Of a DNA stretch of 39,775 nt, positions 1 to 39,775 are shown piece after piece. The position numbers and the translations under genes are program-made. This DNA comes from Cryobacterium shii. GTDB lineage: Bacteria > Actinomycetota > Actinomycetes > Actinomycetales > Microbacteriaceae. Numbering within the stretch: the first letter of the stretch is position 1; each line of letters starts with the position of its first letter. The notes under the pieces were generated by a model that was not told the origin of the DNA, did not search any database, and saw only the letters and a list, made by a program, of their open reading frames with translations. The stretch lies in the NCBI RefSeq assembly GCF_004402595.1, contig NZ_SOFY01000001.1, positions 1-39,775 of the forward strand, in the 5' to 3' direction.

Positions 1-98
1 ACCGGCCGTTGAGGCCGCCGTGCTCAACTGGCCGGAAACGGTGCCGCACTGGCCGGTTAATTAGCGCTGAAATGGCCGGCTTCAAGTTGACAAAACAC
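1..98. repeat. IS21-type right end with repeated TGGCCGG motifs
   Basis: TGGCCGG occurs three times in the same orientation, at 30-36, 50-56 and 73-79, with 20-23 bp spacing. IS21-family ends carry several copies of a short transposase-binding repeat, so this fits the right (istB-side) terminus. The motif differs slightly from the TGGCCCC repeats on the istA side. The join to istB near position 98 is abrupt, which suggests either an internal deletion or a junction with a second IS21-like element. The outer boundary and any target duplication lie outside the window or cannot be seen. Confidence 0.5.
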
Positions 99-539
99 AG
101 CCAGCTGCCAGGCCTCTTCGAGTTCCGGCATCCGGATGTAGTGCGCTCGCACCCGGTGCCGGCACGCGGCTTTCGCCAGCGCGCAGCCCAGGTACGATTT
201 CCCCGACCCGGTGAAGCCCTGGAACACGACGTTCTGCTGCCGATCGATGAACGAGCACGTGCCCAGCCCCGCGAGCATCGACCGGTCAAGGCCGCGTTCC
301 TCGACCAGGTCCAGACGGCGCAGGTCCGCGTTCGGATAGCGCAGGTTCGCCCGGCGGATCAGCCCCTCGACCTTGGTTTGGGTGAAGACGGAGTGGGCGT
401 CATCGACGGCGAGTTTGATCTTCTCCTCGAACGCCAAACCAAGGGTGAGGGTGTCGTCTTGCGCGTCGAACGCGTCCAGCAGGGTGGACACGCCCATTTC
501 GCGGAGCTTGCGTTTGGTCTCGATATCGATCCGGCTCAT
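57..539 (-). pseudogene. istB: IS21-family helper ATPase IstB, 3'-truncated
   Basis: IstB is the AAA+ ATPase that assembles on target DNA and activates the IstA transposase. The 160-aa product has the IstB N-terminal region and a Walker A motif GFTGSGKS (residues 108-115), and family resemblance runs to about residue 147 (MPELEEAWQLA). It then ends in 13 unrelated residues read from the IS terminal repeats. Normal IstB is about 250 aa, so Walker B, sensor motifs and the arginine finger are missing. The start overlaps the istA stop as ATGA (536-539), the usual coupling in this family. The product should be inactive, so transposition would need IstB supplied from another copy. Confidence 0.85.
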
Positions 540-2104
540 CGTGCACCGCCTCCGTAGTAGTCGGCGCCGCGGACATATCCGCCGGATTCAGGTTCGGCGG
601 GTTCGAAGCGAGGCATCTTGCGGGTGCTTTTCTTGTCTTGCCCCGTCTCCAGGATCGGTTGCAAGTGCGCATACCGGGGCGAGCGAACACGACCCTCCAG
701 CGCGATCTGGCACGCCTTTTCCACTCGCTCACTGGAATAGCGGCGGCTCAGCCGCAGCGCTGCGAGGGCGGCGTCGAAGCCTTGCTCTTCCACCGGCACG
801 ACCTCGAAGATCCTGTTCACCACGGTCACCATGTGCGGGCCGACTCGTTCGGCCCAAGCCCGGATCCGGACGGTGTCCCACTCCCGATACTTCTCGCCCT
901 GGGGCTGGTCGGCATCGTTCGTGCGGTATTCGTTCACGACATGCTCGCCGAACAGCAGGTGGCTGGTGAGCCGCTCATGGTTTCGATAGATCTCCAGCAG
1001 TTGGCTTGTGATGCGCAGATCCACGGCTTGGCCGATCTGGGCGTAGGGGGCGGAGTAGAAGTTCTTCTCCCAGACCACATGCCCGTTCTTCTGCACCCGA
1101 CGCCCGATGATCCACCGGCTGATCTCGTAGGGAGCCGACGGCAGCGGCCGCAGCAACGCCTTCTCCTCGGTTTGGAACACGCTCAGGCGGGAGCCGGCAC
1201 GTTTCTGGAACGGTTCCCGGTTATAAGCATCCATGCGCTCCCGGATCGCGGTCCGCAGTTCGGGAAGCGCTCCGAAGCTCCGATGACGTAACCCTGCGAT
1301 CACCCAGGTGGCAACATGAGAGACCGTATTTTCCACGCTCGCTTTGTCTTTTGGCGCCCGCGGGCGGCCCGGCAGCACGGCTGCCGAGTAGTGCGCTGCC
1401 ATCTCCCGGTAGGCGTCGTTCAACACGATCTCACCCTCGCGGGGGTGCTTGATCACGCCGGTCTTCAGGTTGTCGGGCACGATCCGGGGAACCGTTCCGC
1501 CGAACCACTCGAACATCGCGACGTTGGCCAGTAGCCAGGTGTCTTGCCGCATATCCAGCGCCGGTTCGACGAACGCATACCGGGAAAACGGCAGACATGC
1601 CACGAACAAATACACCCGAGACGTCTCGCCCGTCACCGGGTCGGTGAGCTGCATCGTCGGCCCCGACCAGTCGACCTCGACCGTCCGCCCAGCCTTATGG
1701 CCAACCCGCGACGCCGCCCCCGTGACCAAGGTGTGCGCCGCGTATGCCTTGCAGAATCGGTCATATCCCATCGCCGGCTGCCCCGTCACCGCGCACCCGT
1801 CGACATACTCGCCATGGAGCAGCTTCAGCGTCACCCCGACCTTGCCGAGCTCTTTGTGCACCCCATCCCAATCGGGCTGCACGAACACACTCTCGTGCTC
1901 GCCGCGGCCCGGGAACAGCAGCGCATATACCTCGCCGTCGCTGCGGCCAACGTGACCGTCACGGCCGATGCCGGCCTGGTCAGCGGCATTGAACACGGCC
2001 AGCACGCTCTTGCGCGACATGCCCTGCGCGAGCGCGATCCCGCGCCCCGTCATGCCCTCGGCGCGGAGTTCGAGCACCAGCTTCGCTTTGATCCTTCGTA
2101 CCAT
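536..2104 (-). CDS. istA: IS21-family transposase IstA
   Basis: This is a 522-aa DDE transposase of normal length. An N-terminal helix-turn-helix region (about residues 8-45) precedes an rve/RNase H-like core. The probable catalytic triad is D145 (in VEVDWSGPT), D211 (in VPDNLKTG) and E258 (in KDKASVENT). The C-terminal region has the Mu-type beta-barrel character seen in IstA. It overlaps the truncated istB by 4 bp. The start at 2104 is supported by a strong Shine-Dalgarno GGAAGGAG nine bases upstream, which lies inside a long hairpin (separate entry). The gene looks intact, but its partner is broken. Confidence 0.92.
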   Translation of the reverse strand: MVRRIKAKLVLELRAEGMTGRGIALAQGMSRKSVLAVFNAADQAGIGRDGHVGRSDGEVYALLFPGRGEHESVFVQPDWDGVHKELGKVGVTLKLLHGEYVDGCAVTGQPAMGYDRFCKAYAAHTLVTGAASRVGHKAGRTVEVDWSGPTMQLTDPVTGETSRVYLFVACLPFSRYAFVEPALDMRQDTWLLANVAMFEWFGGTVPRIVPDNLKTGVIKHPREGEIVLNDAYREMAAHYSAAVLPGRPRAPKDKASVENTVSHVATWVIAGLRHRSFGALPELRTAIRERMDAYNREPFQKRAGSRLSVFQTEEKALLRPLPSAPYEISRWIIGRRVQKNGHVVWEKNFYSAPYAQIGQAVDLRITSQLLEIYRNHERLTSHLLFGEHVVNEYRTNDADQPQGEKYREWDTVRIRAWAERVGPHMVTVVNRIFEVVPVEEQGFDAALAALRLSRRYSSERVEKACQIALEGRVRSPRYAHLQPILETGQDKKSTRKMPRFEPAEPESGGYVRGADYYGGGAR

Positions 2105-2113
2105 TACTAATTA

Positions 2114-2151
2114 CTCCTTCCGCCGCGTGCCTATACACGCAGCGGAAGGAG
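2114..2151 (-). promoter_or_regulatory. Hairpin sequestering the istA ribosome binding site
   Basis: Arms 2114-2129 (CTCCTTCCGCCGCGTG) and 2136-2151 (CACGCAGCGGAAGGAG) pair over 16 positions with one A-C mismatch around a 6-nt loop. In the istA mRNA the 3' arm contains GGAAGGAG, nine bases before the ATG at 2104. Transcripts that run through the whole structure would therefore mask the istA ribosome binding site. Known insertion sequences such as IS10 and IS50 use comparable folding to block translation from read-through transcripts. The structure is directly visible; its function is inferred. Confidence 0.7.
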
Positions 2152-2160
2152 CTAAGCAGA

Positions 2161-2248
2161 TGGCCCTCAACAGAAATACTCGGTGGCCCCACACCGCGCT
2201 ACTGACCAGATCGACCAGTGGCCCCGAACGTCAATAACACTGGCCCCC
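2161..2248. repeat. IS21-type left end with repeated TGGCCC(C) motifs
   Basis: TGGCCC-type motifs start at 2161, 2184, 2219 and 2241, all in the same orientation. Two are preceded or followed by similar AGAAATACTC/GCAAATACTC blocks. This is the multiple-repeat terminus expected upstream of istA in IS21-family elements. The element probably ends near 2250-2280, but no target duplication can be matched because the other end differs. Confidence 0.6.
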
Positions 2249-2373
2249 AGAAGCGCAAATACTCAGTTGCCCTTGAGCGCCTCCTGAGCGAGCTCTGCTT
2301 GGGGGATGTCGCCACCGCTGCTGGGCAAGTATGACTGTCGCGGGCAAGCGAATGAACGCTTTGGGCCTGCTGA

Positions 2374-2405
2374 GACGGGTGAAGAGCGTAGGCACTCCAC
2401 CCGTC
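2374..2405 (-). terminator. Possible terminator of the leftward helicase operon
   Basis: GACGGGTG (2374-2381) and CACCCGTC (2398-2405) form a perfect 8-bp stem, with a further GAG/CTC pairing inside the loop. It lies 8 bp beyond the helicase stop codon. There is no U-tract, so efficiency is uncertain. The rest of 2249-2412 shows no convincing gene. Confidence 0.4.
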
Positions 2406-2412
2406 CGAGCTG

Positions 2413-4560
2413 TCAGCTAGCGTCTACGAGCGCGGCCGCCTTCGCACGTGCGTCTGCGTCTGCCTGGGCATTCACGAGCGCGAGGTCAATCGCCAGTGAG
2501 CGATTGACTACGGCGGTCAGGGTCTGCTGCGGCCTCGTCGCGCCACCCCTCGGCGGGCACGCGCAGCTGGAGCCCATGCGTCGGATCCTGGCATGATCTC
2601 CGACGTGAGCCGGATCGACAACACCGTCGTCTTCGACGGCGCGACGCTCCCAGTCGGTGTTGTCTCGCGCCTGGAGATCCGTCAGTTCCTGGATGCCGCC
2701 CGGCAGTGAGGTGCGCCGCTGCAATCCCTTGTAAGTTGTCGCTTTGTTGTTCCAGGCATCCGAGGGGACGCCATATTCCTGCAGCATCGGTTCCTCACCG
2801 AGCATCCGCTGGGCACGATTAATCACCCTGTCGCGGCCGTCAGAGAACCAGAGCTGATCATTACGCACGGCCTCCATCAGACGGTCATTGAACGTCTGCC
2901 TTCCCATCGGCTTACTTCCTGGATTCTCGCGTACGCGCCACGCCTCAAACAGGTGGTGCAGAAACGGGAACGGGAGGAGGTCCCATGCAAACTGCTCACG
3001 AAGCTCCACCCAGAACTCGCGAACCAAATCGTTTCGGATCTGCGCTTCCTCTTTCAGGTCGCGGCACGATTTCGGCTCTGAGAGCGTGTAGTGAGTCATG
3101 TGGAGAACCCTCCACAGCACATACTCCAGAACCTTCTTATCGCTGAGGAAGGTCTCTTTGATCTCTGGGAAGGCGGCCCCTGTGAAACTCTTGGGGAAGG
3201 GGACGAACAGCTGGCGGCGCGAGAACGAGCTGGACTTGTCCTTTGTGCTGAGAAGCGCATTGACGCACTGAACAATAAAGCCGCGAAAGCGGATCGTGAT
3301 TACCCTTCGCCCCTTGCGGTTGATCGGGATCCGATCGCCGGTTACGGCGGCCTTTAGGTTGGCCAAGAAGGTCAAATGCTCCCCGACATTGTTTTCGTCG
3401 ACCAGCACGGCGAACGCCGTTAGGAGCGGCTCAAGCTTGAAGTCATTGCCCGGCCCGCCCCACTGGTCGAGAGGAATCGAGCAGTACGCGCCAGAGCCCT
3501 CGCCGAACAGATGCTGGATCATCTCCACGAGGGTGCCCTTGCCCGATTCGCCGAGGGTGCTGTAGAAGAAGGCCATCTTGTTCCAACGAACGCCCGGGCG
3601 GACGCTGGCGCTGATGATCTCCCAGACAGTATTCGCAACATTCTCAGCATCATCCAGCGGTTCGAAGAGATCGAGCAGCCAGTCACTGAATTGCCACGGC
3701 GAGCGGTCGCTGAGGAAGCGCATCGGTTCTTCAGGCTCGGTGCGCGGGCAGTCGACGGCGAGCTTTGACGTGAAGACATCGACGTCGGGGTCGTAGTCCC
3801 TCTGGGTCTTCGTCTTGAAATCGAAGACGCGGCTCTTGCACGGGATCGCGTCGCGATCGGAGGTCTTTTCTACGCGAGGCACGATGTCGTAGAGCTTGCC
3901 GATGATCTCCCTCATCTTCGGGTCGGAGACGTCCTGGTCGAAGCCGAGGATCAACGCTCTCAGGGCCGACTCGTCTGAGACAAAGAGGCCGCGGTTCGCG
4001 CCGGTGGGCTGGTAAAAGCTGAGTTCATCGAGAGTCGTATCACCCAGGCCAGCGTGCGCGATCCGACGGATCCGATGCCAGCGCGCGGCCAGCTTTGCGA
4101 GCTGCCAGGCGGTCAACGCGGCAGGGGCGCCACCCGGCACGTACACAGGCCGCTGCTTGCCGTCTTCCCCGTACCATTCGCGGATGCATGCCATTGTCGT
4201 GCGCACCAAGAGCTCCGAGTTCGAGGTCAACTTCGCGGGCAGTGCCGTGGGGTCGAGCCCTGCGAGCCCCCCAAGGTATCTTTCGGTGGCGTGGTGGATC
4301 CGCTCCGCACGACTCCACTGCTGCGGAAGTTCGTCAAGCCAGCTGTTCTTGTCGAACTCGACGTTGGGGTCAGGCGCGAACTCCGTGTCGGCTATCGAGC
4401 CTTCCTCGTCGCTGGTAGGACGCTCGTAGCCATTCTCGGTGAGAGAACTACTCGTCGGGAGCGCGTGATCATTAGCGGAGGTCCTCCCCTCGGGGTTGGC
4501 AGCGCGGACGAGGTTGGGCTGAACTTCCTTGTCCCTTTCGGCGTCTGTTGTTAGAGTCAT
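2413..4560 (-). CDS. D5-type phage/plasmid helicase (DUF5906-like, SF3)
   Basis: The 715-aa product carries a superfamily 3 helicase core: Walker A GESGKGT (337-343), Walker B AVLVDEN (384-390), a motif C-like CVNALLSTKD near 432-441, and SRRQLFVPF with a likely arginine finger at 448-449. A D5-N-like region precedes it. No TOPRIM or archaeo-eukaryotic primase motif is obvious in the N-terminal 300 residues, so it may act only as replicative helicase. Such proteins replicate prophages, plasmids and phage satellites. The start is supported by AAGGAC eight bases upstream of the ATG. It is the last gene of a leftward unit starting at the excisionase-like gene. The final 70 residues are low-complexity and could reflect a rearranged C-terminus. 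Confidence 0.82.
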   Translation of the reverse strand: MTLTTDAERDKEVQPNLVRAANPEGRTSANDHALPTSSSLTENGYERPTSDEEGSIADTEFAPDPNVEFDKNSWLDELPQQWSRAERIHHATERYLGGLAGLDPTALPAKLTSNSELLVRTTMACIREWYGEDGKQRPVYVPGGAPAALTAWQLAKLAARWHRIRRIAHAGLGDTTLDELSFYQPTGANRGLFVSDESALRALILGFDQDVSDPKMREIIGKLYDIVPRVEKTSDRDAIPCKSRVFDFKTKTQRDYDPDVDVFTSKLAVDCPRTEPEEPMRFLSDRSPWQFSDWLLDLFEPLDDAENVANTVWEIISASVRPGVRWNKMAFFYSTLGESGKGTLVEMIQHLFGEGSGAYCSIPLDQWGGPGNDFKLEPLLTAFAVLVDENNVGEHLTFLANLKAAVTGDRIPINRKGRRVITIRFRGFIVQCVNALLSTKDKSSSFSRRQLFVPFPKSFTGAAFPEIKETFLSDKKVLEYVLWRVLHMTHYTLSEPKSCRDLKEEAQIRNDLVREFWVELREQFAWDLLPFPFLHHLFEAWRVRENPGSKPMGRQTFNDRLMEAVRNDQLWFSDGRDRVINRAQRMLGEEPMLQEYGVPSDAWNNKATTYKGLQRRTSLPGGIQELTDLQARDNTDWERRAVEDDGVVDPAHVGDHARIRRMGSSCACPPRGGATRPQQTLTAVVNRSLAIDLALVNAQADADARAKAAALVDAS

Positions 4561-4837
4561 CGTTAAGTCCTTTCAGCCGAGCAACGAGCTGTAACTCGTC
4601 GGCTGGAGATAGAAATCGTGTAGAGCGCCTCGGCAATTGCCGGGGCGTTTTGCTTGTATTCACTTGGTCGGGCCGCGTCGACATCTGTGCTTCGGCATTC
4701 GGCTCACGCTGCCTGCACGAATCGTGCTGTACCCAGGCAACGATGTCGCCTTGGCGCCAGCGCACTTCGTGCCGGATCTTCTTGATGGCACGGGGTAGCG
4801 ACTCCCCGTTCGAGCGCGGGCTGGGCCTCTTTCGTGC
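4472..4837 (-). pseudogene. AlpA/excisionase-like HTH fragment without a start codon
   Basis: The frame begins directly after the TGA at 4840-4838 and soon reads SLPRAIKKIRHEVRWRQGDI followed by VAWVQ. This matches the second half of AlpA/MerR-type excisionase domains (GxLPxxIKxGxxVRWxxxDIxxWL). The first helices of the domain are absent, and no ATG, GTG or TTG precedes the motif; the first GTG (4765) lies inside it. The frame runs on past the helicase start, overlapping it out of frame. It is most likely a decayed gene, unless translated by read-through or frameshift from the ORF upstream. Confidence 0.4.
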
Positions 4838-5005
4838 TCACTTGTGACCACCGCCGCCCAAGAAGAGGCCGCGCAGTCGCAACGCCTGCTGGGCAGAGAG
4901 AGCAGGTGCGGAAGCCGCCTCAGCGCGCGCCCACGCGCGAATCGCCTCAAGTTCCGTCATCGGCGGCGGCGACGTCCTGGTCCGCTCAAGGAGCGCGGCG
5001 GTCAT
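4838..5005 (-). CDS. Small coupled ORF (55 aa) after the excisionase-like gene
   Basis: The ATG at 5005 overlaps the TGA of the upstream gene as ATGA, a strong sign of real translational coupling. The product is Ala- and Arg-rich with a helical stretch (TELEAIRAWARAEAAS) and ends in GLFLGGGGHK. I do not recognise a named domain. Small proteins of this sort, ending shortly after an LxxLRxLF-like helix, are common beside excisionases in actinobacterial elements, but a function is unknown. Confidence 0.5.
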   Translation of the reverse strand: MTAALLERTRTSPPPMTELEAIRAWARAEAASAPALSAQQALRLRGLFLGGGGHK

Positions 5006-5226
5006 CGGGTGCCCCGCGAGGGGGCTACGAGCGCCTCCAGGTAGGCGTCGAGGTCGGCAGGGAGGATCCGCCAGCGCCCGCCCACCTTGTAGGCAGGTAG
5101 CCGCCCGGTGCGGATATCGTCGCGAAGGACGAAGCTCGATCGCCCGCTTGTGTCCTCCGCCTGCGGTACGGTGAGCGCGCAACGCAGGTCGTCGTATGTG
5201 GGTGTCGATGCATCACTGGGTATCAC
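5002..5226 (-). CDS. Excisionase-family / MerR-like HTH DNA-binding protein
   Basis: This is a 74-aa protein whose second half, FVLRDDIRTGRLPAYKVGGR followed by WRILPADLDAYLE, is the signature of the HTH_17/excisionase family: a recognition helix, a G-LPAYKVG wing and a DLDAYL helix. Such proteins direct integrase-mediated excision or repress early genes. The GTG start at 5226 has AGGAG seven bases upstream. It is the first gene of a leftward unit downstream of a consensus promoter (5346-5374), and it is coupled to the next ORF by ATGA. Confidence 0.75.
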   Translation of the reverse strand: MIPSDASTPTYDDLRCALTVPQAEDTSGRSSFVLRDDIRTGRLPAYKVGGRWRILPADLDAYLEALVAPSRGTR

Positions 5227-5345
5227 GGAACACTCCTAAGTAGGTCGTGTCCCGAAGAGGCCGCCGCATCGAGATTGAGTTTTTCCGGCCATGGATTGTG
5301 TTTAGTGAAGGCTCCGCCGGATCTTGCTGTTCTGTTATGTTTGCT

Positions 5346-5374
5346 ACATTAGTTACGTTTCCTATGCATGTCAA
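5346..5374 (-). promoter_or_regulatory. Consensus sigma70-type promoter for the leftward operon
   Basis: On the minus strand TTGACA (5374-5369) is followed after exactly 17 bp by TAATGT (5351-5346). Transcription would start near 5339, about 110 bp before the excisionase-like GTG. This near-perfect promoter is unlike the weak ones elsewhere in the window and resembles early promoters of phages and mobile elements. It also overlaps the region that must drive the divergent gene at 5396. Confidence 0.7.
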
Positions 5375-5395
5375 CACTAGGAAAGGATCCGATTC

Positions 5396-5968
5396 GTGCC
5401 CATTACTCCAGAAACCGAACTGCGGGAGCGCGACTGGCACGTCAGTGCGTCAAACGGACTCATCGACGTTCACCCAGGCATTGCGATACCGCGCCTCGTG
5501 CGTGCAGGGGGGCCGCTGAGTCGTGTGCCGTCAGCCGAAGTGGGTGCCGCGGCCCTCGACGAGGGGTTCCGACTCGAGATTGAAGCTGTGTACAGTCAGC
5601 CGCTCGGCTACTACACACTGCGCTCGGTTTCCCTCGTTGCGCCAGAGGATGAAGAAGTCACAGGGGTACTACTGCGCACTGTGACGCCCCTCGGCGTCAT
5701 GCGCTGGATACTGCCGCGCACATTTCAGCTCGACGCCTCGGCGCTCAGCGTTGCCGTCGTGGACTTCGTCGCACCCGAGCTCAAGCCATATCGGAAGGCG
5801 CCCAGCGGGGGATCCGTGAGCATCGATCTGACGGATGTCGGAACTGTATATCGCCTCGCGACGATTGTGCGCTATCCGCCGGCGAAGGCGGTGGCCGAAA
5901 CGTTTTGCCTCCAGGCCCGCACCGCCACCAACTGGATTGCACGGGCTCGGGCCGTCGGCCTGATCTGA
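5396..5968 (+). CDS. Unknown 190-aa element protein with C-terminal HTH
   Basis: The GTG start at 5396 has AGGAAAGGA about nine bases upstream. The first 140 residues have no recognised fold. The last 45 (VYRLATIVRYPPAKAVAETF then CLQARTATNWIARARAVGLI) match the pattern of a small HTH in which a P-A-K/T-AVAE helix is followed by S/T-A-xx-W-V/I-xx-AR-xx-GL. This arrangement recurs in hypothetical proteins of actinobacterial integrative elements. It is divergent from the excisionase-like operon across a shared promoter region, so it could be a regulator of that switch. It converges on the integrase gene. Confidence 0.7.
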   Translation: MPITPETELRERDWHVSASNGLIDVHPGIAIPRLVRAGGPLSRVPSAEVGAAALDEGFRLEIEAVYSQPLGYYTLRSVSLVAPEDEEVTGVLLRTVTPLGVMRWILPRTFQLDASALSVAVVDFVAPELKPYRKAPSGGSVSIDLTDVGTVYRLATIVRYPPAKAVAETFCLQARTATNWIARARAVGLI

Positions 5969-5972
5969 TTGA

Positions 5973-5995
5973 GGGCGTGGAGGCGTCCCCACGCC
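5973..5995 (+). terminator. Hairpin after the 190-aa HTH gene
   Basis: GGCGTGG (5974-5980) pairs with CCACGCC (5989-5995) just after the stop codon of the preceding gene. It lacks a U-tract. It lies between two convergent genes and may stop transcription in one or both directions. Confidence 0.35.
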
Positions 5996-6008
5996 GGCGT
6001 ACCCCGCC

Positions 6009-6041
6009 GAGGTGGAGCCGGCACTGAGGTGGAGCCGGCAC
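6009..6041. repeat. 16-bp direct repeat at the integrase 3' end
   Basis: GAGGTGGAGCCGGCAC occurs at 6009-6024 and again at 6026-6041, separated by one base (17-bp period). It sits between the HTH gene stop and the integrase stop. It could be a slippage product or a pair of protein-binding sites; nothing in the sequence decides between these. Confidence 0.6.
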
Positions 6042-6059
6042 CGACGCTTCTGCTCCGAG

Positions 6060-7610
6060 CTATCGCCAGTCGTAGGTGACTCTGCCAGGATTTGCGCCCT
6101 TTCGCCCCACCGCCTCCGGCGGTACACGGTGAATCCTTGGCACGATCAGTTCTCTGATCACATGGCGCTGCCATGCGATGTCACCCGCTTGGTCACGCTC
6201 CGCCCACATCTCGCGCACCCGTCCGGACTGAGCCAGCTCGAGCACGAGGGGGTCAGCCGCTGCCAGCGATTCGAGCCGTCTCCGTGCATCTTCAATCTTG
6301 GGTTCCACAAGATCGCGCTGTTCTGTGAGCATTCGCAGGTCGCGGCGACGCTCGGCCTCCGTCGCAACCTGGTCAAGCCACTCCTGGTGACCTCGGATCT
6401 CCTCCAGGACCGCATCGCGCTCTGCATTGACGTCTTCGTCCTGTTCGCCCAACGTTGCCAGGAAGTCAGGTCGCTCCAGGCGAGCCAGCACGAGCTCTGT
6501 GATGATCAGGTCTAGGTGCTCCTCGCGCATCGAGACATGGAACCCTGGTCGCCCCGGCATGCCGATGCATTGGTAGGCGTGGTAACGAGGTCGGGGGAGT
6601 GGCTCGCCGTTCTCGTCATACTTCTGAACTCCGCCGTTCTGCCGCCCGACACGCATGCGGGCGCCGCACTCTCCACAGAGCGCGATGCCGGAGAGTAGAT
6701 GCTTGGCTGGCCAATTGTTGGACTTGAAACCCCGTGAGCCCATAGCAAGCTGAAGTTTCTCCCAAGCCTCCGGGTTGATCAGGGGAGGCCAGATGCCTTC
6801 GTATGTCGCGAGTTCACCCTCGGTTGGATTGTGCTCGCGCTTGCCTGTGTAGACGGACATGGTCAGCATCTGCTTCACAGCGGGGGCGGTCCAGCCCATC
6901 GACTTGCGGTGTACCTCGCGCGCCGGGCGTCGTGGCGGGATGCCCTTCTCGTTGAAGGTGGCTGCGATGTCGTAATAGGAGCGGCCCATGAGCACCATCG
7001 CCGCTGCTTCCTTCACGACCCAAGCTTGGTCGGGGTGTTCAACCACTCTTTCGAGGACCCGCATTCCGTTGGGCTTCACTGAGTAAATCCGCTGATACCC
7101 GTACACGTTTTTTCCGTGAGGTCGCCCGCTCTTGGCGGCAGCCCGCATATCTCGTTTAAGCCGCTCGCTGGTCTTGTCGGACTCGTATTCGGCGTCAGAT
7201 GCGTCTTCGCGCAGGCTATGACGGTCGCGGGAATTGCTCGGGTCGTACACGCGATTGTGCGTGAGAACCCAAATCTGTACTCTGTGGTCGCGGCAGAGAT
7301 CGATGAGATCGATCCACTCTCCCGTCCTGCGAGAACCTCGGCTTGACTCCCAAATCGCGAGCAGATTAGCTTCGAATCTGCCCTCTTCGAGGTCTGCGAC
7401 AAGTTGCGCGAAGCCCTCTCTGCGCTTGGTTGCGAAGCGACTGGCGCTGCGGTTGTCATCGCGGTAGTAGCTGGAGTGGACTTGCCAGCCGCGCCTGTGC
7501 GCCTCTGCGGTGATTTCGTCGTGTTGCTGATCGGGGCTCTTACCTGTGCCCGAGCGGTCGAGTGAGACGCGCAGATACTCCCGCACAAGTAGGTTTTGGT
7601 CATCCAGCAC
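6060..7610 (-). CDS. Large serine recombinase (integrase)
   Basis: The 516-aa protein has the resolvase catalytic domain with the likely nucleophile S16 in YLRVSLDRSG, plus conserved arginines in RGSRRTGEW. A recombinase domain follows (about 165-290), then a zinc ribbon (C312 and C315 in LCGECGARMR, C348 in YQCIG, with H358 a possible fourth ligand). A coiled-coil-like Glu/Arg-rich segment lies near 395-445. This is the architecture of phiC31-type integrases, which recombine attP and attB without supercoiling. The start is GTG at 7610. It lies in the island that interrupts comEC and is the best candidate for the enzyme that inserted it. Confidence 0.92.
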   Translation of the reverse strand: MLDDQNLLVREYLRVSLDRSGTGKSPDQQHDEITAEAHRRGWQVHSSYYRDDNRSASRFATKRREGFAQLVADLEEGRFEANLLAIWESSRGSRRTGEWIDLIDLCRDHRVQIWVLTHNRVYDPSNSRDRHSLREDASDAEYESDKTSERLKRDMRAAAKSGRPHGKNVYGYQRIYSVKPNGMRVLERVVEHPDQAWVVKEAAAMVLMGRSYYDIAATFNEKGIPPRRPAREVHRKSMGWTAPAVKQMLTMSVYTGKREHNPTEGELATYEGIWPPLINPEAWEKLQLAMGSRGFKSNNWPAKHLLSGIALCGECGARMRVGRQNGGVQKYDENGEPLPRPRYHAYQCIGMPGRPGFHVSMREEHLDLIITELVLARLERPDFLATLGEQDEDVNAERDAVLEEIRGHQEWLDQVATEAERRRDLRMLTEQRDLVEPKIEDARRRLESLAAADPLVLELAQSGRVREMWAERDQAGDIAWQRHVIRELIVPRIHRVPPEAVGRKGANPGRVTYDWR

Positions 7611-7971
7611 GTTACTGACCCTATGGGGTGACCGTGCCGTGCGTGAACTGTGCCGAGGTGGGATCAGACCGGGCGGTGCTGGCTCCCATTGGCGTGGCCT
7701 TCAGCTTCTGGGTGTGGAACCACGTTTGAAGCGCTAGTTGCGTGTCGCGTCCTCGTTGCGGATGAGCGACGCCGGCAATGATCGGCCAGCATGTTGACGT
7801 CGCATCAAGGTTCGGTTCGCAACTGGGCGGCCTGGAAGACGACATCGCCCGCCAATGGCTGCGATGCGCGAGGACCTCTCCCACGAGACGTTCGGACGAT
7901 CGGCGGGTTGACGTGTTGGACTCAGTCCAGTGTTGCCTGGGTGTCGACCTTCCCGTCGGGCTATGGAGCAA
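7611..7971. other. 361-bp gap upstream of the integrase; possible att region
   Basis: No convincing gene is visible. A short dyad, ACCC-TATG-GGGT, lies around 7617-7629, directly before the integrase GTG. Large serine integrase genes often lie beside attP, so this gap could have held an attachment site. I cannot identify a core shared with the comEC junction at 12513. Base composition is mixed, and reading frames across it lack recognisable protein sequence. Confidence 0.3.
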
Positions 7972-8820
7972 TCAGCGATCGAAAACGGTGAAGTCGAGAT
8001 CCAAGATCGCCTGTTTGATGAGAGACGCATCGTCGCCAGCAATGGTCTTTAGATCCGCGAAGATGTCCCAACCCCCGTCTTTCGCGAGTGGACTTGTGAG
8101 AGTGAAATAGCACAGATCGTCGTCCTCGAGGGTTGCCAGCAGACCCGCCTGCTCTAGATGCTTCGCGCGACGTTCGATCTCGTAGTCCTTGATATTTGCA
8201 ACCCCTTCAATGTGGACAACTGATGCTCCGATGCCCTTGTGGAGCCCTGTTCCAAATCTAGGTTCCAGATCGCCGTGAATCAGTATGAGTGCGATCAAGT
8301 CGCGTATGGCTATCGGTTGCTTCGCAAGGGCGGAAACAAACGCCGTCATCTCGGGGAGGCTCTCGGCGGCAAAGGCACCGTCGTCAACTCCATCGAGCGC
8401 GCGGAGGTTGACGGGAAATCTTGGCGTCAACCCTGCAGTTGTGTCTACGATGCGGGCAAGCCCAGCCATCGCTTCGCGGTACCAAGATTCGTGATCAGAC
8501 TTCATCTTTTTGACGACAGCGACCGTGTAGCGGTCTTCCAAGTCTTTGTTGTCGATGACCTTGTGGTGCTCACGGCATACCAGAAGTAAGTTTTGAGGGT
8601 CTCGTAGTTGTTCGTCGTCCAGCGAGTGGTCGCCGCGCGCGGCAGTCAGCTTGACGCCCTGGATGTGTGCAACCTCGCAGTTCCAAGTTCCGTCGTCTCT
8701 CAGGAGCGACTTGTTGCAACTCTCGACGGCGGTCTGGAACGCACAGCGATTGCCGGAATACAGATACAGTTCGCGTGTCGCTGCCGATACAGGGGTCAGA
8801 CGATTGCGCGTGTCGCTCAT
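7972..8820 (-). CDS. HNH-nuclease domain protein
   Basis: This is a 282-aa protein with an N-terminal HNH domain. C26 and C35 are followed by H52 in CEVAHIQGVK, N77 in DPQNLLLVC, C82, and H85/H86 in CREHHKVID. The pattern fits a metal-dependent HNH endonuclease of the kind found in restriction and defence effectors. Residues 150-282 form an alpha/beta region that I do not recognise; it may sense or bind a partner. It is divergently transcribed from the SIR2-HerA operon with a 285-bp gap and lies next to the integrase. It may be separate cargo or a companion of the defence operon; nothing shows a direct link. Confidence 0.8.
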   Translation of the reverse strand: MSDTRNRLTPVSAATRELYLYSGNRCAFQTAVESCNKSLLRDDGTWNCEVAHIQGVKLTAARGDHSLDDEQLRDPQNLLLVCREHHKVIDNKDLEDRYTVAVVKKMKSDHESWYREAMAGLARIVDTTAGLTPRFPVNLRALDGVDDGAFAAESLPEMTAFVSALAKQPIAIRDLIALILIHGDLEPRFGTGLHKGIGASVVHIEGVANIKDYEIERRAKHLEQAGLLATLEDDDLCYFTLTSPLAKDGGWDIFADLKTIAGDDASLIKQAILDLDFTVFDR

Positions 8821-9105
8821 GCGCTCAGCCTAGCCAGCGACTTTGGAATTCGACCGCACTGCACGGCGCCACCGAGGGCGGGTCTGCGCAAGTTCGTCGG
8901 TCCCTGGCGCTTGAACCGACCAGACGGCCCTGGATATCAGCACCTCGACCGGAAGAGCCGGCCGAGGCGGAACTCATCGCCCAACCGAACAATGTCCGGC
9001 CGTCGGTTCAGGAGAAAGCCCTGATAGTGGCGTTGCGACCTGGTGTATCCGCAGGTTGTGGCACTTCGTCAGGATCTGCATTGAACATCCGATACCTTCA
9101 GAATC

Positions 9106-10257
9106 ATGCTCACTCACAACGTTGCCAGTTTCGCCGGAGGACTGAGTGCGAAGCTCGCCACACGATCGCGGCACGTGTGCACGTTCTTCGGAGCTGGTAC
9201 TTCTAAAGCATGCGGCCTACCCGACGTCGTCCTGCTGACGGCGAACATCTCGGCCGGGCTGGAAGGCAAGCAACTCGAATCGTTCAAGCGCCTCACCTCG
9301 TCCCGCAATCTCGAGCAGGCCCTTAGTCGGCTGAGAAGGATTCAGGCGGTCGTAGACGAAGGGGACGTGGTCGACGGCCTCACCCTGGAGCAAGCGAAAG
9401 ATCTCGATCTGGCAATTTGCAAACTGATCATCGAGGAGTTGTCCGCTGTCGATGCTGATATGGAACCCGTCGACAAGCTGGCGGCTTGGGTCGCTCGTGC
9501 CGACTACTTGCGGCCAATCGAGTTGTTCACCGTCAACTACGACTGCGTACTAGAGACAGCGCTGGAATCGAGAGGCGTTCCGTACTTCGACGGGTTTGTT
9601 GGGACGTGGAAAGCGCGGTTCAGGACAGACATGGTCGAGGCAACCCAGAACGACTCAGAAGTCCTGTTGCCACCTTTCTTCGCAAGACTGTGGAAGTTGC
9701 ATGGTTCCGTGAACTGGACGTGGGATCAGACCCATCCAGCGGGTGAGGTCCTGCGGCTGGGTGCCACCGTTCCCAACGATGAGGTCGCTGCCATTTTTCC
9801 CTCGGACGCCAAATACGAGGAATCCCGCCGCATGCCCTTCGTCGTGCTTCAGGACCGACTCCGACGCGCACTCAACGAACCCGAAACTATGTTTCTCGTA
9901 TCGGGCTATTCGTGGGCTGATGATCACCTGAATGAGCTCTTCTTCGATGCCGCGGCTCGCCGACCACGTTCGGAGTTCATCGCCTTCTGTTATTCGGCTA
10001 TCCCCGCCAACCTGGCAGAAAAAGCGATGCAGACGCCGAACCTGCAGGTGATCACGCAAACTGAGGCCATCATCGGTGGTCTTCGTGCCCCCTGGGAAGG
10101 CCCTGGTGAGGGCGTGACTCTTCCCGATGACATCTGGAACGGGACAACTTGCGGGCTTGGAGACTTTGGCAACCTGGCCAGCTTCTTGTCGCGGAGTTCC
10201 TCGGACTCCAGCTTGGACAGCCAGAGTCGACCAGTTGGAGTCTCGTATGTCGGATAG
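9106..10257 (+). CDS. SIR2-family protein (candidate NADase of a SIR2-HerA system)
   Basis: The 383-aa protein carries SIR2 hallmarks: the NAD-binding loop FFGAGTSKACGLPD with GAGTS at 29-33, TVNYD at 142-146, and KLHGSVNW at 197-204, where H199 is the likely catalytic histidine. In defence SIR2 proteins this fold cleaves NAD+ rather than deacetylating proteins. The C-terminus ends in a Ser-rich tail that overlaps the next gene by 11 bp. The ATG at 9106 lies 26 residues before the glycine loop; its ribosome binding site is weak. It is the first gene of a three-gene operon with a HerA-type ATPase. The SIR2-HerA pair is a known anti-phage system (also called Nezha). Confidence 0.9.
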   Translation: MLTHNVASFAGGLSAKLATRSRHVCTFFGAGTSKACGLPDVVLLTANISAGLEGKQLESFKRLTSSRNLEQALSRLRRIQAVVDEGDVVDGLTLEQAKDLDLAICKLIIEELSAVDADMEPVDKLAAWVARADYLRPIELFTVNYDCVLETALESRGVPYFDGFVGTWKARFRTDMVEATQNDSEVLLPPFFARLWKLHGSVNWTWDQTHPAGEVLRLGATVPNDEVAAIFPSDAKYEESRRMPFVVLQDRLRRALNEPETMFLVSGYSWADDHLNELFFDAAARRPRSEFIAFCYSAIPANLAEKAMQTPNLQVITQTEAIIGGLRAPWEGPGEGVTLPDDIWNGTTCGLGDFGNLASFLSRSSSDSSLDSQSRPVGVSYVG

Positions 10258-12010
10258 GGACGAGACTTATGTCGGCCGAGTGAGGCACGTTCTTGGCTCG
10301 CAGATAACAGTGGAACTGGATCCTGGCCTCGCCGGAATCGCGCCAATCTACCGCGGGCAGCTTCAGCAAATCGGACAAATCGGTTCTCTTGTTCGGCTGC
10401 CCCAGGGAATGGTAGATCTCATCGCTACCGTCACCCTCGTTGGCATATCAGAACTGACTGCTGGACTGGGCCCTCGCGAGAATTCCTCGGCGGGCGAGAG
10501 ATGGCTGCAAGTGCAACTCCTCGGCGAGGTCGATAGGGGAACGAGGCAATTTCGCCGCGGCGTAGGTTCTTATCCAGGTCTTGACGATCCCGTCCATTTC
10601 GCCCGGAGGGAGGAGCTGGAAGCCGTCTATCCTCCTTCATCGACCTCGCACATTCGCATTGGTCGGCTGTCAGCTGCGGAGACAGTTCCTGTCGCCCTTG
10701 ATGTCAACAAACTGGTCGTTCGCCATTCTGCCGTGGTTGGCTCTACGGGTTCCGGAAAAACAAGCGCAGTCGCGTCACTCCTGCAGGGCTTCGCCAATGG
10801 GCACTGGCCCGCAGCCAACATCGTGGTCATCGACAGCCATGGCGAGTACTCTCATGCGCTGTCCGGACATGCGTCTGTTAGGTCTGTCCTTGGCCCAGAA
10901 AGTGGCCGGCTACACGTCCCGTACTGGGCGCTCCCAGCGGAGGACATCTTGCGGGCCTTTACCGGGTCCTCCGGAGGCCCGACGACCCAGAAAACGTGGG
11001 CGACCCTGGTCGCGGAGGAGCGACGCAAATTCGTGAATGCGGCCTCTTGGCTCCACCTCGATCCACACGCGATTACTGCAGACACTCCAGTGCCGTTTGA
11101 TGTTCGCGAGGCATGGCTGCAGCTGGACTCTGAGAACAGAGAAACTCGGCAAACCAAAGCAAATCCAGATTCAATCTGTCTGGAAGTTGCGGGAGACGCG
11201 TCAACCCTGACATCGGCGATTTACACCCCTCACGGTCCCGCAGGAAGTCCGCCCATGCAGGGTCCTTTTTTCGGTGTTCACGGGAGCACACCGGAACTCC
11301 TCCGCCTTGGTCTCCTCGACCCTCGCCTGGCATTCATGTTGGAGCCAGCTGGGACCATCGATGGGCCCGACCCACTCGTCGACGCTGTCGACTCATGGAT
11401 CGGGGGGACAGCGCCAGTATCAGTCCTCGACTTCAATGGTGTACCCGATTCGGCCGCCGAATTGGCCATCGGCGTCATTCTAAAACTGCTTTTCGACGTC
11501 GCGATACGAACGCCGAGTGGAATCGACGGCATCGGCCGCCCAAGCCCCATTCTCATCGTGCTTGAGGAAGCCCACCGATACTTAGGCGACAAGGCAGCAC
11601 CCATTGCACGAGATGCCGCAAATCGAATAGCTCGGGAAGGTCGAAAGTACGGAGTCGGACTTATGCTCGTGACTCAGCGGCCGTCCGACCTGCCGGACAC
11701 GGCATTGGCGCAATGTGGGACCATCATCGCCCTGCGTCTGAGTAACAGCGCTGACCAAGGCAGAATTCGGACAGCTTTACCCGACAGCGTCGTCGGGCTT
11801 GCAGAAACGCTCCCTTCCCTCAGAACGGGAGAAGCAATCATCAGTGGCGAAGCGCTCGTATTGCCAACTCGCGTGGTCCTCGACCGACCGAATCCCCTCC
11901 CACTGGCCGAGGACCCTTCCCTAGAGCCGTGGCGCACCAACGCTGGAACGCGAGGCGTAAGCGGTGCTTTGGCCCGGTGGCGGGGCATTTATGAACAGGA
12001 GAGAGAATGA
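10247..12010 (+). CDS. HerA/FtsK-like hexameric ATPase of a SIR2-HerA system
   Basis: The 587-aa protein has an N-terminal HerA-barrel-like beta-rich region (about 8-120), Walker A GSTGSGKT (165-172), Walker B ILIVLEEAH (435-443) and the downstream RxGRKYGVGLMLVTQRPSDL region typical of HerA/VirB4-type ATPases. TTGGAG lies upstream of the ATG at 10247, which is 11 bp inside the SIR2 gene, so translation is probably coupled. In studied SIR2-HerA systems the two proteins form a large complex with nuclease, ATPase and NADase activity. This copy looks intact in all motifs. Its stop overlaps the next start as ATGA. Confidence 0.9.
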   Translation: MSDRDETYVGRVRHVLGSQITVELDPGLAGIAPIYRGQLQQIGQIGSLVRLPQGMVDLIATVTLVGISELTAGLGPRENSSAGERWLQVQLLGEVDRGTRQFRRGVGSYPGLDDPVHFARREELEAVYPPSSTSHIRIGRLSAAETVPVALDVNKLVVRHSAVVGSTGSGKTSAVASLLQGFANGHWPAANIVVIDSHGEYSHALSGHASVRSVLGPESGRLHVPYWALPAEDILRAFTGSSGGPTTQKTWATLVAEERRKFVNAASWLHLDPHAITADTPVPFDVREAWLQLDSENRETRQTKANPDSICLEVAGDASTLTSAIYTPHGPAGSPPMQGPFFGVHGSTPELLRLGLLDPRLAFMLEPAGTIDGPDPLVDAVDSWIGGTAPVSVLDFNGVPDSAAELAIGVILKLLFDVAIRTPSGIDGIGRPSPILIVLEEAHRYLGDKAAPIARDAANRIAREGRKYGVGLMLVTQRPSDLPDTALAQCGTIIALRLSNSADQGRIRTALPDSVVGLAETLPSLRTGEAIISGEALVLPTRVVLDRPNPLPLAEDPSLEPWRTNAGTRGVSGALARWRGIYEQERE

Positions 12011-12228
12011 CTATGGACTGGCGACCAGTTACATCCGCCCGTATCGTCGCTGAAGCGTACGACGTGGAAACAGAGACCATCTATGTGGAGTTCCCGAAGG
12101 GCGGCGTCCAGTGGTGGTATTCCGCTTGCCCGCCTGAAGTCTGGGAACAATTCACAGCAGTTGGACAGTCTAGAGGCCAGTTCATCCACCAGGTCCTCAA
12201 TTTCAAACCGAACGGTCGGTCGGCTTAA
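12007..12228 (+). CDS. KTSC-domain small protein, third gene of the operon
   Basis: The 73-aa protein fits the KTSC domain: a leading Ser, a YDxETxxIYVEFPKGG strand pair, the WWYSACPPEVWEQF block and a final SRGQFIHQVL. In the family these correspond to YDxxxxxLxVxFxxG, YxYxxVPxxVYxxF and SxGxxFxxxI. Its biochemical role is unknown. The ATG overlaps the HerA stop (ATGA, 12007-12010) and AGGAGAG lies just upstream; a second in-frame ATG is at 12013. The tight coupling to SIR2 and HerA suggests a shared function such as triggering, modulation or immunity, but this is inference. Confidence 0.72.
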   Translation: MTMDWRPVTSARIVAEAYDVETETIYVEFPKGGVQWWYSACPPEVWEQFTAVGQSRGQFIHQVLNFKPNGRSA

Positions 12229-12512
12229 CGCCGCGTGCAGAACGTGATGTAAGAGCGCTCAGCGGTTGCGCCCACGTGACATCGAGTTGGTTGAACTCGG
12301 CCCCGACTCGACCGAGGGTCTTCGTCGCATTGTCCATGCCGCGCACAACCAACGTTCCAGTGGCAGTCTTGTCGAACCTGCACCCGGCGGGTTGAGGCGA
12401 GCACATGCCAAAGACCCTTAGACGTTGACCGGCCCGGGACCACGCTAACGTCTGCCAATTCTTGGGCGACTCGATCCGCCTCGCAAATAAGCACCCATCT
12501 GTCTTGTTATCC
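12229..12512. other. Right edge of the island before the comEC junction
   Basis: The 284 bp between the KTSC gene and the comEC remnant has lower GC than the core genes and no recognisable protein. An open frame on the minus strand (12514 to 12203) would encode 103 residues but has no family resemblance. The boundary with core sequence falls at about 12511-12520, where comEC sequence starts. This should be one attachment-site hybrid of the integrated element. Confidence 0.55.
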
Positions 12513-14117
12513 ATGTCCGGCGCGAATTGCGCGGTGGTGATCGCGGGGATCATGCTGCTCGGCGGGTACCTGCGGCTCGGACGCGGGATGCGCATCACGT
12601 TGTCCCTCGCCACGCTGCTGGGCTTCGTGGTGCTCGTGACACCGGAGCCCAGCGTGCTTCGCGCGGCGCTGATGGCCACGATCCTGATGCTCTCCGTCGC
12701 GTCCGGCCGGCCGGGCCGGGGTGTGCCGCTGCTGGCCCTGGTCGTCGTGGTTCTGCTGGTGGCAGATCCGTGGCTGGCGCGCAGTTACGGCTTCGCGCTC
12801 TCGGCGCTGGCCACGGGCGGGCTCCTGGTGCTCGCCGGTCCGTTGACCCGGGTGCTGAGCCGCTGGATGCCGACCGCGCTGGCAGCGGTGATCGCAATCC
12901 CGCTCGCCGCGCAGCTGGCCTGCCAGCCCGTTCTGGTGCTGCTGACCCCGACGCTTCCGCTGTACGGGGTGCCGGCGAACCTGTTGGCGGGCCCGGCGGC
13001 CCCGTTCGCGACCGTGGTCGGCCTGGTGGCCTGCCTGCTCCTGCCCTGGTTGCCGGGGATCGCCGGGGGAGTCCTGTACCTGGCCTGGCTGCCCGCGGCC
13101 TGGATCGCGGCGATTGCGCGCACGAGCGCGCTCCTGCCGGGGAGTCGGCTGCCGTGGCTCGGGGGAGTCGTCGGGGTGGCTGCCACGGGCATCCTGACCG
13201 TCGCGTTCGTGGCGCTCGTTCTCCGCCGTCCGGGGGCGGTCCGGGGCTGGTGGCCGCCGACCGCCGTCGCCGTGCTCGTCCTGGCGGGCGGCGCCTACAC
13301 CGGGACCCTGATCGGGTCGGGCGTGGGACGTGCCGTGGCCTTCCCGGCGGACTGGCAGATCGCGGCCTGCGACATCGGGCAGGGTGACGCGGTCGTGGTG
13401 CGGGATCAGGACCTCTACGCACTGGTCGACGTGGGGCCTGATCCGGCGCTCCTGGCGGAATGCCTCGACACCCTCGGAATCGACCGGATCGATCTGCTCG
13501 TGCTCACCCACTACGACCTCGACCACATCGGGGGCGTCGAGGCCGTGATCGGCCGGGTCGGAACGGCCCTGGTCGGCGTCCCCGAGAACGCAGAGGACGA
13601 GCGCCTCCACCTGCGCCTTGCGCGGGGCGGCGCGGACGTGCGTCAGGCCGCGCGCGGCGACACCGGAACGCTCGGCGCACTGCGCTGGGAGATCTTCTGG
13701 CCCGTTCGGGGTTCCCCGGCGATGCAGACCGGCAACGCCGGGAGCGTGACCATCGGGTTTGACGGGCGCGGAATCCGTTCGATCTTCCTCGGCGACCTCG
13801 GCCAGGAACCGCAGGACGCCCTCCGCCGGGTCGCCCCACTCGCCACCGTGGACGTGGTCAAGGTGGCCCACCACGGGTCGAGGGACCAGAGCCCTCAACT
13901 CTATGCCGACCTGCGAGCCACCGTCGGGCTCATCTCGGTGGGCCGAGATAACGGCTACGGGCACCCGACCGACGCCCTCCTCGGCATGCTGGCATCCGCG
14001 GGCACGCTCGCCCTGCGCACGGACCTCGGCGGGATGATCGTGGTCGCGCCCGCCCCGGACGGCGGCGGTGCCCTCACCGTGTGGACGGAGACCGTGCCGG
14101 TCGGCGGCCCCGACTAG
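12513..14117 (+). pseudogene. comEC: ComEC DNA-uptake channel, 5'-truncated by the island
   Basis: The frame begins with SGANCAVVIAGIM, the conserved motif normally preceded by HLTAV inside the ComEC competence domain. Many transmembrane segments follow, and then a metallo-beta-lactamase-fold domain with LTHYDLDHIGG (near 330) and KVAHHGSRDQSP (near 450). The retained 534 residues are the C-terminal two thirds of a protein usually near 750-800 aa. The N-terminal part, including the OB-fold/DUF4131 region, is missing and replaced by accessory DNA. ATG at 12513 or an in-frame TTG at 12462 could give a stump protein, which is unlikely to support DNA uptake. holA follows in the usual order. Confidence 0.88.
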
Positions 14118-14211
14118 GCTTGAATCGCGCCACCGGTGTGAGCTCCTCCACGGGTGTGAACCAGCACGCTGTCGACCAGTTGGCTGTGGAACCAGCAACG
14201 AAGGGAACCGA

Positions 14212-15267
14212 GTGGCCGCACGCACCGCCTCAGCCGGCCGCACCGCACCCCGCAGCGCGCCCAAGGCCGCACCGAAATCGGCTGCGATCCCGCAGCTGGC
14301 CTGGCATCAGGTGCGTCCGGCGCCGATCGTGCTGGTCTCCGGAACCGAGGTGTTCCTGGCCGAGCGAGCGATCCGCCAGCTGCGGGATTTCCTCAAACTG
14401 GAAGACCCCAGCCTCGAGATCAGCGATGTGCAGGCCGACAGCTACTCGCCCGGCGAGCTGCTCACCGTGGCCAGCCCGTCCCTGTTCGGCGAACCGCGGC
14501 TGATCCGCGTGAGCTCGGTCGAGAAGTGCAGCGACACCTTCCTCGCCGAAGCCATCGACTACCTGCAGAACCCGGCGGAAGACACCTACCTGGTGCTCCG
14601 GCACGGCGGCGGGGTGCGCGGCAAGAAGCTGCTCGACCTGATCCGGGCCGGAACCGGCGGCGGCATCGAGGTCGTCTGCGCCGAGCTGAAAAAGGACACC
14701 GACCGGCACGACTTCGCATCCTCTGAATTCAAGGCCGCCGGCAAACGGGTCACGCCCAGCGCGCTCCGCTCCCTCGTCGGGGCGTTCTCGGGAGACCTCG
14801 CCGAACTGTCCGCCGCCTGCCAGCAGCTGATCGCCGACACCGGCGCCGAGGTGACCGAAACGACCGTTGACCGGTACTACGGCGGACGGGTCGAGGCGAA
14901 CGCCTTCAAGGTGGCCGACGCCGCGATCGCGGGGCACCGCGGCGAGGCCCTCGTCATCCTGCGGCACGCGCTGGCCTCCGGCGCGGATCCGGTGCCCGTG
15001 GTCGCGGCGTTCGCGATGAAGATCCGCACCATGGCGAAACTCTGCGGGGTGCGAGGCGGCTCGGCCCAGCTGGCCTCCCAGTACGGTCTGGCACCGTGGC
15101 AGGTGGAGCGGGCCCAGCGCGACCTGCGCGGCTGGTCGGACGAGGGACTCGCGCGCTGCGTCGTGGCCCTGGCCGAAACGGATGCCGCGGTCAAGGGCGC
15201 CGAGCGCGACCCGGTGTTCGCCCTCGAGCGGTTGATCGGCGTGATCGCTCGCAAGGGCGAGAGCTGA
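14212..15267 (+). CDS. holA: DNA polymerase III subunit delta
   Basis: HolA is the clamp-loader subunit that opens the sliding clamp. The 351-aa product has the expected start of the folded domain (PAPIVLVSGTEVFLAERAIR), the SLFGEPRLIRV strand, and the C-terminal helical collar region (DAAIAGHRGEALVILRHAL). The GTG at 14212 is preceded by AAGGGA six bases upstream and gives a short basic Ala-rich N-terminal tail common in actinobacterial HolA. The gene follows comEC, as in most actinobacteria, and ends before a bidirectional terminator shared with rpsT. Confidence 0.92.
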   Translation: MAARTASAGRTAPRSAPKAAPKSAAIPQLAWHQVRPAPIVLVSGTEVFLAERAIRQLRDFLKLEDPSLEISDVQADSYSPGELLTVASPSLFGEPRLIRVSSVEKCSDTFLAEAIDYLQNPAEDTYLVLRHGGGVRGKKLLDLIRAGTGGGIEVVCAELKKDTDRHDFASSEFKAAGKRVTPSALRSLVGAFSGDLAELSAACQQLIADTGAEVTETTVDRYYGGRVEANAFKVADAAIAGHRGEALVILRHALASGADPVPVVAAFAMKIRTMAKLCGVRGGSAQLASQYGLAPWQVERAQRDLRGWSDEGLARCVVALAETDAAVKGAERDPVFALERLIGVIARKGES

Positions 15268-15341
15268 CCGCGCCGCCGCTGACCGGGCTTGACCTGGCCG
15301 CCGAGCGCTGACTCGCCCAACTGGGTAGCCCCGGACACACG

Positions 15342-15371
15342 AAAGCCCCCGCCGAATCGGCGGGGGCTTTT
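15342..15371. terminator. Bidirectional terminator between holA and rpsT
   Basis: AAAGCCCCCGCC (15342-15353) and GGCGGGGGCTTT (15359-15370) form a perfect 12-bp stem around GAATC, with a T run on both strands' 3' sides. It sits between convergent genes and should stop transcription from both. Confidence 0.92.
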
Positions 15372-15422
15372 CGAGCACGAGGTCGGGACCGTCAGACGGC
15401 CCGGATCCAGGTCAGTTGGAGA

Positions 15423-15686
15423 CTAGACGAGTGCGCCGACCGACTTCGCGATGGCGGACTTCTTGTTCGCAGCCTGGTTCTTGTGGATGACGCCCTTGCT
15501 GACGGCCTTGTCGAGCTTCTTCGAGGCCAGGGCGAGGCCGGCGACGGCCTTGTCCTTGTCACCAGCGGTGACGGCGAGGCGCGTCGCGCGGATCGCGCGC
15601 TTGAACTCGCTCTTGACGGCCTTGTTGCGCTCCTGGGCCTTCTTGTTGGTGCCGATACGCTTGATCTGCGACTTGATATTTGCCAC
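15423..15686 (-). CDS. rpsT: 30S ribosomal protein S20
   Basis: S20 is a primary-binding protein of the 30S subunit. The 87-aa basic helical protein starts [20 protein letters not shown] and matches the family over its length, including the [19 protein letters not shown]-terminal region. Translation starts with GTG at 15686; only a weak purine stretch (ACGAAAG) lies upstream. It stands alone on the minus strand, convergent with holA, as is common in Actinobacteria. Confidence 0.97.
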
Positions 15687-15804
15687 GTTTATACGCTTTC
15701 GTTAGGTTCTTGTTCGGATGGGCCGCTTGGCGGTAGAGGGCGCCGAACGGCAATAATCGTGTGGGGTGGGACCCAACACGCAAGCCAACAGGAAACGATA
15801 CCAG

Positions 15805-16551
15805 TTATTCGCCCGGCCCGACACTCGGCCGGGCCCGGCCGGCGGCGACCTCCCGGAGGATCTCGCCGAGCACCGCCGTGAACCGTTCCGGTTGGGCCAG
15901 GCTGACCAGGTGCGAGGCCCGGGGAACGATCACGAGACGACCGTCCCGGCAGGCGGCAAGGAAGCGGCGTTCGTGCAGCCGAAACTGATCGAAAAAGCCG
16001 TTGACCAGCCACACCGGTCCGGGGTAGCGAGAGAGGCTGTCGAGCGGGCGGAGCGTGCCGGTGGCGCCGAGGCCGGCATCCATCACATTCAGCGGAACCC
16101 CGCCGGCGAGCGTGTCTGCGGCCCCGTCTCGCGGCAGGAGGGCCCGCACGAGTGCGGTGTGAAGCCACAATCCGTGGTCGGGCAGCCGGCGGACGAGCCG
16201 GGCCAGGCTCCGGTAGGCGTCCAGGGGCCACCCGGCCGGAATCGCGCAGCTTCCCGCGGCGACCAACCCGATCACCTTCTGCGGGTGCCGCGCGGCGTAC
16301 TCGATGGCGTAGTAGCCGCCCAGGGAGAGCCCGACCAGCAACACCCGGCCGCCCAGGGCCTCGACGCCCTGATCGATGGCTGTCAGGGCGCCCGCCACGG
16401 TGAATGGTTCGTCGATGCGCGAGCCGTGCCCGGGCAGATCGATCGCCAGGGCCGGATGCCCGGTCTCGCCCAGGGCGGACAACTGGCGCCGCCACATCGT
16501 GGCCGAGGTGCGGATCCCGTGGACGAAGAGGACCGGGGTGGCTGGGGTCAT
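15805..16551 (-). CDS. Alpha/beta hydrolase
   Basis: The 248-aa protein has the alpha/beta-hydrolase order: PVLFVHGIRTSATMW with the oxyanion-region HG, LAIDLPGHGSR, a nucleophile elbow GLSLGG with S76, an acidic loop in LVNGFFDQFRLHE, and the catalytic histidine in PRASHLVSL. No signal peptide is visible, so it is probably cytoplasmic. The substrate cannot be predicted. The ATG at 16551 follows GGGGAG unusually closely, but upstream codons do not resemble the family. It lies downstream of the DUF222-HNH gene on the same strand. Confidence 0.85.
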   Translation of the reverse strand: MTPATPVLFVHGIRTSATMWRRQLSALGETGHPALAIDLPGHGSRIDEPFTVAGALTAIDQGVEALGGRVLLVGLSLGGYYAIEYAARHPQKVIGLVAAGSCAIPAGWPLDAYRSLARLVRRLPDHGLWLHTALVRALLPRDGAADTLAGGVPLNVMDAGLGATGTLRPLDSLSRYPGPVWLVNGFFDQFRLHERRFLAACRDGRLVIVPRASHLVSLAQPERFTAVLGEILREVAAGRARPSVGPGE

Positions 16552-16637
16552 CTCCCCATTTAGGCAGGGATCTCGACAGATTGTGCTGAATTTCCGCACA
16601 TCCACGTTCCGCACATGCACAAACGGTGCCTGTCCGC

Positions 16638-17903
16638 TCAGAACGGCGCGTCCTCCGGCAGTAGCGGCGGTGCGGTTCCCGGTGGCCCGGTGGGGAGCAC
16701 CCTGGCCGGCGCGGTGACGAAGTCCCGGCCCGTCGGTGACGTCCAGGTCAGGATGCCGCCCGGCGTCTGGGCCACCTGCCATCGGGTCTCGGATTTCAGG
16801 GCGTGGTTGGCCTTGCAGAGGTGGGCGAGGTTGTCGTGCGCGGTCTGGCCGAGAAGATGCCAGTCGTGGGTGTGGTCGAGTTCGGCTCGCCGCGCCGACT
16901 TGTTGCAGCCGGGGAAGCGGCAGGTCTCGTCTCGGAGCCGCAGGAAGCGGCGCATCCGTTTGGGAACCTTGTATCTGTCGCGCCCGACCGACAGGACGAC
17001 GCCCGTCTCCGGGTGGGTGAGCAGCCGGGTGAAGCTCGGAGCCCGCGAGGCCAGGTCCCGGGCCGTGTCCGGATCGATCGGCCCGTAGCCCTCGAGGTGA
17101 CCGGGTTCCTCGCTGTGTCCGAGGAGCGTCATCACGGAAACGGTGACCTGGACGGTGGCCCGGACTCCGTCGCCGACCCCGGTCGGGGTGACACCGTTGA
17201 TGAGCAGGTCGCTGAGTACATCGGTGCGCACCTGGGTGAGGGTGCGCTGCTCGCCCGGACCCAGAAGGCTGACGGCGATGTCGTTGGCCCGGGTGAAGAT
17301 CGACTGCACGAGCTCGGCCCCGGTGTTCAGATGAAGGGTGGCCATGCCATCGGGTTCGGCCTGCAGCCAGGAGGTGCGTTCCAGGATGGACCGGGCGCGG
17401 CGGCTGGTGATGGTCTCGGGGTGCAGGCGTTCCCGCAGCACCCGGGCCGTGTGCTTGAGCTTGGCCACGGTCTGGTTCTGGGCGGCCGGCAGCAGGGCCT
17501 GTTCGAAGGCGGGCAGGCCGGGGAGAGGGATCGAGCAGGCCTGCCCGATCAGAGTCTGGGCGTGCCGGTAGCTGATCAGCCCGTCCTCCAGCGCCGCCCG
17601 GGTGCCGGGAAGGTTTTCGGTCAGGGCGCGGCTCTCGGCGATCAGGTTGTCCGCGGTGGGCTCGGGCAGGTGCAGCGTCGCGGCGAGCTCGCTGGAGAAC
17701 TCGCGGCGGGCGATCTCGTCGCGGTCCCAGCGGGAGTGCGGGCCGAGCGGGATCTCCGCGGCGTGGGCTTCGCTGAACCGGCGGGCCTCATCGACGGCGG
17801 CGGCTCGCACCGCGTGGTTCCGGGCGATCACCCGGTCGGCCGCCGCGACGGCGTCGAAGAGGAGACCGAGTTGCTTCTGGGTGGTGCCGACCGAAGTGGA
17901 CAT
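16638..17903 (-). CDS. DUF222 and HNH endonuclease domain protein (13E12 type)
   Basis: The 421-aa protein has an N-terminal helical DUF222 region (about 30-290) and a C-terminal HNH motif: ETCRFPGCNKSARRAELDHT followed by HDWHLLGQTAHDNLAHLC and a K-NHALK ending. This matches the 13E12 repeat family, abundant in Actinobacteria and often present in several copies per genome. The role is unclear; some are suspected to be mobile or linked to DNA processing. The domain is full length with zinc-binding cysteines intact. It is divergent from lepA, with a palindromic repeat between them. Confidence 0.9.
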   Translation of the reverse strand: MSTSVGTTQKQLGLLFDAVAAADRVIARNHAVRAAAVDEARRFSEAHAAEIPLGPHSRWDRDEIARREFSSELAATLHLPEPTADNLIAESRALTENLPGTRAALEDGLISYRHAQTLIGQACSIPLPGLPAFEQALLPAAQNQTVAKLKHTARVLRERLHPETITSRRARSILERTSWLQAEPDGMATLHLNTGAELVQSIFTRANDIAVSLLGPGEQRTLTQVRTDVLSDLLINGVTPTGVGDGVRATVQVTVSVMTLLGHSEEPGHLEGYGPIDPDTARDLASRAPSFTRLLTHPETGVVLSVGRDRYKVPKRMRRFLRLRDETCRFPGCNKSARRAELDHTHDWHLLGQTAHDNLAHLCKANHALKSETRWQVAQTPGGILTWTSPTGRDFVTAPARVLPTGPPGTAPPLLPEDAPF

Positions 17904-17978
17904 GACAGCAGGCTAGGTGCAGCCACCGACAGTCCTGACTAAAGCGCACGCCTGACGGGGCGGATGGCGCTCCTTCCT

Positions 17979-18065
17979 GAACGAATTCGACGGAGATTCT
18001 GACCGAAACCGCTCGGAACGCACCGAAAAAGGTTTGCGACAAGAGAATCTCCGTCGAATTGGTTC
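17979..18065. repeat. 87-bp palindromic repeat, copy 1
   Basis: Arms at 17979-18000 and 18044-18065 are inverted repeats of 22 bp with one mismatch, sharing the core AATTCGACGGAGATT. The central region is about 43 bp. A second element of identical total length and nearly identical arms lies at 21911-21997. This copy is between the divergent DUF222-HNH gene and lepA, 53 bp before the lepA start. It looks like a small non-autonomous inverted-repeat element (MITE or REP/BIME-like). Confidence 0.85.
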
Positions 18066-18118
18066 GCCGGTGCCGGGCGAAACCGGGAACCAGCCAGCTA
18101 TGGGAGAATTGCCAGACC

Positions 18119-19972
18119 ATGTCACCGAGACCCCTCACGGCGCTTGAACCGGCCGCCACCCCGCCCGAGTTCATCCGTAACTTCTGCATCATTGCCCACA
18201 TCGACCACGGCAAGTCCACCCTGGCCGACCGGATGCTGCAGATCACCGGCGTCGTCGACGACCGGTCGATGCGCGCCCAATACCTGGACCGGATGGATAT
18301 CGAGCGCGAGCGCGGCATCACCATCAAGAGCCAGGCCGTGCGCATGCCGTGGGAGCTCGACGGCCAGACCTACGCCCTGAACATGATCGACACCCCCGGC
18401 CACGTGGACTTCACCTACGAGGTGTCCCGCAGCCTGGCCGCGTGCGAGGGAGCCATCCTCCTCGTCGACGCCGCGCAGGGGATCGAGGCCCAGACCCTGG
18501 CCAACCTGTACCTGGCGCTGGAGAACGACCTCACGATCATCCCGGTGCTGAACAAGATCGACCTGCCGGCCGCCGACCCCGACAAGTACGCGAAGGAGCT
18601 CGCCAGCCTGATCGGCGGCAGCCCCGACGACGTGCTCCGGGTCTCCGGCAAGACCGGCGTGGGCGTCGCGGAACTGCTCGACCGGGCCACCAGCCTCATC
18701 CCCGCCCCGGTCGGCGACCCCAACGCCGCGGCCCGCGCGATGATCTTCGACTCGGTCTACGACAGCTACCGCGGCGTCGTCACCTACGTGCGCATGATCG
18801 ACGGCAAGCTCAATCCGCGCGAGAAGATCCAGATGATGTCGACCCGTGCGACGCACGAGATCCTCGAGATCGGCGTCACCTCGCCCGAACCGACGGTCAG
18901 CAAGGGACTCGGCGTCGGCGAGGTCGGCTACCTGATCACCGGCGTGAAGGACGTGCGCCAGTCGAAGGTCGGCGATACGGTCACCACGGCCCTCCGGCCC
19001 GCCACGGTGGCTCTGCCCGGCTACACCGAGCCCAAGCCCATGGTGTACTCGGGCCTGTACCCGATCGACGGCAGCGACTACCCGGCCCTGCGGGAGGCCC
19101 TCGACAAGCTCAAGCTTTCCGACGCGTCCCTGGTCTACGAGCCCGAGACATCCGTCGCCCTCGGTTTTGGGTTTCGTTGCGGTTTCCTCGGCCTGCTGCA
19201 CCTTGAAATCATCACCGAGCGGCTCGACCGCGAATTCGGGCTCGACCTGATCACCACCGCGCCCAGCGTGATCTACGAGGTCACCACCGACGACAAGAAG
19301 ACCGTCACGGTCACCAATCCGAGCGAGTTCCCGAACGGCAAGATCGCCAAGGTCGAGGAACCGATCGTGAAGGCCGCCATCCTCGCCCCCAAGGACTACG
19401 TCGGCGTGATCATGGAACTCTGCCAGAGCCGCCGCGGCACCCTCCTCGGCATGGACTACCTCGGTGAGGACCGGGTCGAGATCCGTTACACGATGCCCCT
19501 CGGCGAGATCGTGTTCGACTTCTTCGACAACCTCAAGAGCCGCACCGCCGGCTACGGATCCCTCGACTACGAGCCGATCGGCTCGCAGGAGGCCGACCTG
19601 GTCAAGGTCGACATCCTGCTGCAGGGCGAACAGGTCGACGCGTTCAGCGCGATCGTGCACCGCGACAAGGCCTACGACTACGGGGTCCTGATGACCGGAC
19701 GCCTCCGGAAGCTCATCCCCAGGCAGCAGTTCGACGTGCCCATCCAGGCCGCGATCGGCGCCCGCATCATCGCCCGCGAATCCATCAGCGCCATCCGCAA
19801 GGACGTTCTCGCCAAGTGCTACGGCGGCGATATCTCCCGCAAGCGCAAGCTGCTCGAGAAGCAGAAAGAGGGCAAGAAGCGCATGAAGATGGTCGGCCGG
19901 GTCGAGGTGCCGCAGGAGGCCTTCATCGCCGCACTGTCCGGCGACGAGCCCGCCAAGAAAGAGAAGAAGTAA
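18119..19972 (+). CDS. lepA: Elongation factor 4 (LepA) GTPase
   Basis: The 617-aa translational GTPase has [18 protein letters not shown] (G1), the switch I region [16 protein letters not shown] (G3), [10 protein letters not shown] (G4) and the LepA-specific C-terminal domain ending in [17 protein letters not shown]. LepA back-translocates or remodels stalled ribosomes and is linked to 30S assembly. The ATG at 18119 is chosen because homology starts shortly after it; GGGAGA lies 11 bases upstream. The DUF1990 gene and hemW follow closely, and lepA next to hemW is conserved in Actinobacteria. Confidence 0.97.
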
Positions 19973-19976
19973 ACGG

Positions 19977-20624
19977 ATGCGCCGCGCCACCTTCACCGAC
20001 ACCGCCGTCACCTACGCGTCCATCGGCGGCACCCTCGCGCCCGACCTTCTCCGGTACCCGCCCAAGGGCTACCGGCCGATCGTGCGCAGCGTTCGTCTCG
20101 GCAGCGGCGCGGACCGCTTCCAGCTGGCCTCGAAGTCACTGATGACCTGGGGCCTGCAGCGGGGCAGCGGCATGACCGTGACCGATCTGCAGGGCGGCAC
20201 GGGCGAGCAGTACACCGGGTTGGTCTTCGGCGCCGACGGGCAGGCCGTCCGCGACCAGAAGCAGCCCGCCGACGAGGCCACGTTCGCCGAGGACGGCACC
20301 CCGTACATCGTCAACGGCATGTCCGCGCACCTCTCGGTCAAGGTCGGCCCGTTCACCATCGACGCCCCGGTGCGCGTGGTCTACGTGGTCGACGAGCCCG
20401 ACCAGGTCGGCTTCGCCTACGGCACCATGGCCGGGCACCCGGAGAGCGGCGAGGAGTCCTTCATCGTCGACCACCGGGAGGACGACTCCGTCTGGCTCAC
20501 CATCCGGGCTTTTTCCCGCCCCAGCACCTGGTTCTACCGCTTGGGCGCGCCGGTGCTGCGGCTGCAGCAGGCGAAGTTCACGAAGCGCTACCTGCGGGCG
20601 CTGCACCCGATCGGCGGGGCATAG
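19977..20624 (+). CDS. DUF1990 family protein
   Basis: The 215-aa protein matches the DUF1990 pattern: an N-terminal GYRPIVRSVRLGSGADRFQL segment, a central strand block (VRVVYVVDEPDQVGFAYGTM), and GHPESGEESFIVDHREDDSV with a final helix RLQQAKFTKRYLRAL. The fold resembles a START-like small-molecule or lipid-binding barrel, but no activity is established. It starts four bases after the lepA stop and ends four bases before the hemW start, so it is clearly part of that operon. Confidence 0.85.
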   Translation: MRRATFTDTAVTYASIGGTLAPDLLRYPPKGYRPIVRSVRLGSGADRFQLASKSLMTWGLQRGSGMTVTDLQGGTGEQYTGLVFGADGQAVRDQKQPADEATFAEDGTPYIVNGMSAHLSVKVGPFTIDAPVRVVYVVDEPDQVGFAYGTMAGHPESGEESFIVDHREDDSVWLTIRAFSRPSTWFYRLGAPVLRLQQAKFTKRYLRALHPIGGA

Positions 20625-20628
20625 GCCC

Positions 20629-21855
20629 GTGGGCAGTGCCCTTCCCCTCGGCGACCCCGCACCCCGCGACGGCCTGCTGCCGGCCACGGCCGCGCACCGG
20701 GCCGCGGACCGCGACTTCGGCGTCTACCTGCACGTGCCCTTCTGCCGGGTGCGCTGCGGCTACTGCGACTTCAACACCTACACCGCCACCGAGCTGAGGG
20801 GCGCGTCCCAAAATGACTACGCCGGCCAGGCGATCAGCGAGGTCGAGGCGGCCGGCGGCATCCTCGAGGCATCCGGCGTGCCCGCGCGCCCGGCGGCGAC
20901 CGTCTTCTTCGGCGGAGGCACCCCGACCCTGCTCCCGGCCGCCGACCTGATCCGGATGCTGCAGGCCGTGCGTTCCACCTGGGGCCTGGCCCCGGGGGCC
21001 GAGGTGACCACGGAGGCGAACCCCGACTCCGTTGATGCCGCCTACCTCGCCACCCTCGCCGACGCCGGCTTCACCCGGGTGTCCTTCGGCATGCAGTCCG
21101 CCGTGCCGAGCGTGCTCGCCACCCTGGAACGCACCCATGATCCCGAGCGGGTGCCGCTCGTCGTGCAGTGGGCCCGCGACGCCGACCTCGACGTGTCCCT
21201 GGACCTGATCTACGGCACACCGGGGGAGACCCTGCTCGACTGGCGCACCAGCCTCGAACACGCCATCGCGCTGGCCCCCACCCACATCAGCGCCTACTCC
21301 CTGATCGTCGAGGAAGGCACCAAACTGGCCCGCCAGATCAAACGCGGCGAGCTGGTGCCGGTCGACGAGGACATGCAGGCCGAGTTCTACGAACTGGCCG
21401 ACGAACTACTCGCCGCCGCCGGGTACGGCTGGTACGAGGTCAGCAACTGGGCCACGGATGACGCGCACCGCTCCCGGCACAACCTCGCCTACTGGCGCAG
21501 CCAGGACTGGTGGGGCGTCGGGCCGGGCGCCCACAGCCACATCGGCGGGGTGCGCTGGTGGAACGTCAAGCATCCGTCGGCGTACGCCGACCGCATCCGG
21601 GCCGGGGATTCACCGGCGGCCGGGCGCGAAACCCTGGACGCGGCGACCCGCGAAGTGGAACGGGTGCTGCTGCGCACCCGCATCCGTGAGGGCATCCGGA
21701 TCGACACGCTCACCCCGCTCGGGCGCCGGGAGGTCGCCGGACTGATCGCCGACGAACTGATCGACGCCCGGGCCGCCCTCGGCGGAACGGTCGAGTTGAC
21801 CCTGCGGGGACGCCTGCTGGCGGATGCGGTCGTGCGCCGCCTCCTCGCCGACTGA
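20629..21855 (+). CDS. hemW: Radical SAM heme chaperone HemW
   Basis: The 408-aa protein has the radical SAM cluster motif PFCRVRCGYCDFNT (CxxxCxxC) and the HemW-specific FFGGGTPTLL, TTEANPDSV, RVSFGMQSA and the later HNLAYWRSQDWWGVGPGAHS. HemW (formerly HemN-like) inserts heme into target enzymes and is not the coproporphyrinogen dehydrogenase. The GTG at 20629 is four bases after the DUF1990 stop. The last codons belong to a 21-bp sequence repeated in tandem just after the gene. Confidence 0.94.
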   Translation: MGSALPLGDPAPRDGLLPATAAHRAADRDFGVYLHVPFCRVRCGYCDFNTYTATELRGASQNDYAGQAISEVEAAGGILEASGVPARPAATVFFGGGTPTLLPAADLIRMLQAVRSTWGLAPGAEVTTEANPDSVDAAYLATLADAGFTRVSFGMQSAVPSVLATLERTHDPERVPLVVQWARDADLDVSLDLIYGTPGETLLDWRTSLEHAIALAPTHISAYSLIVEEGTKLARQIKRGELVPVDEDMQAEFYELADELLAAAGYGWYEVSNWATDDAHRSRHNLAYWRSQDWWGVGPGAHSHIGGVRWWNVKHPSAYADRIRAGDSPAAGRETLDAATREVERVLLRTRIREGIRIDTLTPLGRREVAGLIADELIDARAALGGTVELTLRGRLLADAVVRRLLAD

Positions 21856-21896
21856 CGGGCGCACCCACTGCCGCGCTGACGGGCGCACCCACTGCC
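21852..21896. repeat. 21-bp tandem duplication spanning the hemW stop
   Basis: A 21-bp sequence starting CTGACGGGCG occurs at 21852-21872 and 21876-21896 (24-bp period). The first copy includes the hemW TGA. It looks like a local duplication in the 3' untranslated region. Confidence 0.8.
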
Positions 21897-21910
21897 CTCA
21901 GCCCGTCCTG

Positions 21911-21997
21911 GAACCAATTCGACGGAGATTTTGCCGGAATCGGGGCCGAACAGCCCGCATCCGTGTTTTTAAATCAAAATCTCCGTCGAATTGGCTC
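21911..21997. repeat. 87-bp palindromic repeat, copy 2
   Basis: Arms at 21911-21933 and 21975-21997 are 23-bp inverted repeats with one mismatch, with the same core AATTCGACGGAGATT as copy 1. The 41-bp centre is only partly similar to that of copy 1. It sits between convergent hemW and the first DUF4870 gene, where its hairpin could act as a terminator. Copy 1 lies between divergent genes, so termination does not explain both. Confidence 0.85.
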
Positions 21998-22030
21998 GGG
22001 GCGACCAGTGTCTGCCGCTAGTGACTGGCC

Positions 22031-22411
22031 CTAGTTGACGAACTTGATCGTCAACGGGTAGGTGTAGTACTCGCCCTTGTTGGCGGCGAGGGCGGCCATG
22101 ATGCCGAACACGATGTTCAGGATGCCCGCTGCGGCGAGAATGAGGAACCCGACCAGGATGATGGTCAGGAGCCCCCCGACGGTGTACGCGATCAACAACG
22201 TGATCTGGAAGTTCAGCGCCGTGGCCGTGTGCGCCCGGATGAACGGGCCGCGATCCTTGAGCACGATGTAGCCGATCAGGGCGGGCAGGAAATTGAACAG
22301 GATCCCGCCGATGTGGATCAGGGTGGCCCACAGTTTCTCGTCGGCGGGGTTCATCTGGCTCGCGGCCTGGTACTGGCCGGCGGGCGGTTGCGGTGGGGTG
22401 GACTCGGACAT
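22031..22411 (-). CDS. DUF4870 membrane protein, copy A
   Basis: The 126-aa protein has a Pro/Gln-rich soluble N-terminus and then the DUF4870 (Tic20-like) helices: [40 protein letters not shown], and a third hydrophobic region near LIILAAAGILNIVFGIMAAL, ending in YYTYPLTIKFVN. The family is widespread but without a defined function. It is the downstream member of a tandem paralogous pair on the minus strand; the two share the [10 protein letters not shown] core and the Y-YPxxxxxxx ending. Confidence 0.88.
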   Translation of the reverse strand: MSESTPPQPPAGQYQAASQMNPADEKLWATLIHIGGILFNFLPALIGYIVLKDRGPFIRAHTATALNFQITLLIAYTVGGLLTIILVGFLILAAAGILNIVFGIMAALAANKGEYYTYPLTIKFVN

Positions 22412-22452
22412 TCGTGCTCCTTCTGACTGTTCTGGCTGGTGCCGGGCTACGG

Positions 22453-22572
22453 GATCAAGCGGCTACCGATCAAGCGGCTACCGATCAAGCGGCTACCGAT
22501 CAAGCGGCTACCGATCAAGCGGCTACCGATCAAGCGGCTACCGATCAAGCGGTTACCGATCAAGCGGCTACT
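22453..22572. repeat. 15-bp minisatellite, eight units
   Basis: GATCAAGCGGCTACC is repeated head to tail from 22453, with units starting every 15 bp up to 22558. The unit at 22543 has one substitution (GGTTACC) and the last unit has a changed final base. The array lies between the two DUF4870 genes, and its last unit overlaps the stop codon of copy B. The end of that gene contains a diverged 16-bp version of the unit, so the array probably grew from the gene's 3' end by slippage. Confidence 0.95.
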
Positions 22573-23014
22573 TGATCAAGTGAAGGGCGTAGGGGTACTG
22601 GTAGTGCGTTCCCTCCCTGGCCTTCTGGAATCCGAGGATGGAGAGGACGACCCCGACGATGTAGAGCGCCCAGGCGAGGATGCCGATGACGCCCCCGAGG
22701 CCGAAGGTGAGGAAGCCGATCACGTTGGCGACCAAGTTGATGGCGAAATAACCGATCAGGAGCGTGATCTGAAAGTTGAGCGCTTCCTTCGCCTCGACGT
22801 TGGTGAAGCGGCCGCGGTCCTTGAAGACCAGCCAGATAATGAGTGACGGCGCAAAGCTCAGGATGCCGCCGAGGTGCGCGAGGGACGCCCACTGCCGGTC
22901 TTCCGCCTCCGTCAGGGGTGCCGCAGCGGTCGGAGCAGCGGGCTGGTACGGAGGCTGCGGCGGCCGCTGTCCCCAGTTCGAATCGTCGGGTGTTGGCTCA
23001 GTGGAATTGCTCAT
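22568..23014 (-). CDS. DUF4870 membrane protein, copy B
   Basis: This is a 148-aa paralogue of the neighbour at 22031-22411. A Pro-rich soluble head (about 45 residues) precedes [40 protein letters not shown] and a glycine-rich hydrophobic segment ([20 protein letters not shown]), with the same [17 protein letters not shown] ending. Three to four membrane helices are predicted by eye. The function is unknown. The stop codon lies inside the last unit of a 15-bp tandem array, so expansion could in principle alter the C-terminus or the spacing to the next gene. Confidence 0.88.
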
Positions 23015-23111
23015 GATCGTGCCTTTCGATGCACAGGGGGGACGCTTGTTACATGCCTAAGGTACTGCCGTCAATCATGCGGGAGCAATGGGGAACCACA
23101 GCCGGTCGCGG

Positions 23112-23143
23112 TATGATTGGCAGTCTCATACGAAGAGTGCCAG
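23112..23143 (+). promoter_or_regulatory. hrcA promoter -10 and degenerate CIRCE operator
   Basis: TTGGCAGTC (23117-23125), nine bases, then GAGTGCCAG (23135-23143) matches the CIRCE layout TTAGCACTC-N9-GAGTGCTAA with a few changes. TATGAT at 23112-23117 is a good -10 box that abuts the operator. HrcA bound here would block initiation of its own operon. The right arm is closer to consensus than the left. Confidence 0.75.
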
Positions 23144-23180
23144 TGCACTGCGCTCAGGATGAACGGGAGGAGGCGACAAC

Positions 23181-24203
23181 ATGGTGTCTGACCGCGGCCT
23201 CGAAGTTCTGCGCGTGATCGTTCAAGACTACGTCGCCTCCCGCGAGCCGGTCGGCTCCAAATCGATCGTCGACCGGCACTCTTTCGGAGTTTCGGCGGCC
23301 ACGATCCGCAACGACATGGCCCTCCTCGAAGAGGAAGAGTTGATCGCGGCCCCGCACACCTCGTCCGGCCGCATCCCGACCGACAAGGGCTACCGCCTCT
23401 TCGTCGACCACCTGGCCGACCTGCGTCCGCTGTCCGCGGCGCAGCGCCAGGCGATCGAGACCTTCCTCGGCCAGTCCGCTGACCTCGACGAGGTTCTGGC
23501 GCGAAGCGTGCGCCTGCTCTCCCACCTGACCCACCAGGTGGCCCTGGTGCAGTATCCCTCGCTGTCCCGCGCGAAGGTGCGCCACGTCGAATTGGTGCCC
23601 CTGTCCGAGACGCGCCTGCTCTCGGTGCTGATCACGGATGCCGGCCGGGTCGAGCAACGCATCGTGGACCTGCCCCGGCAGCTCGACGAGCCCGTTCTGG
23701 CCGAACTCCGCACCCGCCTGAACCACGCCCTGGTCGGACTCAGCATGAGCGAGGCCGCCGCCGCCCTGACCGGAGCCGGCGTGCTCGGACCGTTCGAGCA
23801 GCAGGAAGCCGTCGACCTGATCACCGGAACCCTGCACGACCAGGTCGGGGCCAACCGGCAGGACCGGCTGGTGATGGCCGGGGCGGCCAACCTCGTCCGC
23901 ACCGAGGAAGACTTCACCGGCAGCATCTACCCGGTGCTCGAGGCCATCGAGGAGCAGGTCGTGCTGCTGCGCCTGTTCGGTGAGATGGCCACCGACCAGC
24001 ACGGTGTGTCCGTCAGCATCGGCCGGGAGAACGCGCCGTTCGGGCTGGCCGAGACATCCGTTCTCACCAGCGGCTACTCGTCGCAGGGTGGCAACCTGGC
24101 CCGCCTCGGCGTGCTCGGCCCGACCCGGATGGACTACTCCAACAACATGGCGGCCGTGCGCGCGGTCGCCCGCTACCTTTCACGCCTACTCGGCGAGAAT
24201 TGA
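23181..24203 (+). CDS. hrcA: Heat-inducible repressor HrcA
   Basis: HrcA represses heat-shock genes through CIRCE. The 340-aa protein has the N-terminal winged helix ([20 protein letters not shown] with [21 protein letters not shown] recognition region), the [20 protein letters not shown] segment and the C-terminal GAF-like domain ending in [20 protein letters not shown]. The ATG has GGAGGAG about eight bases upstream. A degenerate CIRCE operator lies 38-64 bp before the start, which points to autoregulation, and dnaJ follows 65 bp downstream, the common hrcA-dnaJ order. Confidence 0.96.
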
Positions 24204-24268
24204 CCAGTTCCCCGGGCCGAGAAGCCGGGGGAGCACCACGTATCAGAACATATCGAGGAGAGCCAGCT

Positions 24269-25390
24269 TTGGCTGACCATTACGAAGTACTCGGCGTTGC
24301 ACGCGACGCCACCACCGACGAGATCAAGAAGGCGTACCGCAAGCTCGCCCGGCAGCTGCACCCCGACGTGAACCCGGGCGCGGACGCGTCGGAGCGGTTC
24401 AAATCCGTGACGCACGCCTACGACGTGCTGAGCGACGCGAAGCAGCGCGACAACTACGACCGCGGCGGGAACGGCCGCTCCGGCGGCGGCAACGGGTACG
24501 CCGACGCCAACTTCGGCAACTTCGGGGACATCTTCGAGACCTTCTTCGGCGGAGGCGGAGGCGGCGGCACCCGCGGCCCGAGGTCCCGCCGGGAGCGCGG
24601 CCAGGATGCACTGGTCCGGGTCGAACTCGACCTCGACGAGGTCATCTTCGGCACCCACCGTGAGCTCGAGGTGGACACCGCCATCGTCTGCACCAGCTGC
24701 AGCGGCACCTGCTGCCAGCCGGGCACGTCGCCCGTCACCTGCGACATCTGCCACGGCACCGGCAACATCCAGCGTGCCGTCCGGTCGCTGCTGGGCAACG
24801 TCATGACCAACAGCCCCTGCGGTTCCTGCCGCGGCTACGGCACGATCATCGCGACCCCCTGCGTCACCTGCCAGGGCCAGGGCCGCGTGCGCGCGCGCCG
24901 CACGGTGCCCGTCGACATCCCGGCCGGCGTCGACACCGGGCTGCGCCTGCAGATGCCCGGCAGCGGCGAGGCCGGCCCGGCCGGCGGCCCCAACGGCGAC
25001 CTGTACCTCGAGATGAAGGTGCGCCACCACGACGTCTTCAGCCGCGACGGCGACGACCTGCTCGCCACCCTCGAGGTGCCGATGACGGATGCGATCCTGG
25101 GCACCACCGCCACGGTGAAGGCCCTCGACGGGGACATCGAGGTCGAGATCAAGCCCGGTATGCAGAGCGCGGAGGTCATCACGATCAAGGAGCGCGGGGT
25201 GACTCGCCTGCGCGGGAACGGGCGCGGCGACCTGAAGATCGGCGTGCACGTGACCACCCCGACGCGCCTGGACCACAAGGAACGCGAACTGATCGAAGCG
25301 TTCGCGGCCCGGCACAAGGCCCCCGCGCCGGCGCTCAGCGCCTTCCAGCAGGGCTTGTTCGCCAAGCTCCGCGATCGGTTCCGCGGCTAG
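24269..25390 (+). CDS. dnaJ: Chaperone DnaJ
   Basis: The 373-aa co-chaperone has a J domain ([20 protein letters not shown], the HPD motif in [10 protein letters not shown]), a Gly-rich linker ([10 protein letters not shown]), a zinc-binding region and a C-terminal substrate domain. The zinc motifs are [24 protein letters not shown] and CVTCQGQG; the first and third depart from the strict CxxCxGxG form but keep their cysteine pairs. The TTG start at 24269 is preceded by GAGGAG eight bases upstream and gives the usual first residues. It forms an operon with hrcA and rsmE. Confidence 0.95.
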
Positions 25391-25396
25391 GCGTCC

Positions 25397-26137
25397 ATGG
25401 CACACTTCTTCATCGATGAGGCCCTCCGGGCCTCGGACTGCACGGTCGGGGGCGTCGTCGGCATCGGCGGCGCCGAGGCGCGGCACGCGGTCACCGTCAG
25501 CCGGGTTCGCCCGGGAGAGCACCTGCAGATCGGAAACGGCGCGGGGCTGATGCTCGGCGCCACCGTGGTCGGCGCTGAGGCGTCCCTGCTCACCCTGCGG
25601 GTGGACACGGTGACCGTCAGCGCGCCGCCGACCCCGCGCATCCGCCTGGTCCAGGCTCTCGCCAAGGGTGACCGGGACGAGTTGGCCGTGCAAGCGGCCA
25701 CGGAACTCGGCATCGACGGGGTGATCCCGTGGGCCGCCTCGCGCTCGGTGACCCGCTGGGAGGGCGCCAAGATCGCCAAGGGCCGGGACCGCTGGTCGAG
25801 CATCGTGCGTGAGGCGTCCAAGCAGTCGATCCGGGCCTGGCTGCCCGCGGTCGGTGACCTGGCGAGCACGAAGACGCTGGCGACCCTGGCCGGCTCCACC
25901 CGCATGCTGCTGCTGGAGCCCACCGCGACCGAACGCCTCACCTCGCAGGCCGCACCGACCGACGACCGCGACATCCTGCTCGTGGTCGGCCCCGAAGGCG
26001 GCATCTCGCCCGCGGAACTCACCCTGCTCGAGCAGGCCGGGGCCACCCGGGTGCGACTCGGCGACAACGTGCTGCGCACATCCACCGCCGGGCCGGCCGC
26101 CCTGGCGATCCTGAACGCGACGCTCGGCCGCTGGTAG
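25397..26137 (+). CDS. rsmE: 16S rRNA (uracil-1498-N3)-methyltransferase
   Basis: RsmE methylates U1498 of 16S rRNA. The 246-aa protein has the N-terminal PUA-like domain (RHAVTVSRVRPGEHLQIGNG) and a SPOUT methyltransferase domain with the trefoil-knot motifs LVVGPEGGISPAELTLL and RLGDNVLRTSTAGPAAL. It follows dnaJ by six bases, the usual arrangement after dnaJ in Gram-positive bacteria. Confidence 0.95.
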   Translation: MAHFFIDEALRASDCTVGGVVGIGGAEARHAVTVSRVRPGEHLQIGNGAGLMLGATVVGAEASLLTLRVDTVTVSAPPTPRIRLVQALAKGDRDELAVQAATELGIDGVIPWAASRSVTRWEGAKIAKGRDRWSSIVREASKQSIRAWLPAVGDLASTKTLATLAGSTRMLLLEPTATERLTSQAAPTDDRDILLVVGPEGGISPAELTLLEQAGATRVRLGDNVLRTSTAGPAALAILNATLGRW

Positions 26138-26147
26138 CCGGGAAGCT

Positions 26148-26153
26148 TAAGAT
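26148..26153 (+). promoter_or_regulatory. -10 box for a leaderless HIT-gene transcript
   Basis: TAAGAT lies exactly six bases before the ATG at 26160, and no Shine-Dalgarno sequence is present. The transcript would begin at or next to the start codon. Leaderless mRNAs of this form are common in Actinobacteria. A clear -35 is not seen. Confidence 0.5.
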
Positions 26154-26159
26154 AGAGAC

Positions 26160-26537
26160 ATGTCTTCCACCGGTGCAGAACCGTCCATTTTCAGCCGCAT
26201 CGCCGCGCGCGAGATCCCGGCGACGATCGTCGCGGAAACCGACCGGATCATCGCCTTCAACGACATCGCGCCCCAGGCCCCGGTGCACATCGTCATCACG
26301 CCCAAGACCGGCGAATACCGCAACGTGGTCGAACTGGCGGCCGGCGACCCCGGACTGCTGGCCGAACTCGTGGCCGTGGCCGACGCACTCGCGGCCGACC
26401 TCGCCGACGGGCAGTTCCGTCTCGTCTTCAACACCGGGGCGGCGGCCGGTCAGACCGTCTTCCACGTCCACGCCCATCTCCTGGCCCAGCAGCCCGGGGA
26501 TCCAGCACTCGGGGAGGGATCGCTTGGGTTCCGCTGA
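26160..26537 (+). CDS. HIT-family nucleotide hydrolase/transferase
   Basis: The 125-aa HIT protein has the histidine triad near the C-terminus (QTVFHVHAHLL) and the upstream IAFNDIAPQAPVHIVITPK block. It resembles the HINT branch that cleaves nucleoside phosphoramidates. The ATG at 26160 has no Shine-Dalgarno, but TAAGAT is six bases upstream, so the message may be leaderless. Its 3' end overlaps the phoH TTG start by 14 bp. Confidence 0.92.
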   Translation: MSSTGAEPSIFSRIAAREIPATIVAETDRIIAFNDIAPQAPVHIVITPKTGEYRNVVELAAGDPGLLAELVAVADALAADLADGQFRLVFNTGAAAGQTVFHVHAHLLAQQPGDPALGEGSLGFR

Positions 26538-27606
26538 CTCCCACGAGCCCGGCCGGGCCGAGGTCCGCGTCCAGGTCGACGGCATCGCTATGGTGCGTTT
26601 GCTGGGTGCGCAGGATCGCCTTCTCGCCACCATCGAGAAGGAGCACCCGGGCGTCACCGTGCACGTGCGCGGCAACGAGATCACCCTCTCCGGTGAGGCG
26701 GGCCCGGTCGAGGCGGCGCGCTTGCTGATCGAGGAACTCCTGGTCATGATCCGCTCGGGCCGGGACCTGGCCGAGTCCGAGGTGAGCACGTCGGCACGGA
26801 TGCTCGGAGAAGACAGCAGCACGAGTCCGTCCGAGCGCCTCGGCCCGGCACTCCTGACCTCCCGGGGCCGCAGCATCCGTGCCAAGACGATCGGGCAGAA
26901 ACGCTACGTCGACGCCATCGACACCGACACGATCGTGTTCGGCATCGGGCCGGCCGGGACCGGCAAGACCTACCTCGCGATGGCCAAGGCCGTGCAGGCG
27001 CTGCAGCGCAAGGAGGTCGACCGGATCATCCTCACCCGCCCCGCCGTCGAGGCCGGGGAACGCCTCGGCTTCCTGCCCGGCAGCCTGACCGAGAAGATCG
27101 ACCCGTACCTGCGGCCCCTCTACGACGCCCTCAACGAGATGATGGACCCGGAGCTCGTCCCCAAACTGCTGGCCGCCGGAACCATCGAGGTGGCCCCGCT
27201 GGCGTACATGCGCGGGCGCACGCTCAACTCCTCCTTCGTCGTCCTCGACGAGGCGCAGAACACCACGCCGGAGCAGATGAAGATGTTCCTGACCCGGCTG
27301 GGCTTCGGTTCCAAGATGGTCGTCACCGGCGACATCACCCAGATCGACCTGCCGGCCGGATCGAGCGGGCTCCGGCTCGTCAGCCGCGTGCTCGAAGGCG
27401 TCGACGAGATCGCCTTCGTGCGCCTGACCAGCGACGACGTGGTGCGCCACTCTCTGGTCGGCCGCATCGTCGACGCGTGGACCGAATACGACGCCCAGAA
27501 GCAGGCCCTGCGCTACGAGACCGAGCAGGCGCACGAATTCGCCAACCGCGGGCCGGGCCGCCCCAACACCCCCCGTGACCGCCTTCCGAAACGGAGACCT
27601 TCTTGA
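26524..27606 (+). CDS. phoH: PhoH-family ATPase
   Basis: The 360-aa protein has a short KH-like N-terminal region ([20 protein letters not shown]) and a PhoH P-loop ATPase: [16 protein letters not shown] (Walker A), [37 protein letters not shown] (Walker B) and [11 protein letters not shown]. In this gene order PhoH accompanies the RNase YbeY and Era in 16S rRNA processing, though its exact activity is unsettled. The TTG at 26524, with GGAGGG upstream, lies within the HIT gene. The stop overlaps the ybeY start as TTGA. Confidence 0.94.
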
Positions 27607-28070
27607 GCATCGAAATCAACAACGAATCGGCCATCCCGGTCGATGAGGCCGCCATCCTCCGCCTGGCGGCGTACGCGCTGGACTCCATGCACGTGCACCC
27701 GGATGCCGAGCTGGCGATCGTGCTCGTCGACGAGGGCGCCATGGAACAGCTGCACGTGCAGTGGATGGACGAGCCGGGGCCGACCGACGTGCTCAGCTTC
27801 CCGATGGACGAACTGCGCCCGGGCACCGAAGACGCCGAAACGCCGCCTGGACTGCTCGGCGACATCGTGCTCTGCCCGCAGGTCGCGCAGGCCCAGGCCG
27901 AGACCGCCGGCCACAGCACCCTCGAAGAACTGTTCCTGCTGACCACCCACGGCACCCTGCACCTCCTCGGGTTCGACCACGCCGAGCCGGCCGAAGAGAA
28001 GGAGATGTTCGGCATCCAGCGGGACATCCTGATCGGCTTCGCCCTGCAGGAACGCCTCCGCAACCGATGA
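27603..28070 (+). CDS. ybeY: Endoribonuclease YbeY
   Basis: YbeY is the metal-dependent RNase needed for 16S rRNA 3'-end maturation and ribosome quality control. The 155-aa protein carries [18 protein letters not shown] with the three metal-binding histidines, and the preceding [10 protein letters not shown] motif. Translation starts at TTG 27603, overlapping the phoH stop; GGAGA lies upstream. The stop overlaps the next ATG (ATGA, 28067-28070). Confidence 0.96.
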
Positions 28071-29386
28071 TCGTCGGGTGGTTTCTCGCGGCAGCCATCG
28101 TGCTGGTCGCCTTCGGCGGCCTGATGGCCGCCGTGGACGCCGCCGTCACGGTGCAGTCCAGGGCCGACATCGCCGAGCTGGCCGAGAAATCACGGGCGAA
28201 GAGGTCCCTGACGGCGATCGCCGCCGACACCGGGGCGCACCTGAACACGATCAGCTTCGTGCGGATCATCGCCGAGACCACGGCGGCCGTGCTCGTGACC
28301 CTCGTGTTCGCGACCACCATCGAGCAGCTGTGGCTCGCCCTGCTCCTCTCGTCCCTGCTGATGACCGCGGTGTCCTTCGTGCTGGTCGGGGCGAGCCCGC
28401 GCAGCGTCGGGCGGGCGCACCCCACCGGGCTGCTCCGGGCGACGGCGCCGCTGGTGCACTTCCTCCGCGTGCTGCTCGGGCCGATCGCGAACGCGCTCGT
28501 GGCGCTCGGCAACCGGGTCACCCCCGGCCGCACCCGGCTCGCCACGTTCACCTCGGAGGACCAGCTGCTGAGCATGGTCGACGAGGCCACCGAGCTCGAC
28601 GTGCTCGAGGAGGAAGACCGCGAGCTGATCCACTCAATCTTCGAGTTCAACGAGACCGTGGTGCGTGAGGTGATGATTCCGCGCACCGACATGGTCACCA
28701 TCGAGGCGGATTCCTCGCTCGGCGCGGCCATGGGCCTGTTCCTGAGCAAGGGGTTCTCGCGCGTGCCCGTCATCGACGGTGAGGTCGACGACGTCACGGG
28801 CATCCTCTATCTTCGCGATGTGGCCCGGCTCGTCTACGAACGCCCCCCGAACGTGGAGAGCCTGACCGTCCGTGAACTGGAACGGCCCGCGGTGTTCGTA
28901 CCGGAATCGAAAAAGGCCGACGCCCTGCTGCGGCAGATGCAGTTGGAGTCGAACCACCTCGCGATGGTCGTCGACGAGTATGGTGGGATCGCCGGACTGG
29001 TCACCCTCGAAGACCTGATCGAGGAACTCGTCGGGGACATCTCCGACGAATACGACCGTGACGTCGTCGAGGTCGAAGACCTCGGCCACGGCCGGTTCCG
29101 GGTGAGCGCCCGGCTGCCGGTCGATGAGCTCGGCGAGCTGTTCGACCTGGAGCTCGACGACGACGAGGTCGACTCGGTGGGCGGACTTCTGGCCAAGGCG
29201 CTCGGACGGTTGCCGGTGGCCGGGTCGGTCGCCTCCACCAGCGGGCTGGTCCTCACCGCGGAACGCACAGAGGGCCGCCGCAAGCGCATCAGCACCGTGC
29301 TGGTGGAACGAGACCAAGCGTTGATTGATGCACAGACCGCATTCCTCGGGGTGTCGGACGATGAGAGAGTGAATGGTCATGACTAA
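28067..29386 (+). CDS. CNNM/CBS-domain (hemolysin C/CorC-type) membrane protein
   Basis: The 439-aa protein has an N-terminal CNNM transmembrane domain (about 1-150), two CBS domains ([16 protein letters not shown] near 205-220 and [20 protein letters not shown] near 300-320) and a C-terminal CorC_HlyC domain ([18 protein letters not shown]). Relatives mediate Mg2+/Co2+ efflux or sensing. It is coupled to ybeY (ATGA) and overlaps era by 14 bp, the standard ybeY-CNNM-era order. Confidence 0.92.
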
Positions 29387-30281
29387 AGAAGATGGATTCC
29401 GCGCGGGCTTCGTGTCGTTTGTGGGACGCCCCAACGTGGGAAAGTCCACCCTGACGAATGCGCTGGTGGGGGAGAAGGTCGCCATCACGTCCTCGAAGCC
29501 GCAGACCACCAGGCGAGCAATCCGCGGGATCGTGCACCAGAAGAACGGTCAGCTGATCCTGGTCGACACCCCCGGCATCCACAAGCCGCGCACCCTGCTC
29601 GGGGAGCGTCTGAACAGCCTGGTGCAGTCCACCCTCGCCGGCGTGGACGTGGTGGGCCTGTGCATCCCGGCGAACGAGCCGATCGGCCCGGGCGACCGTT
29701 TCATCAACGAGCAGCTCGACAACTTCCCCCGGGCCCGCAAGGTGGCCATCGTGACCAAGATCGACACGTCCTCCAAGACGAGTGTCGCCAACCAGCTCCT
29801 CGCCGTCTCCGAGCTGCGCGACTGGGAAGCGATCGTGCCGATCTCGGCCACCAGCCGCATCCAGCTCGACATCCTCAGCGCCGAGCTGCTGCGGCTGCTT
29901 CCGCTTTCGGATGCGCCGCTCTACCCGGCCGACGCGGTCACCGACGAGAGCCTCGAGTCGCGCATCTCCGAGTACATCCGCGAGGCGGCGCTCGAGGGCG
30001 TCACCGACGAGCTGCCGCACTCGATCGCCGTGACCATCGACGACATCATCGAGCGCGACGACCAGGAACTGGTCGAGGTCTACGCGAACCTGTTTGTCGA
30101 ACGGGACAGCCAGAAGGGCATCATCATCGGCAAGTCGGGCAGCCGGTTGAAGGATGTCGGCATGCGCGCCCGCAAGCAGATCGAGCCCCTCGTCGGCAAA
30201 CGGGTCTTCCTGTCGCTGCGGGTCAAGGTCGCTAAGGAATGGCAGCGCGACCCGAAACAGCTGGGCCGCCTCGGCTTCTAG
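29373..30281 (+). CDS. era: GTPase Era
   Basis: Era binds the 3' end of 16S rRNA and is essential for 30S maturation. The 302-aa protein has GRPNVGKSTLTNAL (G1), a TTRRAIRG switch, VDTPGIHKPRT (G3), VTKIDTSS (G4, with T in place of the usual N) and a C-terminal KH domain with GKSGSRLKDVGMRARKQIE. ATGs at 29373 and 29379 are both possible starts. It closes the hrcA-dnaJ-rsmE-HIT-phoH-ybeY-CNNM-era run. Confidence 0.95.
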   Translation: MVMTKEDGFRAGFVSFVGRPNVGKSTLTNALVGEKVAITSSKPQTTRRAIRGIVHQKNGQLILVDTPGIHKPRTLLGERLNSLVQSTLAGVDVVGLCIPANEPIGPGDRFINEQLDNFPRARKVAIVTKIDTSSKTSVANQLLAVSELRDWEAIVPISATSRIQLDILSAELLRLLPLSDAPLYPADAVTDESLESRISEYIREAALEGVTDELPHSIAVTIDDIIERDDQELVEVYANLFVERDSQKGIIIGKSGSRLKDVGMRARKQIEPLVGKRVFLSLRVKVAKEWQRDPKQLGRLGF

Positions 30282-30334
30282 CCGGCCCGTCCGCCGCGGG
30301 CTGATGCTCGTGCTCGCGCCCGCACCGCGGCGGG

Positions 30335-30585
30335 ATGCTGGTGCCGGTCACCATCTACGCCTCCATGACCACGGCCATGGCGATCACCGTGACCCCGTGC
30401 TCCGCCCCGGTCGCGGTCGGTGCCGCCCTGTCCTGGTCTCCGATTCCCTGCTGGCGTTGAACAAATTCGTACCGGACGCGGGAATCTGGGAGAGCGGCTT
30501 CCTAGTCATGCTCAGCTACATCGCGGCCCAGTGCCTCATCGTCCTCGGCGTCGCCCGGGCTGGCGAGTCTGAATGCCAGCCGTAA
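30335..30585 (+). pseudogene. Lysoplasmalogenase (YhhN family) remnant with a frameshift
   Basis: From 30335 one frame reads MLVPVTIYASMTTAMAITV then AVGAALS, and a second frame continues VSDSLLALNKFVPDAG and LVMLSYIAAQCLIVLGVA. Together they follow the last third of the YhhN family, whose typical text is PVxIYxxxxxxM, vGAxLFxxSDSLLAxxxF and YxxAQxLIVxG. Near 30434 inserting one T restores GAALFLVSDSLL, so a single-base deletion explains the shift. The N-terminal two thirds, including most membrane helices, are missing. This is a decayed gene filling the gap after era. Confidence 0.75.
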
Positions 30586-30606
30586 ATTCTCTGTAACGAC
30601 GGCGGC

Positions 30607-30631
30607 GGTTCCTGAAGTGTCCTTCAGAACC
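30607..30631. other. Small hairpin before the esterase gene
   Basis: GGTT-C-CTGAAG (30607-30617) pairs with CTTCAG-AACC (30622-30631) with one bulged C and a 4-nt loop. It lies between the lysoplasmalogenase remnant and the esterase gene. It has no U-tract; its role is unclear. Confidence 0.35.
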
Positions 30632-30692
30632 GGTCTCCCGCGTGCCACTTCGCCGTGGTCGGTGTGAGAGTGGGTGGCGGAGGATTCGCATC

Positions 30693-31946
30693 ATGACCGA
30701 TCTGCTCGACACCAGTCTCCTGGCCGGCCCGTTCCTCCTCGGGCTGTACGCGCTGACCGGTGTCGTCGTCGTGGTGCTGGCACTGCGCCGCCTGAGCATC
30801 CGTCGTGCGCTCGTCTTCCTCGCGGGCGTTGCCGCCGCCGCCGTGTCCGGTTGGGTGCTGGTCTGGCTGCTCAGCGACGTCTGGGATGTCTTCGGAGTGT
30901 CCATGTCCCTGCCGACCCGCGTGTGGGTGACCGCCCTCTTCGCCGCGCTCGTGCTCGCCGTCACCAACCTCATCGGCAGCACCCGATGGCGTCGCACGGT
31001 CGCCGTCGCCGCCATTCCCCTGATCCTGCTGTGCACGGCCGCGGGAATCAACGCCGAATTCGGCGAGTACCCCACCCTCCGGATTGCCCTGGGGCTCCCG
31101 CTCTACGGCTCGCTCGACCTGATGCAGCGGGCGCCGGTCGGGTCCACCGGCGGCGCGATCGGAAAGGTCACCATCCCGGCATCCACCTCCGGCTTCGCAG
31201 CGCGGCCCGCATTCGTGTACCTGCCCGCCGCGGCCCTGGTCGACCGGCCGCCGATCCTGCCCGTCGTGGAGATGCTCTCCGGGCAGCCGGGGAGCCCGTC
31301 GGACGTTTTCACCTCCGACCGGCTCGCCGAAATCCTCGACGCCTACGCGGCCGCGCACCACGGCCTCACGCCGATCATCGTCGTGCCCGACCAACTGGGC
31401 GCCCCGGACAGGAACCCGATGTGTGTCGACTCCCCGCTCGGCAACGCCGCCACCTATTTGACGGTCGACGTGCCGGCCTGGATCCGGTCGCACCTGGCGG
31501 TGGCGGCCGCGCCGACCGGCTGGGCCATCGCCGGTTTCTCCCAGGGCGGCACCTGCTCGATCCAGCTCGGAGCCGCGCACCCGGAGCTGTACGGCACGAT
31601 CTTCGACATATCGGGCGAAATAGCGCCGAAGTCCGGCAGCCCGGACCACACCATCCAGATCGGGTTCGACGGCAGCGCGGCGGCCTACGCCGCCGCGGCG
31701 CCGACCGCCATCCTGGCCGCGCACGCCCCCTACGCGGCGCTCCACATCATCTTCGCCGTCGGCGCCGACGACGCCCGCTACCTGGCCTGGGCGCACACCC
31801 TCGAGACCGCAGCGCGCCGGGCGGGCGCGACCACGGAACTCATCGTGTCACCGGGCACGGCACACGATTGGCACACGGTCATCTACGCCTGGACACGCGC
31901 GCTCCCGGTCATCGCGACAACCACCGGATTACCGGCCTCACCGTGA
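30693..31946 (+). CDS. Membrane-anchored esterase (alpha/beta hydrolase)
   Basis: The 417-aa protein starts with about four hydrophobic helices (residues 10-130) and then an esterase domain: FVYLPAAALVDRPPILPVVE, a nucleophile elbow GFSQGG near residue 282, and SPGTAHDWHTV with the likely catalytic histidine near 390. It resembles putative esterases of the antigen-85/esterase D group placed outside the membrane. The ATG at 30693 has GGAGG ten bases upstream. The stop overlaps the next GTG (GTGA), so it is coupled to an MprF-like gene. A role in hydrolysing or transferring aminoacyl or acyl lipid groups is plausible but inferred from this pairing. Confidence 0.85.
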   Translation: MTDLLDTSLLAGPFLLGLYALTGVVVVVLALRRLSIRRALVFLAGVAAAAVSGWVLVWLLSDVWDVFGVSMSLPTRVWVTALFAALVLAVTNLIGSTRWRRTVAVAAIPLILLCTAAGINAEFGEYPTLRIALGLPLYGSLDLMQRAPVGSTGGAIGKVTIPASTSGFAARPAFVYLPAAALVDRPPILPVVEMLSGQPGSPSDVFTSDRLAEILDAYAAAHHGLTPIIVVPDQLGAPDRNPMCVDSPLGNAATYLTVDVPAWIRSHLAVAAAPTGWAIAGFSQGGTCSIQLGAAHPELYGTIFDISGEIAPKSGSPDHTIQIGFDGSAAAYAAAAPTAILAAHAPYAALHIIFAVGADDARYLAWAHTLETAARRAGATTELIVSPGTAHDWHTVIYAWTRALPVIATTTGLPASP

Positions 31947-34423
31947 CAGGCCTGCGGCGCCTGGTGGCCGGGCAGCCCCTGGCCATGGGGTACGCGCTGC
32001 TGCTGCTGGCGGCCCTCGTCACGGGGCCGCTCACCGGACCGTCGCCCGCCCTGAGGGGGATCCTCGGCACCGGGTACGAATCGGTGGTCGAAAACGGCCA
32101 CTGGTGGAGCCCCCTCACCTCCGTCTTCTTCGTCGACAACGCCGCAGAAGTCGTCCTGGCGCTCTTCGCCGCGGTCGTCGTGCTCGGCCAGGCCGAACGG
32201 CTGATGGGCGGCGTCCGCACCGCGATCGCGTTCGTCGTCACGGCCGTCCTTGGTGCCGGCCTCGGCATCCTCGGGCAGAGTCTCGGCGTCGCCGGCGGCG
32301 AGTTCTGGTCCCGACGGGTGAGCGAACTCTGGTCGCTCGACCCCTTCACTCCGATCGTGGGAACCATCATGGCCGCCAGCTTCTACGCCGGACCGCTGTG
32401 GCGCCGCCGCATCCGCGTGTTCACAATCTCGGGCGCGCTGGTCCTCCTGCTGTACTCCGGCCAGCCCTCGGATGTCTACCGTCTGATCGCTGCCCTCGTC
32501 GGTCTCGGCCTCGGGGCGGCCTTCCGCCCGCGGCCGATCGACCTCACCTGGCGGCGCAGCTCACACCATGAGACCCGCACGCTCCTCGCCGCGGTCGTGG
32601 GAGTGCTCGCGGTCGGACCGCTCATCACCATCTTCTCCGGCGCCCGGTTCGGGGTGCTGGCGCCGCTCGGCCTCCTGCTCACTCAGGACGTGCCGGCGGC
32701 CGGCGACGTCGTCGACCGGTGCCTGCTGGGCGACATCACCCGGCAGTGCGTGCACGAGCTCACCCTGGAACGGGTCGGCGGCGTCGGGCCCGTCCTGGTC
32801 AGCCTGCTCCCTTTGGTCACCCTGCTCGTCGCCGCCTACGGCCTCGCCAGGGGACGGCGCTTCGGCGCCTGGCTCGCGATCGTCGTCAACGCCGCAATGG
32901 CTGTGCTCGGCGCCTGGTACTACGGGCTCCTGCCGATCTCCGGCCAGCCGTACGTGTGGCGGTGGCACCCCCTGCGCTACTGGGAAGTCGCACTCGTGCT
33001 CGTGGTTTCCGTGCTCGTGCCGGTCGCGACGGCGATCCTGATCGCCGCGAACCTCCGGCGATTCCCCGTGCGCAGCCGTCCGGGCGTGCGTCGGCGCTTC
33101 GCGCTCTCGATCGTGGCGGGTTTCCTCGCACTGGCCTCGCTTTACGTCACCGGCGGCTGGCTGTTGCGCGACCGTTTCCGCCCCACGGTGACCCTGCTGG
33201 ATCTCGTGACGGATGTCCCGGAGCGGTTCATTCCGGTCGGCTTCCTCCGCCTGGAGCGGCTCTCCTTCCTCCCGACGGACTGGGTAACGACCGCGCTCTA
33301 CCAGTGGGTGGGCCCCGCGTTCTGGATCATCGTGATCGTCGGCGCCATCCAGGGCATCCGCAGCAGCGGGTCCGGGGGCGGGAACGACCAGGCCAGGCTG
33401 CGGAAGTTACTCATCCGCGGCGGCGGAGGCGGGTCCCTGGCCTTCATGACCACCTGGGACGGCAACTCGATCTGGTTCAGCCCGTCCGGAACGACGGCCA
33501 TCGCCTACCGGGTGTTCAACGGCGTTGCGATCACCACGACGGAACCGGTCGGCCCCATCGAAGACGGCGCCCAGGCGATCGCGGACTTCGCCACGATGTG
33601 CGACGACAACGGCTGGGTGCCCGTCTTCTACAGCCTCCACGACCACTGGCAGCCCACCTTCGCCGGAATGGGCTGGCGGTCCATGGGCATCGGGGAGGAG
33701 ACCATCCTGCGGCCGCGCACCTGGGACACGAGGGGCAAGAAGTGGCAAGACATCCGCTCGTCAATCAACCGGGCCGACCGCGCCGGGGTGCGGGCGGAAT
33801 GGACGGACTATCGCAGCCTGACCCTGCTGCAGGCCGTGCAGATCTCCGAGATCTCGGAACAGTGGGTGCAGGAGAAGGAGCTGCCGGAACTCGATTTCAC
33901 CCTCGGCGGACTCGATGAGCTCCGTGACCCGGCGGTGCGACTGATGCTGGCGATCGACGCCGATGACCACGTGCACGCCGTGACCAGCTGGCTGCCGAGC
34001 TACCGCGACGGGGTCGTCATCGGCTGGACGCTGGACTTCATGCGCCGCCGACCGGACAGCATGAACGGGGTGATGGAATTCCTGATCGCGCAGACGGCAC
34101 AGACGATGAGCGAACGACCCGAGATCGAGTTCCTCAGCCTGTCCGCGGCCCCGTTGGCCCGCACCGGGGGAGGAGCGGGCGACGAGCGGGACGGCAGCCT
34201 GGCGGCACGGGTGGTGAACTTCCTCGGCCGAGCGCTGGAGCCGGTCTACGGCTTCCAGTCCCTGCTGGCGTTCAAACGCAAGTTCCAGCCCGAGTTCCAC
34301 CCCCTGTTCATGGCCTACCCGGATCCGGTCGCGCTGCCGACCATCGGGCTGGCTCTCGCCCGCGCCTACCTGCCGTCGCTGTCCATGCGGGAGGCCGTTG
34401 CCTTCGCCCGCAGCCTCGGCTGA
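31943..34423 (+). CDS. MprF-like DUF2156 aminoacyl-lipid synthase with membrane domain
   Basis: The 826-aa protein has a rhomboid-like or polytopic N-terminal membrane region (residues 1 to about 480, starting near ALLLLAALVTGPLTG). The C-terminal DUF2156 domain (about 490-826) includes SLAFMTTWDGNSIWFSPSGT, ITTTEPVGPIED, SINRADRAGVRAEW and AYPDPVALPTIGLALARAYL. DUF2156 is the catalytic domain of MprF-type enzymes that move an amino acid from tRNA to phosphatidylglycerol, altering surface charge and resistance to cationic peptides. The GTG at 31943 overlaps the esterase stop; longer in-frame upstream extensions are antisense to known codon use and are discarded. Confidence 0.88.
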   Translation: MTGLRRLVAGQPLAMGYALLLLAALVTGPLTGPSPALRGILGTGYESVVENGHWWSPLTSVFFVDNAAEVVLALFAAVVVLGQAERLMGGVRTAIAFVVTAVLGAGLGILGQSLGVAGGEFWSRRVSELWSLDPFTPIVGTIMAASFYAGPLWRRRIRVFTISGALVLLLYSGQPSDVYRLIAALVGLGLGAAFRPRPIDLTWRRSSHHETRTLLAAVVGVLAVGPLITIFSGARFGVLAPLGLLLTQDVPAAGDVVDRCLLGDITRQCVHELTLERVGGVGPVLVSLLPLVTLLVAAYGLARGRRFGAWLAIVVNAAMAVLGAWYYGLLPISGQPYVWRWHPLRYWEVALVLVVSVLVPVATAILIAANLRRFPVRSRPGVRRRFALSIVAGFLALASLYVTGGWLLRDRFRPTVTLLDLVTDVPERFIPVGFLRLERLSFLPTDWVTTALYQWVGPAFWIIVIVGAIQGIRSSGSGGGNDQARLRKLLIRGGGGGSLAFMTTWDGNSIWFSPSGTTAIAYRVFNGVAITTTEPVGPIEDGAQAIADFATMCDDNGWVPVFYSLHDHWQPTFAGMGWRSMGIGEETILRPRTWDTRGKKWQDIRSSINRADRAGVRAEWTDYRSLTLLQAVQISEISEQWVQEKELPELDFTLGGLDELRDPAVRLMLAIDADDHVHAVTSWLPSYRDGVVIGWTLDFMRRRPDSMNGVMEFLIAQTAQTMSERPEIEFLSLSAAPLARTGGGAGDERDGSLAARVVNFLGRALEPVYGFQSLLAFKRKFQPEFHPLFMAYPDPVALPTIGLALARAYLPSLSMREAVAFARSLG

Positions 34424-34469
34424 AACCCTCGCTGCCGAGAATGCAATCACGCGAGCCGGGAATCGGTGC

Positions 34470-34475
34470 TAAATT
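34470..34475 (+). promoter_or_regulatory. -10 box of the leuA leader transcript
   Basis: TAAATT lies six bases before the ATG of the leader peptide, the same spacing as at the HIT gene. Transcription would start at or next to the leader start codon. No strong -35 is visible. Confidence 0.5.
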
Positions 34476-34481
34476 AACAGA

Positions 34482-34526
34482 ATGCATGCCGGTGTGCTCC
34501 TCCTTAGCTGCCGCGACGAGTCCTAA
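34482..34526 (+). CDS. leuA leader peptide with three consecutive Leu codons
   Basis: ATG at 34482 encodes a 14-residue peptide, MHAGVLLLSCRDES, ending in TAA. The three Leu codons CTC CTC CTT (34497-34505) lie directly before the 5' arm of a hairpin. This is the classic layout of leucine-responsive attenuation: ribosome stalling at Leu codons when leucyl-tRNA is scarce would keep the hairpin from forming. Leucine-rich leaders before leuA are known in Actinobacteria. No Shine-Dalgarno precedes it, so translation is probably leaderless. Confidence 0.75.
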   Translation: MHAGVLLLSCRDES

Positions 34527-34548
34527 TCTGAGGCCTCCCTCGTCGCGG
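34511..34548 (+). terminator. Attenuator hairpin upstream of leuA
   Basis: CCGCGACGAG (34511-34520) and CTCGTCGCGG (34539-34548) form a perfect 10-bp stem followed by AGTTTGTCGTT. The 5' arm lies within the leader reading frame, six bases after the last Leu codon. A ribosome stalled at those codons would physically cover the 5' arm, so no separate antiterminator is required. Confidence 0.75.
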
Positions 34549-34586
34549 AGTTTGTCGTTGGCTGACCACCATTCGCGAGGAGATGA

Positions 34587-36365
<1,779 letters not shown>

Positions 36366-36422
36366 TCCGACCCGGTCCGACCCCGTCCACCCGGGTAGGC
36401 CCGAGGCCCGGGCACACCGAAA

Positions 36423-36479
36423 ACGCCGTTCCGTCCGAGAATCGCCGCCAGTCGGCGGCCCTCGGGCGGAACGGCGTTC
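36423..36479. terminator. Bidirectional terminator after leuA
   Basis: AACGCCGTTCCGTCCGAG (36423-36440) pairs with CTCGGGCGGAACGGCGTT (36462-36479) with one mismatch, and an inner CGCCGCC/GGCGGC-type stem lies in the loop. A-run on the left and T-rich sequence on the right suit termination in both directions between leuA and the convergent hypothetical gene. Confidence 0.85.
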
Positions 36480-36509
36480 TTCGTCCGCGGTTGCGCGGTG
36501 CGGCGGCTG

Positions 36510-37253
36510 CTAGACGTGCGCGGTGTGCGTACGCACCGGCTCTGTGCGCACCGGGTTCGCCTGAGCCACCGGCTCCCCGTGGAGCATCTTCTCCGCCGAC
36601 CGGGTCGGGGCCAGCACGGCCGTGCAATCCTCGATCGCCCCGGACAGAAGCGCGTAGAGCTGGCCGTCCGGATCGGGCGTGCAGGCCTCCGCGATGCCCT
36701 GCACCGAGACCCGGATGATGGTCTCCGCGGTGCGGTCCGTGAACTTGCTTCGCGTCCAGGAGCCCATGGAGGAGATGAACTCCCGCGCCCAGCGTTCGGT
36801 TTCCGGTGCGGAGTCGAACGCCGTCCGGATCCGGCCGGCGATGTCGTCGCTGAGTTCGCCGTCGGTGTGGGTCAGGTGTCGCTCGCAGTTGAGGATCCCC
36901 ACCGCCAGCGCGCGCTGGTGGTCGGCGCTCGTGACCGGCAGGGCGGAGGCGGCAGCGCGGAGGGCGATCAGCAGGCGAACCTGCGGATTGTCGCCGTTCA
37001 GCCCGATCACCGACGGGATCAGGGGAACCAGGCGTGCCCGGGTGGTGTCCGAGGTGCAGTCGTTCACCATTCTCGCCAGGGAGGCGAGCAGAGGATGGGT
37101 GCAGGCCGGATGGTCCGTCCACGACTCGCCCGCGAGATAGGACGCGAACTCCATGAAACAGGCGCCCGAGCGCGGGTTCCGGTGTTTGCCTCGGGACAGC
37201 ACCGGCATCAGGTCCGGCATCGATTCGGGCGGGTTGCCCTTGAACTTGTTCAT
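36510..37253 (-). CDS. Conserved-looking hypothetical protein (247 aa)
   Basis: I do not recognise a named domain. The ATG at 37253 has GGAGG nine bases upstream, which supports this start over a longer in-frame one at 37295. The product is soluble and mostly helical, with a Cys/His-containing opening (SGACFMEFASYLAGESWTDH then PACTHPLLASLARMVND). Third codon positions are strongly GC, like those of the core genes. Similar proteins starting with a CxMEFxSxLAGExWxDHPxxTHPLLA text are, to my knowledge, common hypotheticals in Microbacteriaceae and other Actinobacteria. Confidence 0.8.
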   Translation of the reverse strand: MNKFKGNPPESMPDLMPVLSRGKHRNPRSGACFMEFASYLAGESWTDHPACTHPLLASLARMVNDCTSDTTRARLVPLIPSVIGLNGDNPQVRLLIALRAAASALPVTSADHQRALAVGILNCERHLTHTDGELSDDIAGRIRTAFDSAPETERWAREFISSMGSWTRSKFTDRTAETIIRVSVQGIAEACTPDPDGQLYALLSGAIEDCTAVLAPTRSAEKMLHGEPVAQANPVRTEPVRTHTAHV

Positions 37254-37344
37254 GAGGATCCTCCAAACAATGTGAGTTCTTCTCATTAGTCTCACCCCGG
37301 ATCGGGTGAAAGGCGAGAGCGGAATTCGTCGTGAGGGGGGATTG

Positions 37345-38061
37345 TCAGATGCCGCGATTGCGGCCCCGGCGGAAGGCGACCACGTTCTCGCGTCGTCTCC
37401 ACCGGGGCCAACTGCCGATCGCCCGCTGCTGCGGCAGGCTCCAGCCGTAGCGGGCGGCGAGTACCCGGATGACCGTGGTCACGATGACGCAGCTGATCCC
37501 GGCGATGGTGATCGGAACCTGCAACAGGAACAGCACCACCAGGAGTCCGCTGCCCGCCCCGGCGGCCACCGCGTAGAACGAGCCGACGTGCATGACTGCG
37601 ATGGGAACGTTCAGCATCATGTCGCGCAGGGCCGACCCGCCCACGGCCGTGACGACCCCCACGAACAGGGCGGGCACCTCCGGCAAGCCGGCGGCGAGCG
37701 CCTTGCTGGTGCCCAGGGCACCGAACAGGCCGATGGTGACGGCGTCCAGGGCGATGATGAACGGGCCGAGGCGGTTGAACAGACTCTGCAGCAGCATTCC
37801 GAGCAGGGCGGCTCCGGCGGCCACGGGCAGGTACCAGTTGCTCTGCAGCGCCGCCGGCACCCCGTCGAGGAGGATGTCGCGGAGCAGCCCGCCGCCCAGG
37901 CCCACGGTGACTCCGATCAGGGCGATCCCGAGCAGGTCGAAACGCCGATCCGTGAAACGCCCCGCGAACATGGCGCCCTGAATGGCGCCGATGGCGACGG
38001 CGGCGAGGTCGAGCCAGAGCGGGATGAAGAAAGACGTGGAGGGCACCCCTAATGAAACCAC
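37345..38061 (-). CDS. TRIC-family cation channel protein (UPF0126)
   Basis: The 238-aa membrane protein contains the two UPF0126 repeats: LDLAAVAIGAIQGAMFAGRF with GVTVGLGGGLLRDILLDGVP, then ALDAVTIGLFGALGTSKALA with VTAVGGSALRDMMLNVPIAV. The GGGxLRDxxL motif is characteristic of bacterial TRIC channels, and about seven helices are expected. A GTG at 38061 with GGGGG seven bases upstream is the most likely start; a GTG at 38046 is an alternative. It is divergent from recO with a 72-bp gap. Confidence 0.9.
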   Translation of the reverse strand: MVSLGVPSTSFFIPLWLDLAAVAIGAIQGAMFAGRFTDRRFDLLGIALIGVTVGLGGGLLRDILLDGVPAALQSNWYLPVAAGAALLGMLLQSLFNRLGPFIIALDAVTIGLFGALGTSKALAAGLPEVPALFVGVVTAVGGSALRDMMLNVPIAVMHVGSFYAVAAGAGSGLLVVLFLLQVPITIAGISCVIVTTVIRVLAARYGWSLPQQRAIGSWPRWRRRENVVAFRRGRNRGI

Positions 38062-38133
38062 TGAAAGCCCCCGCCCGGCGCGGCGGCCGGCCGCTCGGCC
38101 GCGCGCGTGGCTTCCAGGTGGGAGAATCGACGG

Positions 38134-38856
38134 GTGCCTGTATATCGTGATGAAGCCGTCGTGCTGCGCACCCAGAAGCTGGGTGAAGCCGACCGGATCG
38201 TCACCATGCTCACGAGGCAGCACGGCAAGGTGCGCGCGGTCGCCAAGGGCGTGCGTCGCACCGCCTCCAAATTCGGGGCCAGGCTCGAACCGTTCATGGT
38301 CGCCGACGTGCAGCTTTACGAGGGTCGAACCCTCGACATCATCACCCAGGCCGAATCGCTGGGTTCCTACGGCGCCCTGATCGCCGACGACTACCCGAGC
38401 TACACCGCCGCCAGCGCCATGGTCGAGACGGCCGACAAACTGACCGAGGCGGAGGGGTCCCTGCAGCAGTACCTGCTGCTCGTCGGCGCTCTCCGATCCC
38501 TCTCCCGCCGGGAGCACGGGGCCGGCCTCACCCTCGACTCCTACCTGCTGCGCGCCCTGTCGATGGCCGGCTGGGCGCCCAGCTTCGAGGACTGCTCCCG
38601 GTGCGGCGCCAAGGGCAGCCACTCTGCCGTGGTCGTGCAGGTCGGCGGGATCGTCTGCGACGACTGCGCCGCCCCCGGCTCGCCGAGGCTCGACCCGGCC
38701 ACGATCGCACTGCTCGCCTCCCTTCTCACGGGCGACTGGGAGCACGCACAATCAACCCCGGACCAGACCAGAGCCCAGGCCACCGGAATCGTCGCCGCGT
38801 ATACGCAGTGGCATCTCGGGCGCGGCCTCCGATCCTTGGAGCACGTCAGTCGATGA
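38134..38856 (+). CDS. recO: DNA repair protein RecO
   Basis: RecO loads RecA together with RecR on SSB-coated DNA. The 240-aa protein has the N-terminal OB-fold start [39 protein letters not shown], a helical domain, and a zinc-binding region with DCSRCGAKG and CDDCAAPG. The GTG at 38134 is about ten bases after GGGAGA. Its stop overlaps the uppS ATG (ATGA, 38853-38856). Confidence 0.96.
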
Positions 38857-39671
38857 TCCCCAACCCCTTCGGCCAGAAGCCGTTCACCCACAAGGACGCG
38901 GTGGCTTACAAGCCCCTCGACTGGACCGGCCTGTATCCGCCGGCGCTGCCCGCGAAGGCCGTGCCCGAGCATGTGGCCGTCGTCATGGACGGCAACGGCC
39001 GGTGGGCCAACGCCCGCGGACTCCCGCGAGTGGAGGGACACAAGGCGGGGGAGGGAGCGCTGCTCGACGTCGTCGCCGGCGCCATCCAGATCGGGGTCAA
39101 GCACCTGAGCGTCTACGCCTTCTCCACCGAGAACTGGAAACGTTCACCCGATGAGGTGCGCTTCCTGATGGGGTTCAACCGGGACGTTCTGCACCGCCGG
39201 CGGGACCAGCTCAATGAGTGGGGCGTGCGGGTGCGGTGGGCCGGGCGCAAGCCCCGGCTCTGGGCATCCGTCATCACCGAACTGCAGTACGCCGAGCGTC
39301 TCACCGCCGGCAACGACGTGCTCACCCTGACCATGTGCGTGAACTACGGCGGGCGCACCGAGATTGCGGATGCTGTGCGCGCGCTGGCCGAGGACGTCGC
39401 CGCGGGCAGGCTGAAGCCCTCCGGCATCACCGAGAAGGCCATTCAGAGGCACCTGTACACCGCCGACCTGCCCGACGTCGACCTGTTCGTGCGCAGCTCG
39501 GGGGAGCAGCGCACCAGCAACTTCATGCTCTGGCAGAGCGCCTACGCGGAGATGGTCTTCCTGGACACGCTCTGGCCGGACTTCAGCCGCGTCGACCTGT
39601 GGCGGGCGGTGGAACTCTACGCGTCCCGAAACCGCCGGTACGGTGGCGCCGTGGACGCCCCCACCCCCTAG
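38853..39671 (+). CDS. uppS: Isoprenyl (undecaprenyl) diphosphate synthase
   Basis: This cis-prenyltransferase makes the polyprenyl diphosphate carrier for cell-wall synthesis. The 272-aa protein has [20 protein letters not shown] with the catalytic Asp, [29 protein letters not shown] and the C-terminal [20 protein letters not shown]. It is coupled to recO. Actinobacteria often have two such enzymes; this one, with the extended N-terminus, resembles the longer-chain type. Chain length cannot be told from the sequence. Confidence 0.95.
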
Positions 39672-39735
39672 TAGTTCTTAGTTAGGTTGGGCGTGTCGGC
39701 TGTTAATCGTCGCTGGAATCTGTTAATTTTCAGGC

Positions 39736-39775
39736 GTGAATCCTGATGAACTCACCGAGACCAAAGCCGAGTTGG
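39736..39775 (+). CDS. Possible start of a further gene, cut by the window end
   Basis: GTG at 39736 opens a frame reading MNPDELTETKAEL to the window edge. The 64 bp before it are AT-rich compared with the core, with repeated CTGTTAAT motifs. Too little is present to name it, and no convincing ribosome binding site is visible. Confidence 0.3.
   Translation, partial: MNPDELTETKAEL

Follow-up and report, generated by a model that had tools for sequence, protein, structure and literature searches.

A SIR2-HerA anti-phage operon of Cryobacterium shii in which HerA probably consists of two polypeptides, a motor and a detached C-terminal KTSC domain

In SIR2-HerA anti-phage systems, mostly presented as gene pairs, a hexamer of the ATPase HerA carries the SIR2 protein and activates its hydrolysis of NAD+. 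Several solved complexes are of this general kind: the 8J4U group, which we take to be the 'Nezha' SIR2-HerA of Escherichia coli; 8ZIQ, 9C1M and 8XAU, presumably HerA-DUF4297 and like systems; and 8WIV, 8WLD, 8WOC, 8WOD and 8WOF, which we assume to be the SIR2/HerA complex of Paenibacillus sp. 453MF (Liao et al. 2024, NAR). One sentence of PMC9503650 mentions, as an unpublished observation, HerA and a KTSC gene with an endoDNase in place of the sirtuin. Our literature search, with most subscription papers and the structure paper outside its scope, returned no paper naming KTSC in SIR2-HerA systems.

The window analysed here is a stretch of 39,775 nucleotides of Cryobacterium shii (contig NZ_SOFY01000001.1), and its defence operon comprises the following features:

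9106-10257, + strand: SIR2-family NADase-type effector gene (383 aa; PF13289, 53.8 bits; PADLOC SIR2, 2.7e-107)
10247-12010, + strand: HerA hexameric translocase-type ATPase gene (587 aa; PF01935, 100.8 bits; PF05872, 49 bits; PADLOC HerA, 6.5e-132)
11997-12001, + strand: AGGAG, the likely ribosome-binding site of the KTSC gene, within the 3' end of HerA
12007-12228, + strand: KTSC-domain gene (73 aa; PF13619, 28.1 bits against a cut-off of 25)

The earlier note had described a SIR2-HerA operon with a third, KTSC-domain gene, joined by overlaps of 11 bp and ATGA; the coordinates are as it claimed, and Pfam supports all three assignments. The SIR2 protein carries the Asn and His motifs expected of the effector of such a system: N144 (in TVNYD) and H199 (in KLHGS), which we take to be the catalytic pair, are invariant in 14 aligned sequences. 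In a search of PDB sequences, its nearest relative is 8w9l (162 bits), whose sequence is also that of the SIR2 of the SIR2/HerA entries 8wld, 8woc, 8wod and 8wof. The HerA start lies 11 bp within the 3' end of the SIR2 gene, placing both in one operon; a longer HerA frame is possible from an upstream ATG at 10127 in the list of open reading frames, and relatives agree with the start at 10247. HerA aligns with residues 11-601 of 8wiv at 349 bits (phmmer) and keeps the P-loop and the EEAH motif, G165-K171 (the Walker A region) and E440-H443 being invariant at these positions in 16 aligned sequences. The NCBIfam SIR2_antiphage and HerA_antiphage equivalogs (NF042942, NF042943 and NF042944) score 54.1, 174.6 and 203.3 bits and do not reach their curated cut-offs of 500, 800 and 850. 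E. coli C5 relatives also score far below the cut-offs, so these models describe other branches.

The third gene is tightly coupled to HerA. Its start overlaps the HerA end by 4 bp (ATGA), and purine-rich stretches precede the KTSC start in many relatives. Its product belongs to the KTSC family both by its score above the curated cut-off and by its fold; it has no match in PADLOC and none in NCBIfam. Scans for promoters and terminators gave nothing above chance, and Rfam gave nothing at the gathering threshold.

The KTSC protein has 45 database relatives (64-96% identical), 41 of them exactly 73 aa long. A scan of 84,980 species genomes with two short peptide patterns, which miss divergent KTSC proteins, yielded 28 loci, and in 25 of these SIR2 and HerA lie directly upstream of KTSC in the same order and on the same strand; in three of the 25, one gene is split into two frames in the public sequence (SIR2 in L033, HerA in L036, KTSC in L049). 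The other three are L046 and L050, mycobacterial loci with KTSC and no HerA, and L051, a chance match of 19 residues that is counted among the 28. The hosts include Actinomycetota, Pseudomonadota, Chloroflexota, Acidobacteriota, Gemmatimonadota and Myxococcota. Given how well the relatives are conserved, and that several phyla have the gene next to HerA, the three-gene arrangement is not due to chance.

A search seeded with HerA points the same way. HerA matches were obtained in 628 plasmid records. In all of the 32 ranked highest, which match 79-100% of HerA at 33.1-65.0% identity, KTSC lies directly downstream, as established on the locus sequence for 14 and by comparing the coordinates of the HerA and KTSC matches for 18. 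Sixteen of the 32 (H15-H29 and H32) seem to be the same Enterobacteriaceae/Aeromonas operon in multiple copies, and one is from a haloarchaeon, Natrinema zhouii. KTSC is absent from all eight more distant plasmid HerA loci examined (H33, H35, H36, H54, H56, H60, H63 and H71), seven of which have SIR2; this set leaves out H34, H37-H40 and most lower-ranked records, some with short HerA matches slightly above 33% identity. The first half of the earlier note's refuting condition, that KTSC neighbours be missing from all other SIR2-HerA loci, clearly fails in both searches. Among whole genomes, HerA matches occur in 10 of 299 family genomes (E 1e-20) and 7 of 396 phylum genomes (E 1e-30), the window genome included. 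Close matches to the C5 operon were found in 1 of 5426 complete E. coli genomes, and to the Citrobacter operon in none of the 5426. Phage records gave four distant HerA matches, none covering 80% of HerA, and a scan of viral contigs with the KTSC alignment recovered no KTSC relative.

A few loci depart from the standard layout. In L046 (Mycobacterium sp. Root135, 10001-14051), KTSC lies less than 1 kb from an opposite-strand, CBASS-like set of SMODS nucleotidyltransferase, ThiF and JAB genes. In the haloarchaeal plasmids H102, H104 and H106, KTSC matches overlap or adjoin genes of ThiF-family adenylyltransferases, perhaps another conflict system using KTSC. L052, on a Rhodococcus qingshengii plasmid (5792-6219), has a HerA C-terminal remnant just upstream of KTSC and is probably what is left of a decayed operon, KTSC having survived. 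In the Agrobacterium pusense plasmid NZ_CP076849.1, HerA is matched in two places; the listed match and KTSC are some 9 kb apart, which suggests an interrupted operon.

The phylogeny of HerA separates the two states cleanly. In a tree of 58 HerA proteins, 43 KTSC carriers lie on one side of a single branch and 15 proteins without KTSC on the other (support 98/92; 96% of bootstraps); with four long-branch rows removed, support for a single change drops to 92/85 and 90% of bootstraps. The tree leaves out partial HerA proteins (L011/L062, L029, L036, L052, L067, L070, L072 and L073) and duplicate entries for genomes already represented (L016, L017, L018 and L020). Among the KTSC-negative loci, the sequence past HerA is 147 bases long in L071 and about 200 in L021-L023; KTSC is likewise missing from the longer stretches used to recheck them, L016-L018 and L096. 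The window HerA lies in the KTSC-bearing branch and has its KTSC gene, and the family and phylum genomes with HerA follow the same division. Since 23 of the 43 KTSC-positive rows were retrieved through KTSC itself, the HerA-seeded set is the less biased evidence. Distances between HerA proteins and between KTSC proteins correlate (r 0.96 for 42 loci and 0.66 for 27 near relatives), and none of 2000 permutations gave a value as high; dS values are 2-3, near saturation.

Comparison with the solved complexes suggests what the third gene is. The KTSC protein is homologous to the C-terminal domain (residues 629-695) of HerA in 8WIV/8WLD; the match to 8wiv is weak with the profile of near-relative KTSC proteins alone (E 0.55) and strong only when divergent KTSC proteins of the same HerA branch are added. 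No natural HerA-KTSC fusion was recovered from the protein database (with the joined query limited to its KTSC part there were 13 candidates, none of which scored), so that the fused form is represented by one solved sequence. An apparent natural fusion in Caballeronia (L029) proved to be an artefact of stretches of N that interrupt HerA in the contig. We consider it probable that the window encodes a SIR2-HerA anti-phage system whose HerA is made as two polypeptides, a motor of 587 aa and a detached C-terminal KTSC domain of 73 aa, the latter acting by binding to the ring. Given this homology, the parts are the same in the 'two-gene' and 'three-gene' forms of this branch, and what differs is how they are arranged into genes. 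The earlier note had proposed that the third gene adds an extra component: a conserved and translationally coupled gene it is, but its likeness to the HerA C-terminal domain argues against an added regulatory, sensor or immunity module.

How the detached domain might work can be outlined from these relationships. The HerA of the Paenibacillus complex is reportedly stabilised by a unique C-terminal extension (Liao et al. 2024); in that case the KTSC domain is this extension. A C-terminal hook of HerA is described for HerA-DUF4297 in PMC11291478; PMC12198126, with reference to Liao et al. 2024, reports that SIR2-HerA shows no hook of this kind. By analogy with the extension and the hook, KTSC may have a ring-stabilising role. 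Free KTSC would bind the HerA ring at about 1:1 where the fused domain sits, and could bridge neighbouring HerA subunits, thereby stabilising or gating the hexamer. The overlapping start and stop codons would match the amount of KTSC to that of HerA. Infection would then trigger the assembled complex, SIR2 would hydrolyse NAD+, and phage growth would stop in the infected cell.

The main alternative casts KTSC as a dissociable sensor or nucleic-acid adaptor: seated on the HerA ring, it would detect DNA, RNA or a protein of the phage and license the complex, and as a separate chain it could come and go. Statements in PMC9503650 and PMC7824862 about a DNA-binding and an RNA-binding KTSC domain, respectively, speak in its favour, as do the KTSC genes found without HerA beside ThiF-family genes and near the SMODS-ThiF-JAB set. 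However, the net charge is zero or negative in all 46 aligned close KTSC proteins (median -3) and in all 10 divergent ones, which makes a general nucleic-acid-binding surface less likely, and the fused version in the solved complex makes free exchange unnecessary there. We regard this reading as unlikely, if still worth weighing. We think it improbable that KTSC is a subunit of the immunity or antitoxin type, keeping the SIR2 NADase inactive until the cell is infected. Active SIR2 effectors are toxic, and antitoxins can be encoded by small, last, translationally coupled genes such as this one; but KTSC goes with HerA, one of whose domains is its homologue, and the eight distant plasmid loci, without KTSC and in seven cases with SIR2, indicate that SIR2 effectors need no KTSC antidote in general. 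That KTSC is a translation-related passenger lying beside the operon by chance is hardly credible: the domain is named after the C-termini of lysyl-tRNA synthetases in its Pfam description, one plasmid match is annotated lysS_2 and KTSC occurs without intact HerA in two mycobacterial loci and one Rhodococcus plasmid, but the last has its HerA remnant just upstream and the gene keeps the same place in the 25 KTSC-seeded loci and 32 plasmid records counted above.

The reading of KTSC as the detached C-terminal domain of HerA allows a bolder extension, which we offer as speculation and think rather doubtful. The separate KTSC could be a true control subunit that leaves and reloads the HerA ring, its loss or capture during infection switching the ring between an idle and a SIR2-activating state; in that event KTSC would clamp enzymes of conflict systems in general, having been lost, fused or split off according to lineage.

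The SIR2-HerA-KTSC operon is cargo of a mobile island inserted in comEC, of which the following features were located in the window and, for the last line, in another genome of the genus:

6060-7610, - strand: large serine recombinase of the carrier element (516 aa; PF00239, PF07508, PF13408)
7672-12272, no strand: cargo slot from the recombinase to the right end, holding the HNH gene and SIR2-HerA-KTSC (blastn break points against L058)
7972-8820, - strand: HNH protein (282 aa) with an N-terminal HNH region like that of SAVED-HNH effectors (PADLOC matches confined to residues 5-122)
12514-12520, + strand: TGTCCGG, common to both element/comEC junctions and the probable crossover core (left junction on G000:C83 near 29,645)
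12521-14117, + strand: 3' part of comEC, split off by the element (PF03772, PF00753)
10520-15931 of L058 (G054:C70): sister element with other cargo, AbiTii (PF18864, 7.8e-33) and a 308-aa gene

The 5' part of comEC is on another contig (G000:C83:28869-29645), and many of 57 genomes of the genus have comEC frames of at least about 800 aa. The sister element, at the same comEC site, is 91% identical over 4836-7671 of the window and 80% over 12273-12520. In two further genomes, G004 (L060) and G020 (L059), other serine recombinases abut a truncated comEC. Together with the sister element, these make comEC a recurrent landing site in the genus, and the AbiTii gene means that at least two elements at comEC carry defence-type cargo. 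In G008 (L063) and G041 (L064), judging by coordinates only, comEC is broken at a second site, around residue 303 of the query, with about 27 and 22 kb between its parts. If the whole C83 stretch past the junction (GC mostly 0.60-0.68) belongs to it, with the contig order we infer, the island exceeds 60 kb. That stretch contains genes for an HsdM-type methylase and an HsdR-type subunit with an open reading frame between them (L093 16718 to L094 3352; G000:C83 about 65700-71950), which, if the contig order holds, provide the island with a type I restriction-modification system. Towards the left end of the window, the - strand of 536-4560 encodes a transposase carrying rve and Mu-transpos_C_2 domains and, at the left end of the contig, a DUF5906/Pox_D5-type primase-helicase.

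The reading of HerA as two polypeptides would make a widespread branch of SIR2-HerA, found in many bacteria and at least one archaeon, a three-part machine, and would give KTSC, a little-understood domain, a concrete place in a solved complex where its function is directly testable. Cloning SIR2 and HerA alone from this branch may omit part of HerA, and the defence models of PADLOC and NCBIfam miss the third gene.

Among described systems, the 8J4U group, 8ZIQ, 9C1M and 8XAU likewise pair a HerA-type ATPase with an effector partner, but their HerA proteins score lower against that of the window (116-195 bits) and their chains contain no KTSC domain at E 1 or better. The free-standing KTSC proteins 4RGI and 7X8C have entry titles that name no partner, whereas the window KTSC belongs to the HerA-linked group. 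The variants mentioned in PMC9503650 likewise combine a HerA-like ATPase with a KTSC gene; as far as that brief mention goes, they have an endoDNase where the window has a sirtuin, its HNH gene lying upstream on the opposite strand. The nearest solved relatives are 8WIV, 8WLD, 8WOC, 8WOD and 8WOF, in which the KTSC fold is present: in the 8WIV/8WLD complex it forms the C-terminus of a 696-aa HerA, whereas in the window it is a separate protein of 73 aa.
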